This document shows, piece after piece, positions 1 to 64,000 of a DNA stretch of 64,000 bases; the first letter of the stretch is position 1, and every line of letters begins with the position of its first letter. This stretch comes from Gracilibacillus orientalis (GTDB taxonomy: Bacteria; Bacillota; Bacilli; Bacillales; Amphibacillaceae): the NCBI RefSeq assembly GCF_900114645.1, contig NZ_FOTR01000006.1, forward strand, positions 62,001-126,000. Direction: 5' to 3'. The notes beneath the pieces were generated by a model. The model worked only from the letters and a program-made list of their open reading frames with translations. It did no database searches and was not told the origin of the DNA. A program made the position numbers and the translations under genes.

Positions 1-425
1 GGTCGAACATCTAACAATAAAACTTCACCTTTTTCCATCCGATCTTTAAGTTCTGAAAGTGAAACCCCATCCATACCAAGATTGGCATTTAAGAATTCTT
101 GTTTTATTTGTTGAACCTGTACAAACTGTTTTTCTGACAATGTATGCAAGGAATTTATAAAGTCCGAAATGACTGCATCTGCTAATTCGTAAATCACATA
201 ATTCCCTTTCTTCTGAAACTTTACCAATCTTGAATTAGAAAGGGTTTGTAGATGCTGAGATACATTTGCCACAGACATAGTAGTTGCTTTCGATAATGCT
301 TCCACTGACTTTGGACCTTGAGATAAAATATCAAGAATCTCCAAGCGTTTCGGACTCGAAAGACTTTTACCTATTCTTGCAAACTCTTGATACAGCAAAT
401 CTTTTAAATTTCTCTCATTAAACAT
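1..425 (-). CDS. ArsR-family transcriptional regulator with C-terminal rhodanese domain (partial)
   Basis: The gene runs off the left edge, so the C-terminus is missing. Translation from the ATG at 425 gives an N-terminal winged-helix ArsR domain (about residues 10-95; SPKRLEILDIL, then a helix-turn-helix with VANVSQHLQTL). The start of a rhodanese-like domain follows (KGEVLLLDVRP at the edge). This two-domain form is common in Bacillales and is usually linked to sulfur, redox or metal stress; the ligand cannot be read here. A promoter and an inverted-repeat operator lie directly upstream, which suggests autorepression. Family assignment is firm; the specific role is not known. Confidence 0.85.
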   Translation of the reverse strand, partial: MFNERNLKDLLYQEFARIGKSLSSPKRLEILDILSQGPKSVEALSKATTMSVANVSQHLQTLSNSRLVKFQKKGNYVIYELADAVISDFINSLHTLSEKQFVQVQQIKQEFLNANLGMDGVSLSELKDRMEKGEVLLLDVR

Positions 426-438
426 TTTAATTCGCCAC

Positions 439-495
439 CTATTCAAGTGTTTTATTGAATAGTTGAATCATAACCATTACTAACCCTTTTGTCAA
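439..495 (-). promoter_or_regulatory. Promoter and ArsR-type operator
   Basis: On the minus strand TTGACA (490-495) is followed after 17 nt by TATGAT (467-472), a good sigma-A promoter. Just downstream, CTATTCAA (439-446) and TTGAATAG (455-462) form a perfect 8-bp inverted repeat, of the kind ArsR dimers bind. Its position across the start of transcription fits autorepression by the adjacent regulator. Confidence 0.75.
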
Positions 496-503
496 AAACT
501 CCG

Positions 504-605
504 ACTTAAACTAACCTACAAGTTAGCACAATAAAAAAAGGAGTTTTCCTACAAACTTCTTGTTCAACTATTGCACCCGTTTGTTTAAATACAATGCTTC
601 ACAAT
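504..605. repeat. Dispersed repeat family A, copy 1 (degenerate)
   Basis: The outer arms ACTTAAACTAAC (from 504) and GTTTGTTTAAAT form an imperfect inverted repeat. The right half (558-605; TTGTTCAACTATTGCACCC ... CTTCACAATG) aligns closely with the copy near 10.9 kb. The copy lies between the ArsR-type gene and the end of the trpS relic. Confidence 0.6.
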
Positions 606-618
606 GTCTCTTATTGAT

Positions 619-1615
619 TTATACATAAATACCGATTTTACGCTTAATCTCATTTAAAAATGGTGAAGTGATGGACCTTGCTTTTTCTGCTCCTTCTCTA
701 AGGATTTCATCTATTTTATCTGGAGAGGACATTAGTTCATTATATTTTTCTCGCGGTTCTTCGATAAATCTATTCATCACGTTAAACAAATCCTTTTCCG
801 CATCCCCCAGCCAATACCTTGAAGATATTGCTCTTTCATCTTTTCAACTTCAATATCAGAAGCAAATTCTTTATAAACATAAAGATAGTAGATCTATCGG
901 GATCTTTTGGTGCTTCTGGCAGTAATGAATCTGTTTTGATCTTGTTTATAAGCTTTTGTAACTTTTTAGGATCTTCAAAAAGTGGGATTGTATTATTATA
1001 ACTTTTACTCATTTTCCGACCATCTAATCCAGGCAATACAGCTGTATTTTCTTGGATTTTGTACTCTGGTAACAAAAATGTCTCACCGTAGGTATTATTA
1101 AAACTTTCAGCAATGTCCCTGGTAATTTCGACATGCTGAACTTGGTCTTTTCCAACAGGAACCACTTCAGTTTTAAACATCAAAATATCGGCAGCCATTA
1201 GAACTGGGTAGTTAAACAACCCCATATTAACACAAAAATCTATGTCTTTCTCTGATTTTTTATTACTATCGATAAGCGCTTTATAGGCATGAGCCCTATT
1301 CATTAAACCCTTGGATGTAAAACAACTCAAAATCCAATTTAATTCAAAAATATCTGGCACATCAGATTGTCTATAAAAGATTACCATGTCAGGATCAAGT
1401 CCCAATGCTAACCATGTTGCTGCTATTCCGTATGATAAATGTCTAAATTCCTCAGCATTATGGATTTTTGTAAGACCATGATAATCTGCAACAAAATATG
1501 CTGATCTATAATCCTCTATCTTAGCTAGATCTAATGCTGGCTTTATCGCTCCAATATAATTCCCTAGATGAATTTGCCTTGTTGGTTTTATTCCAGTTAA
1601 TATAGTTTTAGTCAT
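619..1615 (-). pseudogene. trpS: Auxiliary tryptophanyl-tRNA synthetase, two frameshifts
   Basis: Class I aminoacyl-tRNA synthetase that would charge tRNA(Trp). The start is the ATG at 1615 (MTKTILTGIKPTR), with a GGAGG just upstream; longer readings run into the leader. The signature motifs are present: a HIGH-like IHLGNY near residue 16 and KMSKS followed by YNNTIPLF. That variant differs from the usual Bacillus TrpRS (KMSKSDPN). The frame is broken near 875, and again near 812 where a run of five G replaces an expected six. Joining the three frames restores a normal C-terminus ending at 619, giving about 330 residues. Both lesions are single-base losses at short homopolymers, so sequencing error is possible. 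A tryptophan T-box precedes it. I infer a second, possibly acquired or antibiotic-tolerant TrpRS. Confidence 0.8.
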
Positions 1616-1650
1616 AAATAAACCTCCCTCACAAAAATAAAATACAATAT

Positions 1651-1921
1651 AAAAAGGGCTACCCATCCCAAAATAAAAGGACGAGTAACCCGTGGTGCCA
1701 CCTTAATTCGCGTTCACATAAGTAAACGCACTTATCCGTACAGAACATTATAGTTGTTTCAATACTTAGTCTCTTTTAACGGTAAGACCATCCGCTAAAC
1801 CTACTATTAATTCAGTCTAGTAGCTCCGAAGCCCATTCAACAATAGTCCCGCACTGATCATCAGCTCTCTGAAGCGTTCTTAAAAGTTTACTCTTCTTCT
1901 TCATCGCACTCTAATTATTAA
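1651..1921 (-). promoter_or_regulatory. T-box riboswitch, tryptophan-type, with terminator
   Basis: The transcript contains the T-box core AAGGTGGCACCACG (1691-1704), followed by a terminator hairpin and T-run (1651-1690) before trpS. The Stem I region carries the AGCTGATGATCAGTG segment. A TGG triplet in the segment before GGGCTTCGGAG (about 1830) fits a Trp specifier. Uncharged tRNA(Trp) would stabilise the antiterminator. A candidate promoter, TTGACC (1950-1955) with a weak -10 TAGAGT (1927-1932) at 17-nt spacing, lies upstream. Confidence 0.85.
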
Positions 1922-1985
1922 GTTTCACTCTAAATTATGGATAATAAAAGGTCAAGATTTTAAATGAAAACGTACTTTGTATTTT

Positions 1986-2066
1986 GAACTAACCTGCTTC
2001 AGTAGTGAAAAAGCGTATCTGCTTATTGAAGATACGCACCCGTTAGTTATACATAAAGACTTACAC
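1986..2066. repeat. Dispersed repeat family A, copy 2
   Basis: Contains a perfect 8-bp stem, GCGTATCT (2013-2020) with AGATACGC (2030-2037). It is flanked by AACCTGCTTC and ACCCGTTAGTT. The stem sequence differs from copies 3 and 5 but pairing is kept, which implies selection on structure or recent descent from structured copies. Confidence 0.65.
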
Positions 2067-2105
2067 ATTAATTGCATATTATATAAATAATGTGACAATA
2101 AGTAA

Positions 2106-2390
2106 TTATTTCTTACCTTTTAGTTCTAAAAGTATAGGTGCTATATTTAGTAAGATAGAAACAATTGTCAAAAACCATAATGCCCTTTCCATACCAGGTA
2201 CTACATCCGCTAAAGCTGCCCAATCTTCCACTTTTACCCACCGAGATACAAGACTGTATTCTGCACAAAGTGTTAATGCTGTAAATGATAATCCCATCGC
2301 CATAGCAAGCTTATAATCCTTTCCTGCTTTATACATATAAAGATTTATAAAAGTTGCTACTATAGCAATAACCCCTAATATTACCCACAT
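2106..2390 (-). CDS. Small membrane protein, three predicted TM segments
   Basis: A 94-residue protein with hydrophobic stretches at about residues 2-20, 28-48 and 70-88 and a short basic tail (LELKGKK). A ribosome-binding site (GGAGGTATAGTT) precedes the ATG. No catalytic or binding motif is visible, and I cannot assign a function. It is flanked on both sides by family A repeats and is probably monocistronic. Similar short three-helix proteins occur as hypotheticals in Bacillaceae. Confidence 0.6.
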   Translation of the reverse strand: MWVILGVIAIVATFINLYMYKAGKDYKLAMAMGLSFTALTLCAEYSLVSRWVKVEDWAALADVVPGMERALWFLTIVSILLNIAPILLELKGKK

Positions 2391-2731
2391 AACTATACCT
2401 CCATATATTTTATTTATGTCCTGTAATAATACTAATGTGCTTCATCTCAATTTTTGCATTACTTTTTTATTAGACATTAATACATCTAATTTTATTTCAC
2501 AGTAAATGCTCTTCCTTTTGTGATTTCTTATTGAACAAACCTGCTTCGTTAGTACAAGAAAGCGACTGCTTTATTAAACAATCGCTACCCGTTAGTTTAA
2601 GTACAGTATTCACAATCAACTAATTGTATCAGAAGTTGCTCTTGTCATTTCTTCTCCTCCAATTCAATCATCTGGCCCGACTGATGAACTAATTTATTAC
2701 GCAGCTACGCCCTTTTCTGGAAGATATCTAT
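2391..2731. other. Intergenic region with two repeat families
   Basis: No gene is supported here. It holds family A copy 3 (2536-2616) and a family B motif, TGGCCCGACTGATGAAC (about 2672-2689). The family B motif recurs at about 3111-3128 and, in degenerate form, near 14,220. Confidence 0.5.
2536..2616. repeat. Dispersed repeat family A, copy 3
   Basis: Nearly identical to the copy at 9757-9840. The core hairpin pairs GCGACTG (2562-2568) with CAATCGC (2579-2585), with one non-Watson-Crick position. The flanks are ACCTGCTTCGTTAGT and ACCCGTTAGTTTAAGT. Confidence 0.75.
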
Positions 2732-3040
2732 CTATGAATGACTAACTTTCTTGTTCTTGCTATAAACTTCATAAGCAAAATATCCAAATAATAAACCTAT
2801 TCCAGCTCCCAAACTAAATATTGATGGTAAGGAGATGGGGAAAAATATGCTAAGAAGTATAGCAACTACACAACCAATCACCATTCCGATAGGTATTAAA
2901 CTGTCTAATAAATTTTGGGCACTTTTTGATTTTTTCTTACCAAGAGTGCCCTTCTTAGTTTTGTGTATCATTCTCATAACTACAAATACTGCAATCCCGC
3001 AAACCAGTACAAGCGGTAGTAAAATACGAACAATTTCCAT
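2732..3040 (-). CDS. Small membrane protein of unknown function
   Basis: A 102-residue protein. An N-terminal hydrophobic helix (about residues 5-22) is followed by a strongly basic loop (HKTKKGTLGKKKSKS) and two further hydrophobic segments (about 48-66 and 70-92). The start is supported by GGGAGC seven nt upstream. There are no recognisable motifs. It is flanked by repeats and is not obviously in an operon. Function unknown. Confidence 0.55.
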   Translation of the reverse strand: MEIVRILLPLVLVCGIAVFVVMRMIHKTKKGTLGKKKSKSAQNLLDSLIPIGMVIGCVVAILLSIFFPISLPSIFSLGAGIGLLFGYFAYEVYSKNKKVSHS

Positions 3041-3250
3041 ATCTAAGCTCCCTCACCCTCTCTTCTCTCACTTTTATTGATTTAATTTTAACATAAATTA
3101 TTCAACAATTTGGCCCGACTGATGAACAAATTCACGTTTGCGGCACAGTGACAATCGTTTCATTATTGAAATTTATACTAAAGTAAACAAATTTATTTCT
3201 ATAGAACAAAAAGGTTTTATTATTTCCAACTCATCATCATATTTATTAAC

Positions 3251-4120
3251 TTAAAACAATCCGGCTACAATCTGCATCGGAAAATTTATTAAACCGTGAA
3301 TGATGATGAGTACCCATACATTTCTGTACTTCGCCCATAAGAATCCTAAAAATAATCCCATAACCCCCTGGTTGACGATTACATTTGAAAATGCAATATC
3401 TGCTGAGTCCCCACCCTGGATTGCCATATGCCAAATTGCCCAGAGCAAGGAAGACGCCATGATTGCAGGCCATGTACCGAGCAATGCCTCAAGTCTTGTC
3501 TGCAGCCAAACTCTGTAAAATAGCTCTTCCAATACACTGTTCATCAAAAAGGAAAACGATGCACCTATAATCAATACAATCAAATCCATCTCATATTCAG
3601 GAACTTCAGGATTGGCCAAGGGACTGAAGAAATATAGAATAATCCAAACGACTGTGACAATTGAGGGGTAAAGCCATTGGTTATCTTTTAAATAGGAGTG
3701 GATTGATAAAATATTATTTTTTGACCGTTTTTGTTTATAAATGCTGAACATCATAACCGGCCCGATAAGCAGCAGTAAAATTTTAAAGATAGGGAAATAT
3801 ATAGATAAATCATCTTCTGGCACCAAAAGTAAACCGATGAAAAGGAGAAGGGCAAGTGTGGTTAATATGGTGGATTGCCTAACCAGCACTTTTTTATCCC
3901 CTTTGGTGAATGGATTGTTGTCTGAAAAACTTCCAGGTAACAATAGAATCAATAAAAGCAACACTCCCGAAATAATCCAGTTATTCCAAAAAGGAGTCAT
4001 TATACCATAATCTGCACTGAATTCGATCAGCCCTTCATTTTGAATCATAACCCAGGCTGCTGCAATAAAGATTAATATGAATCCACTGTATACAATCCAT
4101 CGGTATCTATTTTTCATCAT
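3251..4120 (-). CDS. CPBP-family intramembrane metalloprotease
   Basis: A 289-residue integral membrane protein with about eight hydrophobic segments. The C-terminal half carries the CPBP (CAAX protease and bacteriocin-processing, Abi) signature: EE-x3-R at E198/E199/R203, then WAIWH with H231, and a third motif around H275 (IIIHGLIN). These Glu and His residues form the active site in this family. Known members process prenylated proteins or take part in bacteriocin self-immunity; the substrate here is unknown. An upstream AGGAGAGG supports the start. No bacteriocin gene is visible nearby. Confidence 0.85.
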   Translation of the reverse strand: MMKNRYRWIVYSGFILIFIAAAWVMIQNEGLIEFSADYGIMTPFWNNWIISGVLLLLILLLPGSFSDNNPFTKGDKKVLVRQSTILTTLALLLFIGLLLVPEDDLSIYFPIFKILLLLIGPVMMFSIYKQKRSKNNILSIHSYLKDNQWLYPSIVTVVWIILYFFSPLANPEVPEYEMDLIVLIIGASFSFLMNSVLEELFYRVWLQTRLEALLGTWPAIMASSLLWAIWHMAIQGGDSADIAFSNVIVNQGVMGLFLGFLWAKYRNVWVLIIIHGLINFPMQIVAGLF

Positions 4121-4502
4121 TAATCATGTTAACCTCTCCTAAAGTATTTGTATTATTATAAAATGTTTTCAAGTGAAAAATAATGACATTTGTAATCAAT
4201 CGTCCATTGCACTAAACCAATAAGGATCAATAGTAACGGTTTCACTCCAACCATTGTAGCTTTATAATAAAAATTGATAGAATCGCCTTACAAACCTACA
4301 ATTTATAATAACTAAGAAGAATTCACTTTGAATAAAAATTGATCAAAATGTATTCAATCTATGTGATGTTTTATGCAAATTTTTATGAAAAAGTATGATC
4401 ATAATCGTTTACGAATTTATTCAACTCTTCTAACACAATGGTTAATAACTAATAGGAGCTGTCACCCTGGCAACTCCTTCTTTCGTTAAAGCACCATTTA
4501 CT
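4121..4502. other. Intergenic region, no gene seen
   Basis: AT-rich stretch with no credible reading frame. Near 4455-4477 an inverted repeat (GGAGCTG with CAACTCC, allowing one G-U) could form a short hairpin. It has no T-run, so it is not a convincing terminator. Confidence 0.4.
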
Positions 4503-4868
4503 TTAATAAAAATTCATCTTTAAAATAGAAAACACCTTAGTATCACGAAATTCACCTTTAATGAATTCATTTTTTCTTAAAGTACCTTCGTATTCAAAAC
4601 CTGCTTTTAACATAACCTTTCCAGAACCAATATTGTCAGTATCGCATCCACCTTCTATACGGTTTAGATGAACACTCTCAAATCCGAATTTAATTACTTC
4701 TTTGATTGCTTCAGACGCAAATCCATTACCCCAGTAATTTTTATTTAACACATATCCTATTTCTGCTTTTTTATGTTCATTTGACCAATCTACAAACGAA
4801 CAAGTACCAATAACCTTAGGAATGCTGCCCAGTTTGTTTTCACTATAACTAGCACTAAGTATAATCCA
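4503..4868 (-). pseudogene. GNAT acetyltransferase fragment, N-terminus lost
   Basis: The C-terminal two thirds of a RimJ/RimL-type GNAT domain. Reading upstream of the first in-frame ATG (4751), the same frame continues as family-like sequence (KVIGTCSFVDWSNEHKKAEIGYVL) until an in-frame TAG at 4869-4871. The preserved part includes the acetyl-CoA region (NYWGNGFASEAI) and the typical LNRIEGGCDTDN-x-GS-x-KVMLKAGF segment. About the first 60 residues of a roughly 180-residue enzyme are missing. This looks like a deletion relic beside the aminopeptidase gene, and a functional short protein is unlikely. Confidence 0.75.
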
Positions 4869-4907
4869 CTAGAAATCAATTTTCTCTGTTTTTAAGTTGT
4901 AGACGAT

Positions 4908-6161
4908 TTAGAATTGGAAACCTCCATCCTTCATTAGCAGGACTTCAGTTCCACCTTCTTTAATACCCACTACTTTCATATCTTCGGTACCAAAAGTCAC
5001 ATTGACTAACAAAAGTGAAGTATTCAGACCCGCTGCCTTCAACTCTTCCTCAGATCGGTCAATGCCATTTTGAATATTGGAGGGAGATGCATTTCCGATT
5101 CCAATATGACAGGCCGTATTTTCATCAAACAAGGTATTGTAAAAAAGAGTATCTGCCTGAGCAAGAGGAGATTTATTAGAGACCAAGGCAATTTCACCTA
5201 GATAATGTGAACCTTCGTCTGTTTCGATGAGATTTTGTAACACTTCTTGTCCCTTTGCGGCATAATAGTCGGTAATCCGTCCATCTTTAAAAATTAGATA
5301 AAATTCATCGATGACACTTCCCCCATAGATAAGAGGTTTAGTACCTACCAATTTGCCATTCACCTTATTTTTATGGGGAGCAGTAAATATTTCTTCCGTA
5401 GGAATGTTCGGAAAGAAAGGTATTCCATTTTTATCTATGACACCCCCACCGATATAGAGATGATTTTTAGGTAGACCAACTAATAAATCAGTTCCACGGC
5501 TATTTGTAAAACGCAGGGCTTCAAATTGGCTCTCGTTTAGGATTTTTTTTCGAGACTCGAAGGCTCTACTGTGACTCTCCCAATCTTTTATAAGATTTTT
5601 CCCATCTGCCCGAGATCCTTTTAAAATTAATTTCCATAATGATTGTAAAGCTTCTTCTTTACTTAGGTTGGGAAATACTTTAGTTGCCCATACAACGTAC
5701 GGGACAGCTAGAAGACACCAGCGTACCTCGTGGGATCTAATTTTCGCATAATAATCCCTCAATTTGGTACGAGAAGCTTTTTGGAAACGACTTATCCTTT
5801 CTGTAGAAACCTCCTTAAAGACATCTAAGTTTTCAGAAATAATATGGATGTAAGCAGCACCTGCATCGTCCCACTCCTTAAAACGGGCAGCCTGCCAATC
5901 AGGAAAGTGATCGATGACACTATCTGCTGCATTTAAGTAAAATTCTTTGGTAGACTGTTCATCTGTCCAATCTATAAATACATTTGAAGCTCCTGCCTCA
6001 TAGGCTACCATTTGGATTAGACGTGCAAACGTAGCATTTTGTATATCACTATGAATAATCAATAATTGATTTTTTTGCAGATTTACACCAGCTCGTACAG
6101 CAAGTTCTGCATACTTTTTTAACTGTGCTTCACTTATAAATTCATATATTCCTTTAATCAT
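4908..6161 (-). CDS. M29-family aminopeptidase paralogue with altered metal site
   Basis: A 417-residue protein related along its length to AmpS/AmpT/PepS (thermophilic metalloaminopeptidase family M29). The N-terminal AELAVRAGVNLQKNQ motif, the PTEE glutamate (near residue 255), the GEIALV glutamate (near 330) and H352 (NTACHIGIG) match expected metal ligands. The next motif, normally HxD in HVDFMIG, reads L385-V386-N387-V388 (LLVNVTFGTEDM), so the expected His and Asp are replaced. The reading frame is intact and no frameshift explains this. It may be a non-catalytic or differently catalytic paralogue. AGGGGAG precedes the ATG. Monocistronic. Confidence 0.8.
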   Translation of the reverse strand: MIKGIYEFISEAQLKKYAELAVRAGVNLQKNQLLIIHSDIQNATFARLIQMVAYEAGASNVFIDWTDEQSTKEFYLNAADSVIDHFPDWQAARFKEWDDAGAAYIHIISENLDVFKEVSTERISRFQKASRTKLRDYYAKIRSHEVRWCLLAVPYVVWATKVFPNLSKEEALQSLWKLILKGSRADGKNLIKDWESHSRAFESRKKILNESQFEALRFTNSRGTDLLVGLPKNHLYIGGGVIDKNGIPFFPNIPTEEIFTAPHKNKVNGKLVGTKPLIYGGSVIDEFYLIFKDGRITDYYAAKGQEVLQNLIETDEGSHYLGEIALVSNKSPLAQADTLFYNTLFDENTACHIGIGNASPSNIQNGIDRSEEELKAAGLNTSLLLVNVTFGTEDMKVVGIKEGGTEVLLMKDGGFQF

Positions 6162-6214
6162 TTAATATCTCCCCTGTGATGTTCTTGTATAATTTTACTA
6201 CAGAACCCTCACCT

Positions 6215-6260
6215 ACTTAAACTAACCTGCTCGTTAGTTTAAGTGAACAACTTCACAATA
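6215..6260. repeat. Dispersed repeat family A, copy 4 (collapsed form)
   Basis: A perfect 12-bp inverted repeat, ACTTAAACTAAC (6215-6226) with GTTAGTTTAAGT (6233-6244), around a 6-nt loop, followed by CTTCACAAT. It looks like a family A element that lost its internal hairpin, leaving only the outer arms. Confidence 0.7.
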
Positions 6261-6394
6261 CCACCAATCTTCACAATAAAATTATAAGAAAAAATAACAA
6301 ATCGTTGTTCTTATTTAACACAATAATAATAATCGTTGCTGCGCAGAATGTGTCAAATACGAAAAGACGATCACTTAGAATGCAATCGTCTCTG

Positions 6395-6530
6395 GTTCCA
6401 CGGGGACAGGTTCTTTGTCCCCATTCCTTTGTTTTAAAAATGTGAAAGATACATAAGTAAGAATGATTCATGCAAGGTAAGTAGGAAAAAATCTGAAATT
6501 GTGGGACGGAGAACCTGTCCCCCTGGTCCT
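6395..6530. repeat. REP-like doublet (two inverted GGGGACAGGTTC palindromes)
   Basis: Copy 1 pairs GGGGACA (6402-6408) with TGTCCCC (6416-6422). Copy 2 lies in opposite orientation, GGGAC (6503-6507) with GTCCC (6517-6521). Their complements share GGGGACAGGTTCT and then GTCCC. Two inverted REP palindromes about 100 bp apart match the REPIN arrangement mobilised by Y1-type (RAYT) transposases. No such transposase lies in this window. Confidence 0.65.
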
Positions 6531-6551
6531 GCCTCTGCTCCTGCCAAGATG

Positions 6552-7307
6552 TTAGATATTTGCTTTTACAAATTCATATGTCATCTCAGCGACTTTTTTA
6601 TTACCAGCTTCTGAAAAACCATGACCTTCTCCTGGAAACACTTCAATTCTAGCGTGTGGATATAACATTTCTGCCCTCTTCCCATATTCAAGTGTTACAA
6701 TTTCATCCTGATCTCCATGAAAAATTAGAACATTTTTATTGAATTGCCCAATATGGTCGAAGACATCATAGTCATGAATCGATTCAAAATATATTCTACC
6801 TAATCGAACTCCCCATAACTCATGTGTATCAGGGATGCTGTCAAGTGTTGGAAACCTTTTATTCCAGTCATCTGCAATACCCAGCGCTGGAAATAGCAAT
6901 AAGAGTCCTTTAATGTCCTCTATATATTCATCGGCTACTAATCCTGATACTAATCCCCCCTGACTTCCTCCAAATAAAAAGATATTATCAGGATCAACAT
7001 TTCCCCAATTTTTTATGGTTTCAACAACAGCAGACAGATCTTCTTTTTCTGTAAATATAGACATTTCATCAGTCTTAAGGTCACTCTTTGAATTTATGGA
7101 GCCGCCACAAAAGTCGAAGCAAATTGCGCCCACGTCATTTTTTGCTAAATAGTCACTATTCATAGCAAAATCTACATTTGTTCCATTAAAACCGTGGCTG
7201 AAGATTACGACAGGGCACTTTCTCTTACTATTAGGCATGTAAGAGACACCATGAATTTCCCTCTCATGATGTTTAATCTTCACCATTTCTTTTTGATAAC
7301 TGCTCAT
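6552..7307 (-). CDS. Alpha/beta hydrolase
   Basis: The ATG at 7307 has GGAGGT at ideal spacing, giving 251 residues; the upstream in-frame ATG at 7337 has no such site. An alpha/beta-hydrolase fold is seen: an oxyanion-side SHGFNG motif near residue 37, the nucleophile elbow GGSQGG (S115), acid candidates D199 or D201 in HGDQDEIV, and catalytic H229 (GEGHGF). No signal peptide, so it is probably cytosolic. Relatives include acylaminoacyl-peptidase-like and carboxylesterase enzymes; the substrate cannot be assigned. Lies between a REP doublet and a DUF3237 relic. Confidence 0.8.
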   Translation of the reverse strand: MSSYQKEMVKIKHHEREIHGVSYMPNSKRKCPVVIFSHGFNGTNVDFAMNSDYLAKNDVGAICFDFCGGSINSKSDLKTDEMSIFTEKEDLSAVVETIKNWGNVDPDNIFLFGGSQGGLVSGLVADEYIEDIKGLLLLFPALGIADDWNKRFPTLDSIPDTHELWGVRLGRIYFESIHDYDVFDHIGQFNKNVLIFHGDQDEIVTLEYGKRAEMLYPHARIEVFPGEGHGFSEAGNKKVAEMTYEFVKANI

Positions 7308-7380
7308 TTTTATACCTCCATGTCTTAGGAAATTCAAATTACATATCCGGTTAACCCCATTGGATAAAATAATCTGAACT

Positions 7381-7800
7381 TTATTTTATTTTATATATTT
7401 TAATATCTAAACCAGACGCTGTTGGTAGACCTTCTGCAACTAAAATGTCATCATTCAAAAAAGCTAATGCCTTACTATTCGTAATGACTTTTGGATATGA
7501 TCTAAATAATGCATTTATCAACTTGTTGTTTACATTACCGTTATTCTCAATATAAATTTTGCAAAGTTCCCCTGTATAATCCTTCCCTTAAAGCATATAC
7601 CTAGCTGATAACGTATGTCGATCACTAAACCTTCCAATGATTTGCGTATCCACGCCTCCGTCAAGGATCTCTCCTTTAAAATAATTACCCGTTACATGAC
7701 CTTTAAAAGAAATCATTATTACTGAATCTCCATCATTATTATTTAGTTTGATCGTATTCTCTATTTGAACATGTACAGTAAATATTTCTTCAATATCCAT
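7381..7800 (-). pseudogene. DUF3237 family protein with in-frame TAA
   Basis: The ATG at 7800 (MDIEEIFTVHV) follows GGAGG. The first 70 codons read as a DUF3237 domain (GNYFKGEILDGGVDTQIIG, then SARYML). A TAA at 7588-7590 sits where relatives usually have an acidic codon, and the same frame then continues as GKDYTGELCKIYIENNG to a stop at 7381. Only one base (GAA to TAA) breaks an otherwise normal 139-residue gene, so this is recent decay or a base-call error. DUF3237 has no firmly established function. Confidence 0.75.
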
Positions 7801-7882
7801 TTTTCCAATCCTCCTATACCTTACAATGGACGCATGTATTATGTCTGTCAAGATTATCTGGAATCCTGAAATGGTGGTTAAC

Positions 7883-8280
7883 TGATTATTGCGGATGAAA
7901 AGAGCCACTTATGCATAGTTTTGAGCCACCGATTGCAAAAAATAGAGCCACCATATGCGGACATGAGAGCCACTAAAATGGTACCCGCTCTTTAAAGAAG
8001 AGCGTCAGAGCCACAGCGAAGGCTGCTTGCCATTGACTGTAACGCCCAATTCTTTGCATTTGGTGGAAGGGGTCGGGGCCCGAATCGGTTTGTCCGTGTT
8101 ATCATATTTGAGCAGGTGTGCCTATTTGGCATTATTTATGACAGACCTGCGATTATTCCTCAACACGGACAAAAGTTGAGTCAATGGTGGCGGAGAATAG
8201 TATCAGCGCTAATTATGGCAGAAAAAACAATCGTGGCTCTCCTTGCCGCAGTTACTGGCTCAAACTGTCCGCAATACTCA
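7883..8280. mobile_element. 398-bp IS21-like element, internally deleted, with target duplication
   Basis: The ends are inverted repeats, TGATTATTGCGGA at 7883 and its near complement TCCGCAATACTCA ending at 8280 (12 of 13 match), with TG...CA termini. The six bases GTTAAC flank both sides (7877-7882 and 8281-8286), consistent with a target-site duplication. Inside the left end GAGCCAC repeats at 7902, 7923, 7945 and 7967, spaced 21-22 bp; the right end carries two inverted TGGCTC copies. Iterated subterminal repeats are typical of IS21-family transposase binding. No istA or istB frame survives. An internal hairpin pairs TTGTCCGTGTT (8090-8100) with AACACGGACAA (8162-8172). Confidence 0.75.
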
Positions 8281-8427
8281 GTTAACTATAAATGACTGCT
8301 TACATATACCTATGATCAGCACCTAAAGTCTTATAAAGTAAACTCTCGAACCATGTTCCTTTAGTGCATTAAACACTATGGTTAATATGTCTTTCCTGGA
8401 TAGTAAGAGTCTAATGACAATCACATT

Positions 8428-9406
8428 TTATTGAATTAGATATCTTTTATGCTGTTCACGTTTCCGTTCATGAGTAATTTTGGCATACTTTAGTGTGGTA
8501 TCTGGTGAACTGTGACCTAGTAGCTCTTGAATAGATACGAGCTCAGCTCCATTATTTAATGTTAATGTTGCAAAAGTATGTTTAAAAACATGCGGACTTA
8601 CTTTGTCTTGTAGGCCTGCCCTTTGAGTGATTATTCCTATTTCTCTTTGTATTCCTCGTTTAGAAAACCTTCTATAAGGTTTTCTCTCTGTAATCATCAA
8701 CACTTCACAATCATCTTTTCGTTCTTTTAAATATTTATCTAAATGATACATTGCTCTAATTGAAAAATAGACTTCCCTTTGTTTATCACCTTTACCTATA
8801 ACTAATGTGCTCATATTCTGTTGATTGATATCAGCTTTATTTAATCCATGAACTTCAGATAAACGACAGCCAGTTGCATACAATACTTCAAGAAAAGCAC
8901 GTTGTCTAATTGTTTCACAGGCTTCTCTTAATATTTCCAGTTCTTCAATTGATGGGGCTTTAGGAAGTCGGTATTCATCTTTTGGAGCTTTTAATTTGGC
9001 AGTTGGTTCACGTTTAATATATTCTTCTGAAACTAACCAACTAAAAAAACTTTTTAAAATAGATAATTTCTTTCTAATTGTGCTCATTTTTAATGTCCCA
9101 TCTTGACTTAAGTACATTCTAACATCTGCTGTAGCTATGTCCTCAGCCTTCTTTTTTACGATATCAGCAAACATACTTAATTCCATGAGGTAGTTGTCTA
9201 GAGTAATAGAACTTAAACCGTCTAGTTTTTTTGCCGAGATGAACAATTGTATTTTATCCTCAAGGTCAGGATGTATCAACTCTTTGAATATAATACTCTG
9301 ATAGAACAGTAGATAATTTATTCTTTGTATTTTCCACTTCAATATTAGGATACAAATCTTTTAAAGCAGCCACTAAATCTGATAATACTTGCTCTCCTAG
9401 ATTCAT
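8428..9406 (-). pseudogene. Tyrosine recombinase (integrase), frameshifted, Arg-to-Lys at catalytic site
   Basis: The family start is the ATG at 9406 (MNLGEQVLSDLVAALKDLYP). That frame ends about 46 codons in, and the rest (HPDLEDKIQLF onward) is in another frame, so there is a small indel near 9275. The remainder holds a SAM-like core-binding domain and a catalytic domain: R in ATGCRLSEV, K in GKGDKQREV, LLGHSSPDTT and the nucleophile Y in LKYAKIT. The box II HxxR motif reads HVFKHTFATL, so the second catalytic arginine is lysine. XerC/D-like chromosomal integrases of this type are widespread in Bacillaceae. Probably inactive. Confidence 0.8.
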
Positions 9407-9453
9407 AATAATCAACTCTCCTTAGTTCTTATTAGTAACTAAGGATTACCTAT

Positions 9454-9696
9454 TCAAACACCGTTAGGGACATCGAGAATAACTAATACGAAACTTGCAA
9501 TTTCCCCATCAACTTTTACAATAAAAGGGTGACGGTATTCCTCAGTCCATTGGTGGTCTAGAAATTTATATAAATATAAGCCGTGTTGACTTATTACGTG
9601 ACCATCAAATTCACTGCTATCATAACGATAAAACTGAATTAAATTACTTAGAACGGATTTATCTTCATATGGAACAGGTGATAATGAAATATCCAT
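9454..9696 (-). pseudogene. GNAT acetyltransferase N-terminal fragment
   Basis: 80 residues resembling the start of a small GNAT protein (KSVLSNLIQFYRYDSSEFD, then HGLYLYKFLDHQWTEE and FIVKVDGEIASFVLV). It then diverges and stops (ILDVPNGV). The acetyl-CoA binding core found in full-length relatives of about 150 residues is absent. It sits next to the recombinase relic, so an insertion or deletion at that junction may have removed the C-terminus. Not expected to be catalytic. Confidence 0.7.
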
Positions 9697-9756
9697 TATA
9701 ATGCTCCTTCAAATTAATTAAGTAAGGTTCTATGATTTTTTTATTAGGTGTCTTGT

Positions 9757-9840
9757 TATACTAAACTGCTTCGTTAGTACAAGAAAGCGACTGCTTTATT
9801 AAACAATCGCACCCGTTAGTGTAAGTGAATCCTTTCACAT
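9757..9840. repeat. Dispersed repeat family A, copy 5
   Basis: Nearly identical to copy 3 over about 70 bp. The core hairpin pairs GCGACTG (9787-9793) with CAATCGC (9804-9810). The flanks are AACTGCTTCGTTAGT and ACCCGTTAGTGTAAGT. Confidence 0.75.
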
Positions 9841-9857
9841 ATTATGATTAATTAACT

Positions 9858-10154
9858 TTAATAACTCATTTTACTTTCCCACTTATCCATCTTCTTACTA
9901 ACTAGTTCTTGGAATTCTTCATCATTTTCAGATAATTTATAAAACATAGCTAAAGCTACTATAACAACATCAATACATTCTTCTTTTACATCATCAATTC
10001 CCAACTCTTTATAGTCACTTCCACTTGCTTTTAGATAAGATAAAACAGCTTGGGTGGTTTCACCAACCTCCTCAGATAACTTCAATGCCATTTGTTCTAA
10101 CGTTTTTGGTTCTCTTTCACTCAGTAACTTTATCTCTTTTAGCAACTGTTCCAT
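9858..10154 (-). CDS. MazG-like nucleotide pyrophosphohydrolase
   Basis: A 98-residue all-helical protein with the MazG/dUTPase-type metal motif: LSEEVGE (about residues 26-32) followed by EECIDVVIVALAMF (about 58-71), giving the paired EExxE and ExxD carboxylates that bind Mg2+. The family hydrolyses NTPs or dNTPs to monophosphates for pool cleaning; the preferred nucleotide is unknown. Its length suits a single-domain MazG-like enzyme. GAGGGAAG precedes the ATG. The next upstream gene (LOG family, nucleotide-related) is about 45 nt away, so the two may be co-transcribed. Confidence 0.8.
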   Translation of the reverse strand: MEQLLKEIKLLSEREPKTLEQMALKLSEEVGETTQAVLSYLKASGSDYKELGIDDVKEECIDVVIVALAMFYKLSENDEEFQELVSKKMDKWESKMSY

Positions 10155-10197
10155 GATTTCTTCCCTCTTTTCAATTTATAATTATAGTGATAGTTTA

Positions 10198-10761
10198 TTA
10201 CCATTTATGTATATAAGCACCCTCGTATGTCATTAGCTTATTAACTAACTCTTTTGAATCCTCATCAATAACTATTAATTCTTTATACTCCTTTTTAACA
10301 AACCCTTGTTCAATCATATGGTCAAAAAGTGTTAATATAGGTGAGTAGTAATCGTTAATATTGAGTAATGCACACGGTTTGTTATGGTATCCTAGTTGAG
10401 CCCAAGTAAATACTTCGAACCATTCCTCTAAAGTTCCAGAACCACCAGGTAATGCAATAAATCCATCAGCAAACTCTGCCATTAACGCCTTTCTTTCATG
10501 CATAGTTCTAACGACATGTAGTTCAGATAGTTGTTGGTGAGCTATTTCAACGTTTTTTAACTTCTCTGGTATAACACCTATTACTTTACCACCTACTTCC
10601 ATAACAGCATCAGCAACTGCCCCCATACAACCAACTGTTGCTCCTCCATAAACAAGATCGAATCCATTATCTACTAGAACTTTTCCAAGTTTTTTAGCTT
10701 CTTCCATATAGATTGGGTCAATTCCTTTACTAGAACCACAGTAAACTGCAATTGTTTTCAC
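10198..10761 (-). CDS. yvdD: LOG-family (TIGR00730) nucleoside 5'-monophosphate phosphoribohydrolase
   Basis: A Rossmann-like protein of the YvdD/LOG family. Members cleave the N-glycosidic bond of nucleoside monophosphates, including cytokinin ribotides, to give free base and ribose 5-phosphate. The signature PGGSGTLEEWFE is present near residues 100-111, and an AVYCGSSKG start motif binds phosphate. I prefer the GTG at 10761 (MKTIAVYCGSSKG), because AGAGG is nine nt upstream; an ATG two codons earlier is only three nt from that site. Followed by the MazG-like gene. Molecular role is good by family; the physiological substrate is uncertain. Confidence 0.8.
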   Translation of the reverse strand: MKTIAVYCGSSKGIDPIYMEEAKKLGKVLVDNGFDLVYGGATVGCMGAVADAVMEVGGKVIGVIPEKLKNVEIAHQQLSELHVVRTMHERKALMAEFADGFIALPGGSGTLEEWFEVFTWAQLGYHNKPCALLNINDYYSPILTLFDHMIEQGFVKKEYKELIVIDEDSKELVNKLMTYEGAYIHKW

Positions 10762-10914
10762 AAACATCTTCCTCTCAAAAATAAAATCATACTATATAAT
10801 AAAACACTATTTATTTTACCATCATTTTCTATCATAAATAGAAAAAACTAAACACATATTTTCAACCTCATATCTTTACAAAACTCCCCTTTAGCGCTAT
10901 AAGAGGTGCAACAG

Positions 10915-10963
10915 CTTGTTCAACTATCGCACCCAATAGTTTAAGTGTATCACTTCACAATTA
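10915..10963. repeat. Dispersed repeat family A, copy 6
   Basis: CTTGTTCAACTATCGCACCC, then AGTTTAAGT and CTTCACAAT, aligns with the right half of copy 1. It lacks a clear internal stem. Confidence 0.55.
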
Positions 10964-10971
10964 AACCTTAG

Positions 10972-10998
10972 AAAAAAGCTGCACTAAGCAGCTTTTTC
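10972..10998 (-). terminator. Intrinsic terminator after the methyltransferase gene
   Basis: A 10-bp perfect stem, AAAAAGCTGC (10973-10982) with GCAGCTTTTT (10988-10997), and a 5-nt loop. T-rich on both strands, so it could work in both directions. Confidence 0.8.
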
Positions 10999-11017
10999 CC
11001 TGGATGGATCATTCTAT

Positions 11018-11767
11018 TCACTTCTTTGCAATGATGAGGAATCTTTTAGAATTTGTTTGGATTCCTTTAACATTTCGATTCTTTTCTATAAATTCATTCA
11101 ATATTTCAAAATCCTTCTTATCTTCACCAAAATTAGGAATAATTGGTGTGTTTGTAAGTAAGAAGATTAGGTCTTCAGGTCTTTCAAAATAGTCAATTGC
11201 ATCATATTCAAAGGATTGAATCTTAGAAAAACCTACTTCTTTGAGTTCACTAATATATTTTTCTTTCAATGCACCGTCAGTTTTATCATAAGCCTGCCCT
11301 CGACCAAATGCGTTTTTTATATTTAATTTATCTGCTTCACTTACTTGTTGTGTCAGAAACCACCCACCACTTTTTAATACCTTATATACTTCTGTTGAAG
11401 AAAGTGGTGCATGACAACTTGAAACCACATCAAAAAAGCCTGAAGGAAAATGCAAATCGTAAGATGACATCTGAAAGAACTTTACGTTCGAAACATTTGA
11501 ATTTTTAAGATTAGATACCGCAGTTTCTAACATTCCACTTGATAAATCAATTCCAATCAAGAAAAATAATGAAAATGAAATTCGTAATATATTCTCACCG
11601 CCACCTGTACCAATATCTAAAAGTACATCTGTTTTTTTACATCTTTTAATTACTTCTTCGTAAAAGTCCCACTTAACACCTTCAGAGGAACATTTTATAT
11701 TGCTAAAATTCCAACCGTTTATTTTCCCGACCTTATCATAGAAATACTCATAATCAAACTCTTTCAT
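11018..11767 (-). CDS. Class I SAM-dependent methyltransferase
   Basis: 249 residues with a Rossmann methyltransferase core: motif I LLDIGTGGGEN (about residues 49-59), an acidic end of strand 2 (IGIDLSSGML) and a motif around FFDVVSSCHAPL. These bind S-adenosylmethionine. The acceptor is unknown; sequence style resembles small-molecule methyltransferases of the UbiE/Methyltransf_11 type. GGCGG precedes the start. It stands alone between two terminators (10,972 and 11,793), so it should be monocistronic. Confidence 0.8.
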   Translation of the reverse strand: MKEFDYEYFYDKVGKINGWNFSNIKCSSEGVKWDFYEEVIKRCKKTDVLLDIGTGGGENILRISFSLFFLIGIDLSSGMLETAVSNLKNSNVSNVKFFQMSSYDLHFPSGFFDVVSSCHAPLSSTEVYKVLKSGGWFLTQQVSEADKLNIKNAFGRGQAYDKTDGALKEKYISELKEVGFSKIQSFEYDAIDYFERPEDLIFLLTNTPIIPNFGEDKKDFEILNEFIEKNRNVKGIQTNSKRFLIIAKK

Positions 11768-11792
11768 TTTTTAACCGCCTTTCAAATATAAG

Positions 11793-11829
11793 AAAAAAAC
11801 AAGACACAATCATACAGTGTCTTGTTTTT
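11793..11829 (-). terminator. Intrinsic terminator upstream of the methyltransferase gene
   Basis: A 13-bp stem, AAAAACAAGACAC (11795-11807) with GTGTCTTGTTTTT (11817-11829), ends minus-strand transcription arriving from the XRE/membrane-protein genes. Confidence 0.8.
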
Positions 11830-11933
11830 CGTAGTAATATAAATGACTACCAACACTGTTCAAAATATAGGTTTAAAAAAGGGCATACTTCTCCCTTGAT
11901 GGCTGGCACGCGTTTTTTTTCCAGCCCGAAAAC

Positions 11934-12092
11934 CTAGATACTTCGAACAAGACGGTAAGACATTCCATTCACCCCATTTGAAAGATTAGGTAAAGTATAA
12001 CTAATATTCAGATAATTGTAAACATTTTCATCTTTAATAACCCAACTCTTTAATACAATAGGAACTGTCGATTGATAAGCTCTTTGTTCCAC
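11934..12092 (-). CDS. Possible small ORF or gene remnant (52 residues)
   Basis: GTG at 12092, preceded by AAAGGATG, opens a frame reading VEQRAYQSTVPIVLK, then YNYLNISYTLPNLSNG and YRLVRSI, ending at 11934. The same frame is open eight codons further upstream. The amino-acid texture is protein-like, with hydrophobic beta-type spacing and few biased residues, but I recognise no family. It could be the tail of a deleted gene. A GGCTGG/CCAGCC hairpin (about 11,901-11,926) lies just downstream. Confidence 0.3.
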   Translation of the reverse strand: MEQRAYQSTVPIVLKSWVIKDENVYNYLNISYTLPNLSNGVNGMSYRLVRSI

Positions 12093-12165
12093 TCTCGCAT
12101 CCTTTACTTCAACAAGTTAAATCGTTATCCTTGTTAAGCATTTGCCACCCGTTGAAAAGAAAATA

Positions 12166-12483
12166 TTATGCACTTATTTTTTTATTATTAATTACTAAGA
12201 AAATAAAATAGCTCACTACCAAAATAATTAAATAGAAAAGTTCTGGAAATACAAAGGGAATATCAGACAAACGTTCATCTTGCAGATTAAATAAATCAAA
12301 AAGGAAATTTGTTAATAAAAACAGAAATATGGTAGCCCAGCTTTGAACGATGGATTTTTGTTTAATTGATTTTTTTCGTTCATCATCATTCGGTCCCAAT
12401 ATAAATTCCTTACTCCCAGTAAAATACCCAATGAAGGCTATAAATACAAGGGGAACTATTATGAGCGTAATAAATAAATTCAT
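12166..12483 (-). CDS. Three-TM membrane protein partnered with an XRE regulator
   Basis: A 105-residue protein with hydrophobic helices at about residues 3-22, 48-66 and 78-98 and a charged loop between the first two (NDDERKKSIKQKS). Its start overlaps the stop of the upstream XRE regulator as ATGA, so the two are translationally coupled. Small XRE-plus-membrane-protein pairs are common in Bacilli, and their roles are mostly unknown. No enzymatic motif is visible. Inference: the membrane protein may sense or transmit a state that the repressor controls. Confidence 0.6.
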   Translation of the reverse strand: MNLFITLIIVPLVFIAFIGYFTGSKEFILGPNDDERKKSIKQKSIVQSWATIFLFLLTNFLFDLFNLQDERLSDIPFVFPELFYLIILVVSYFIFLVINNKKISA

Positions 12484-12686
12484 TCTTTATCCTCCCTCTC
12501 TCTGAAAAATAATTCATCCACTGTAACACCTAAATTCCTTGCTAAGTCAAAAGCTAATTGTAAAGTAGGGTCATATTTGTTGTTTTCAATAGCGTTAATT
12601 GTTTGCCTACTTACATTACATAATTTCGCTAATTTTCCTTGGGAAAGAGTATATTTTTCTCTGTACTCCTTAATTCTATTTTCCAT
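12480..12686 (-). CDS. XRE-family transcriptional regulator
   Basis: A 68-residue single-domain protein. The helix-turn-helix covers residues 5-60 (LSQGKLAKLCNVSRQTINAIE, with recognition helix SRQTINAIENNKYDPT), followed by GVTVDELFF. The start is the ATG at 12686, with GGAGG eight nt upstream; the longer frame has no ribosome-binding site. Related short regulators (YozG/YgzD type) act as repressors next to small membrane proteins. A promoter with an embedded inverted repeat lies upstream, suggesting self-repression. Confidence 0.85.
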   Translation of the reverse strand: MENRIKEYREKYTLSQGKLAKLCNVSRQTINAIENNKYDPTLQLAFDLARNLGVTVDELFFREREDKE

Positions 12687-12711
12687 CCAATATGCCTCCA
12701 CATTTACAAGA

Positions 12712-12763
12712 TGTAAAAAACATTTTACACCCAAATGATAAAATAAGACAAAGAGATTGTCAA
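12712..12763 (-). promoter_or_regulatory. Promoter and operator of the XRE pair
   Basis: TTGACA (12758-12763), a 17-nt spacer and TATCAT (12735-12740) make a strong sigma-A promoter. A perfect inverted repeat, TGTAAAA (12712-12718) with TTTTACA (12723-12729), lies just after the -10 site, where a bound repressor would block initiation. Confidence 0.75.
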
Positions 12764-12803
12764 ATTCTTTTTACAACCCTTCGTCTTATTTTTACTTATT
12801 GCT

Positions 12804-12833
12804 TCTTGTACTAAACTGTTTCGTTAATTTAAG
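12804..12833. repeat. Dispersed repeat family A, copy 7 (fragment)
   Basis: Carries TACTAAACTGTTTCGTTAAT followed by TTAAGTAG, matching the outer arms of family A without the internal hairpin. Confidence 0.45.
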
Positions 12834-12923
12834 TAGAACTGTCCCACTCTCGTACGCGCAATCTACCTATAAAACAACCTACATATTAGTTTGGAATAGA
12901 GTAAGTGATTCTATTTCTCATGT

Positions 12924-13691
<768 letters not shown>

Positions 13692-13942
13692 TCATAGAAA
13701 GTTTTAATTCATACTATGTTGGTAACTTATTAACGGAAGGGCAAGTATCTCATTATTATACTAAAATTCACTGAATAGTATTTTCATTGAAGTGGAAATT
13801 ATCTTCAACATTACTGCCCTTATATATAGTATAGTTTTCCACCGTATTCAACGTAAGTAAAGATATGTAAAATGCTAAATTTGTATCTTTGTATAAGCAT
13901 TATATGTAGTAAGTAATTATAGTTTTTAACGTTAACAAAGAT

Positions 13943-14050
13943 AAGACTTTACTTGGATGGGTGGGTATGATAGGCTTGCACGCCTGATGAAACAACTGCT
14001 TCATCCTTCCAAGACCAATCGTGCCCACAGAGGCTCCAAGTCAAGTCCTT
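13943..14050. ncRNA. Candidate structured RNA or cis element (branched fold)
   Basis: A 108-nt block in an 830-bp gene-free region (13,683-14,512) shows nested pairing. ACTTGGA (13951-13957) pairs with TCCAAGT (14035-14041), extended outward by AAGACTT with AAGTCCTT, and inside that GTGGG (13961-13965) pairs with CCCAC (14024-14028). Two internal hairpins follow: AGGC/GCCT (13972-13985) and GATGAA/TTCATC (13986-14005). Strand and identity are unknown, and no promoter was found. The rest of the region holds a family A fragment near 14,136 and no gene. Confidence 0.4.
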
Positions 14051-14135
14051 AAACGCATATCTACGGTTACATGTAAACAATGGTAAAAGGTACGCCTTAT
14101 CAATGTTTTGAAACGGATACTACATATAACTGCCA

Positions 14136-14163
14136 CTTTAGTTTAAGTACACTTTTTCACAAA
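14136..14163. repeat. Dispersed repeat family A, copy 8 (fragment)
   Basis: TTTAGTTTAAGTACAC and then TTCACAAAC match the right arm of family A. Confidence 0.4.
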
Positions 14164-14356
14164 CTCATTTATTTTTTAACATAAATATCCAATACTGGAG
14201 TTAGGAATTATGCTACAATTTGGACCGATTGCGAAATAAAAATACTGCATGTCAATACAGGATTTTTGATCAAAATTTTCCCACTTATCTTCAAAAGTAG
14301 TGTTTGACTCCTCTACTATGATTAAAACAGCTTTCCATACCTTCGTTTAAAAATCA

Positions 14357-14396
14357 AATAGCCTATTTCCATAAATATTTATAGAAATAGGCTATT
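14357..14396 (-). terminator. Terminator of the pyr operon (candidate)
   Basis: A 13-bp perfect stem, AATAGCCTATTTC (14357-14369) with GAAATAGGCTATT (14384-14396), followed on the minus strand by TTGATTTTTAAA. A shorter hairpin, TTTCCTG/CAGGAAA, lies directly after the pyrE stop (about 14,490-14,510). Confidence 0.65.
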
Positions 14397-14512
14397 ACAT
14401 ATATGAATCTACTAAAATTAAATTTGTATGTTTATTCCATTCCATGTCATTTTTCTACACAATGGTCGAACAGTATCGAATTAATACATTTCCTGCGGTT
14501 TCCCAGGAAATA

Positions 14513-15136
14513 TTAATTATTACCAAGTTCATCTCGCCATTGTAATAAATCCGTTTTTTCTGCCTCTGTAATTTCAGCTTTTTCAACTAATGCACTAGCT
14601 AAAATATCAAAGTTTGTTATTGTTTTAAAAGGTATACTAGCATCTTTAAATTGTTTGTCTGCTTTCTCTAAACCATAACTAAAAATAGCTAACACACTTA
14701 AGACTTCCGCACCTGCTTCTTGTAGTACAAGTGCACTCTCGATAGATGATCCTCCAGTAGATATAAGGTCCTCAATTACGATGACTTTATCTCCCTGTTC
14801 TATCTTACCTTCTATCTGATTTTGCTTGCCATGTCCTTTGGGCTTTGATCGTACATAAACCATTGGAAGACTTAAATAATCAGCTAACCATGCAGCATGA
14901 GGTATTCCTGCTGTGGCACATCCTGCAATCACATCTGGTTTTTCTTCTAATTGATCAATTATTTCCGCAAATTGTTTTACTATTTGTTTTCGCACTTCTG
15001 GATAAGACATTGTTAATCGATTATCACAATAAATTGGTGAATGAATTCCTGATGTCCATACGAAGGATCGATCTGGTCGAATTTGAATGGCATCTATTTC
15101 AAATAACGCATTGGCAATTTCTTTTGATTTAAGCAT
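14513..15136 (-). CDS. pyrE: Orotate phosphoribosyltransferase
   Basis: Last gene of the UMP operon. Transfers ribose 5-phosphate from PRPP to orotate, giving OMP. The start is the ATG at 15136 (MLKSKEIANALFEI), because GGAAGGAG lies just upstream; a longer frame begins inside pyrF. 207 residues, normal for the family. The PRPP motif VIVIEDLISTGGSS is near residues 117-130. A catalytic-loop lysine segment, SKPKGHGKQNQIEG, precedes it. The start overlaps the end of pyrF by 8 nt, so translational coupling is likely. Confidence 0.95.
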   Translation of the reverse strand: MLKSKEIANALFEIDAIQIRPDRSFVWTSGIHSPIYCDNRLTMSYPEVRKQIVKQFAEIIDQLEEKPDVIAGCATAGIPHAAWLADYLSLPMVYVRSKPKGHGKQNQIEGKIEQGDKVIVIEDLISTGGSSIESALVLQEAGAEVLSVLAIFSYGLEKADKQFKDASIPFKTITNFDILASALVEKAEITEAEKTDLLQWRDELGNN

Positions 15137-15832
15137 GATTCCACTCCTTCCGTACACGTTGATAATTAGCTTTAGGGTTTTCCGCTTGAGTAATACTTCT
15201 ACCGATCACCAAGTAATCCGCACCATTTTGTTTGGCTAACTGAGGGGTTGCTACTCGTTTTTGATCGTTTTGCTTGGAATCGCTTAGTCTAATCCCTGGT
15301 GTTACGGTTAAGAAGTCATCACCACATGTTTGTTTAATGAGTGGTACTTCATGTGCCGAACAAACAACGCCATCTACACCACTATTTTTGGTTAATAATG
15401 CAAGGCGTGTTACTGCCTGATCTACTGATTGCTTAATCTGTAATTCTTCTTGTAAAGTCGATTGATCCATTGATGTTAACACGGTTACTGCAATTAGTTT
15501 AGGAACCTTACCATTAGTTCCTGCTTCCAATCCTCTTTTGGCTGCTTTCATCATTTCTGAACCACCGGAAGCATGAACATTCACAATATCAATACCTAAA
15601 TGAGCTAAATTATACATCGCTTTTTCAACTGTTGTTGGTATATCATGAAGTTTTAAGTCTAAGAAAATCGGATGGTCATGTTCTTTTAGCCAATCGATTA
15701 TTTCCCTGCCTTCACGATAAAACAATTCCATTCCTACTTTTACTGGTACCCCATAAAGATCATGCTTCTCAATAAACGATTTCACATCTTCTGCCGTACG
15801 GAAATCCAAGGCCAGAAAAAAAGGTTGATCCA

Positions 15833-15833
<1 letters not shown>
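15129..15833 (-). CDS. pyrF: Orotidine 5'-phosphate decarboxylase
   Basis: Decarboxylates OMP to UMP, the final step of de novo synthesis. 234 residues, a single TIM barrel. The catalytic Asp-Lys-Asp array is seen as D59, K61 and D64 in FLDLKLHDIP. The phosphate-binding end (TPGIRL, then GADYLVIGRSI) is also present. The start ATG shares one base with the pyrD stop (TAATG) at 15833. Confidence 0.96.
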
Positions 15834-17495
<1,662 letters not shown>

Positions 17496-17499
<4 letters not shown>

Positions 17500-20400
17500 A
17501 GTACAATAGCCTTCCCTTCTACTGCTGGCTTTGCAGTAAATGTTGTTGAATCAATCACATTTACAATAGCTTCTGCTGTATCTAAACTTGTTAAACATGG
17601 AGTACCATGTTCTACTGCTTCACGACGGATTCTAAACCCGTCAGAACGAGGTTTTTTACCAGAAGTAAGTGTATTAATAACTACTTGGACTTCACCCTGT
17701 TCAATAATGGAGAGTACATTCCTACCTTCTGCTCCGACTTTTCCTACTTCAGTCACTGGTATATTTAATTCCCTGATTGTTTTAGCAGTTCCCGCTGTAG
17801 CATAGAGATGGAAGCCTAATTCAAAGAATCGTTGAGCAATTTCAGATGCTTCTGCTTTATCCTTATCAGCTATCGTTATCAAGATTGCCCCTTGCATCGG
17901 TATCTTTAACCCAGATGCAGTTAAACCTTTATATAACGCTTTTTCTAATGTTCTGTCACGTCCAATTGCTTCCCCTGTTGATTTCATTTCAGGTCCAAGC
18001 ATCGTATCAACACTACGTAATTTTTCAAATGAGAACACCGGTACTTTGACAGAAACTGTTTCTGGCTCGGGTAGCAAACCTTTTTCGTAATCCATGTTTG
18101 CCAGTGATTCTCCTATAATACAACGTGTTGCGACATTTGCCATCGTTACACCTGTTATCTTACTTAAAAATGGAATCGTACGACTTGCTCTTGGGTTAAC
18201 TTCTAGTACGTACACTTCATTGTGATGCACGACAAACTGAATATTAATCAGTCCTTTTACTCCCAATTTTTCAGCAATCTTAATCGTAATATCCACGCAT
18301 TTCTGTTTAATGCCAACTGATAATCGTTGAGCAGGATAGACCGCAATCGAGTCACCAGAGTGAACACCGGCACGTTCAATGTGCTCCATGACCCCAGGTA
18401 TGATCGTTGTTTCTCCATCACTGATCGCATCCACTTCCACTTCAATTCCAGTTAAATACTTATCGATTAACACTGGATGCTTATGCTTAATATGATTCGT
18501 TTTCGCTAGATAGCCCTCTAATTCCTCTTCATTATAGACAATTTCCATCTGACTTCCACCAATAACATATGATGGGCGTACTAAGACTGGATAACCAATC
18601 GCTGTTGCTGCTTCTTTTGCTTGATCTAGTTGTCGTACACTTTGCCCTTGTGGTTGTGGAATGTTTAACTCTTGTAAAAGTTGTTCAAATTTATCACGGT
18701 CTTCAGCTGTATCGATCGCAGCAAGTGGAGTCCCCAGGATATTTACACCACGACGCTCTAGTCCTTCTGCCAGATTAATAGCTGTTTGACCACCAAATTG
18801 AACAATAACTCCTTCTGGTTTTTCTAAATCTATGACATGCATTACATCTTCTAAAGTTAATGGTTCAAAATATAATTTGTCTGAAACACTAAAATCAGTT
18901 GAAACAGTTTCAGGATTACTATTCATAATAATCGCTTCATAGCCTGCCTCTTTTAATGCCAGTACAGAGTGAACCGTCGCATAATCGAATTCAATCCCTT
19001 GTCCAATTCTGATCGGGCCTGAACCGATAACTAATACTTTACTGCGAGCGGTTACTATTGATTCATTTTCCTCTTCATATGAACTGTAGAAATAAGGTGT
19101 TTCCGATTCGAACTCAGCTGCACAGGTGTCTACCATCTTATAAACTGGTAAAATATTTTCCGTTTTCCTAAGCTGATAGATTTCGTCTACATCAACATTC
19201 CAAACACGAGCAATATGCGTGTCCGAAAAGCCTAATTTCTTTGCTTCTTTTAACAGATCAAGGTTTTGTGGAATATCTGCTAACTTTATTTCAAATTCAA
19301 TAATCTTTTTTAATTTTTCCAAGAAAAAGCGATCAATCTTCGTTAATTGAAAAATTTCTTCAAGGGATATGCCTTTTCGTAGTACTTCTGCTAATACATA
19401 AATCCGTTCATCATCTGCATGTACTAAACGGTCTTTTAAAGATTCAAGTGATTCATCTTCTAATTTAGCTAAGTAGAAATCATCACCACTTATATCTAAT
19501 GAGCGAATGCCTTTAAGTAAAGACTCTTCGAAATTACGACCAATTGCCATAACTTCTCCTGTTGCTTTCATTTGGGTACCAAGCTTCCGGTTACCTAATA
19601 CAAATTTATCAAATGGGAAACGAGGAAATTTCGTCACGACATAGTCTAAAGCTGGTTCATACATTGCATAAGTTGTTCCTGTAATTGGATTCATAATCTC
19701 ATCTAATGTCATACCAATAGCAATTTTGGCAGCAATTTTCGCAATCGGGTAACCTGTCGCTTTGGACGCCAAAGCAGATGAACGACTTACTCTTGGGTTC
19801 ACTTCGATAATATAGTATTGGAAACTGTATGGATCTAACGCTAATTGAACGTTACAGCCCCCTTCAATTTCCAATGCGCGGATAATTTTTAATGATGATG
19901 AACGCAACATTTGGTATTCACGGTCACTTAATGTTTGTGATGGTGCCACAACGATTGAGTCTCCGGTATGGATACCGACTGGATCAATGTTTTCCATGTT
20001 ACAAACTACGATTGCTTGATCATTTTTATCTCGCATTACTTCATATTCAACTTCTTTAAAACCTGCTATATTTTTTTCGATTAAACACTGATTTACCGGT
20101 GACAAGGCTAGTCCATTTCTGGTAATTTCTTTTAAATCTCCCTCGTTATAACACATGCCACCACCTGTACCACCTAGTGTATATGCAGGCCGAACAATTA
20201 GTGGATAACCAATTTCATTCGCAAAGTCTAATGCTTGTTCCACCGTGTTTACGATTTGGCTATCAGGTACTGGTTCATTAATTTCATTCATTAATGTTCT
20301 GAATTTTTCACGATCCTCTGCTTTCTGAATCGCGTCTAATTTTGATCCGAGTAATTCCGTACCGTATTCTTCTAAAATTCCGGACTCATCTAAAGCAACC

Positions 20401-20696
20401 GCTAAGTTTAAGCCAGTTTGCCCACCAAGAGTTGGTAAAACCGCATCCGGTCTTTCTTTGCGAATGATTTTAGATAAAAATTCTACCGTTAATGGTTCCA
20501 TATACACTGTATCTGCAATCGTATGATCCGTCATAATGGTTGCCGGATTAGAGTTTGCCAAAACAACTGTATAGCCTTCTTCTTTCAATGATTGACATGC
20601 TTGTGTTCCGGAATAGTCAAATTCTGCCGCTTGTCCAATTACAATCGGGCCAGAGCCTATTACTAAAATTTTTTTAATATCCGTTCTCTTTGGCAT
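17496..20696 (-). CDS. carB: Carbamoyl-phosphate synthase large subunit
   Basis: 1066 residues, full length. Two homologous ATP-grasp halves: the first (residues 1-400) makes carboxyphosphate and carbamate, the second (about 550-930) phosphorylates carbamate. Each begins with a [10 protein letters not shown]-type motif. The C-terminal MGS-like allosteric domain (about 935-1066) binds UMP or PRPP effectors in relatives. It works with the CarA glutaminase and begins one base after the carA stop. Being inside the pyr operon, it is the pyrimidine-specific enzyme (pyrAB in B. subtilis naming); a separate arginine-type copy may exist elsewhere. Confidence 0.96.
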
Positions 20697-21788
20697 TTAG
20701 ACTTCCTCCTTCTGTGTTGCTTGATAGCTTGCGATATTCCCCATAAAAAGGTCAAATAAATAGTTCGTATCATCTGGACCTGGTGAGTTTTCCGGATGAT
20801 ATTGTACGGAGAATGATGGATATTTGGAGTGTTTTACTCCCTCCACTGTTTTATCGTTTAATGCGATCTGCGAAAGTTCTAAATCGGTTTGCGCAATGGA
20901 TTGTTCGGTTACGGCATACCCATGATTTTGGGACGTTAAATAAGTGCGTTTAGTCTCATAATCATAAACTGGGTGGTTTGAACCGCGATGTCCAAATTTT
21001 AATTTGTCGGTATCTGCACCACATGCTAATGATAGTAGCTGGTGTCCTAAACAAATACCAAAGATCGGTATAGTTAAAATAACCTTCTTGATCATTTCAA
21101 TCGCTTCTGGTACGTTTTTAGGATTACCAGGACCATTTGTTAACATGATGCCATCAGGTTTTAGACGCAAAATGTTTTCTGCACTATAATTGTAAGGTAC
21201 AACCGTTACATGGCAATTACGCTTGGTTAATTCTCGTAAAATACCATGTTTCATACCAAAATCTACTAATACAATGCGGTATCCTCTTCCAGGTGAGACA
21301 TATGGTTTTACGGTAGAAACCTGTTCAACTTGATTGGTAAGCGATTTTGCTTGTTTTAACTTGTCCAAAGCTTCTTTATCCTCAGCACCAGCTTCTGTTA
21401 AAATACCTCTCATTGTACCGTGTTTACGCAAAATTTTAGTTAACTTTCTTGTATCTATTCCAGAAATACCTGGTATATTATTTGCTTTTAAATACTCATC
21501 TAGGTTTTCATCACTGCGAAAATTAGACGGTGTTTCACAATATTCTTTTACCACAAAACCAAAAATTGATGGAGTGATCGTTTCAAAGTCATCTCGGTTA
21601 ATACCGTAATTTCCGATAAGTGGATATGTCATCGTTACAATTTGACCACAATACGATGGGTCAGATAATGTTTCCTGATAACCTGTCATTCCAGTATTAA
21701 ATACGACTTCACCAATACTTTCCGCTAAGGAACCAAACGCTTCCCCATTAAACACGGTACCATCTTCTAAAATAAGTTGTCTTTTCAT
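20697..21788 (-). CDS. carA: Carbamoyl-phosphate synthase small (glutaminase) subunit
   Basis: Supplies ammonia from glutamine to CarB. 363 residues. The N-terminal CPSase small-chain domain is followed by a class I amidotransferase domain with catalytic C246 ([10 protein letters not shown]), H331 and E333 ([12 protein letters not shown]). The start overlaps the pyrC stop as ATGA, and GGAGGGG lies upstream. Called pyrAA in B. subtilis. Confidence 0.96.
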
Positions 21789-23065
21789 TTTGTCCCCTCC
21801 TCATAAGCAATCTGACCTTGATAAATGGTCATAACAGGCTTCCCAGTTACTTCCCATTTATCAAATGGTGTATTCTTTCCTTTTGATAAAAAGGTTGCTG
21901 TATCTATATTTTCATTTGTTTCTAGATCTAGTAATGTGAAATCAGCGCTTGCACCAATCTCAATCCGTCCGTAAGGTAACCCGAATGTATCTGCTGGTTT
22001 TACGGTCATCCAATCAATTAGCTGCTTTAAACTAAAGATTCCTTTTTTAACAAAATGGGTATGCAAAAGAGAAAATGCTGTTTCAAATCCAACAATTCCA
22101 AATGGTGCTTCTTCCATACCGTTTGCTTTTTCCTCAGCAGTGTGTGGAGCATGATCTGTTGCAATAAAATCAATCGTTCCATCAAGTAAACCTTCGATTA
22201 GCGCCTCTTGATCTGCTGTTGCACGCAATGGTGGGTTCATTTTAAATTGGGCATCATTTTCAGTAATAGCATTTTCATTGATTAACAGGTGATGTGGTGT
22301 TACTTCCGCTGTTACCCGAATACCTGCTTTTTTCGCATCTCGTATCACGCGTACTGATTCTTTCGTACTGACATGACATACGTGATAATGACATCCTGCC
22401 GCTTCAGCTAAAAGGACATCACGGGCAATCTGTACAGCCTCACAAATAGAAGGAATTCCTGGTAAGTCTAACTGCTGACTCACTTTCCCATCGTGCATCA
22501 CACCATCATGAATTAATGTATTTTCTTCACAGTGCGCAACAATTGGCATGTCAATTGCTGCTGCTTGTGTCATTGCCTGTAACATCATATCTGCTGATTG
22601 AACACCAACACCATCATCTGTATAAGCAAAAGCACCCAATTGCTTTAGTGCCTTCATATCGGTTAATTTATCACCTACAAGTCGCTCGGTAATTGATGCA
22701 TAGGGTAGAACACGAATTGCTGCTGTTTCTTCAATTCTGTTTTGAATAGATTGTAAAACTTCCGCTGAATCAGGAGTTGGTCGCGTGTTAGGCATCGCGC
22801 AAACCGTTGTATACCCTCCACGAGCAGCAGCCTTCGTACCAGTGGCAATAGTTTCTTTAGCTTCGCCACCTGGTTCTCTTAAATGGACATGGACATCGAC
22901 AAAGCCTGGGGTGACCAAGTTGCCCTTTCCATCAATATGGTCTGCTTCTGTAATGTCCCATTCCGTTCCGATAGCTTTAATTTTTCCATCCTCTATTAAA
23001 ATTTCACAAGGTTCTAAACTGCCATTATCCAATATTCGCTTGACGTTTGTTAAAATTTTCTTCAT
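21785..23065 (-). CDS. pyrC: Dihydroorotase (class I)
   Basis: Cyclises carbamoyl aspartate to dihydroorotate. 426 residues, amidohydrolase TIM barrel. The metal-binding motif [10 protein letters not shown] (H59, H61) is present, followed by HVCHVST and the late aspartate in ATDHAPHT. The start at 23065 lies inside the pyrB reading frame, giving a 41-nt overlap; GGGGGC is ten nt upstream. The long overlap suggests coupled translation with pyrB. Confidence 0.96.
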
Positions 23066-23954
23066 TGAAATTGCCCCCTTGGTTCAAAAGTGTCTCTATT
23101 ACTGCCATTCTTGCTACTACACCATTTTTCATTTGTTTAAATATTCGCGATCTTTCACATTCTACCAACTTGGTATCAATTTCGACTCCGCGGTTAACAG
23201 GTGCTGGGTGTAATATGATGGCATGTTTCTTCATGTTTGCTTCTCTTTCTACGGTTAAACCATATTTCTCTAGGTAACTTTCTTGATATAAATTAAATTG
23301 ATCCTGATGTCGTTCATGCTGGATTCGAAGTAACATTAAAACATCGGCTATTTCGATTGCTTCATCCATGGACACGTAGTGATACGGTAATGATTCATCA
23401 TGCCACTCGTCCTTCCCGGTTAAATAGACCTCACAGCCTAATGTTGAAAGTGCAATTGCATTGGATCGTGCCACACGGCTATGCTTGATATCACCAGCAA
23501 TCACTACTTTTAGGCCGCTAAACTGCTTGAATTCCTGATAAATGGTCACAAGATCTAAGAGACTTTGAGTCGGGTGTTCTCCAGTCCCGTCTCCTGCATT
23601 AATGACAGGGATGGATAAAGATTCTGCTAATTGATTGGCAATGTTTTCTTGCTGATGTCGTAAAACAATAAAGTTAGCACCAATAGATTCAAATGTTTTT
23701 GCTGTATCATAAATACTCTCACCTTTTGTTACACTTGAGACATCTGTCATAAAGTCCAGTGGTTCAATACCAAGTTTTCTTTCTGCTACAACAAAACTCA
23801 TTTTGGTGCGTGTACTAGGTTCAAAGAAAAGATTAGCAGCAAAATATTGCTCTTGTAGAGGATTTACCCCTTTTTGACTAATATGATGTGCCCTTCTCAC
23901 CAATTGAAGTATTTCTGTTTCTGTTTTATCCTTCATCGTCACAAAATGCTCCAT
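23025..23954 (-). CDS. pyrB: Aspartate carbamoyltransferase catalytic subunit
   Basis: Joins carbamoyl phosphate and aspartate. 309 residues. Carbamoyl-phosphate binding residues S47-T48-R49-T50 appear in [12 protein letters not shown], and the HPTQSLLDL motif binds the second substrate. No pyrI regulatory subunit is present, as is usual in Bacillus. GGGAGG precedes the ATG. The gap to pyrP is only 35 nt, too small for the third PyrR attenuator that B. subtilis has at this point. Confidence 0.96.
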
Positions 23955-23989
23955 CTTTTACATCCTCCCTATCCTTTTATTTGAAACTA

Positions 23990-25372
23990 TTACTCCTCAT
24001 CTTCAGATCTTGCAAACATACTACCATTACCATAACCTGATTCTTTTTCAGGTAAGATAAGATTTAAAACTAAGCCAACTAATGCGGATAGGGCCATACC
24101 TGCAATGGGTACAACTTGACCATTACCAACCGGTATATCGATATGGGCACCACCGATTCCGATGACTAAAATGACTGATGAAATAACGAGGTTTCTTTTT
24201 TCTCCTAAATCTATTTGGCTATCGATTAGCATTCGTAGACCGCTTGATGCGATAATACCGAATAACAGAATCGATACACCTCCCATAACCGGAGATGGAA
24301 TAGAACCAATTAATTCTGTAATGATGCCGATAAAACCGAAAATCATTGCTAAAACTGCAGCACCACCGATAACAAACACACTAAACACTCTGGTAATCGC
24401 CAATACACCGATGTTTTCACCATATGTTGTATTAGGTGGTCCTCCTAATAATGACGCGATCACAGTAGCTACCCCATCGCCTAATATCGAACGGTGCAAA
24501 CCAGGCTTTTTCAGAAAATTTCTGCCAGCTATTTTGGAAAGAACCATTTGGTCACCAATGTGTTCGGCAACTGTTACGATCGCAACGGGTACCATCAAAA
24601 ATACAACACTCCAGCTAAATGCATCTACTGGATTAAACGTAACAAACGGGATAACAAAATCAGGTACTAAAAAGATTGACTGAATAGCCTCACCAAATGA
24701 ATTACTGGAAACAATTTTGTCCCAAGCAGCTTGAACGCCGCTAGCATCTAATACTTTCACATTTGTGATGGCAGTGATAACTAGTGAGTAGGTATATCCA
24801 CCGATTATCCCAATTAGGATCGGGATAAGTCCGAAAAATCCTTTAAATAACAAGGAACCGATAACTGTGATCAGCAAAGTGACAATCGCTGCACTGAAAT
24901 GAACACCGCTGTATTCACCGTCTACATTCATAGCCATATCAATCGCCGTAGGGGCTAATCCTAACCCAATCACAATAATGACTGGCCCTACTACAATGGG
25001 AGGTAATACTTTGATAATCCAATCTGTTCCAAAGGCTGCTATCAATAACGAAAGGATTCCATATACAACACCAGCCAAGAAACTCCCAATCATGACTCCT
25101 TCTGGTCCACCTATTGCCATGGCACTTGTGATTGGAGCGATAAAGGCAAAACTGGATCCTAAATAGGCTGGAATTTGTCCTCTTGTAATCAGCAGGTATG
25201 CGAGTGTACCAAAACCACTGGATACTAACGCAACTGCTGGTGACAACTCTGTTAAAAACGGAACTAAAATTGTAGCTCCAAACATTGCAAACAAGTGCTG
25301 TATACTAAAAATCAACCACTTTGATAGCTTGGGTACTTCTCGGACATCTAAGACGATATTTTTCTCTGACAT
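23990..25372 (-). CDS. pyrP: Uracil permease (NCS2 family)
   Basis: 460-residue integral membrane transporter with about 12-14 hydrophobic segments. Family motifs include QHLFAMFGATILVPFL near the N-terminus, a central GDQMVLSKIAGRNFLK and the GGPPNTTYGENIGVLAITRV signature of NCS2 uracil carriers. It imports uracil, which is salvaged to UMP. It is second in the operon, after pyrR and the second attenuator, so exogenous pyrimidine status controls it. Confidence 0.95.
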   Translation of the reverse strand: MSEKNIVLDVREVPKLSKWLIFSIQHLFAMFGATILVPFLTELSPAVALVSSGFGTLAYLLITRGQIPAYLGSSFAFIAPITSAMAIGGPEGVMIGSFLAGVVYGILSLLIAAFGTDWIIKVLPPIVVGPVIIVIGLGLAPTAIDMAMNVDGEYSGVHFSAAIVTLLITVIGSLLFKGFFGLIPILIGIIGGYTYSLVITAITNVKVLDASGVQAAWDKIVSSNSFGEAIQSIFLVPDFVIPFVTFNPVDAFSWSVVFLMVPVAIVTVAEHIGDQMVLSKIAGRNFLKKPGLHRSILGDGVATVIASLLGGPPNTTYGENIGVLAITRVFSVFVIGGAAVLAMIFGFIGIITELIGSIPSPVMGGVSILLFGIIASSGLRMLIDSQIDLGEKRNLVISSVILVIGIGGAHIDIPVGNGQVVPIAGMALSALVGLVLNLILPEKESGYGNGSMFARSEDEE

Positions 25373-25397
25373 TTCTCCATCTCCCTTAATTAACTAA

Positions 25398-25500
25398 TAA
25401 AAAAACCTCTTTGCTGGTCGCAAAGAGGTAGACGTGTAGTATAAGGTATACACGTAGCCTTTAAATGCGACCTTGCAAGCATCTCTGTACTTGTTTAAAG
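25398..25500 (-). promoter_or_regulatory. PyrR attenuator between pyrR and pyrP
   Basis: The transcript has a PyrR-binding loop, ACAGAGATGCTTGCAAGG (25471-25490). The terminator that follows pairs ACCTCTTTG with CAAAGAGGT (25405-25413 and 25421-25429) and has a seven-base T-run. PyrR bound to UMP or UTP favours the terminator. Confidence 0.85.
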
Positions 25501-25503
25501 GTC

Positions 25504-26064
<561 letters not shown>

Positions 26065-26091
26065 TTAAATTACTATATTAAGACCTGTTAC

Positions 26092-26310
26092 AAGAAAAGC
26101 TTAGTGCGCCCGTCTAGAAACGTAGCGACTTCAGAATCAACTGAGATTAAGGAATCACGGTAAGCATGTGAGCCGATGATGACTTTCACCCAAGGGTATA
26201 AGGGCGACTAGGCCTCTGGTTTCACCAGTCAGCAAGTCTTCTTTATCGTAGGGTGATTCGTGAAGCCTCCTAGTTTTTGGGCGTTCGGAGCTAGACACCC
26301 GCGCACATTT
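26092..26310. repeat. Long dispersed repeat between the pyr leader and pyrR
   Basis: About 220 bp beginning AGCTTAGTGCGCCCGTCTAG and ending GGGCGTTCGGAGCTAGACA, with an internal GGCGACTAGGCCTCTGG. I recognise the sequence style (GTGCGCCC ... GGGCGTT ... GAGCTAGACA) from interspersed repeats in Bacillaceae genomes. The ends are imperfect inverted repeats. It lies in the pyr transcript between the attenuator and pyrR. Confidence 0.6.
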
Positions 26311-26325
26311 TATACTTTATTGCCT

Positions 26326-26437
26326 AAAAAAACCCTTATTCTCCGTGAGAGAATAAGGGTTTTGGTCATACTTATGGTATGATGATCCGTTTCCTTTTCA
26401 GCCTCACGGGACTGTTTTAAAAGGTCTTTATGATATT
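26326..26437 (-). promoter_or_regulatory. PyrR attenuator in the pyr 5' leader
   Basis: The leader contains a PyrR-binding loop, CAGTCCCGTGAGGCTGAAAAGG (26,391-26,414). A strong terminator follows: AAACCCTTATTCTC pairs with GAGAATAAGGGTTT (26,328-26,363), then a run of seven T. This is the standard first control point of Bacillus pyr operons. Confidence 0.9.
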
Positions 26438-26443
26438 GGTTTC

Positions 26444-26472
26444 ATTATGCCAAAAACTGTTGATAAAGTCAA
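26444..26472 (-). promoter_or_regulatory. pyr operon promoter
   Basis: TTGACT (26467-26472), a 17-nt spacer and CATAAT (26444-26449). The -35 box overlaps the last codons of the upstream pseudouridine synthase gene. Confidence 0.8.
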
Positions 26473-27383
26473 TTGCTTTTTCGGATATTTTCTAATACTG
26501 TTGCAAATTTTTCTGGTAACGGTACTTCAAACTCCATCTGTTCTTTCTTGACAGGATGTTCAAAACTTAAATGATAAGCATGAAGTGCCTGACCATCTAC
26601 ATCTATTGTTTTTCGCTGACCATATTTTGGATCTCCAACCAATGGATAACCAATATATTTCATGTGCACACGAATTTGGTGTGTTCTACCGGTTTCTAAC
26701 ATACATTTTACGAAAGTAAATTTCCCATGTAGCCTTTCGATTACTTCAAAATGAGTAACAGCCGCTTTACCTTTCTCTGTTACATCCATTAATTGACGAT
26801 TTTTTTCGCTTCGTCCTACAGGAGCATCAATCGTACCATATTCATGTGGAATATCACCATGCACAATTGCCTGATATGCTCTTTTGACTTTTTTCTCTTT
26901 CAGTTGTTCTGATAAACTTTCATGTGCAAGGTCATGTTTAGCAACCACTAATAAACCACTCGTGTCTTTATCAATTCGATGGACAATTCCTGGTCTCTTA
27001 ACACCATTGATACCGGATAAATCATCACAGTGGTACAGTAATGCATTGACCAATGTATCTTCCTGATGACCTGCTGCCGGATGAACAACCATTCCACTTT
27101 CTTTATTAATAACAAGAATATCCTCATCTTCATATACAATATTAATCGGTATATTTTTCGCCACTATATCTAGCGGTTCTGCTTTTGGTACTTGCCACTG
27201 TATTTGATCCTCAGCCTGGCATTTATAGTTCTGTTTCACAGCCTTATCGTTTACAAGTACTAAGTTTTTATCAAACCATGTTTTAATCTGTGATCTGGAA
27301 TAGTCATCGATAATGTTGACTAACAGTTTATCAATTCGTATCCCTTGATCACTCGTTTTTACAATATAAGAAAATTCGCTCAT
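26469..27383 (-). CDS. ylyB: RluA/RluD-family 23S rRNA pseudouridine synthase
   Basis: 304 residues. An N-terminal S4 RNA-binding domain (about 14-75) is followed by the pseudouridine synthase domain with catalytic aspartate in GIVHRIDKDTSGLLV (near residue 140) and the later GRTHQIRVH motif. It isomerises uridines in 23S rRNA, by analogy to RluD. It overlaps lspA as ATGA, the order seen in B. subtilis (lspA-ylyB-pyrR). The exact target sites in this organism are unknown. Confidence 0.92.
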   Translation of the reverse strand: MSEFSYIVKTSDQGIRIDKLLVNIIDDYSRSQIKTWFDKNLVLVNDKAVKQNYKCQAEDQIQWQVPKAEPLDIVAKNIPINIVYEDEDILVINKESGMVVHPAAGHQEDTLVNALLYHCDDLSGINGVKRPGIVHRIDKDTSGLLVVAKHDLAHESLSEQLKEKKVKRAYQAIVHGDIPHEYGTIDAPVGRSEKNRQLMDVTEKGKAAVTHFEVIERLHGKFTFVKCMLETGRTHQIRVHMKYIGYPLVGDPKYGQRKTIDVDGQALHAYHLSFEHPVKKEQMEFEVPLPEKFATVLENIRKSN

Positions 27384-27853
27384 TTCTGGTTGCTCCTTTT
27401 TTTGTTTCTTTCATCGAAGAACGTATAAATAAATATTACAATAACTCCCACTACTAAAGAAGAATCAGCAATATTAAAAATGGGATAATCATATGTACCA
27501 ATATACACATCAAAAAAATCGACGACTTCTTTATGGATCAGGCGATCTATAAAATTTCCTACTGCCCCACCCAGAACAAATGCTAAAGCAAGACCAAGCC
27601 ATTTACTCTCCTTGGCAAACTTTTGGATATAAAAAACAATAAAGGCCACTACGACCAAGGTAATGATATAAAAGAAAATCATTTGACCTTCTAGTATTCC
27701 CCATGCTGCTCCTGAATTTCTGTGTGATGTTAAATAAAAAAAGGATTCAATAACTGTTATATGTTCTCCAATTTCCATATTTGTTACTACAAGCCACTTT
27801 GTCAGTTGATCAATAATGACAACTGCTAATGCTACTACATATACTCGCCACAT
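27380..27853 (-). CDS. lspA: Lipoprotein signal peptidase (signal peptidase II)
   Basis: 157 residues with four membrane helices. The two catalytic aspartates are in conserved motifs GNFIDRLIH and FNIADSSLVVG. It cleaves lipoprotein signal peptides after diacylglyceryl modification of the +1 Cys, acting at the outer face of the membrane. I place the start at 27853 (MWRVYVVAL), with GGAGGT seven nt upstream; an ATG seven codons earlier covers that site. Confidence 0.95.
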   Translation of the reverse strand: MWRVYVVALAVVIIDQLTKWLVVTNMEIGEHITVIESFFYLTSHRNSGAAWGILEGQMIFFYIITLVVVAFIVFYIQKFAKESKWLGLALAFVLGGAVGNFIDRLIHKEVVDFFDVYIGTYDYPIFNIADSSLVVGVIVIFIYTFFDERNKKRSNQK

Positions 27854-27968
27854 AATATACCTCCGAAATTTCATTAGACAATCAATCTCAATACTTTAAC
27901 ATTATACCATTATATATAACATTGAAAAAGCAACTACCCCTTTTATAGGATAGTTGCTTTAGAATTCA

Positions 27969-30728
27969 TTATTCTGCTAGATCAGCATAATTTTCTTTTA
28001 CTACCGTTGCACAACGTGTACATAATGTTGGATGTTCATTATCCTCACCTACGGTATCTGAAATTACCCAGCAACGTTGACACAATTCGCCTTCATGTTT
28101 GTTGATTTTCAGCGTAACATGTTCAAACGTTTTGCCAGCTTCTAATTTCTCTACAAGTTCTACATGAGAAACAATTAGTAATTGATGTAGATATGGTACT
28201 TCTGCTAGTAATGCAGCTACCTTCTCATTGTTTGCTTTGATTGTAACTACGGCTTCCAACGATTTACCAATTACTTTTTCTGCACGTGCTTCTTCTAATG
28301 CCTTTAAGATATCGTCTCTGACATCCATAAATTGTGACCATTTAGCAGCTAATTGTTCCTGGTCTTTGATTGCTTTTGCTTCTGGCATATCTGCTAGTTG
28401 TGGACTTTCTGCTTCCATACCAGGGATATAACTCCAAACTTCTTCCATTGTATGAGTTAAAATCGGTGTTAACAATTTTACTAAGGAAGTGATAATCTCG
28501 TGATAAACTGTTTGAATACTACGTCTTCTATGATTATCCTCTGCCTCAATATATAGAATATCTTTGGCAAAATCTAAATAGAATGAGCTTAAGTCAATCG
28601 TACAGAAATTGTGAATGGTTTGATATACCGTTGAGAAATCATATTCATCATACGCTTTGCGTGACTTGTCAATCACTTGTTGCAAACGGTATAACATATA
28701 ACGATCGATTTCTTCCAACTGTTCTTCTGCTACACGATCTGCTAGTGTGTAATCAGCTAAGTTACCCAATAAGAAACGGAAGGTATTACGGATTTTACGG
28801 TATCCTTCTGCTGTTTGTTTGATAATTTCATCTGAAATACGAACGTCAGCTTGATAATCAACAGAAGCTACCCATAAACGCAAAATATCTGCACCGTATT
28901 GTTTCATAATTTTAGATGGAACAACGACGTTTCCTACAGATTTACTCATTTTGCGCCCTTGGCCATCTAATGCGAAACCATGACTGATTACCGTTTCATA
29001 AGGAGATTTACCTGTAACCGCAACGGCAGTTGAAATGGATGAGTTAAACCAGCCACGATATTGGTCAGAACCTTCTAAATAAACATCTGCTGGTCTCTGT
29101 AAATCTTCTCTTCCTTCCAAGACCCCTTCATGAGAACTTCCTGAATCGAACCATACGTCCATGATGTCTGTTTCTTTGGTAAACTCTCCATTTGGACTAT
29201 GTTCTGATGAGAATCCTTCCGGAAGTAATTCTTTCGTATCCCACTCAAACCAAATATTAGAACCATGATCTTCAAATAGTTTTGCAACATGATTTATGGT
29301 CTCATCATTAATGATAGGCGTCTTATCCTCACCGTAAAATACCGGAATTGGTACACCCCATGTACGTTGTCTTGAGATACACCAATCTTCACGATCACGT
29401 ACCATGTTAAACAGTCGTGTTTCTCCCCATTTTGGTAACCAGTTAATCCGATTAATTTCCGCTAAGATATCTTCACGGAAATCCTTAATGGATGCAAACC
29501 ACTGATTAGTCGCACGGAAAATCGTTGGTTTTTTCGTACGCCAGTCATGTGGATAGGAGTGTGTAATAAAATTAAGTTTTAACAACGCATTGTTTTCTTC
29601 CAGTTTTTCTGTTACTTGTTTATTCGCTGCATCATAGAATAAACCTTCAAAACCTGGTGCTTCATCTGTAAAATACCCTTTTTCATCAACTGGACACAGC
29701 ACCTCTAAACCATATTGCTTACCAATAATAAAGTCATCTTCCCCGTGACCTGGTGCAGTATGAACAAGTCCTGTACCACTTTCCGTAGTTACGTGCTCTC
29801 CTAAAATAACTAATGATTCACGATCATAGAAAGGATGCTGTGCTACTAATTTTTCGGCCTCTTGACCCTTAAATGTTTTAACTACTTCTGTTTCCTGCCA
29901 CTCGAACGTTTCTTTTAAATCACTTAGCATATCATGTGCAACAATATATTTTTCTCCTGCTACTTTAACAACCGCATATTCAAGATCTGGATGTACCGAA
30001 ATGGCTAAGTTCGCTGGAATTGTCCATGGAGTCGTTGTCCAGATTATGAATTTTTCATCGCCAGCTAATAAGTCTTTACCATCTTTAACGTCAAACGTTA
30101 CAAAGATAGACGCTGAACGTTTATCCTGATACTCAATTTCTGCTTCAGCTAAGGCAGACTCAGATGATGGGGACCAGTAAACCGGTTTTAATCCTTTATA
30201 GATATAACCTTTCTTGGCCATTTCCCCGAACACTTTAATTTGTGCCGCTTCATAAGACTTGTTTAATGTGATATATGGATTATCCCAGTCTCCTCTGACC
30301 CCTAACTGTTTAAACTGGTTTCGTTGATTATCAATTTGTTTTAATGCATATTCCGCGCATTTTTGTCTGAACTCTGCCACGGTCATTTTTTTGCGATTTA
30401 CTTTCTTTTTAGCAAGTGCTTGCTCGATTGGAAGACCGTGTGTATCCCATCCCGGGACATAAGGAGCATGGAACCCTGCCATTGACTTGTATTTGACAAT
30501 AAAATCTTTTAATACTTTGTTTAGTGCATGCCCCATATGGATGTCTCCATTGGCATATGGAGGTCCATCATGTAAAACGAACAACGGTTTTCCTTCTGTT
30601 CGTTGCTGGACTTTTTCATACATTCTTTCTTCATCCCATTGTTCTTGCATTTTTGGTTCTTTGTTAGGTAAATTACCACGCATCGGGAATTTCGTTTGTG
30701 GCATATTTAATGTTTTTTTATATTCCAA
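27969..30728 (-). CDS. ileS: Isoleucyl-tRNA synthetase
   Basis: Class I synthetase, 919 residues from a TTG start at 30728. AGGAGG lies seven nt upstream, and the resulting N-terminus ([21 protein letters not shown]) matches the family; the upstream in-frame extension is leader. Motifs: HIGH variant in [14 protein letters not shown], an editing CP1 domain (about 200-395), KMSKSVGN and a C-terminal zinc site (CQRCW ... CTRC). It is controlled by the T-box upstream. The ylyA gene found between ileS and lspA in B. subtilis is absent here. Confidence 0.96.
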
Positions 30729-30985
30729 TTTAAATCCTCCTATTATTCTTTTATTATTAACACAAGTAATTACTGACGGTAATGTGCATCCTCTGTGACT
30801 AAGAAAAAGAATCAAACTGTGAACTAATAATATTTCGAATTTGCTTTCTTCCATTCTTTTGGAGTAGAGTGTAGTTCGTCGCTGTGGAAAAATACTCTCT
30901 ATCGAAAGAACAGAAGAAAGCAACTCCACATGAGCTTTATTCCGCAGTTTATGATCTTGCACACTATTTTAAAGTGTCTAATACT

Positions 30986-31245
30986 AAAAAGAACTCCTCA
31001 TCCCGAAAAGGGACGAGGAGTTCTCGTGGTACCACCCTTATAGATAGCAGAAAAATGCTACTATCCACTCAGCTATTCGTAACGTGAATGACTCGTTTAC
31101 ACTTACTATATTCAGTGTAACTACTCATGGGTGATCTTCTATTAAGGTACTAAATTAGGCTTTCACCATCCCTAATTCGCTTAGTTAGTAATCCCAAATA
31201 TACTCTCCCGATCATAGTATTTAATTCAAATATGAAAAGTTTGTA
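30986..31245 (-). promoter_or_regulatory. T-box riboswitch, isoleucine-type, with terminator
   Basis: The T-box core AGGGTGGTACCACGAG (31,025-31,040) precedes a long terminator hairpin (GAACTCCTC ... GAGGAGTTC, 30,990-31,024) and a T-run. The triplet ATC, in GAAGATCACCC near 31,134, is the likely Ile specifier. Transcription from 31,252 would begin about seven nt upstream of this block. About 255 nt separate the terminator from the TTG start of ileS, with no gene in between. Confidence 0.9.
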
Positions 31246-31251
31246 TTATGA

Positions 31252-31280
31252 ATTATATGTAATATTTTCAATTTCGTCAA
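31252..31280 (-). promoter_or_regulatory. Promoter for the ileS T-box transcript
   Basis: TTGACG (31275-31280), a 17-nt spacer and TATAAT (31252-31257), just after the divIVA stop. Confidence 0.8.
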
Positions 31281-31283
31281 GAT

Positions 31284-31805
31284 TTAATATTGATTGGACT
31301 CTTCTTTTTCATTCTCAAGTTCCTCTTCTTCATTTTCGAGGTCCATTTCGAATAATCCATCCCAATCATTATTTTCCACCAAATCAAGTTGTGCTTCTAC
31401 TAACATTTTCAATCTGGTACGGAATACTTTCGCTTGTTTCTTTAATTCTTCTACTTCTAATGAGATTGTTCTTGATTTATGGAGTGCTTCATTAATTATA
31501 CGATCCGCATTTTTTTCTGCTTCTTTTATGATTAATTTAGATTCTTTTTTGGCATTTTCTTTTACTTCTTCTGCCGTCTCTTGTGCAACCAGAATCGACT
31601 TGTTCAAAGTAGATTCGATATTGGAGAAGTGACTAAGCTTCTCATTTAATTGATCCACTTTTTCTTTTAAATCTTTTTTCTCACGCGTAACCGTTTCATA
31701 ATCTTTAATCACTTGATCAAGAAATTCATTTACATCATCTTCATCATAACCCCGAAAACCTCTAGCAAATTCTTTGTTATGAATATCGAGCGGTGTTAAA
31801 GGCAC
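31284..31805 (-). CDS. divIVA: Septum-site and polar-tether protein DivIVA
   Basis: 173 residues from a GTG at 31805, with AGGAGG eight nt upstream, giving the family N-terminus MPLTPLDIHNKEF. The N-terminal lipid-binding domain (GFRGYDEDDVNEFLDQVI, to about residue 50) is followed by a long coiled coil and an acidic tail (EEEELENEKEESNQY). It recognises negatively curved membrane at septa and poles, recruits MinJ/MinCD and anchors chromosomes in sporulation. Lies between ylmH and ileS as in B. subtilis. Confidence 0.95.
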   Translation of the reverse strand: MPLTPLDIHNKEFARGFRGYDEDDVNEFLDQVIKDYETVTREKKDLKEKVDQLNEKLSHFSNIESTLNKSILVAQETAEEVKENAKKESKLIIKEAEKNADRIINEALHKSRTISLEVEELKKQAKVFRTRLKMLVEAQLDLVENNDWDGLFEMDLENEEEELENEKEESNQY

Positions 31806-31890
31806 ATCGGCCACCTCCTATTAGATGTCATTCTTTATACAATATCTTATCATACTTTATTGACAAATCACCAAAAAATTCTACAAAAAG

Positions 31891-32664
31891 TTATAATAAT
31901 TTTTCAAAAGTGATTCTTATTCTATCTTTTTTGGTAAGACCGTGTAATTCAGTGATTCGAGACCTGCCTTTTCCTCTAATCGATATAAGATCATCTTCTT
32001 CTAGTATAAAAGAAGGTTGATCAATTGCTTGAAAATTGACTTTAACCAGGCCTTTTTTTATAACGTTTAATGCTTGTTGCCTGGACATTTGATACATTTC
32101 CTTGATTATTACATCTAGGCGTAAAGAAGCACATGTCGCCATTCTTGACTGCCAAGTATCTTGAGACGGCATTCTTTCTGACATGGAAACTCTGTCAAAA
32201 ATTACTCCTGCCTTTTTGACTGATGTCACATTAGTGATTAGATAAGTTGTTATATCTTTTGCTACGAGTATTTGAATGGTATCGTTGTGAATAACAATAT
32301 CACCTATTTTTTTGCGTTTGATACCAGCAGATAAAAAAGCTCCCAGCACATCAGGATGTTCAATCGAAACAAATTTTTGTGGAAATTTTGCTTGTAATAA
32401 CTCAACTTCAAAACTCGATTCATTTATTTCTTCATAAAAAGGTGCTAGTACCGCACGCTTTCTTTCTGCCGATTCCCATCCACCAAAGAATGCTAATTGC
32501 AATTCTTCATCATTTCCAATAATCATCTCGAATATCTTTTGTTCCCTTGGATGGAGAAAATCAATTACTTTTCGCTCATACCGAGTCGTTACTTCATCGC
32601 GCCATGACAATACTTGATCAATAAAAGGGTATTCCTCTTTCCTAAAGTGCTGATATAAATCCAT
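31891..32664 (-). CDS. ylmH: S4-domain RNA-binding protein YlmH
   Basis: 257 residues. A C-terminal S4 domain begins near residue 180 (SRQQALNVIKKGLVKVNFQAI). The N-terminal part is the YlmH-specific region. Recent work on the family links it to stalled-ribosome rescue. It sits in the ylm block downstream of sepF and ylmG. GGTGATC precedes the ATG. Function in this organism is inferred by family only. Confidence 0.92.
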   Translation of the reverse strand: MDLYQHFRKEEYPFIDQVLSWRDEVTTRYERKVIDFLHPREQKIFEMIIGNDEELQLAFFGGWESAERKRAVLAPFYEEINESSFEVELLQAKFPQKFVSIEHPDVLGAFLSAGIKRKKIGDIVIHNDTIQILVAKDITTYLITNVTSVKKAGVIFDRVSMSERMPSQDTWQSRMATCASLRLDVIIKEMYQMSRQQALNVIKKGLVKVNFQAIDQPSFILEEDDLISIRGKGRSRITELHGLTKKDRIRITFEKLL

Positions 32665-32672
32665 AAGATCAC

Positions 32673-32957
32673 CTATATACCGAAAACGGTAGAAAGGAGT
32701 CTAATAAATAAGAAATCTAATCCACGCATAGCAAATTGTAAAACAAAAATCGCCACAATAGGTGAAATATCAATCATACCACCGATTGGAGGAATAATTT
32801 TTCGGAACGGCTCTAGATAAGGCTCCACGATAGAACCGAGCATTTGACCGAAAGATGACTCTCTGGCACCTGGAAACCAAGACATCAAAATAAAAATAAT
32901 GATCGCATATGTGTAAAGCAACATAGCATAATGTAAAATCTCATATAAAAATCCCAT
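32673..32957 (-). CDS. ylmG: YggT-family membrane protein
   Basis: 94 residues with two YggT-type hydrophobic segments (about 10-26 and 68-88) and the conserved loop [28 protein letters not shown]. The family is linked to division-site or membrane organisation through its position next to sepF and divIVA; its precise function is unresolved. It is eight nt from the sepF stop and so is co-transcribed. Confidence 0.92.
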
Positions 32958-32965
32958 TTAACTGT

Positions 32966-33403
32966 TTACCACCTTTGTTCTGGATCTGCTTCTTCCATTA
33001 TTTCCGTAATATCTCCTGAAATTTCAATGTTTTCTGGTGTACATAAAAAAGTCTGTGAACCAAGCTTTTTTATTTGGCCAGAAACAGCGTAAACTGTTCC
33101 ACTCATAAAATCAATAATTTGCCTTGCTTGTTGTGTATCTACTCGTTGTAAGTTGATGACAACTGATCGTCGATTTACGACATGATCAGCAATATCTTGC
33201 ACTTCATTGAATGATCTAGGTTCAAACAGCACCATTTTTGCACTTTTTTGAACTGACTTCAAACTAACAACGTTGGCTTTCTCATCTTTTCTTTCACTTC
33301 GTCTCTGTGGTTTATTTTCTTGTTCTACTTCCTCTTCGACAATTTCATACTCTTCATCCTCAATTCCGAACAAATTACGGAATTTCCCCTTCATACTCAT
33401 CAT
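32966..33403 (-). CDS. sepF: Cell-division protein SepF
   Basis: 145 residues. An amphipathic N-terminal membrane-binding helix (MKGKFRNLFGIEDEE) and an acidic linker precede the compact SepF domain (about 60-140; VVINLQRVDTQQARQIIDFMSG, then GSQTFLCTPENIEI). SepF tethers and bundles FtsZ polymers at the membrane alongside FtsA. The start is only three nt from the ylmE stop. Called ylmF in B. subtilis. Confidence 0.95.
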   Translation of the reverse strand: MMSMKGKFRNLFGIEDEEYEIVEEEVEQENKPQRRSERKDEKANVVSLKSVQKSAKMVLFEPRSFNEVQDIADHVVNRRSVVINLQRVDTQQARQIIDFMSGTVYAVSGQIKKLGSQTFLCTPENIEISGDITEIMEEADPEQRW

Positions 33404-33406
33404 TCA

Positions 33407-34093
33407 TCACCCCTGTTCTTCATACGGGCCCACCAGACTGGAACCAATACGTATATGAGTAGCACCTTCTTCAATTGCAGTCTGATAATCATTGCTCATA
33501 CCCATTGATAAATACTGACATGGTGCATGTGTCCATCGCTTATCTTGAATATTACTCTTTAGCTTATGTAAGGATCGAAAGATATCACGCAATACATTTT
33601 CATCATCAAGATGTGGTGCCATTGTCATTAATCCAACTACTCTAATATTTGGATAGTTTCGTAACATATCTATGAACGTTTCTATATTTTCTGGTTGTAA
33701 TCCATGTTTCGATTCTTCTCCACTAACATTCACCTGAACAAAACAATCAACAGGCTTGTCTGTTCGTTTATTAATTTCCTTTGCTAAGGATTTTCGGTCT
33801 AATGAATGAATGTAATCGATCATATGAATAACGTCTTTTACTTTCCGGGATTGTAACGTACCAATAAAATGCCATATTGCTTGTTCTCCAATATTCTGAT
33901 GCTTTTCCAAAAGTCCTTCCAGGCGATTTTCACCTACATGACGAATACCGGATTGAACCGCTTCTAAAGCTCTTTCTATTGTAACATATTTTGTTACCCC
34001 TATAATGGTGATATCTTCAGGATTCCGCCCCGCTTTGTCACATGCTTGTTTGATATTTTTCTGTATTTGCGTGAGATTTTCTGCTACTGTCAT
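33407..34093 (-). CDS. ylmE: YggS/PROSC-family PLP homeostasis protein
   Basis: 228 residues, fold-type III PLP barrel. The PLP-binding lysine lies in the family motif (IIGVTKYV, near residue 36), and HFIGTLQSRKVKD and RIGSSLVG are conserved. The family buffers pyridoxal phosphate and affects amino-acid metabolism. GGAGTTTAAAC precedes the ATG. Part of the ylmD-E-sepF-G-H run. Confidence 0.94.
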   Translation of the reverse strand: MTVAENLTQIQKNIKQACDKAGRNPEDITIIGVTKYVTIERALEAVQSGIRHVGENRLEGLLEKHQNIGEQAIWHFIGTLQSRKVKDVIHMIDYIHSLDRKSLAKEINKRTDKPVDCFVQVNVSGEESKHGLQPENIETFIDMLRNYPNIRVVGLMTMAPHLDDENVLRDIFRSLHKLKSNIQDKRWTHAPCQYLSMGMSNDYQTAIEEGATHIRIGSSLVGPYEEQG

Positions 34094-34115
34094 GTTTAAA
34101 CTCCTTTCATCACAG

Positions 34116-34919
34116 TTAAACTAATGCGATAAAACCAATCATTCTCCCGGTGGGATGCTTGTCTCTTCGGTGAGAGAAAAATGTTGAATGATGGGCTGTA
34201 CAATACTTTGAAATATGTATATGATCAGGTGAAACACCCGCATCCAATAATAATTGAAAGTTTAAATGTTTTAAATCTAAGTGATATTGGCCATTAAATC
34301 CTTGATAAGAATCAACATATTTTGCATCAATATGCCGGATGACATGGTCATTTACCTGATAGCATGATCTACAAATACTTGGTCCAATTACAACTTCTAT
34401 GTCCTTTGTATCTGACGACAATTGTTTAAAGCGATCTACTGTTTCTTTAGCAATATTAGAAACTGTCCCTTTCCAACCTGCATGTGAAATGGCCACTATA
34501 CCGTTCTTTCTGTCTGCAAAAAATAAAGGAACACAATCTGCAAACAATGCCGCACACAACACATTTTTTTCCGTTGTGACTAAACCATCTGTTTCTGGTA
34601 TTGCATCATCTCTGGAAAATGCTCCACTGCCACTATCGTTTGATTTACTTATCTGGACATGATTACCATGTATTTGTTCGGCCATAATCCACTTGTCTAA
34701 CGGAAATGAAATAGCATCGGCTACATGTTTTCGATTTTGTAATACATCACTTGCATTATCTTCCACATGAAAACCCAGATTATTACTCTGATACGGTGAT
34801 AGACTTACACCACCCTCACGTGTTGTGAAACCGGCTATAATATCGGAGTTATTACTCATCCATTCTTTAATCCATAGTATACCTTCATCTTCAAGTTGCA
34901 CAAAGGGTTCCGTCATCAT
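34116..34919 (-). CDS. ylmD: Multicopper/purine-nucleoside-phosphorylase-like protein YlmD (YfiH family)
   Basis: 267 residues. Conserved His and Cys motifs GFTTREGGVS, ISHAGWKGTV and GPSICRSCYQV match the YfiH/LACC1 family (older name: laccase domain, polyphenol oxidase). Characterised members act on purine nucleosides or in muropeptide quality control (PgeF), so the substrate here is uncertain. GGGAGGGG precedes the start. The neighbouring cell-division genes make a cell-wall role plausible. Confidence 0.92.
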   Translation of the reverse strand: MMTEPFVQLEDEGILWIKEWMSNNSDIIAGFTTREGGVSLSPYQSNNLGFHVEDNASDVLQNRKHVADAISFPLDKWIMAEQIHGNHVQISKSNDSGSGAFSRDDAIPETDGLVTTEKNVLCAALFADCVPLFFADRKNGIVAISHAGWKGTVSNIAKETVDRFKQLSSDTKDIEVVIGPSICRSCYQVNDHVIRHIDAKYVDSYQGFNGQYHLDLKHLNFQLLLDAGVSPDHIHISKYCTAHHSTFFSHRRDKHPTGRMIGFIALV

Positions 34920-34979
34920 ACCCCTCCCATTTTACATCATTTTATCATATTTTAGCTCAGCAATACAGTTCTATGTCGT

Positions 34980-35273
34980 TTATTGTTGATAAGAAGAAGA
35001 GGAATCCTCTTTCTGTTGAATTTGAAGGGTTGGAAAATCCCCATTCTTTTTCACCAAAATAACATCGTGACCTATTTTCATGACATGTTCCCATGGAATA
35101 ATAATTTCCCGAGATTCCCCAAAAACTCCTAATGTTTTTGTTTTTGTTGCTACCACTATATTGGTAATATTACCAATATCTACATTTATCTCTATATCCG
35201 TTAAATTGCCTATTTTTGTTCCATCTTCAATGTACACAATATCTTTCATTTGTAAGGCTGATAATGTTATCAT
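34980..35273 (-). CDS. ylmC: PRC-barrel sporulation protein, YlmC/YmxH family
   Basis: 97 residues with a PRC-barrel fold (ALQMKDIVYIEDGTKIGNLTDIEI). A polar Gln/Ser-rich tail follows (SSSSYQQ). B. subtilis members YlmC and YmxH are expressed during sporulation; molecular function is not established. AGGAGG precedes the ATG. First gene of the ylm run, divergent from yfhD across about 130 nt. Confidence 0.88.
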   Translation of the reverse strand: MITLSALQMKDIVYIEDGTKIGNLTDIEINVDIGNITNIVVATKTKTLGVFGESREIIIPWEHVMKIGHDVILVKKNGDFPTLQIQQKEDSSSSYQQ

Positions 35274-35405
35274 TTTCTCTTCCTCCTTTATATCAATATA
35301 TGTATCGACTTAAAAAATATGGTGTTTATGACAATAAAAATCGCTCATGTTCTATTGTTATTAGCACACACTAAAGACAATTCGATATGTTAAGAGGTGA
35401 AAAAT

Positions 35406-35579
35406 ATGGGTAAAGATGAACACAAGAAAAATACTTCGAGAAATCCATTAGCACAAACGCCTAAAATGGAAAAAACGGATGGAATTGATGTAGAATTTTC
35501 CAATGAGCTAGCTGATACAGATGATGTAGAAGCGAAAGAAAGAAGTAAAAAAGCAGATAAAAGAGCAAAGAAGCGATGA
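35406..35579 (+). CDS. yfhD: YfhD-family small spore protein
   Basis: 57 highly polar residues from the ATG at 35406 (MGKDEHKKNTSRNPLAQTP), with AGAGGTG upstream. The conserved YfhD centre is visible (DVEFSNELADTDDVEAKERSKKADKRAKKR). No hydrophobic core, so it is likely disordered. Homologues are found in spores; the role is unknown. One of only three complete plus-strand genes here, ending in its own terminator. Confidence 0.75.
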   Translation: MGKDEHKKNTSRNPLAQTPKMEKTDGIDVEFSNELADTDDVEAKERSKKADKRAKKR

Positions 35580-35597
35580 TTTACCATCGCTTCTTTT
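35567..35597 (+). terminator. Intrinsic terminator of yfhD
   Basis: A 12-bp stem, AAAGAAGCGATG (35567-35578) with CATCGCTTCTTT (35585-35596). The stop codon lies in the 5' arm. Confidence 0.85.
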
Positions 35598-35644
35598 AAT
35601 CATATCAAATACGGAAACTAAATCACCTTAGGGTTGTTCACTGT

Positions 35645-35686
35645 AAAGCAAACCATGAAACAGAGAAATTTCATGGTTTGCTTTTA
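35645..35686. terminator. Strong bidirectional hairpin
   Basis: A 16-bp perfect stem, AAAGCAAACCATGAAA (35645-35660) with TTTCATGGTTTGCTTT (35669-35684), and an 8-nt loop. It separates yfhD from the sigG locus. Confidence 0.7.
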
Positions 35687-35714
35687 AATATCATGACTAC
35701 TAGTATTCTCACCT

Positions 35715-35815
35715 ATGTAGACTCCTGTGAAACCACTGCATAAGATTCCACAGTGAGCGGTTTTACGAGCGAGGAAGCTGAAGTGGAGCCCACGGTTAGG
35801 ACACACTGAAGAAGC
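35715..35815. repeat. Degenerate copy of a long dispersed repeat
   Basis: GACTCCTGTG, GCGAGGAAGCTGAAG and GAGCCCACGG resemble the second repeat near 58.0 kb (CGACACTCCTAGG, GAGGAAGCTGAAGCC, GTGCCCCTGG). The terminal inverted repeats are eroded. Confidence 0.55.
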
Positions 35816-35938
35816 ATGCTTACAGCGCAGTTATTTTGCCCTAACGAATCCAAGCACTCAGAGACAATAATCAGAAGGAAAGTAAGCATATTATGTTCAC
35901 CAGTGCGCAGATTATATCTTTTACTAACATCAGGTAAT

Positions 35939-35969
35939 CGGAGCAAAACCGAAGGGTTGCTCCGTTTTT
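35939..35969 (+). terminator. Hairpin with plus-strand T-run at the sigG 3' end
   Basis: CGGAGCAA (35939-35946) pairs with TTGCTCCG (35957-35964). TTTTT follows on the plus strand only, so it would stop plus-strand read-through before sigG. Confidence 0.6.
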
Positions 35970-35970
35970 G

Positions 35971-36750
35971 TTACTCAAACATTTCTTTATTCATTTCTTT
36001 AATTGCTGCTTTTTCTAATCGTGACACTTGCGCTTGTGAAATACCAATTTCTTCAGCAACTTCCATTTGTGTTTTACCTTGGAAAAAGCGTTTATTAAGT
36101 ATCATTTTTTCACGCTTGTTTAACCGATGCATTCCTTCTTTTATCGATAAATGATTAAGCCAGTCATTATCTTTCACATTATCATCACTTACTTGATCCA
36201 TTACATAAATGGGGTCTCCACCATCATTAAAAATGGGTTCAAATAAAGAAACAGGGTCTTGAATCGCATCAAGAGCAAAAATTACATCTGTAACCGGTAC
36301 ATCTAATTCTTCTGAAATTTCCATAGGAGAAGGATCCTTTGACGTTTTGTTTAATAATTTCTCTCTTGCATGCAGCGCTTTATAGGCAATATCTCGTAAT
36401 GATCTAGATACTCTTATCGGATTATTATCACGCAAATAACGTCTGATTTCACCGATAATCATTGGGACAGCATACGTGGAGAATTTTACATTCTGACTTA
36501 AGTCAAAATTATCAATTGATTTTAATAAACCGATACAACCGACTTGAAATAAATCATCGCCGTACTCTCCTCGATTATGAAATCGTTGAATAACACTTAA
36601 AACTAATCTTAAATTACCATTAACTAATTTTTCCCGTGCAGATTGATCCCCGTTCTGCATAGCCCGAAATAAAATTCGCATTTCATCATTCTTTAATACT
36701 GGTAAGGTTGCTGTATCTACCCCACAAATTTCTACTTTATGCCTTGTCAT
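35971..36750 (-). CDS. sigG: RNA polymerase sigma-G factor
   Basis: Late forespore sigma factor, 259 residues. N-terminal anti-sigma/adapter-contact region (VEICGVDTATLPVLKNDEM), region 2 (NLRLVLSVIQRF, then DDLFQVGCIGLLKSIDNFD and KFSTYAVPMIIGEIRRYLRD) and region 4 helix-turn-helix (TQMEVAEEIGISQAQVSRLEKAAI). It follows sigE with a 92-nt gap that holds a sigma-F/G-type promoter and a hairpin masking the ribosome-binding site. Activity in relatives is held back by SpoIIAB or CsfB until engulfment is complete. Confidence 0.97.
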   Translation of the reverse strand: MTRHKVEICGVDTATLPVLKNDEMRILFRAMQNGDQSAREKLVNGNLRLVLSVIQRFHNRGEYGDDLFQVGCIGLLKSIDNFDLSQNVKFSTYAVPMIIGEIRRYLRDNNPIRVSRSLRDIAYKALHAREKLLNKTSKDPSPMEISEELDVPVTDVIFALDAIQDPVSLFEPIFNDGGDPIYVMDQVSDDNVKDNDWLNHLSIKEGMHRLNKREKMILNKRFFQGKTQMEVAEEIGISQAQVSRLEKAAIKEMNKEMFE

Positions 36751-36757
36751 TTAATAC

Positions 36758-36806
36758 CCTCCCAATTGGAGATCCTTCTCAAAAATCAGTATCACCAATC
36801 GGGAGG
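36758..36806 (-). promoter_or_regulatory. sigG leader hairpin covering the ribosome-binding site
   Basis: On minus-strand RNA, CCTCCCGATTGG (36806 to 36795) pairs with CCAATTGGGAGG (36769 to 36758), 11 of 12 positions. The 3' arm contains GGGAGG, the sigG ribosome-binding site eight nt before the ATG. Transcripts that start downstream of 36,787 lack the 5' arm. Confidence 0.75.
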
Positions 36807-36815
36807 TTTTTATGC
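36787..36815 (-). promoter_or_regulatory. Sigma-F/sigma-G type promoter for sigG
   Basis: GCATA (36811-36815), a 14-nt spacer and GGTGATACTG (36787-36796) match the forespore consensus, with nine of ten positions of the -10 element. It implies autoregulation by sigma-G after priming by sigma-F. Confidence 0.75.
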
Positions 36816-36842
36816 ATCATCCATGATTTACCATTCGTTATT

Positions 36843-37565
36843 TCAGACCATTTTATTAAACTCTTTTTGTAGTCTTTTAATGATTTTTTTTTCAAGTCGT
36901 GAAATGTAGGATTGCGAGATACCCAGTAAATCTGCAACATCTTTTTGGGTCATTTCTTCTTCTTTATCAACCAAACCAAATCTTAATTCCATTATTTGTT
37001 TCTCCCTGCCATTTAATTGCTCTAAAGCTTTTCGTAATAATGATTTATCAACATTCTGTTCTAGATCTTTAAATGTCACATCTTCATCTGTTCCTAACAC
37101 ATCTGAGAGTAAAAGTTCATTGCCATCCCAATCCACATTTAATGGTTCATCAAAAGAAACTTCGGTTTTTATTTTGTTATTTTTTCGAAGATACATTAAT
37201 ATCTCATTTTCGATACATCTTGATGCATAGGTAGCTAGTTTAATTTTCTTTTCTGGATTAAAGGTATTGATAGCTTTAATTAAACCAATCGTACCGATGC
37301 TGATTAAATCCTCAATATTAATTCCTGTATTTTCGAATTTTCGGGCAATATAAACAACAAGACGTAAGTTTCTTTCGATTAACATTGCCCTAGCAGCTTT
37401 ATCACCTACTGGCAAGCGATGAATTAATTCATATTCCTCTTCTTTAGATAATGGTGGTGGTAATGCCTCGCTTCCCCCAATGTAGTAAATTTCATCTACT
37501 TTAAAGCCCATTTTCTTCAGAATTTTGTAAAAAATCATTTTATATTTTTGTTGTACGACTAGCAT
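36843..37565 (-). CDS. sigE: RNA polymerase sigma-E factor precursor
   Basis: Early mother-cell sigma factor, 240 residues from the ATG at 37565 ([16 protein letters not shown]) with AAGGAG upstream. The first roughly 28 residues are the amphipathic pro-sequence removed by SpoIIGA; the mature part begins around [13 protein letters not shown]. Region 2 ([32 protein letters not shown]) and region 4 ([24 protein letters not shown]) are intact. Follows spoIIGA directly, as in B. subtilis spoIIG. Confidence 0.97.
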
Positions 37566-37592
37566 TCCTTCCACTCCTTATCTTATATAATG

Positions 37593-38486
37593 TCACCCTG
37601 TCTGCTGAAATAATTTAGGGTGTAATAAACAATGGTAACTGTTATCAGCCACTAAATTCCCAAATTGAATACCTATTAAAACCTTCTTGTTTGTAAGTTG
37701 TACATTTTTCATATGTATTTCAAGTAAATCTGGTTTAAAGGCAATCATAAAATCATGTTGTCCACTCACTCCTTGAAAAGGTAATATTCGAAAAGTGGTA
37801 GAGGTAAAGTCATTCATTTCACCTTTCATCAAATTTTGAGCGGATGCTTGCAACTGCATCATATCTTCTTCGTCAAACCAATGCTTAAGAATAGTTTCAT
37901 CAACAATAATGACTGGGGTCTGGGTAAACGGATCGACTAAATGGTTTCCACTATCTAAATATCCTGTTGTTTCTACTTGTTTACCTTTCCACTCAATCGT
38001 GACGCTATAGTAAAACTCATGTTGGAACTGTTGCATTTTGTGCTTGTCCATTCGGTATTTTGTAAAGAACAATATAATAGGAAATCCTATTAAAACAAAT
38101 AAGCCATGTATTTGATCTGTAGCAAAACCTTGTCTAGATAAATAAGCTTCTGTTGAAAATAAAAAGTGAATGGCAAATAAGCCACCACCTATCGAAAATG
38201 TCATAAAATAAAATGAACAAAGCAACTTGAAATAGATAGCAACATTTTGAAAGCCAAAGGCAATCCAAATAATGATAAAAGAATGTGCAATTTTTAATAT
38301 CCATGAATCAATCGGAAATGTTGGAGCAATGAAAGATATCGGTACAATTAGAGATCCAAATAGACTGGCTATTACTAAGCGGTACCACTTCGTTATATGT
38401 TTAGTTACCGATTGTGTCAGTAATAGAATCATCCAGTCAATCATGAAATTAAGTAGCCATATGACTTCTACATAAACAACCACCAT
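37593..38486 (-). CDS. spoIIGA: Sigma-E processing peptidase SpoIIGA
   Basis: 297 residues. Five N-terminal membrane helices (about 5-145) precede a cytosolic aspartic-protease domain with catalytic D178 in GYLDSGN. It cleaves pro-sigma-E after SpoIIR signals from the forespore; the dimer supplies both active-site aspartates. First gene of the spoIIG operon, with a spoIIG-like promoter upstream. No bpr/bpf protease genes lie between it and ftsZ, unlike B. subtilis. Confidence 0.95.
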   Translation of the reverse strand: MVVVYVEVIWLLNFMIDWMILLLTQSVTKHITKWYRLVIASLFGSLIVPISFIAPTFPIDSWILKIAHSFIIIWIAFGFQNVAIYFKLLCSFYFMTFSIGGGLFAIHFLFSTEAYLSRQGFATDQIHGLFVLIGFPIILFFTKYRMDKHKMQQFQHEFYYSVTIEWKGKQVETTGYLDSGNHLVDPFTQTPVIIVDETILKHWFDEEDMMQLQASAQNLMKGEMNDFTSTTFRILPFQGVSGQHDFMIAFKPDLLEIHMKNVQLTNKKVLIGIQFGNLVADNSYHCLLHPKLFQQTG

Positions 38487-38532
38487 GTCCTTCCTTTCCA
38501 GCTAATATTAAATAAGCTTTACTTGTCTACTT

Positions 38533-38565
38533 AGTATAAAGAAAAGAATGAAAGAAGTCTGTCAC
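38533..38565 (-). promoter_or_regulatory. spoIIG promoter with unusually long spacer
   Basis: GTGACA (38560-38565) and TATACT (38533-38538) are 21 nt apart. In B. subtilis the Spo0A-activated spoIIG promoter also has an over-long spacer and the same TGACAGACTT context, which is visible here. Confidence 0.7.
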
Positions 38566-38764
38566 AGTTTGTATGCAAAAATCCTCTAGTTTTCAGAAAA
38601 AACCCATAAAAATGTTGAATAAAAAACTGTTCTATCTACATAGATGTAATGTAACCCTGCACTTTCCGATAGTTTCGGACTAGCGCGCTTCGTGAGACAC
38701 ATTCACAATATGTTTACTCCATAGTTTATGTTTTTTGTGCCTGATTTTTAATCTTTTTTCCATG

Positions 38765-38802
38765 CAAAAAAACCCGTTTCAATCGATATTGAAACGGGTT
38801 TG
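38765..38802 (-). terminator. Intrinsic terminator of ftsZ
   Basis: AAACCCGTTTCAAT pairs with ATTGAAACGGGTTT, followed on the minus strand by seven T. Ends the dcw transcript. Confidence 0.9.
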
Positions 38803-38834
38803 ATTTGGAACTCTAATATTAACATGTATTTGTT

Positions 38835-39983
38835 CTATCTTCTTCTATTTCGGTTTCTCAAAAATGTAGGTATATCTAATGTATCTTCTTCTTGTTTTGG
38901 TCTTGAAACGGAAGAAGTTGGACTTGGTTCTTGGTTTTTTTCTGGCTGTGGCTGCTGTTGCTGCTTTTCTCTCTTAGGAGAGCTTCCTTGTAAAACAGAT
39001 TTTGGTTTATTTTGTCCATTTTTGATTTGTGCTTCATCAAAGCCAGTTGCAATGACAGTTACGACAATTTCATCCTTCAAGTCTTCATTGATTACGGAAC
39101 CGAAAATAACATTTACTTCTTGATCCGCTGCGGATGTTACAATGTCTGCTGCTTCTTGCACTTCATATAAGCTCAAATTGGTTCCACCTGTAATGTTCAT
39201 AAGCACACCGTGTGCACCATCAATAGAAGTTTCCAGTAATGGAGAAGAAATAGCCTTCTTAGCCGCCTCAGCAGCTCGGCTTTCTCCTGTAGCAACACCA
39301 ATACCCATTAGTGCTGAACCTTTATCAGCCATAATAGTTTTCACATCGGCAAAGTCGACGTTAATTAATCCAGGTGTTGCAATTAAATCAGAAATACCTT
39401 GTACACCTTGTCGTAACACATTATCTGCTTCACGGAATGCTTCTAGCATAGGTGTATTTTTATCAATTATTTCTAGTAAACGATCATTAGGAATAACAAT
39501 AAGTGTATCAACACTGCTTTTCAGTCCATCGATACCTGAAACTGCTTGTGTTGCTCTTTTTTTGCCTTCAAAAGTAAACGGGCGAGTAACTACTCCTACT
39601 GTTAATGCCCCTATCTCTTTGGCTACTTGGGCAATTACCGGTGCAGCACCTGTTCCGGTACCACCACCCATACCAGCAGTAACAAAGACCATATCAGATC
39701 CTTTAAGGATTTCTTCAATTTGTTCCTTACTTTCTTCTGCAGCTTTTCTTCCTACCTCAGGATTTGCTCCTGCGCCCAAACCTCGAGTTAATTTTGTACC
39801 AATTTGCATTTTAACTTCTGCTTTCGAAAGATTTAATGCTTGTGCATCCGTATTCACGGCAATAAATTCTACCCCTTGAACACCATGCTCTATCATTCGG
39901 TTAACAGCGTTGCTTCCACCGCCGCCTACACCGATTACTTTTATCGTAGCTAGTTGATCCATATTCGTATCAAAGTCTAACAT
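38835..39983 (-). CDS. ftsZ: Cell-division tubulin homologue FtsZ
   Basis: 382 residues from the ATG at 39983 ([23 protein letters not shown]); GGAGG is upstream, and an earlier ATG covers that site. GTPase T4 loop GMGGGTGTG (residues 104-112), T7 loop [11 protein letters not shown], a Gln/Pro-rich linker (about 320-360) and the C-terminal peptide [16 protein letters not shown], which binds FtsA, SepF and other partners. It polymerises into the Z-ring. Last gene of the cluster. Confidence 0.97.
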
Positions 39984-40049
39984 ACCATTTCCTCCCATTT
40001 TGCTAGATTAATAGTCTGTCTTTTCATGTCTTCATTTATTCCCATTTTC

Positions 40050-41348
40050 TTAATCAAAGAAATATTTGAAGAAGTTTGCTAATTTAGGTTCTTTCTTTTC
40101 TTTTACATTTTGTTTATTTGTTGATTTTTTTGTTCGTTTAGGTTTTGGTTTTTCAATTTCTGTATGATGTGCTTGTTCTCGTTGAACTGTTACTGCTTCT
40201 GAAAACTCTTTCCCTTGTATTTTCGCATTCTTATACGCAAATTTCAAGATACCAATTCCTGCTGTAAATTGAGGTTCACGAACACCTATATAATCAGGAA
40301 TGGCGATTCTAACATTACTTTGATAAATATCTTGTGCTAAATCAGCTGTCCCTGGCATACTCATCGTACCACCTGTAAGCACCAGACCACCTGGAATTTC
40401 ATCATACCCCATTTTCTGAATCTCTCGTGCACTATATACTAAAATTTCTTCTAATCTAGCTTCGATTATTTCAGTTAAATCCAATTGAGTATACATTTGT
40501 CTCTGATTACTGCCAATGATATTTACTTCAAATGTTTCCTCTTCGTTGGCATCACTATAGAAGGCATGTCCATGGTCGAGTTTAATATCTTCTGCTTCAT
40601 CTGATGTTGTACGTAGTCCAATAGACAAATCCTTCGAAATATTATATCCACCTAGTGGTACAACACTGGTACCTACCAAGCCATCATCTTCAAAAACAGA
40701 AACCGTTGTACTGCCTCCACCAATATCTAGTAATGCAACACCTAAACTTTTCTCATCTTGAGATAAGGCAACTTCACCTGTTGCTAATGGTTGCAAGCAA
40801 ATATCCATAATACTTAGCCCTGCTTTTTCTACACATTTCAAGATATTATGTAGCATCGTCTTTGAACAAGTAATAATGGTACCTTCCATCTCTAATCGGA
40901 CCCCAATCATCCCTCTTGGGTCTCGAATTTCATCTAATCCGTCAACGATAAATTGCTTTGGTATCACATCAACAATTTCTCTTTCAGGTGGAATCGACAT
41001 AACCTGTGCCGCATCCATTACTCTATGTATATCTTCTTCTGATATTTCTTTATCATCACTTGATACTGCAACCACTCCATGACAAGATTGTAATTGCACA
41101 TGATTACCATTAATTCCAACTATAACCTGATCAATATGTATATCTACCATGCGTTCAGCTTGTTCAACTGCAGTACGGATTGAATGCACAGTCTCATCTA
41201 TATCCACAATAGCTCCTTTTTTCATACCTAGAGACTTTGCTGTACCAACCCCAATCACATTTAAAGAATCACCGATGATTTCTCCAATGATAACCTTTAT
41301 TTTTGATGTACCTATATCCAAGCTGACTAGAATTTCACCGTTATCCAT
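40050..41348 (-). CDS. ftsA: Cell-division actin-like protein FtsA
   Basis: 432 residues, actin/Hsp70 ATPase fold. Phosphate 1 motif LVSLDIGTSKIKVIIGE, phosphate 2 LLDIGGGSTTVSVFED and an adenosine motif VLTGGTMSMPG. A basic linker (PKPKRTKKSTNK) leads to an amphipathic C-terminal membrane-binding helix (LANFFKYFFD). It anchors FtsZ to the membrane. GGAGGTG precedes the ATG. A 148-nt AT-rich gap upstream of ftsA could hold a promoter; a TATAAT lies near 41,438 but no good -35 is seen. Confidence 0.97.
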   Translation of the reverse strand: MDNGEILVSLDIGTSKIKVIIGEIIGDSLNVIGVGTAKSLGMKKGAIVDIDETVHSIRTAVEQAERMVDIHIDQVIVGINGNHVQLQSCHGVVAVSSDDKEISEEDIHRVMDAAQVMSIPPEREIVDVIPKQFIVDGLDEIRDPRGMIGVRLEMEGTIITCSKTMLHNILKCVEKAGLSIMDICLQPLATGEVALSQDEKSLGVALLDIGGGSTTVSVFEDDGLVGTSVVPLGGYNISKDLSIGLRTTSDEAEDIKLDHGHAFYSDANEEETFEVNIIGSNQRQMYTQLDLTEIIEARLEEILVYSAREIQKMGYDEIPGGLVLTGGTMSMPGTADLAQDIYQSNVRIAIPDYIGVREPQFTAGIGILKFAYKNAKIQGKEFSEAVTVQREQAHHTEIEKPKPKRTKKSTNKQNVKEKKEPKLANFFKYFFD

Positions 41349-41496
41349 AAGGCACCTCCTATTTCACTCCTATTTCAATGCATTAAACTACGATTCATTT
41401 CATATAAGTATATTAAACTGTATTAAACACTATTATAATAAAAAAAACAATATTTTTACATGAATATATGTAAATTTATCGCAAAAATATTAAATA

Positions 41497-41865
41497 TTAT
41501 GATTTATCATCTTTTTTTGCCTGTTTACGCATGTAATATTTCCTAAATATTAGTCTTCTTATAATAGATAGATTTTGGAATAACCTAACTCCAAATGCAA
41601 AGATTGCTGCTAAATATAAGTCTATTCCTAGCTGTACACCTATAAATGCTAAAAAGCCAGCTAATAAAACATTGAAGAAAAAACCAGAAACGAATACTTT
41701 TTGGTCAAATTTCGACTCCAATTGTGCCCTAACACCACCAAATAAGGTATCTAAAGCAGCTAACACTGCAATAGATAAATAATTGGTATCTTCAGCTGGA
41801 ATACTCATATTTGTCATAAAACCTAATAATAAACCAATTATTAAAAACAATGCCGGCAACCACAT
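41497..41865 (-). CDS. sbp: Small basic membrane protein Sbp (DUF1290)
   Basis: 122 residues with three membrane helices (about 2-18, 28-45, 62-95) and a basic tail (RKYYMRKQAKKDDKS). It is the conserved DUF1290 member of the Bacillus ftsA upstream region. Function unknown; its position suggests envelope or division. The start shares one base with the ylxX stop. Confidence 0.9.
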   Translation of the reverse strand: MWLPALFLIIGLLLGFMTNMSIPAEDTNYLSIAVLAALDTLFGGVRAQLESKFDQKVFVSGFFFNVLLAGFLAFIGVQLGIDLYLAAIFAFGVRLFQNLSIIRRLIFRKYYMRKQAKKDDKS

Positions 41866-42590
41866 TAGCTTTCACCTTCTTCTGGGACATCAACAATATC
41901 TACATCCTGTAAGTCAATAAGATCATCATACTCTGGGAGTACGATATCACTTTGTTTTGATATACTCATTGTAACATTTTCTAACGCGAAGTAATCACCT
42001 ATTTCACTAACCTCTATATGGTTTACTATTTCTTCCGAATTATTTGTTAGAACATATATTTCTGTTGGTAGATCTCCAATGGAAGTATTGTTTACATAGA
42101 TGTTTCCATTCACATCTCTAATTGGAGTTATATTAGTGATACGCTGGTTTTCAATGGCCATTTCCGTTGCACCAGCTGCACTCAACTCATTGATAAATAA
42201 TTGAAGTAATTCAGCATTTATTTCAGGATATTCTTGATAATCATCATCTAAAAACATTGGTTCCAACTTAATAATAAGTCCTTGTCCTTGTTTTTCTGTT
42301 AATCCTGCTTGTTCTCGTAATTGTTGGATGGAATTTTGTAATGACTCAATTTGCTGGTGTTCAGTTTGCTCTCGATACTCACGAAGTGTGTTTTCCGCTT
42401 CCGCGATCTCTGTGTACAAATTTTGCTGAACTTTTTGTTCTTCTAACAGTGCTGTTCTAATTTCCCAAGTGTCTCTCGTATCTCGTTCTGTAGTTTGGTA
42501 ATTGGTGTTAAATAAAATAGCTATCATAAAGCCAATCAATAAACAAACTAACCCTATCGTAAAGTGCTGTTTTGTAAAAATAGTTTTCAT
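41865..42590 (-). CDS. ylxX: DUF881 family protein
   Basis: 241 residues from the ATG at 42590 (MKTIFTKQHFTIGL). One N-terminal helix (about 8-27), a coiled coil (about 40-88) and a DUF881 domain (LIIKLEPMF, then NELSAAGATEMAIENQRI). An acidic tail follows. Probably membrane-anchored with an external domain; function unknown. It is one of two tandem DUF881 paralogues and starts four nt after the other ends. Confidence 0.88.
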   Translation of the reverse strand: MKTIFTKQHFTIGLVCLLIGFMIAILFNTNYQTTERDTRDTWEIRTALLEEQKVQQNLYTEIAEAENTLREYREQTEHQQIESLQNSIQQLREQAGLTEKQGQGLIIKLEPMFLDDDYQEYPEINAELLQLFINELSAAGATEMAIENQRITNITPIRDVNGNIYVNNTSIGDLPTEIYVLTNNSEEIVNHIEVSEIGDYFALENVTMSISKQSDIVLPEYDDLIDLQDVDIVDVPEEGES

Positions 42591-42594
42591 ACTG

Positions 42595-43281
42595 TCACAT
42601 ATCCTTCGCGTACATTTCAACATTAGAGTTCTTCTCAATCGTTACTTCAATATTATCCTGGACAAGTTGGTCAATGACCCCATTTTTAAGGTTTAAACTG
42701 ACATCCAAAACTTCTTGATCACCAATTGCTGATATCACAAATGGTGCAGGATATGAAGTCCCATCAATCGAAATAACAGGTCCAATACAAGATATGTAAC
42801 TATTACGGTATATTCGCTGTCCATTAATTGCTATAGCTTTAGCGCCTGCACTAAATAATTCGTTTACTGTTTGATGAATGTGCCGGTCATGAACAATATA
42901 TTGATTCGCATGATCCTCGGCAGGAATAAAACTTGCATCTTTTAATGTCACCATAATACCATCACCACTAATAGACAATTCACCCGTTAATTTTTGTAAA
43001 TTAGATTTAGTAACTACTAAATCTTTTAATACATCAGCTTCTTCACCTATATCCTGTTCAGTGGACTGTACTTCCTGTCGAATTTGACTTAATTCTGATC
43101 TTAATTGTTTATTTTTTTCTTCCATATCGATTAATTGTTTACGGTAATAGAAATCTCTTTCCCATTCCTCATTATTGACTTGTACAATTTCTGCAGTTGA
43201 TTTTGTTTGCTGATAACTAAAAGTTAACAAGAAGCCCAATACCAAAAAGACCAATGCAAATACTAATTGTCTACTCTTCAT
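42595..43281 (-). CDS. ylxW: DUF881 family protein
   Basis: 228 residues. N-terminal membrane helix (about 6-23), coiled coil (about 40-85) and the DUF881 domain (DGIMVTLKDASF, then VNELFSAGAKAIAINGQRI and SAIGDQEVLD). Homologous to the next gene downstream, so the pair arose by duplication. The start overlaps divIB by 11 nt. Function unknown; conserved next to division genes in Firmicutes. Confidence 0.88.
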   Translation of the reverse strand: MKSRQLVFALVFLVLGFLLTFSYQQTKSTAEIVQVNNEEWERDFYYRKQLIDMEEKNKQLRSELSQIRQEVQSTEQDIGEEADVLKDLVVTKSNLQKLTGELSISGDGIMVTLKDASFIPAEDHANQYIVHDRHIHQTVNELFSAGAKAIAINGQRIYRNSYISCIGPVISIDGTSYPAPFVISAIGDQEVLDVSLNLKNGVIDQLVQDNIEVTIEKNSNVEMYAKDM

Positions 43282-44053
43282 TTTCCTCCTCCACTTCCTT
43301 ATCTACACTATAAGGAGTAAATACCGCTCCGCTTTCGTCAATTTTAATAATACCTTCTTTGTTCTTATCCAACTGACTTACAATAGAAGGATAACTATCA
43401 AGATTAGAAGATAAATTCCGAATCGAAGACTCGACCTCCTGGCCATCTGTCATATATAAATTCACCTTGTAAGGATTGGAGTCTGACGGAATCCATTTCA
43501 CTTCAGAGATTAATGCAAAAACATATGGAGAAAGATTGGCTAATTCTTCCGATAATTCTTGTAAATAGTTATTATCACTAAATCCTTTTAAAATGGGAAC
43601 ATCCCCATGTATATCGGAAGAATTAACCTTATCTAACAATTTGCCATTTTCCAAAAGTGGTTGTATTTTTCCATCCACTTCAACATAGGCCACATGGCTT
43701 AATTCCGTTATTTCCATAATGATCGTATTCGGAAAAGATTTCGAAACATCAGCCTCTTTCACTTGTGGATGTGAAATGATATTTTCTTCTAACTCTTTTG
43801 TTTGTACTCCCCAAAAATTTGCATTTTCTTCTATTTCACTTTGGTTAATTATTTCTTCTTTTGTCAGCCATTGCAAACCATTTACTGATATATTTTTCAC
43901 ATAACTCATAGGTGATTGAAGATAGATCACCGTAAAAATTAATACAAAAAAGATGAGCACATAAAAAATCAGTTTTCTGTTTGCTTTTTTTCGACGCTCT
44001 TGTTTCAATTTTGGTATACGATCTTCTATTGAAACGACTCTTTTTTGTACCAT
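43271..44053 (-). CDS. divIB: Cell-division protein DivIB (FtsQ)
   Basis: 260 residues, bitopic. A basic cytosolic tail (KLKQERRKKANRK) and one helix (about 28-46) precede a POTRA domain (YVKNISVNGLQWLTKEEI, about 50-120) and a beta domain; the tail is acidic (EVEEENEE). It forms the FtsL-DivIC-DivIB complex that controls septal synthesis. It follows spoVE directly; murG and murB, expected in between, are missing. Confidence 0.94.
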   Translation of the reverse strand: MVQKRVVSIEDRIPKLKQERRKKANRKLIFYVLIFFVLIFTVIYLQSPMSYVKNISVNGLQWLTKEEIINQSEIEENANFWGVQTKELEENIISHPQVKEADVSKSFPNTIIMEITELSHVAYVEVDGKIQPLLENGKLLDKVNSSDIHGDVPILKGFSDNNYLQELSEELANLSPYVFALISEVKWIPSDSNPYKVNLYMTDGQEVESSIRNLSSNLDSYPSIVSQLDKNKEGIIKIDESGAVFTPYSVDKEVEEENEE

Positions 44054-44150
44054 ATCTATACTTCCTTTTATTCACTAAATTTTGTATTCATGTCTTGTTT
44101 CGATTATATCATAGTCATTACTATCTAGGAATCATCCAAAACTCCCAAGT

Positions 44151-45257
44151 TTATTGTCGATATTTACTAATGTTAATTAATATTCCGACAGAACAAAGGG
44201 TCAATGTCAAAGAAGAACCACCATAACTCAAGAATGGCAAGGTAATTCCTGTGACTGGAATTAAACCGATCACAACACTGATATTAATCATTACCTGGAT
44301 AGCAATCATACCGACAATTCCCACAGCTAGCAATCTAGCGAACAGATCAGGTGCGTGAATCGCCGTTAATATTCCTCGCCATATAAATAAAATGAATAGC
44401 ACAATGACAAAACCTGCACCTATAAAGCCTAACTCCTCTGCAATTATTGCAAAAATAAAATCATTATGTGGTTCCGGTAGGTAAAAATATTTTTGCAGAC
44501 TATTTCCAAAACCAACCCCTAATAGTCCCCCAGGACCAATCGCATACAAGGACTGAATAATTTGAAAACCAGTCCCTAATGGGTCCTGCCAAGGGTCAAG
44601 AAAAGCTGTAATCCGGTTGATTCTGTATGGAGCAGAGATGATAAGCAAAAGAAAACCAATGACACCAAAACCAGCTAAAAATACAAAGTGAATGATTTTG
44701 GCACCAGCTACGAAAATTAATAAAAAACAGGTTAATAGAAACACCATACCTGTACCTAAATCCGGCTGAAGCATGATAATAAGAAAAACAACTACTGAAA
44801 GCAACAGAGGTGGAAGAAAACCTTTTTTGAATTCCGTAATCCTATCCTGTTGATTGACTAGAAATCCACTTAAGAACATAATCATGGCAAGTTTAATAAA
44901 TTCTGCCGGCTGAATGCTAAACGCACCTACTCCTATCCAACTTCTTGCACCACCCCTAACCATTCCAATACCTGGAATTAAAACGGCAATTAACAGGATA
45001 AGGCAACTAATAAAAATCCATTTCCGATGCTTTATCCATTGAAAATAGGAGATGTTGGATACAATCATCATTGCAATAACACCAACACCAGCAAATAGTA
45101 CTTGTCGTTTCAGGAAATAGAAAGAATCATTGAACTTATACTCGGCCCAAATCGAGGATGCACTATAAACCATGATTGTTCCGACCAACAAAATAGCAAT
45201 AATTACAAAAATCAAAAAATAATCTGGCTTATGTTGATTTTTTAACATTGGTTGCAC
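44151..45257 (-). CDS. spoVE: SEDS peptidoglycan polymerase SpoVE (FtsW/RodA family)
   Basis: 368 residues and ten membrane helices. Family signatures include PDLGTGMVFLLT, APYRINRI, FDPLGTGFQIIQS-like WQDPLGTGFQIIQS and the C-terminal GITLPFLSYGGSS. Sequence and position match SpoVE, which polymerises spore cortex glycan with SpoVD. I favour the GTG at 45257, with GGGGG seven nt upstream; the ATG at 45248 is too far from any ribosome-binding site. The GGGGG lies in the 3' arm of a terminator-like hairpin. Confidence 0.92.
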   Translation of the reverse strand: MQPMLKNQHKPDYFLIFVIIAILLVGTIMVYSASSIWAEYKFNDSFYFLKRQVLFAGVGVIAMMIVSNISYFQWIKHRKWIFISCLILLIAVLIPGIGMVRGGARSWIGVGAFSIQPAEFIKLAMIMFLSGFLVNQQDRITEFKKGFLPPLLLSVVVFLIIMLQPDLGTGMVFLLTCFLLIFVAGAKIIHFVFLAGFGVIGFLLLIISAPYRINRITAFLDPWQDPLGTGFQIIQSLYAIGPGGLLGVGFGNSLQKYFYLPEPHNDFIFAIIAEELGFIGAGFVIVLFILFIWRGILTAIHAPDLFARLLAVGIVGMIAIQVMINISVVIGLIPVTGITLPFLSYGGSSLTLTLCSVGILINISKYRQ

Positions 45258-45293
45258 AAAAAAACCCCCAAATCTTTTAATAAATTTAGGGGC
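45258..45293 (-). terminator. Terminator-like hairpin directly before spoVE
   Basis: CCCCTAAAT pairs with ATTTGGGG with one bulge. Seven T then run straight into the spoVE GTG start. It lies after murD and may attenuate read-through. Confidence 0.6.
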
Positions 45294-45348
45294 TCGTTTT
45301 ATTTTGATACAACATGGTCTGTGCTTATTATAATAGACAAGCCCCCCA

Positions 45349-46695
45349 TTATAATTTATGCACAGATTCCATAAACATGTTGCCTCTTTCTTCAAAGGTT
45401 TTATATTGATCCCAACTTGCACAAGCAGGTGACAATAAGACAACATCTTCTTCATTGGATAATTGATACGCTTTTTGAACAGCTTCTTTCATCGTGTCGA
45501 CCATTTCTAAATTTTCTATTCCACTAGCTTCTCCGATTTTTCTTAATTTTTGGGTTGTTTCTCCAAATAATACAAGTGCCTTCACATTTGACATATATGG
45601 TAACAAATCATCAAATTCATTGCCGCGGTCAAGACCACCTGCCAGCAATATGATCGGTTGATTAAAGGCAGATAATGCCTTAGTTGTTGCAAGTATATTA
45701 GTAGCCTTGGAATCATTATAAAACTTTCGACCATTTACATCTTTAACAAATTGCAGTCGATGTGACACACCTGTAAATGTTGTAAGGACTGTTTCAATAA
45801 CTTGGTTTGAAATACCTTCAATTTTTGCCACGGAAATAGCAGCTAAAATATTCTCTAGGTTATGTTCACCAACTAATACAATTGAAGCTAATTCAATCAC
45901 TTTCTCACCACGAAAATAAATTGCCTTCTCATCACAATACGTACCGTTCGATACTACTTCTTTACGGCTAAATGGCACAAGATTTGAGCTAGCATTTTTA
46001 ATCATGTTTAAGATACGTTGATCATCAGCATTATAAACTAAGTAGTCATGTTCTGTTTGATTTTTAAATATATTTGCTTTTGCATTGTGATACTGTTCCA
46101 ATGTATGATGATAATCCAAATGTGCTTCGAAAAGATTTAGTAACACCGCAATATTAGGTTTAAATGTACTAATACCTAATAACTGAAAGGAAGATAATTC
46201 GGCAATCATTGTTTGTTTATCGTGCATTTGCTCGGCAACTTCTGATGCAACATGACCGATATTTCCCGCTAAACTTACAGGAGAATCTGCTTTTTTAAAC
46301 ATTTCATATATTAAAGTAGTTGTCGTGGTTTTTCCATTTGAACCAGTAATTCCTACAGTTTGATTAATATCAAAGTACGGTATTAACTCTATTTCTGTTA
46401 ATACCGGAATCCGATTTTTAACAGCCTGATCTATTAAAATATTTTCATAGGGAATACCTGGGTTTTTAATAATGGCGTCGACATCCTCCAGCAATGATAA
46501 GGGGTGTTCACCAACAATTACAGAGATACCCTGGGATTGTAAACTTTGTACATTTTCATCGTCTTCAGAGGCTTTTAAATCATTCGCGATAACTTTTACA
46601 CCATTTCTACTTAACAACTTCGCAACAGCTGTTCCACTTTTTGCAAGGCCTAATACAAGTACTTTAGCAAAAGGGAACTCCTTTAGTACTCTCAT
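45349..46695 (-). CDS. murD: UDP-N-acetylmuramoyl-L-alanine:D-glutamate ligase
   Basis: 448 residues. N-terminal UDP-binding Rossmann domain ([18 protein letters not shown]), central ATP-binding P-loop [15 protein letters not shown] (near 110) and a C-terminal ligase domain with [19 protein letters not shown]. It adds D-Glu to UDP-MurNAc-L-Ala in the cytosol. It overlaps mraY by 4 nt. Confidence 0.96.
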
Positions 46696-47678
46696 GATGC
46701 CAACACCTCAATATATATGCCTAATATAGCAAATAAAATACCTATCGCCCAGAATGTAGTAACGACACGCCATTCAGACCAACCTTTTAACTCATAGTGG
46801 TGATGCAGCGGACTCATTAAAAAGATCCTTTTTCCTCTTGTTTTGAAGGAAATAACCTGAATGATAACGGACAATGTCTCTAAAACGAAAACTCCACCGA
46901 TAATTACTAATATAATCTCCAACTTTAATAATATAGCAATGGCTGCAATCGCACCACCTAGCGCCAATGATCCAGTATCTCCCATGAATACCTTAGCAGG
47001 ATGTGCATTAAATACTAAGAAGCCTAGTAATGCACCTACAACCGATAAACTAAACAGTGTCACGCTTAAATTCGGGATACCGTACCAAGCTAATATTGCA
47101 AATGCTCCGAAAGCAATAGCAGCCGTACCAGCCAATAACCCATCCAGTCCATCAGTAAGATTTACTGCATTAGAAGCACCAACTAACATTAACACGATAA
47201 AAATAGGATAAAACCATCCTAAGTCAAAGGAGACTTCTGTACCTGGGATAGCAATACTTGTTGAAAAATTTTGTTGCAGTAAAACTACATAAAATATAAT
47301 AGCAATCACTATTTGCCCTAATAACTTTTGCTTGGAGGTTAGTCCCAGATTTCGTTTTAATACCACTTTAATAAAATCATCAAGAAAACCTAATATGCCA
47401 AATCCAATCAACACTAATAGTAACAATAATACTTCATATCCTAATGCACCATTATTGACACGGGCAACGACAACGATGCTTGTTATCGTAATACTTAGAA
47501 TAATCATGACCCCGCCCATAGTTGGAGTGCCTGACTTTTTCTGGTGTGATTGAGGCCCTTCTTCTCTTATACTTTGTCCAAATTTTAACCTTTTAAGAAA
47601 AGGAATTAAAATGGGGGATAGTAGGACAGTAATTAAAAATGCGATCGCTACTGTAATTAAAAATGTATATTCATTCAT
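46692..47678 (-). CDS. mraY: Phospho-N-acetylmuramoyl-pentapeptide transferase
   Basis: 328 residues from the ATG at 47678 ([15 protein letters not shown]), ten membrane helices. Conserved motifs [27 protein letters not shown] (metal-binding Asp) and [15 protein letters not shown]. It transfers phospho-MurNAc-pentapeptide to undecaprenyl phosphate, making lipid I. The longer frame upstream covers the GGAGA site. Confidence 0.96.
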
Positions 47679-47708
47679 CCATGTTCTCTCCAATCTCCTA
47701 TCCAAGTG

Positions 47709-49169
47709 TTACGAATTCAGATATTTTATAGCTACTTTTTCATCGTCAAAATCTAAGACTTTATCTCCTACCAATTGATATGTTTCATGCCCTTTACCAG
47801 CAATTAAAATTACATCTTTATCATTAGCTTGTTCAATTGCTTGCTTTATTGCATCTTCACGCTCTAACACTGTTTGATAATTGTTATAGGTCAATCCTTT
47901 CACCATATCATCAATAATAGTTTGTGGGGCTTCTGAACGTGGATTATCAGAAGTAAAGATTGCTAGATCTGCATATTGACAGGCGATTTCTGCCATCAAT
48001 GGTCTTTTACGACGATCACGATCGCCACCGCAACCAACTACTACATGTATATCTCCTTCACAGAATCGCTTGATCGTTGACAAGACATTTTCTATTGAAT
48101 CAGGTGTATGTGCATAATCAATAATTACACCAAAATCCTTCTTATGTTCTACCGGTTGGAAACGTCCTTTCACTCCTGAAGTATAGTTTAACACATTTTG
48201 TATTACTTCAAATCCAATTCCCGATGCATAGGCTGCAGCAGCCGCTGCTAACATATTATAAACACTAAACATACCCATTAGTTTACTCTCGATTGGAATA
48301 TCACCTTTTGGAGTTTTCATTATAAATGAAACACCATTGGCCATCAATTTTACATTGATAGCTTGGAAAGAAGCTTTATTTTGAACACCGTAAGTTAAAA
48401 TCGGTTGAGCAGTTACTTTTTTTAAAAAGTCAGCATACTCATCATCTTGATTAATAATTGCATATTTTGGTGATTCATGTTCCAACGTATTACCTAACTG
48501 TGAGAACAATAAACTTTTTGCATATAAATAGTTTTGCATTGTTTGATGATAATCAAGGTGATCTTGACTTAAGTTAGTAAATACAGCGATATCGATATCT
48601 ACACCATGAATTCTCCCTAAGTCTAATGCATGTGATGATACTTCCATTGTAGCCACGTCTATTCCTTTTTCGACCATGGTATATAAATTTTTTTGCAAAA
48701 ATAAAGCATCAGGTGTTGTGTTTTTAACTGGATGATTCTCACCATCAATCACCATTTGAATTGTACCGATTAAAGCTGTTTTTTGCTTCGCGTACTGGTG
48801 AATTTCGTCAATAATATGTGTGACAGAGGTCTTTCCATTTGTACCAGTCACACCAATAACTTTTAACTTATTGGAAGAATGGCCATAAAAAATGTTTGCT
48901 AAATGAGCCAAAGCCCTTGATGTGTCTGGGACAATGACAACCGGAACAGATACATCCAATTCCTTTTCGGCCAGGATGACAGTTGCACCATTTTCAATTG
49001 CGGCTTCTGAAAATTGATGGCCGTCGACGGTATACCCTTTAATACAAACAAATAAAGAATCTTCTTTTAGAAGTCTGTGATCCATTGCTATATGTTCTAT
49101 ATTAATCATATCAAGGTTCTGTTTACATTGATAATCTGGTAAATTTTTGATTAAATCATTTACATTCAT
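47709..49169 (-). CDS. murE: UDP-MurNAc-L-Ala-D-Glu: meso-diaminopimelate ligase
   Basis: 486 residues from the ATG at 49169 (MNVNDLIKNLPDY), AAAGGTG upstream. P-loop GVTGTNGKTSVTHI near residue 110. The motif SDNPRSEAP carries DNPR, the marker for DAP-adding MurE, so the wall is meso-DAP type. The KGHETYQ motif is near the C-terminus. It lies between spoVD and mraY, as is typical. Confidence 0.96.
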   Translation of the reverse strand: MNVNDLIKNLPDYQCKQNLDMINIEHIAMDHRLLKEDSLFVCIKGYTVDGHQFSEAAIENGATVILAEKELDVSVPVVIVPDTSRALAHLANIFYGHSSNKLKVIGVTGTNGKTSVTHIIDEIHQYAKQKTALIGTIQMVIDGENHPVKNTTPDALFLQKNLYTMVEKGIDVATMEVSSHALDLGRIHGVDIDIAVFTNLSQDHLDYHQTMQNYLYAKSLLFSQLGNTLEHESPKYAIINQDDEYADFLKKVTAQPILTYGVQNKASFQAINVKLMANGVSFIMKTPKGDIPIESKLMGMFSVYNMLAAAAAAYASGIGFEVIQNVLNYTSGVKGRFQPVEHKKDFGVIIDYAHTPDSIENVLSTIKRFCEGDIHVVVGCGGDRDRRKRPLMAEIACQYADLAIFTSDNPRSEAPQTIIDDMVKGLTYNNYQTVLEREDAIKQAIEQANDKDVILIAGKGHETYQLVGDKVLDFDDEKVAIKYLNS

Positions 49170-49257
49170 ACTAGTCACCTTTTCTTTTGGGTTACTTTTT
49201 ATAAACAACTACATTATTATATCAAAGACTTTTCAACATTACGATAAATCTTTATTA

Positions 49258-51183
49258 CTATTTATTACCTAATACAAGCCTGATTTTACTTCCTTCTTGT
49301 ACTTTTTCTCCTGCAGCTGGTGCTTGATCAATAATATAATCACCTTCTCCTACCACATCAACTTCTAATGAAACTAGCGACTGTTGTAATTCATTTTTAT
49401 TTAAGCCAATTAAGTCAGGCACTTCAACAGGGGGAGATTCAGGCCATTGGTATTCTTTTTCAATTCCTTCTTCTTGCTTTGACACACCTAACGCGCGCAG
49501 ACTATCTCCAATAATGGTGCCGACGATTGGAGCAGCTACCACCCCACCAAATTGCACAACATCTTTTGGATTATCTATAGCAACATAGACAACTATTTCA
49601 GGATCATTAGCTGGTGCAAAACCGATGAATGATACAATATGGTTATTCTCCATATACTTCCCATCTTCACCGACTTTCTGTGCAGTCCCTGTCTTTCCAC
49701 CTATTCGATAACCATCCACATACGCACTTCTACCTGTCCCTACGGCAACAACGGATTCAAGAGCCTCGCGTACCTTTTTAGATGTATCGGATGAGATGAT
49801 TCTATTTTTCAAGACAGGCTCTGTTTTATCGACCTCTTCACCTGTCACCGGGTCAAGAAATGCCTTTGCAACGTATGGCTCATATAAATAGCCACCATTA
49901 ACGGCTGCTGACACTGCCATTACTTGCTGGATCGGTGTAACTGATACACCTTGACCAAAAGCGGTAGTCGCTAGCTCAACAGGACCGACATTATCTAAAT
50001 CGAACAAAATTCCATTAGCTTCACCTTGTAAATCAATACCTGTTTTTTGTCCAAAGCCAAAATCTTCAATATAAGAAAATAACCTTTCTTTACCTAGCTT
50101 TTGCCCTAAAACGATAAATCCAGGGTTACATGAATTCTGTACAACTTCTAAAAATGTTTGATGACCATGCCCCCCACTTTTCCAGCAATGCAAATGTGTT
50201 CCACCCACTTCAATGTCCCCATCATCCACATAAGTATCATTTTCAAGATCAACCAAGTCCTCTTCCAATGCAGAGGCTAGCGTAATAATCTTAAACGTTG
50301 AACCAGGCTCATACGTGCTCCAAATCGGCAAATTTCGATTATATACTTCAGCACTGATATCCTGATAATTCGCAGGGTCAAAGTTTGGTCTCGATGACAT
50401 CCCTAAAATACTGCCATCCTTAGGATTCACAGCAATAGCTATAGCCCCATCAGGGTTATATTTCTCTTCTGCTATATCTAATTCTCGCTCCATAATCGTT
50501 TGTACTTTGCTATCTATGGTTAGTTGAAGGTCATAGCCATCTTTAGGGGCAGTATATTTATCAGCCATTTGTGGCATTCTTTTTCCTTTTGCATCACTGT
50601 AAAAGGATAAACTGCCTTCTGTTCCACTTAACATATCTTCATACATTAACTCTAGTCCTGTTAATCCTTGGTTATCAATCCCACTAAATCCAAGTACATG
50701 TGACAAATATGCGCCGTTTGGATAATGTCTAATAGAATCTTCTGCAATGTAAATACCTTCTAATTCCAACATTTGGACAGCCATTGCTTTTTCTTCTGAT
50801 ATTTTCCGACCTTCTGGTTGCAGTATTACGATACGCTCATTTTTATGAACAGCTTCTAACACATCTTCATAAGGCATATCCAATACGTCTGCTAATTGTT
50901 GTGCTGACTTCTCTGGCTCTATCACTTGTCGTGGCACGATCATTACCGTTGGAGCTGAAACATTCTCCGCCAAAACCTCTTCATTGGTGTCAATGATTTT
51001 CCCTCTTTCCGGTTCGAAAACAATATCTCTACTCCATAAATCTTCCGCCTCAGCAATCAGAAAATCGGACCAGACAAATTGCACATAACCCAACCGTGCT
51101 ACAATAACTCCCATAATGATTAATGCAAAAAGAAACACAGTGACTATTCTGCGTTGCACCTTAATATTGGTTATCCGTTTCAT
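49258..51183 (-). CDS. spoVD: Stage V sporulation penicillin-binding protein SpoVD
   Basis: 641 residues, class B PBP. N-terminal membrane anchor (about 11-31), dimerisation/pedestal domain and a transpeptidase with S295 and K298 (PGSTFK), SCN-type NSCNPG and KTGTAQ. It ends in a single PASTA domain (VPDLIGLNKNELQQSL to the C-terminus). It cross-links spore cortex with SpoVE. The single PASTA separates it from pbpB, whose tail is longer. Confidence 0.94.
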   Translation of the reverse strand: MKRITNIKVQRRIVTVFLFALIIMGVIVARLGYVQFVWSDFLIAEAEDLWSRDIVFEPERGKIIDTNEEVLAENVSAPTVMIVPRQVIEPEKSAQQLADVLDMPYEDVLEAVHKNERIVILQPEGRKISEEKAMAVQMLELEGIYIAEDSIRHYPNGAYLSHVLGFSGIDNQGLTGLELMYEDMLSGTEGSLSFYSDAKGKRMPQMADKYTAPKDGYDLQLTIDSKVQTIMERELDIAEEKYNPDGAIAIAVNPKDGSILGMSSRPNFDPANYQDISAEVYNRNLPIWSTYEPGSTFKIITLASALEEDLVDLENDTYVDDGDIEVGGTHLHCWKSGGHGHQTFLEVVQNSCNPGFIVLGQKLGKERLFSYIEDFGFGQKTGIDLQGEANGILFDLDNVGPVELATTAFGQGVSVTPIQQVMAVSAAVNGGYLYEPYVAKAFLDPVTGEEVDKTEPVLKNRIISSDTSKKVREALESVVAVGTGRSAYVDGYRIGGKTGTAQKVGEDGKYMENNHIVSFIGFAPANDPEIVVYVAIDNPKDVVQFGGVVAAPIVGTIIGDSLRALGVSKQEEGIEKEYQWPESPPVEVPDLIGLNKNELQQSLVSLEVDVVGEGDYIIDQAPAAGEKVQEGSKIRLVLGNK

Positions 51184-51264
51184 GACATATCTCCTTTAGT
51201 TCAAGAAACTGTTTGTCCCAATATATGTTTGTGAAAGGCTGAATAGAACACTGTGTATGATTGT

Positions 51265-53460
51265 TTACTGCTCTTCTTCGTTCTCCTCATCATCAGATTC
51301 ATCTGATGTTGCTTCCTGTTCTTCCGGTACATCCGGTTCTTCCAGTTCAACCATTAAATAATCTTTTTCATTGAAAGACGACCCTTTTTCAATACTCTGT
51401 TTCTTCACATAACCATTTCCCGTCCACTCTAAATCTAAATCCAAAAAGTCTCGGAAAGATAACACATCTCTAAATGACCATCCTGTCAAATCCGGCATCT
51501 TCATGTTATCAGTCGCAACAAAAACAGTTTGCCTAGATGTTATTTTGGTCCCTGGTTGAAGGTTTACTTTTTTGATCTGCTCACCATCACCGATAACAAT
51601 TGGTGCTATACCTAAATCTTTTAATTTATTTACATATGAATCTGTTTGTTTTCCTTCCCACTCAGGAATCTCTACTACTTCGATAGGTTCTTTTGCTTCT
51701 TTATCCGGTTCGATATTCAAATAACGCAAACTATTTTCCATTACATTTTTAAAGACAAAAGAAACAGGTGCAGATCCTGATTCTGTTGAATCTAGAGTAG
51801 GTTCTTTTACTGATACATACATAATAAGTTCTGGATCGTCAGCCGGAGCCATGCCCATGAAAGAAAAGGTGTAACTTTCTCTTCCTATTTTATATTTTCC
51901 TGTTTCAGTATCAACAAAGTTAGCAGTACCTGTTTTACCTGCAACAGTATAATCATTTAAATTGTAAATCTCATGACCTGTACCGTTCTCAGATGTAATA
52001 ACCGATTCTAGCACTTTTAATGTTTCTCTCGCCGTTTCTTCAGAGATAGGTTCACCAACTACTTCTGGTTGATTCTCTGCTAAAACTTCTTGTGTATCAT
52101 GATCCAATGTTCTGTCGATGATATATGGTTTTAACATTTTACCGTCATTTGCAATCGCAGTTGCTGCTTTCATCATTTGTATTGGTGTTGTAGTGGTACC
52201 TTGTCCAAATGCAGTCGTTACTTTTTCACTAACCCAGTTATAAAGTATCCTTCCTGACACTTCACCTGGAAGGTCAATACCTGTCTTTTTATCGAAATCA
52301 AATGCTTGCAAATACTCCAAGAATTTATCGGGTCCGATCTTTTCATAGGCTAATTTTGCTGCCGCTACATTGGAAGAACGTTGAATACCTTCTAAGTAAC
52401 TAATCGTTCCCCAACCTTGACGACCATTATGATCTCCTATTGTTTGAACGTTGTCTTCTGCCTTGTATTTGCCTGATTTGTATTGTTCCTCAGGATTCCA
52501 AACACCTTCTTCGATTGCCGATGCTAGCGTGAATATTTTCATCGTCGATCCAGGTTCGAAAGGTGTAGCAATGACATCATTATACCAATTATCCACTTCA
52601 CCAATATTGTTAGGGTTATAACTTGGTCTGTTGCTTAGAGCCAGTATTTCCCCTGTTTTGGCATCCATTACAACAGCACTCATCCTATCAGGCTCATATT
52701 CTTCTTGCACTTCTGATAATGCGTCTTCCATTAATGTTTGTATTTTTTGGTCAACTGTTAAATAGACATCATCACCATTATCAGGCTCATTTATTACCTC
52801 TTTTGGATCTAATAGTTTCATATTAAACTGATCTCTTTGATAAGAAATCGATCCATCCTTACCGGTAAGTAAATCGTTCACGAACCCTTCCACACCATTA
52901 ATTCCGACAATTTTATCATCTTGTTTGTCTGTTAAACCAATCGTATGTGAAGCAAACATACCATTTGGATAGAAGCGGATTGGTTCCTCAATAAAGTTAA
53001 TACCAGGTAACTCCAAAGCTTCGATCTCTTCTTTCTGTTCCTGATTTAATTCCCTAGCATTAGAGCCAAATTCAACCTGAAACTTTTCATTACTAATACC
53101 TTTATTCAAACGCTCGGCTACTTCACTTTCTTCCATTTCTAATATAGGTGCTAGTTTTTGCGCTGTCTTGTCCACATCTTTAACATAGTTAGCAGTATGT
53201 GACTCATCAATAACAGCATATAAGCGGTACACAACATGTTCTTGAGCTAGTGCCATACCTTTACGGTCGTAAATCGTCCCCCTAGAAGCGGGAATATTGT
53301 AGTTATTGGTTCTTTTTTCATCAGCCAACTCCTGAATGGAAACACCAGATACTTCTCCAGATACTTGAATGTACAAAAACCTTCCAACAATGACAAGAAA
53401 TAAAATGGTGAATATAACAATCCAAATAACCGGCATGATTTGTGTTGTTTTACTTTTCAT
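51265..53460 (-). CDS. pbpB: Penicillin-binding protein 2B (FtsI-type, septal)
   Basis: 731 residues. N-terminal helix (about 10-30), dimerisation domain and a transpeptidase with S305 and K308 (PGSTMKIF), SSN in QRSSNVAAAKLA and KTGTANF. The C-terminus holds two PASTA-like units (about 590-715) and a strongly acidic tail (EEPDVPEEQEATSDESDDEE). Essential septal transpeptidase in B. subtilis. Lies between ftsL and spoVD. Confidence 0.95.
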   Translation of the reverse strand: MKSKTTQIMPVIWIVIFTILFLVIVGRFLYIQVSGEVSGVSIQELADEKRTNNYNIPASRGTIYDRKGMALAQEHVVYRLYAVIDESHTANYVKDVDKTAQKLAPILEMEESEVAERLNKGISNEKFQVEFGSNARELNQEQKEEIEALELPGINFIEEPIRFYPNGMFASHTIGLTDKQDDKIVGINGVEGFVNDLLTGKDGSISYQRDQFNMKLLDPKEVINEPDNGDDVYLTVDQKIQTLMEDALSEVQEEYEPDRMSAVVMDAKTGEILALSNRPSYNPNNIGEVDNWYNDVIATPFEPGSTMKIFTLASAIEEGVWNPEEQYKSGKYKAEDNVQTIGDHNGRQGWGTISYLEGIQRSSNVAAAKLAYEKIGPDKFLEYLQAFDFDKKTGIDLPGEVSGRILYNWVSEKVTTAFGQGTTTTPIQMMKAATAIANDGKMLKPYIIDRTLDHDTQEVLAENQPEVVGEPISEETARETLKVLESVITSENGTGHEIYNLNDYTVAGKTGTANFVDTETGKYKIGRESYTFSFMGMAPADDPELIMYVSVKEPTLDSTESGSAPVSFVFKNVMENSLRYLNIEPDKEAKEPIEVVEIPEWEGKQTDSYVNKLKDLGIAPIVIGDGEQIKKVNLQPGTKITSRQTVFVATDNMKMPDLTGWSFRDVLSFRDFLDLDLEWTGNGYVKKQSIEKGSSFNEKDYLMVELEEPDVPEEQEATSDESDDEENEEEQ

Positions 53461-53468
53461 TTTTACAC

Positions 53469-53849
53469 CTAATCTGCAAGTTCAGTTGCTTGTTTGACTT
53501 GTGTGTTTTGAACTTTCAATCCATGTTTTTTGGCATTTTCAATAATGCGCTCAGGCTGGCTTAATTCTTTTTGTTGAAAAGCAAGATTTTTATTGTGTAC
53601 ACTCTGCTGTTGAATTTGTGTGTTTAACGATTCAACATTTCGATTAATTTGGTCTAACGAAGCACTATAGCTAACCAAATAAGCAGAAAAACAAAGAAAT
53701 ATTACAGCAAAGATAGAATACATCAGTTTCTCTCCGCGAGTAACCCAGCGCTTCTGTACTTTTACTTTTTTTCTGACTACATTCGGTTGCTGCACTTGTT
53801 CTTTTACCTGATCGTGTGTGTAATAAACTCTTGCATGTTGACTACTCAT
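53469..53849 (-). CDS. ftsL: Cell-division protein FtsL
   Basis: 126 residues, bitopic. A basic cytosolic part (KKVKVQKRWVTRGEK) precedes one helix (about 42-60) and a leucine-zipper-like coiled coil (LDQINRNVESLNTQIQQQ). It pairs with DivIC and recruits DivIB to the divisome. Identified mainly by position and architecture, since FtsL sequence is poorly conserved. Confidence 0.9.
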   Translation of the reverse strand: MSSQHARVYYTHDQVKEQVQQPNVVRKKVKVQKRWVTRGEKLMYSIFAVIFLCFSAYLVSYSASLDQINRNVESLNTQIQQQSVHNKNLAFQQKELSQPERIIENAKKHGLKVQNTQVKQATELAD

Positions 53850-53864
53850 GGTTTTGCCACCCTT

Positions 53865-54824
53865 CTATTTAAATATTTCTTCATTCCACTCTTTCACTTT
53901 TTCAATTACTCTCAACTTAGCTGACCTTGATCGTCGATTCTCTTCCAATTCTGTCTCTGATGCTAAAATTGGTTTTCGATTATCCAGTCGAAATGGAGGT
54001 TTGAATTCTTCTGGTATCACTGGAATATTCTTTGGAACTGGAGGTATTGTACTCCATTTTTTAAAGGTTTGTTTACAGATACGATCTTCCAATGAATGAA
54101 AGGTAATAACTGATATTCTTCCACCTATACAAAGAGATCTGCCTGCTTGATATAATGCATCTTCAAAAGCTTTCAGTTCATCATTAACTGCAATTCGAAT
54201 TGCTTGAAATATCCGTTTAGCGGGGTGTCCACCTTTTCTTCTGGCAGGTGCAGGGATTGCTTCTTTAATAATGTCAACTAATTCATACGTCGTGTCGATT
54301 GTTTTTTTCGTTCTTTCTGATTCGATTTTGCGAGCAATTTGTTTAGAAAATTTCTCTTCACCATATTTAAAGAAAATTGATACTAGATCTTCGTATGGCC
54401 ATTTATTCACAATTTCAAACGCATTTAATTCGCTGTTTTGATCCATTCGCATATCTAATGGTGCATCATGCTGATAGCTGAAACCTCGTTCACCTCTATC
54501 TAATTGAGGGGAGGAAACACCTAAATCAAACAAAATACCATCTACTTCTTTTATTTGGAGTTTTTCTAATTCTTCACTTAAATGACGGAAATTCCGTTGT
54601 ATCAAGGTGACTTGTTCAAGTTGATCTTTTAATCTTTCTTTAGCAGCATCAATAGCATCTTGGTCTTGATCAAACGCGATTAACCTGCCTTTTTCACTCA
54701 ACTGTTCTAATATGTACCCGGAGTGTCCGCCACCACCTAATGTACAATCAATATAAATGCCATCCGGATTGATATGGAGACCATTGACAGTTTCTTTTTT
54801 TAATACCGTATAATGTCCAAACAT
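53865..54824 (-). CDS. rsmH: 16S rRNA (cytosine(1402)-N(4))-methyltransferase
   Basis: 319 residues. SAM-binding motif [15 protein letters not shown] (about 26-40), a family helical insert, [18 protein letters not shown], and [14 protein letters not shown] near the C-terminus. It methylates C1402 in the 16S P site. Known as mraW. It follows mraZ by 24 nt. Confidence 0.96.
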
Positions 54825-54848
54825 GAAGTCACCCCTATCTTGTTGTTT

Positions 54849-55280
54849 TTACAAATCAAAATCCATCATATTTTCCGCGATTTCTGCAAATGATTCTTCT
54901 GATACATCTACAAATTCATTCCATTTATCTTCAGCCCAAAATTCTACACGGCTTGATACACCAATAACCGCACATTCTTTTTCAATTCCTGCATACTTGC
55001 GAAGTGGGGCAGGTATATTTATTCTTCCCTGCTTATCAAGTTCACATTCAACTGCGCCAGAAAAGAAAAAGCGGGTAAATGCTCGTGCATCCTTTTTAGT
55101 TAACGGTAATTTTTTAAGTTTTTCTTCTAATAGGTGCCATTCACTCATCGGGTATGCAAACAAACATTGATCCAAACCACGAGTAACGACAAATTGATCT
55201 CCTAGTCCGTCTCTGAACTTAGAAGGAACGATTATACGTCCTTTTGTGTCAATGTTGTGTTGATATTCTCCCATGAACAT
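54849..55280 (-). CDS. mraZ: Transcriptional regulator MraZ
   Basis: 143 residues from the ATG at 55280 ([23 protein letters not shown]). Two SpoVT/AbrB-like swapped-hairpin repeats, each with a DxxGR core (DTKGRIIVP and DKQGRINIP). The ring-shaped oligomer represses the dcw operon by binding 10-bp-spaced TGGG-like repeats, and such repeats lie upstream. First gene of the dcw cluster. Confidence 0.96.
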
Positions 55281-55291
55281 ACCCAGGCACC

Positions 55292-55336
55292 CCACTTTCT
55301 AACTTTATCGTACCACATTCCCCCACTTTTCACCAC
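55292..55336 (-). promoter_or_regulatory. MraZ operator boxes and dcw promoter
   Basis: GTGG boxes on the minus strand sit at 55333-55336, 55323-55326 and 55313-55316, exactly 10 bp apart, with a further one at 55292-55295. A -10-like TACGAT (55307-55312) is embedded, so bound MraZ would cover the promoter. Confidence 0.7.
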
Positions 55337-55409
55337 TAAATCTTCAAAAAAATTAACCATTTTTTAAAAAGGCTATAAAACCGCATTAGATCAGTGTTAA
55401 AAAGACCAT

Positions 55410-55449
55410 AAAAAAAAAGATAATTGGTTACATCAACCAATTACCTTTT
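55410..55449 (-). terminator. Intrinsic terminator of bshC
   Basis: TAATTGGTT (55421-55429) pairs with AACCAATTA (55435-55443), followed on the minus strand by a T-run. It isolates the dcw cluster from bshC. Confidence 0.85.
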
Positions 55450-55451
55450 CT

Positions 55452-57074
55452 TTATAAGCACACTATATAATGTTGTTTTTTCCAATCAAATGGATAACTA
55501 TTTATTTGTTTGAACCATTCAAATCCATGGAGGTTAAGGAAATAAGTAATATTCCAGATTCGTTCTTGTAGTCCATTCTCAGGTTTTAAGTGCATTTGAA
55601 TATAATCAAACTCTTTTAACTGCAAATGATATTTTTTGGAATATTCTTTATTTATTCTCTTCGAAAGTTTATCTACTTGCTGTAATAATAATTGCAAGTT
55701 TTTATCTGCATATTGTGATATATCATCTGTTAAATCATTGGTTACTTCTTTTAGAGGATGATGCGCCTTTTTAATGGCTTCCTCCAGTTGGTTCGTCATT
55801 TCTTCAATCGGCCTGCTAGATTGAGCAGATAACCAGTTTATTTTTTGATTCTGGACCCCGTTATTAATTGCGGAGGTAGTATCAATATTATATTTATTCA
55901 ATACTTTTAACAGTTTCTCTTCGACTAATGTTAGCGACATTCGTGGCAAAACTGGTGGCATTTTGATTGATATATGATGGAATGCCTGTTTTAAAATCGA
56001 CCAATAAGCCGCTTCACTTGGACCTGCAAAAAACGCTATAGTAGGAAATAATTTTTCTTGCATTAAAGGTCTGGTCACTACATTATTACTCAATCGTTCT
56101 GGTGTTTCTGTTGCTATATCCAAAAGCTCTTGAGTGGTATATTGGCATTCATTATTTTTACCAACCCAATTGTAGTCGTCTTTTTGAAGTAATATTCTTT
56201 CTCCATCCTGTTCTACAAATAAATGACCATCATGTTCATTGGCATCAACACTAACATGATATCCCTTTGTTCTCATTGATTGTAACGAACGGTACACATT
56301 GCGGCTTATTTCCGGTTGCTTTTCAATCATTTCATGAAAGTATGTAGATTCTAATTGTCGAACTTCAGCATCTCCAGAATCAACTAGGATTAATCCAGTA
56401 TCAGCAAAGATATCATGAAGAAAGGATGCGAAAAAATCTACAAAAGTGTTTGCTTTCATCAACTTGTCATGCAAAGTTTGAAACAATTCTTTCGTATAAG
56501 CAGTTTCATTTAGAGAGCGAAAGGTTGTTTCCAACCAATCATATGTTTGTTCTTTATTTAATTTTCGATGAGATACGGAAGATCTTTCTTTATCATCAAC
56601 ATCTATGGGATTTTTTCGAAGTTCTGTTTCTTCCGGTAAATAAATATGATTCACTTCATCAAAATCGTGGTCTTCTCCCGCAATCCAAAACACAGGTAAT
56701 ACTGGTACACCTAATGACTCCTCTTGTTGCTTTGCCAAAGAAATGATGGAGACTATTTTATTAATGGTATACATTGGACCAGATAGTATACCTGCTTGTT
56801 GACCTCCAATAACAACGACACTCTTCTCATCTCTTAGTCTTTCAATATTTTCATATGTGGCCTCCGTTGCAAACCAACGTTGATTTATCGAAATTAATAC
56901 ATCAGCAAGGGCATCTCTTTGAAATTTCTGTTCTTTTAAATCTTTCATACGTTCTTCAAAAACATTTTCATCATAAGGATTATAATCAAAATGATCCAAT
57001 AAATCCTTTACTCCCTTTTGATAATCATTGATAAATTTATTATGTAAATCGAGTCTTTGGGATTCGATACGCAT
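55452..57074 (-). CDS. bshC: Bacillithiol biosynthesis cysteine ligase BshC
   Basis: 540 residues, full length. Rossmann-like core with GGQQAGILSGPMYTINKI (about 93-110), PVFWIAGEDHDFDEVNHIY and FAGPSEAAYWSILK, and a C-terminal coiled coil (about 430-500). It adds cysteine to GlcN-malate, finishing bacillithiol, the main low-molecular-weight thiol of Bacillaceae. It lies just upstream of mraZ as in B. subtilis (yllA). AGGAGC precedes the ATG. Confidence 0.95.
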   Translation of the reverse strand: MRIESQRLDLHNKFINDYQKGVKDLLDHFDYNPYDENVFEERMKDLKEQKFQRDALADVLISINQRWFATEATYENIERLRDEKSVVVIGGQQAGILSGPMYTINKIVSIISLAKQQEESLGVPVLPVFWIAGEDHDFDEVNHIYLPEETELRKNPIDVDDKERSSVSHRKLNKEQTYDWLETTFRSLNETAYTKELFQTLHDKLMKANTFVDFFASFLHDIFADTGLILVDSGDAEVRQLESTYFHEMIEKQPEISRNVYRSLQSMRTKGYHVSVDANEHDGHLFVEQDGERILLQKDDYNWVGKNNECQYTTQELLDIATETPERLSNNVVTRPLMQEKLFPTIAFFAGPSEAAYWSILKQAFHHISIKMPPVLPRMSLTLVEEKLLKVLNKYNIDTTSAINNGVQNQKINWLSAQSSRPIEEMTNQLEEAIKKAHHPLKEVTNDLTDDISQYADKNLQLLLQQVDKLSKRINKEYSKKYHLQLKEFDYIQMHLKPENGLQERIWNITYFLNLHGFEWFKQINSYPFDWKKQHYIVCL

Positions 57075-57178
57075 TAATGAACTGCTCCTTTATCTTCAAT
57101 ATATACAATAGTAATCCAATAGTATTGTACATAATGCAAGCGATAAAAGCACATATTTTGTTTGTGAATATGTAATCG

Positions 57179-57565
57179 CTACAACACCTTGCTTATATTG
57201 TAGAAGATTCCATATATAATCGTGATAATATGTAATGTAAAAAATAGTAAAAATGAAGCTTTCCAGAAACGCTTACAGACATGAGAAAAAATGATATCCG
57301 TATATACTCTCCAATGAACAAAGACACATACCAATAAAATGAATAACAAAAGGAGAATAATATAACTAATAGGATTTACGGAAAAAACAGAATAAATAAT
57401 AGCGGCAACTGATGCGATATATAAAACAGTCGTTGTATCAATTGCTAAATGGAAGCAATAGCGTTTTTTACCTACAAACTTATACGATAATTTGTAAATT
57501 AAAAACGTTATAGCAAACGGTAGCGTAACCATCAATGCAAGTAGATAGTACAAACCTTCTATCAT
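57179..57565 (-). CDS. DUF3397 membrane protein
   Basis: 128 residues and four membrane helices (about 6-24, 42-62, 66-88, 103-122) with basic loops (YKFVGKKR, HVCKRFWK). The pattern and the place next to bshC match the DUF3397 family of Bacillaceae. Function unknown. GTGAGGGT precedes the ATG. The ylbP/panE-like genes found here in B. subtilis are absent. Confidence 0.75.
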   Translation of the reverse strand: MIEGLYYLLALMVTLPFAITFLIYKLSYKFVGKKRYCFHLAIDTTTVLYIASVAAIIYSVFSVNPISYIILLLLFILLVCVFVHWRVYTDIIFSHVCKRFWKASFLLFFTLHIITIIYGIFYNISKVL

Positions 57566-57780
57566 ACGATACCCTCACTTTTAAAATTTGTTATAACTTT
57601 CTTACCATCACTTTTAGTCATATTTATTTTAATTATATAAGACTTTTGAACTTGTGCAAGCATCTTTTTCAAATCCCTATACCTATTTCCGTTTAATCGC
57701 CACAATAAACATATACTGCGCAGTAAAACTTTCGCTTAGATTTGCTTCCTTCCCTCTTCTTAGAAATGAGTGTTAAGGAT

Positions 57781-57905
57781 ACGCTGCGGCAACATACTTC
57801 GCTTTCCGCGGGTGACCCGTGAGCCTCCTCACTCACCCAGACCGTTCGCTGTGGGGTCTCACTTTGGCCACTGTTCCCGCAGGAGTCTGCGTATGTTGCC
57901 TCCGC
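57781..57905. repeat. Long dispersed repeat with inverted ends (type C1)
   Basis: The ends GGCAACATAC (57788-57797) and GTATGTTGCC (57891-57900) are inverted. The body has CTTTCCGCGGGTGAC, GTGAGCCTCCTC, GTGGGGTCTCAC and CCCGCAGGAGTCTGCG. This body is a familiar interspersed, GC-rich element in Bacillus and relatives. Confidence 0.75.
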
Positions 57906-57993
57906 TAGTAGTGATTTTCTGTTGATGGAAGGCTGACCCCCTTGGAATATACCTTCTTGGACTTCTGCTCACTTGATCAGAAAACCATACGAA

Positions 57994-58115
57994 GCTGCGG
58001 AAAAATGCGACACTCCTAGGGGAACAGCGCGAGCTGAAGATCCCGCAGGAAAGCGATTTTTGCTTTTTGAGGAAGCTGAAGCCGTGCCCCTGGAAAGGGA
58101 GTATTTTTCCGCAGC
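57994..58115. repeat. Long dispersed repeat with inverted ends (type C2)
   Basis: The ends GCTGCGGAAAAAT (57994-58006) and ATTTTTCCGCAGC (58103-58115) are a perfect 13-bp inverted repeat. The body has GCGAGCTGAAGATCC, CAGGAAAGCGAT and GAGGAAGCTGAAGCC. A degenerate relative lies at 35,715-35,815. The gap from 57,566 to 58,318 holds no gene. Confidence 0.75.
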
Positions 58116-58318
58116 GACGAATTAGCAGTCACCTCAAAAGAATGGAAGATCATCTCACCCTAAATGTTTTCATTGGTTAGCATTTTGTATCTATTGTTAA
58201 GCAAATTTTTAAGAAAACTTTCTTTACAGGTAACAAGTAATTTATAATGAGTATCATTTCAAAAAACATAAAAACCCCATCATTTCCGATGAGGTTACTA
58301 ACTCATAATAGTTATGAA

Positions 58319-58768
58319 TTAATGCTCTAACTTTTCCATTGCTTGCTGTATGGATTCAATTAATACTTGATACTGATATAACATTTGCTTTAACTGCTTA
58401 TTTTCTTCCACTAGTTTACGTAATTCTTCCTGATGGTCTATAGCCTGATAGTATTTTTGCAGACGCTCTAATGTTTGGATCACTTCATGAATGTTTGGTT
58501 GATCAGAGTGACTAGCATCTAGTTTTTGGTGAGATTGGTAAGATATTTTCTTTCGATTCTGTTTTGCTATCTGTATAGCTTCTTCATACTGTTTCCTTAA
58601 CGTTGCATTCCACCGAAAACCACACGCTGCAGAAGTTCGTGATAATTTTTCTCCTACTTCCTTAAATGCCTCTAACTGCGTCTTCCCTTCACGAATATAG
58701 CGCAACACGGTTTCAGCTAGCAAAATATCCTCATCACTAGTCCAAGCATCTTGTCGGTTCCCTTGCAC
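58319..58768 (-). CDS. ylbO: RsfA-family (Myb/SANT-like) sporulation transcription factor
   Basis: 149 residues from a GTG at 58768, GAGGAGG upstream. The N-terminal Myb/SANT-type helix-turn-helix ([27 protein letters not shown], then [17 protein letters not shown]) marks the RsfA/YlbO family. The C-terminal half is a coiled coil (about 95-149). RsfA tunes sigma-F-dependent genes in the prespore, while YlbO is its paralogue. This place before rpmF matches ylbO. Confidence 0.88.
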
Positions 58769-59044
58769 AACTCCACCTCCTCTACTCTTGATACAATGTA
58801 TGCAATTAATAGAAGAGATAGACATATTGTTCATAAATATTAGAAAAACTTGATCTACAGCTAGAACTATTGCCTTATTTTTTCTTGTACGTTAGTGATA
58901 CTTATCAGGGTGTTAACATCTGTGATTTATAGTGGGGGTTTTATGGACGATTAACATCGTAATATTTTTTTGCATAGTTGTCTAATCGACCTTGGGAAAT
59001 TCAAGTTTTTCTATAACACAATGATATAACTCGCTATTGTGAAA

Positions 59045-59081
59045 ATAAAAATAGTGTAAGAGATCTTTATCCCTTACACTA
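59045..59081 (-). terminator. Intrinsic terminator of rpmF
   Basis: AGTGTAAG (59053-59060) pairs with CTTACACT (59073-59080), followed by ATTTTTATTTT on the minus strand. Confidence 0.8.
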
Positions 59082-59102
59082 CTTGTTGTACAACATATAA
59101 AA

Positions 59103-59276
59103 TTATTGGTCTACTACTTGTTTTCCATCATATTGTCCACAAGATTTACATACATGGTGTGGTTTAGTTAATTCTCCACAATTTGAACATTCTACCATTC
59201 CTGGTACATGTAATTTTTTATGAGTACGACGTTGGTTTTTTACCTTTTTTGAAGTTTTGCGCTTTGGTACTGCCAT
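59103..59276 (-). CDS. rpmF: Ribosomal protein L32 (zinc-ribbon form)
   Basis: 57 residues, translated directly from the sequence: [20 protein letters not shown], then a zinc ribbon with C30, C33, C43 and C46 (CSNCGE ... CKSCGQ). Having all four Cys marks the zinc-binding form. 50S subunit component. Follows ylbN by 32 nt, the widespread yceD-rpmF pair. AGGAGGTG lies before the ATG. Confidence 0.96.
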
Positions 59277-59308
59277 GCATTACACCTCCTTTAAAGAGAA
59301 GTAAAGAT

Positions 59309-59836
59309 CTATTCTTTACTATCTTTCTCATTACTGTTGTCATCTAATAAAGATTTCAGTTTTTCAAGGCGTGGATCTACCTTTTCTGATTGTTCTTCCT
59401 CAGTAACCAGTGTCCACCCCTTACCTTCCTTCATCGTATTTGCTTCTAATTTGTCATCATCAGCAAACACTCTTAAAGGCATCTCTAATAGTACATTTTC
59501 CTTGATAAATGGTATTAAGTCAAGTACCTCACCATTCACTAAAAATACCTCATCTTCCTCGCGGTAAGAAGTTGTCGTAAAAGTTTCGATTGCATGTATG
59601 GAAAAGTCATACGCTACATCTACTAATGTTCTTGCACAAGGTAGAATCATCGTTCCTTGAATTTGAAAATCACAGGTAATATCGTCACCAACCATCCTAG
59701 CTGTTCCGTCAACTAGAACTGGTTCGATTCGTCGGATATCATTATCCAAGTTCGCAATATCTGAAATGTCTGCTTCCTCACGAAAAGAAACGGGTTCTCC
59801 CTGTAACTGTTTAAGTTTTTGGATATATAATTTCAT
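59309..59836 (-). CDS. ylbN: YceD-family (DUF177) protein
   Basis: 175 residues. The DUF177 core includes ITCDFQIQGTMILPCARTL, with the single Cys near residue 68, and EVLDLIPFIKENVLLEMPLRVF. The acidic C-terminus reads LLDDNSNEKDSKE. The family is linked to 23S rRNA or 50S assembly through its constant pairing with rpmF. Promoter at 59,865-59,893. Confidence 0.93.
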   Translation of the reverse strand: MKLYIQKLKQLQGEPVSFREEADISDIANLDNDIRRIEPVLVDGTARMVGDDITCDFQIQGTMILPCARTLVDVAYDFSIHAIETFTTTSYREEDEVFLVNGEVLDLIPFIKENVLLEMPLRVFADDDKLEANTMKEGKGWTLVTEEEQSEKVDPRLEKLKSLLDDNSNEKDSKE

Positions 59837-59864
59837 TTATATTCACCTCAAGGCAACAAGAAAT

Positions 59865-59893
59865 ATTTTAAAATGTATTGGTCCATTTGTCAA
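59865..59893 (-). promoter_or_regulatory. Promoter of ylbN-rpmF
   Basis: TTGACA (59888-59893), a 17-nt spacer and TAAAAT (59865-59870), in the divergent gap to tmcAL. Confidence 0.75.
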
Positions 59894-60014
59894 TATATTT
59901 TCTTTACAGAACAAACATTTATTACTTTATATGATATACTACTTAATACAATATGCTTATCATTCACATTCATACGAAAAATCATTCATAAAACAAATGA
60001 TGGAGGAGGTTACT

Positions 60015-61235
60015 ATGAAAGCATGCGGATTAATTGTAGAATACAATCCCTATCATAACGGACATCACTATCACTTTCAACAGGCAAAAATTGTTTCAGG
60101 TGCAGAATGTATGGTTGCAGTAATGAGTGGTAACTTTTTACAACGGGGCGAGCCAGCGATTGTCGATAAGTTTTCCAGAGCAAAAATGGCGATACAACAA
60201 GGGGTTGACCTCGTAATCGAGCTACCTTATTTTTATGCGGTTCAACATAGTGAGCTCTTTGCAAATGGTGCAATAAAAATTTTGAACAGTCTTCAAGTTG
60301 ATTCATTGTGTTTTGGTAGTGAACATGGTGAAATCGATGATTTTAATACATTATATCATTTCATTACTGAACACCAAAAAAACTATGATCTTTATTTAAC
60401 GGAAGCTTTAAATCAAGGTAATTCCTATCCTAAAGCAAATGACATAGCATTTTCCAAGATTGGCGGCGAAAATCTGTCTATTGATTTTGCCAAACCCAAT
60501 AATATACTTGGGTATCAATATGTTAAAAATATTTATGATTTACATACAACCATCTTCCCTTACACAATTAAACGAATTAAAAATAATTATCATGATCGTG
60601 AAATCAATGATCCTATAGCAAGTGCAACAAGCATTCGCAAGCAATTATTGACAGCTCATACAAATACAAACACAAACGAATTAAATGATACTATTCCTTC
60701 CATAACTAATGAATCACTTGAGTCATATAAAGAGCTTCATAGTTCTTGGCATTATTGGGAAGCATATTTTCCATTACTAAAATATCGGGTATTAACGATG
60801 AGGAAGGATGAATTTGCTAACATTCACGGTATCAAAGAGGGATTAGAGAATCGAATAATTAATACTGCTAAAAAAGCAGAATCATTCTCTGAGTGGATGG
60901 AACTGTTAAAAACAAAAAGATATACGTGGACTAGTTTACAACGTGTATTTACACATATACTGACCAATACTTACGCCAGTGAAATCGAAGCATACGTGAC
61001 TGAAAAAAAACCGTCTGCGATTCGGATCTTAGCCATGAGTAAAAATGGCCAAAACTATTTAAGTGCCAGAAAAAAAGAAATCGATGTGGAATGGTATACA
61101 AGTAACAAACATCCCTATCCCTATCAGGCATTTGACGATCGCATTGATCATGCCTATTACAGCATTTTGCCATTAACTTCCCAACAATATTTAACAAAAC
61201 AAGCATATCAAAAACCAATATTTAAGACGCCATAA
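60015..61235 (+). CDS. tmcAL: tRNA(Met) cytidine acetate ligase TmcAL
   Basis: 406 residues from the ATG at 60015 (MKACGLIVEYNPYHNGH), GGAGGAGG upstream; the longer frame is not coding. The nucleotidyltransferase-like N-terminal fold has the HNGH-type motif and MSGNFLQRGEPAIVDKFSRAKMA, with CFGSEHGEI further on. It makes ac4C at the wobble base of elongator tRNA(Met), using acetate and ATP. Called ylbM in B. subtilis. Divergent from ylbN. Confidence 0.94.
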   Translation: MKACGLIVEYNPYHNGHHYHFQQAKIVSGAECMVAVMSGNFLQRGEPAIVDKFSRAKMAIQQGVDLVIELPYFYAVQHSELFANGAIKILNSLQVDSLCFGSEHGEIDDFNTLYHFITEHQKNYDLYLTEALNQGNSYPKANDIAFSKIGGENLSIDFAKPNNILGYQYVKNIYDLHTTIFPYTIKRIKNNYHDREINDPIASATSIRKQLLTAHTNTNTNELNDTIPSITNESLESYKELHSSWHYWEAYFPLLKYRVLTMRKDEFANIHGIKEGLENRIINTAKKAESFSEWMELLKTKRYTWTSLQRVFTHILTNTYASEIEAYVTEKKPSAIRILAMSKNGQNYLSARKKEIDVEWYTSNKHPYPYQAFDDRIDHAYYSILPLTSQQYLTKQAYQKPIFKTP

Positions 61236-61251
61236 TTTATGGCGTCTTAAA
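61221..61251 (+). terminator. Hairpin at the end of tmcAL
   Basis: TTTAAGACGCCAT pairs with ATGGCGTCTTAAA around a short loop. The stop codon lies within the stem. Symmetrical, so it could act on both strands, also facing ylbL. Confidence 0.75.
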
Positions 61252-61297
61252 TATACTGATTGTAAATATGATATTTATTTGTTCCACTGATTCTTTT

Positions 61298-62317
61298 TCA
61301 CCGATTTTGAAGATAGGTAAGAGCGTCGTCGAAAGTGTCGACAGGAATTATTTCCATGTCTGTTCCGATTTCCTTAGCAACTTGTTTGGCTATTTGATAG
61401 TTAGAATCTTCCCTACCGTTTTCATTAGGTGCGAAGAAGATATCACAGTCCGCATGATCTGCTGCGACTATTTTTTTATCTATACCTCCAATCCTTCCTA
61501 CATTACCTTGATAATCAATCTCGCCTGTACCAGCAATTTGAAGGCCATTCGTAATATCTGTCTCTGTTAGTTGATCATAGATTTCCAACGAGAACATGAG
61601 CCCTGCACTGGGACCCCCGATCTCACCACTAGTGAAAGTTAATTCAGGTGAAACAGTCACACTTCGATTTGTGACAAGTTGAATTCCAATTCCTGGTTGC
61701 CCATCTAATGCCTCAAGGGCCTTCATGGTAATTTCTGTTTCAAAAGTCTCTTCATTTCGTTTAACCTTTATTGATATATGATCACCAACATTTTTCGTTG
61801 AAACATAATCGATAAGGTCCTCTGCCTCATTAATAGTATGTCCATCTATTTCAATGATTTGATCTGCTGATTGTAAGATCCCATCTGCAGGCATTCCTTC
61901 CACAACTGATACAACATAAACTCCTTCATAATTAATATTAATCTCTTTTTTTGCTGCTTCATATGCAACAACAGTTGATCCTTCTTGTGAACTTTCCATC
62001 ATCATTAGCTGCATTTGACGATAATCCTCATCAGTCATGCCTTCAGGTAATACATCCTCTATCGGAAGTATATCATGATAATCTCGCCATAAAGCCATCA
62101 TATATTGAAATGGTGTAGCTCTACCACCTTGAATAGTTACAAGATGCATATCTCCTTCACTGTCTGACGCCCCGTCTACTTCTATAACAGGGTTAAGTGG
62201 ATCTGCATGTCCCGGTTTATGAATATAAAAGGGTAGCTGATAACTAAATAATAAAATAACCATAATGAACGCTACGAAAAATCCAATTAACCTTGTTTTA
62301 CTTTTTGTCTGAAACAT
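61298..62317 (-). CDS. ylbL: SepM-like membrane-anchored PDZ/Lon-type serine protease
   Basis: 339 residues. N-terminal helix (about 9-31), a PDZ domain (about 130-200; VVEGMPADGILQSADQIIEIDG) and a Lon-type protease domain with the Ser-Lys dyad S237 (GGPSAGLMF) and K282 (GGIDKK). SepM in streptococci trims a competence pheromone outside the cell; YlbL in B. subtilis helps degrade a DNA-damage checkpoint inhibitor. Flanked by tmcAL and ylbJ in plus orientation. Confidence 0.93.
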   Translation of the reverse strand: MFQTKSKTRLIGFFVAFIMVILLFSYQLPFYIHKPGHADPLNPVIEVDGASDSEGDMHLVTIQGGRATPFQYMMALWRDYHDILPIEDVLPEGMTDEDYRQMQLMMMESSQEGSTVVAYEAAKKEININYEGVYVVSVVEGMPADGILQSADQIIEIDGHTINEAEDLIDYVSTKNVGDHISIKVKRNEETFETEITMKALEALDGQPGIGIQLVTNRSVTVSPELTFTSGEIGGPSAGLMFSLEIYDQLTETDITNGLQIAGTGEIDYQGNVGRIGGIDKKIVAADHADCDIFFAPNENGREDSNYQIAKQVAKEIGTDMEIIPVDTFDDALTYLQNR

Positions 62318-62482
62318 CTAATCCCTTCTTTCTCGCGATCTTTCAATTTTATGTAATGATAAGTCATATTTCTTTGGCACAGTTGCGTATATTTAAATGA
62401 AGGACAAACTTTAAAAACACTACATATTTTACTACTCATATTGATAAAGGTACAGAAAAGTGCTATTAAAGGAGTGCAAAAA

Positions 62483-64000
<1,518 letters not shown>

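Follow-up and report, generated by a model that had tools for sequence, protein, structure and literature searches.

The window analysed here, a stretch of 64,000 nt from Gracilibacillus orientalis, carries spoIIGA, sigE and sigG in this order downstream of ftsZ on the minus strand, and all four names are given by NCBIfam equivalogs above cut-off. The sigE gene (spoIIGB; 36843..37574, minus strand), an ORF matching the SigE equivalog, would be the source of any read-through RNA and lies directly upstream of sigG (spoIIIG; 35971..36750, minus strand), an ORF of 259 aa that starts with ATG at 36750 and matches the SigG equivalog. In the window, sigG sits right behind spoIIGA-sigE on the same strand, separated from sigE by a gap of 92 nt in which a terminator scan found no terminator-like site. 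Further upstream, between ftsZ and spoIIGA, a terminator-like hairpin (38801-38770, minus strand; 14 pairs followed by TTTT) may insulate the spoIIG operon from ftsZ transcription.

Between sigE and sigG lies the predicted sigG promoter, GCATA-N14-GGTGATACT (36815-36788, minus strand), which by its motif is of the sigma-F/G type. Its -35 element GCATA (36811..36815, minus strand) and its -10 element GGTGATACT (36788..36796, minus strand) are each identical in 17/17 Gracilibacillus leaders, and the 14-nt spacer between them, AAAACCTCCCGATT (36797..36810, minus strand), contains CCTCCC, an anti-Shine-Dalgarno (anti-SD) sequence. When the first G of the -10 element is taken as -16, the core ribosome-binding site (RBS) starts at +19 here, as it does in B. 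mojavensis (leader L135). Since the core RBS of B. subtilis has been placed at +19 to +23 (PMC5942855), and the +19 offset is the same here, the +1 of RNA made from this promoter (PsigG RNA) is put by homology at 36780 (minus strand), with the core RBS at +19 to +23 behind the predicted promoter. An earlier reading of the locus (hereafter the sequence-only reading) had likewise let this RNA start near 36,780 and lack the upstream arm of the hairpin described below.

RNA reading through from sigE can form a long hairpin between CCTCCCGATTGG (5' arm, 36806-36795) and CCAATTGGGAGG (3' arm, 36769-36758), both on the minus strand. All 12 positions pair in RNA, 11 as Watson-Crick pairs and one as G.U; the stem of the sequence-only reading is therefore real, but its count of 11 of 12 paired is one too low. 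As that reading had it, the 3' arm includes the SD sequence GGGAGG (36763-36758), and the predicted fold of read-through RNA (36842-36741) holds the SD within the stem at -28.4 kcal/mol (z -3.61), a value that none of 200 shuffles equalled. The 5' arm falls within the promoter spacer and the first two bases of the -10 element, which bears out the proposed overlap of arm and promoter; it thus lies upstream of the +1 and would be absent from RNA begun there. Opening five SD bases is predicted to cost 13.3 kcal/mol on read-through RNA versus 2.9 on PsigG RNA, and it is sequence upstream of the +1 that is predicted to bury the SD. With a sigG-like SD, the spacer forms a duplex of -14.7; at 39 other sigma-F/G-like sites in the same genome the median is -2.1 and the strongest duplex reaches -10.2. 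Many of these sites are probably not promoters, because backwards control patterns match about as often as the promoter patterns (11, 22 and 14 versus 10, 14 and 16 matches in this genome). An Rfam scan of 36000-38600 gave no match at the sigG leader, and its single match (37410-37467, plus strand) fell below the gathering score.

PsigG RNA would retain a smaller structure, in which UCUCC (36768..36772, minus strand; +9 to +13) pairs with the SD core GGAGG (36762-36758, minus strand), the latter being part of the long hairpin's 3' arm as well. The predicted fold of RNA from 36780 hides the core RBS in these five pairs at -5.1 kcal/mol, an energy no better than that of shuffles (76/200 as good), and leaves the SD core about 7% unpaired in the window. 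With this hairpin and an opening cost of 2.9, PsigG RNA is predicted to be damped rather than open, contrary to the earlier claim that forespore-made mRNA is open. The five pairs are kept in all 17 Gracilibacillus leaders (15/15 distinct rows). From the +1 to the SD (36780-36758, minus strand; GAGAAGGATCTCCAAT.GGGAGG) only two columns vary among 17 Gracilibacillus species, an invariance that, on the sequences, exceeds what the short hairpin alone would require; GAGA could instead pair with UCUC, which might leave the SD free. The SD of PsigG RNA is predicted to be mostly unpaired in 44 of the 130 leaders that belong neither to Gracilibacillus nor to the Paenibacillus-like group, indicating that the short hairpin is not universal, whereas it is predicted in all 15 Bacilli considered in PMC5942855. 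In leaders L029, L032, L033, L037, L047, L052, L104 and others, CACCAACTGGGAGGG or a similar sequence replaces the CTCC element, and the predicted unpaired probability of the PsigG SD is 0.80-0.94.

The idea that a leader hairpin blocks expression from read-through RNA is already known from B. subtilis and is not new. In the passages of Mearls 2018 (PMC5942855) on the leader, a large hairpin of 20+ pairs, credited there to Masuda 1988 and another paper, is proposed to block PspoIIG read-through and cannot form in PsigG RNA; this is the same model as that of the sequence-only reading, which had noted that a similar leader effect has been reported for B. subtilis sigG. The two cases share the gene, the sigE-sigG order, an RBS hidden on spoIIG read-through RNA and the inability of the hairpin to form in PsigG RNA, but they differ in size and layout, the predicted Gracilibacillus form being a continuous 12-bp stem in which GATTGG/CCAATT stands beside the SD part. 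A separate 5-bp RBS hairpin, tested by mutation, cuts B. subtilis sigG translation 2-4-fold (PMC5942855). It resembles the short hairpin described above in joining the core RBS to sequence just upstream through five pairs in PsigG RNA, but there the start is GTG and the energies, from another program, range from -6.0 to -8.9, whereas Gracilibacillus has an ATG start, UCUCC at +9 to +13 and, in ViennaRNA, -5.1 kcal/mol. According to the same paper, read-through is not required for B. subtilis sigG expression, and promoter spacing is tuned, with 14 nt in 14/15 Bacilli and short spacing tied to weak use by sigma-F (PMC5942855). The spacer measures 15 nt in 50/168 of the leaders collected here (e.g., L018-L023), in contrast to that predominance of 14 nt. 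The spoIIG operon is switched on by Spo0A early in sporulation (PMC11339384), a source whose passages on the topic make no mention of a sigG leader. A literature search covering titles and abstract openings, with most subscription journals outside its coverage, returned nothing further evidently on the hairpin or its conservation.

We consider it likely that Gracilibacillus has here its own version of the B. subtilis sigG leader, in which translation would depend on where transcription starts. RNA from spoIIGA-sigE would include the promoter spacer as RNA, and its CCUCCCGAUUGG would pair with CCAAUUGGGAGG and bury the SD; sigG should then be poorly translated from such RNA, both in the mother cell and at stages that precede the forespore programme. 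Where sigma-F or sigma-G begins the transcript at 36780, the 5' arm would be missing and only the weak UCUCC/GGAGG hairpin could form, so that translation would be damped, not stopped. This reading draws on the sequence, the predicted folds, their conservation and the promoter match, from which read-through, the +1 and the effects on translation in Gracilibacillus are inferred. Of the leader silencing proposed earlier, the core is retained, namely a hairpin that is possible only on RNA begun upstream of the sigG promoter and that is nested with that promoter, but its "open" forespore mRNA is replaced by a damped one.

For the comparison with relatives, 180 sigG loci were reduced to 175 distinct leaders by dropping 5 duplicates, and to 168 with a recognised promoter by dropping 7 of the 175; one of the 168 was kept despite a non-start codon, CTT, at the assumed start. 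The SD pairs mainly upstream of the +1 in 157/168 leaders (Gracilibacillus 17/17, others 127/130, Paenibacillus-like 13/21), and the median spacer-SD duplex energy is -11.4, -11.6 and -7.4 in these three groups, compared with control medians of -2.1 for the above 39 sites elsewhere in the genome and -2.4 for 21 gpr promoters. These gpr promoters were recognised under lax criteria in 21/30 loci (the 30 best of 60 matching genomes), with 1/21 duplexes at -9 or lower; the same lax approach to spoIIR yielded a promoter in 9/30 loci (the 30 best of 59 matching genomes) and was too poor for use. For distant members of the phylum, 40 of 71 matching genomes were taken and 10/40 regions, which were without a promoter or start, were dropped; among the 30 distinct leaders counted, from which the Paenibacillus-like L281 and L282 are excluded, the median duplex was -4.8, with 6/30 at -9 or lower. 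At most 5% of shuffles of a leader's own spacer match the SD as well in 15/17 Gracilibacillus, 83/130 other and 8/21 Paenibacillus-like leaders, and more than 5% do so in 2/17 Gracilibacillus and 47/130 other leaders.

In 17/17 Gracilibacillus leaders and 164/168 overall, opening the SD is predicted to cost more when the RNA is read-through than when it is PsigG RNA; the medians for the 82 genus representatives are 10.2 versus 2.9, with a difference of at least 2 kcal/mol in 75/82. If the mean probability that the SD core is unpaired is used instead, read-through RNA fails to be the more closed form in 36/168 leaders, including 8/17 from Gracilibacillus (the window not among them) and 18/21 Paenibacillus-like ones; the predicted contrast between the two RNAs is correct in direction but less clean by this measure. 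Terminator-like sites between sigE and sigG were found by the scan in 24/175 leaders, several of them overlapping the promoter's own T-run and possibly false. Loss of the hairpin where such a site separates the two genes was not seen, as 21/22 of those with a promoter keep the pairing. In the Paenibacillus-like group sigE is adjacent in 20/21, but the lock is weak, and 8/21 leaders do not show the pairing. The lock either also acts on low-level stray transcription or is partly inherited baggage.

With one leader per genus, the anti-SD motif YYTYY is present in 70/82 spacers, versus a mean of 36.1 and a maximum of 47 in shuffles; it is also present in 10/17 Gracilibacillus spacers, including that of the window. 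It occurs in 7/21 gpr spacers (shuffles 5.1, maximum 10), in 10/30 spacers of distant relatives (8.3, maximum 14) and in 1/21 Paenibacillus-like spacers (1.4); Paenibacillus-like and more distant relatives are mostly without the motif. The anti-SD can lie at any position between -12 and -3, counted with respect to the -10 element, which makes it unlikely to be a fixed promoter element. In a register set on the G columns alone, T stands opposite the SD's A in 65% of leaders, versus 31% in shuffles (maximum 45%), as counted over 80/82 leaders after 2 without a GGAGG core had been dropped. No association was detected between the first SD base and the base facing it (Fisher p 0.69 and 0.35).

In spacer swaps among the 82 genera, own combinations fitted better, at -16.64 versus -14.58 kcal/mol for swapped ones, a value reached in 0/5000 permutations, and they also did so within each of two family groups; these permutations take no account of the tree and thereby overstate certainty, and genus representatives are not independent of one another. 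A leader's own spacer beats the mean of foreign ones in 60/82 cases, and for the median leader 29% of foreign spacers fit better than its own. When whole hairpins were swapped among representatives of a single spacer length (39 and 37, after 5/44 and 1/38 with rarer lengths were dropped), the own combination was again better (0/5000 each), whereas excluding the SD core left a weaker signal (150/5000 and 2/5000 in the two groups, 0/5000 for all 82). Within Gracilibacillus, spacer swaps had no effect (2441/5000 as low). Over its 17 leaders, 92.2% of stem cells pair; four of the stem pairs are invariant, five show changes on one side only, three differ only by unpaired cells, and two-sided compensatory changes are absent. 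Several of the changes are C-to-T opposite G, which preserves the RNA pair. The check for covariation suggested in the sequence-only reading gives a mixed picture: between genera own spacers have the better fit, but within the genus no pair changes on both sides.

These data bear on other explanations of the pairing. It is rather improbable that the short 5-bp RBS hairpin is the sole structure of importance and that the long pairing just follows from a C-rich spacer retained for promoter function, e.g., weak use by sigma-F. Such an account would fit with the mutational tests in B. subtilis, which addressed the short hairpin, with the tuned promoter spacing of that species (PMC5942855), and with the invariance of its five pairs across the 17 Gracilibacillus leaders, but it is at odds with the floating position of the anti-SD (-12 to -3), the above-shuffle frequency of T opposite the SD's A, the better fit between genera of spacers to their own 3' arms than to foreign ones, the lack of such an excess in gpr spacers, the finding that 0/39 other sites in the genome are equally complementary, and the mostly unpaired PsigG SD in 44/130 leaders.

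The placing of two 12-bp arms either side of the -10 element and start region could also suggest an inverted repeat that works as DNA, as a regulator binding site at the sigG promoter. However, 20/180 Gracilibacillus cells are wobbles (12 U-G, 8 G-U) that keep the pairing in RNA and break the symmetry of the DNA, and the spacer sequence varies widely among genera, unlike a usual protein site, which makes this explanation very improbable. We give the smallest chance to a hairpin that terminates or pauses read-through transcription instead of blocking translation: the hairpin is strong and stands immediately before sigG, but 25 nt lie between its arms, no T-run follows the stem (GTATTAAATG), as the GC-rich stem plus T-run of an intrinsic terminator would have it, and the terminator scan found nothing there.

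The survey suggests that the lock acting on translation of read-through RNA occurs widely across Bacillaceae and allied families, a comparative case that was not found in the above search of titles and abstract openings. Beyond this, we see an even chance that the sigG spacer across these families is under double selection, as DNA for the distance between -35 and -10 elements and as RNA for a drifting anti-SD latch that co-evolves with the leader, with good translation only from the gene's own forespore promoter and with many Paenibacillus-like and more distant sporeformers having a weak latch or none. If true, start-site-gated translation would be a general means of insulating a gene from an upstream operon. 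The leader illustrates how a single short stretch can be promoter spacer and RNA lock at once. At sigG, the gene stands directly behind the early-activated spoIIG operon (PMC11339384), and misexpression of sigma-G is detrimental to B. subtilis cells during growth (PMC5942855). The lineage pattern, with the lock kept in Bacillaceae and not in many Paenibacillus-like species, also makes an old single-species prediction testable.

Two further observations concern individual relatives. In L155-L180 (Paenibacillus and kin), the leader appears highly conserved (GGAGATAATG...CATTAATGTTTCTCCTTGGGAGG), and GGAGA of the -10 element might pair with leader UCUCC on read-through RNA, freeing rather than hiding the SD. 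Relative G022, of the same family and listed as 99% complete, was left out of the leader set with only weak sigG matches (best E 3.7e-27); it has no gpr, spoIIR or sigG-grade match, suggesting that it may have lost sporulation.
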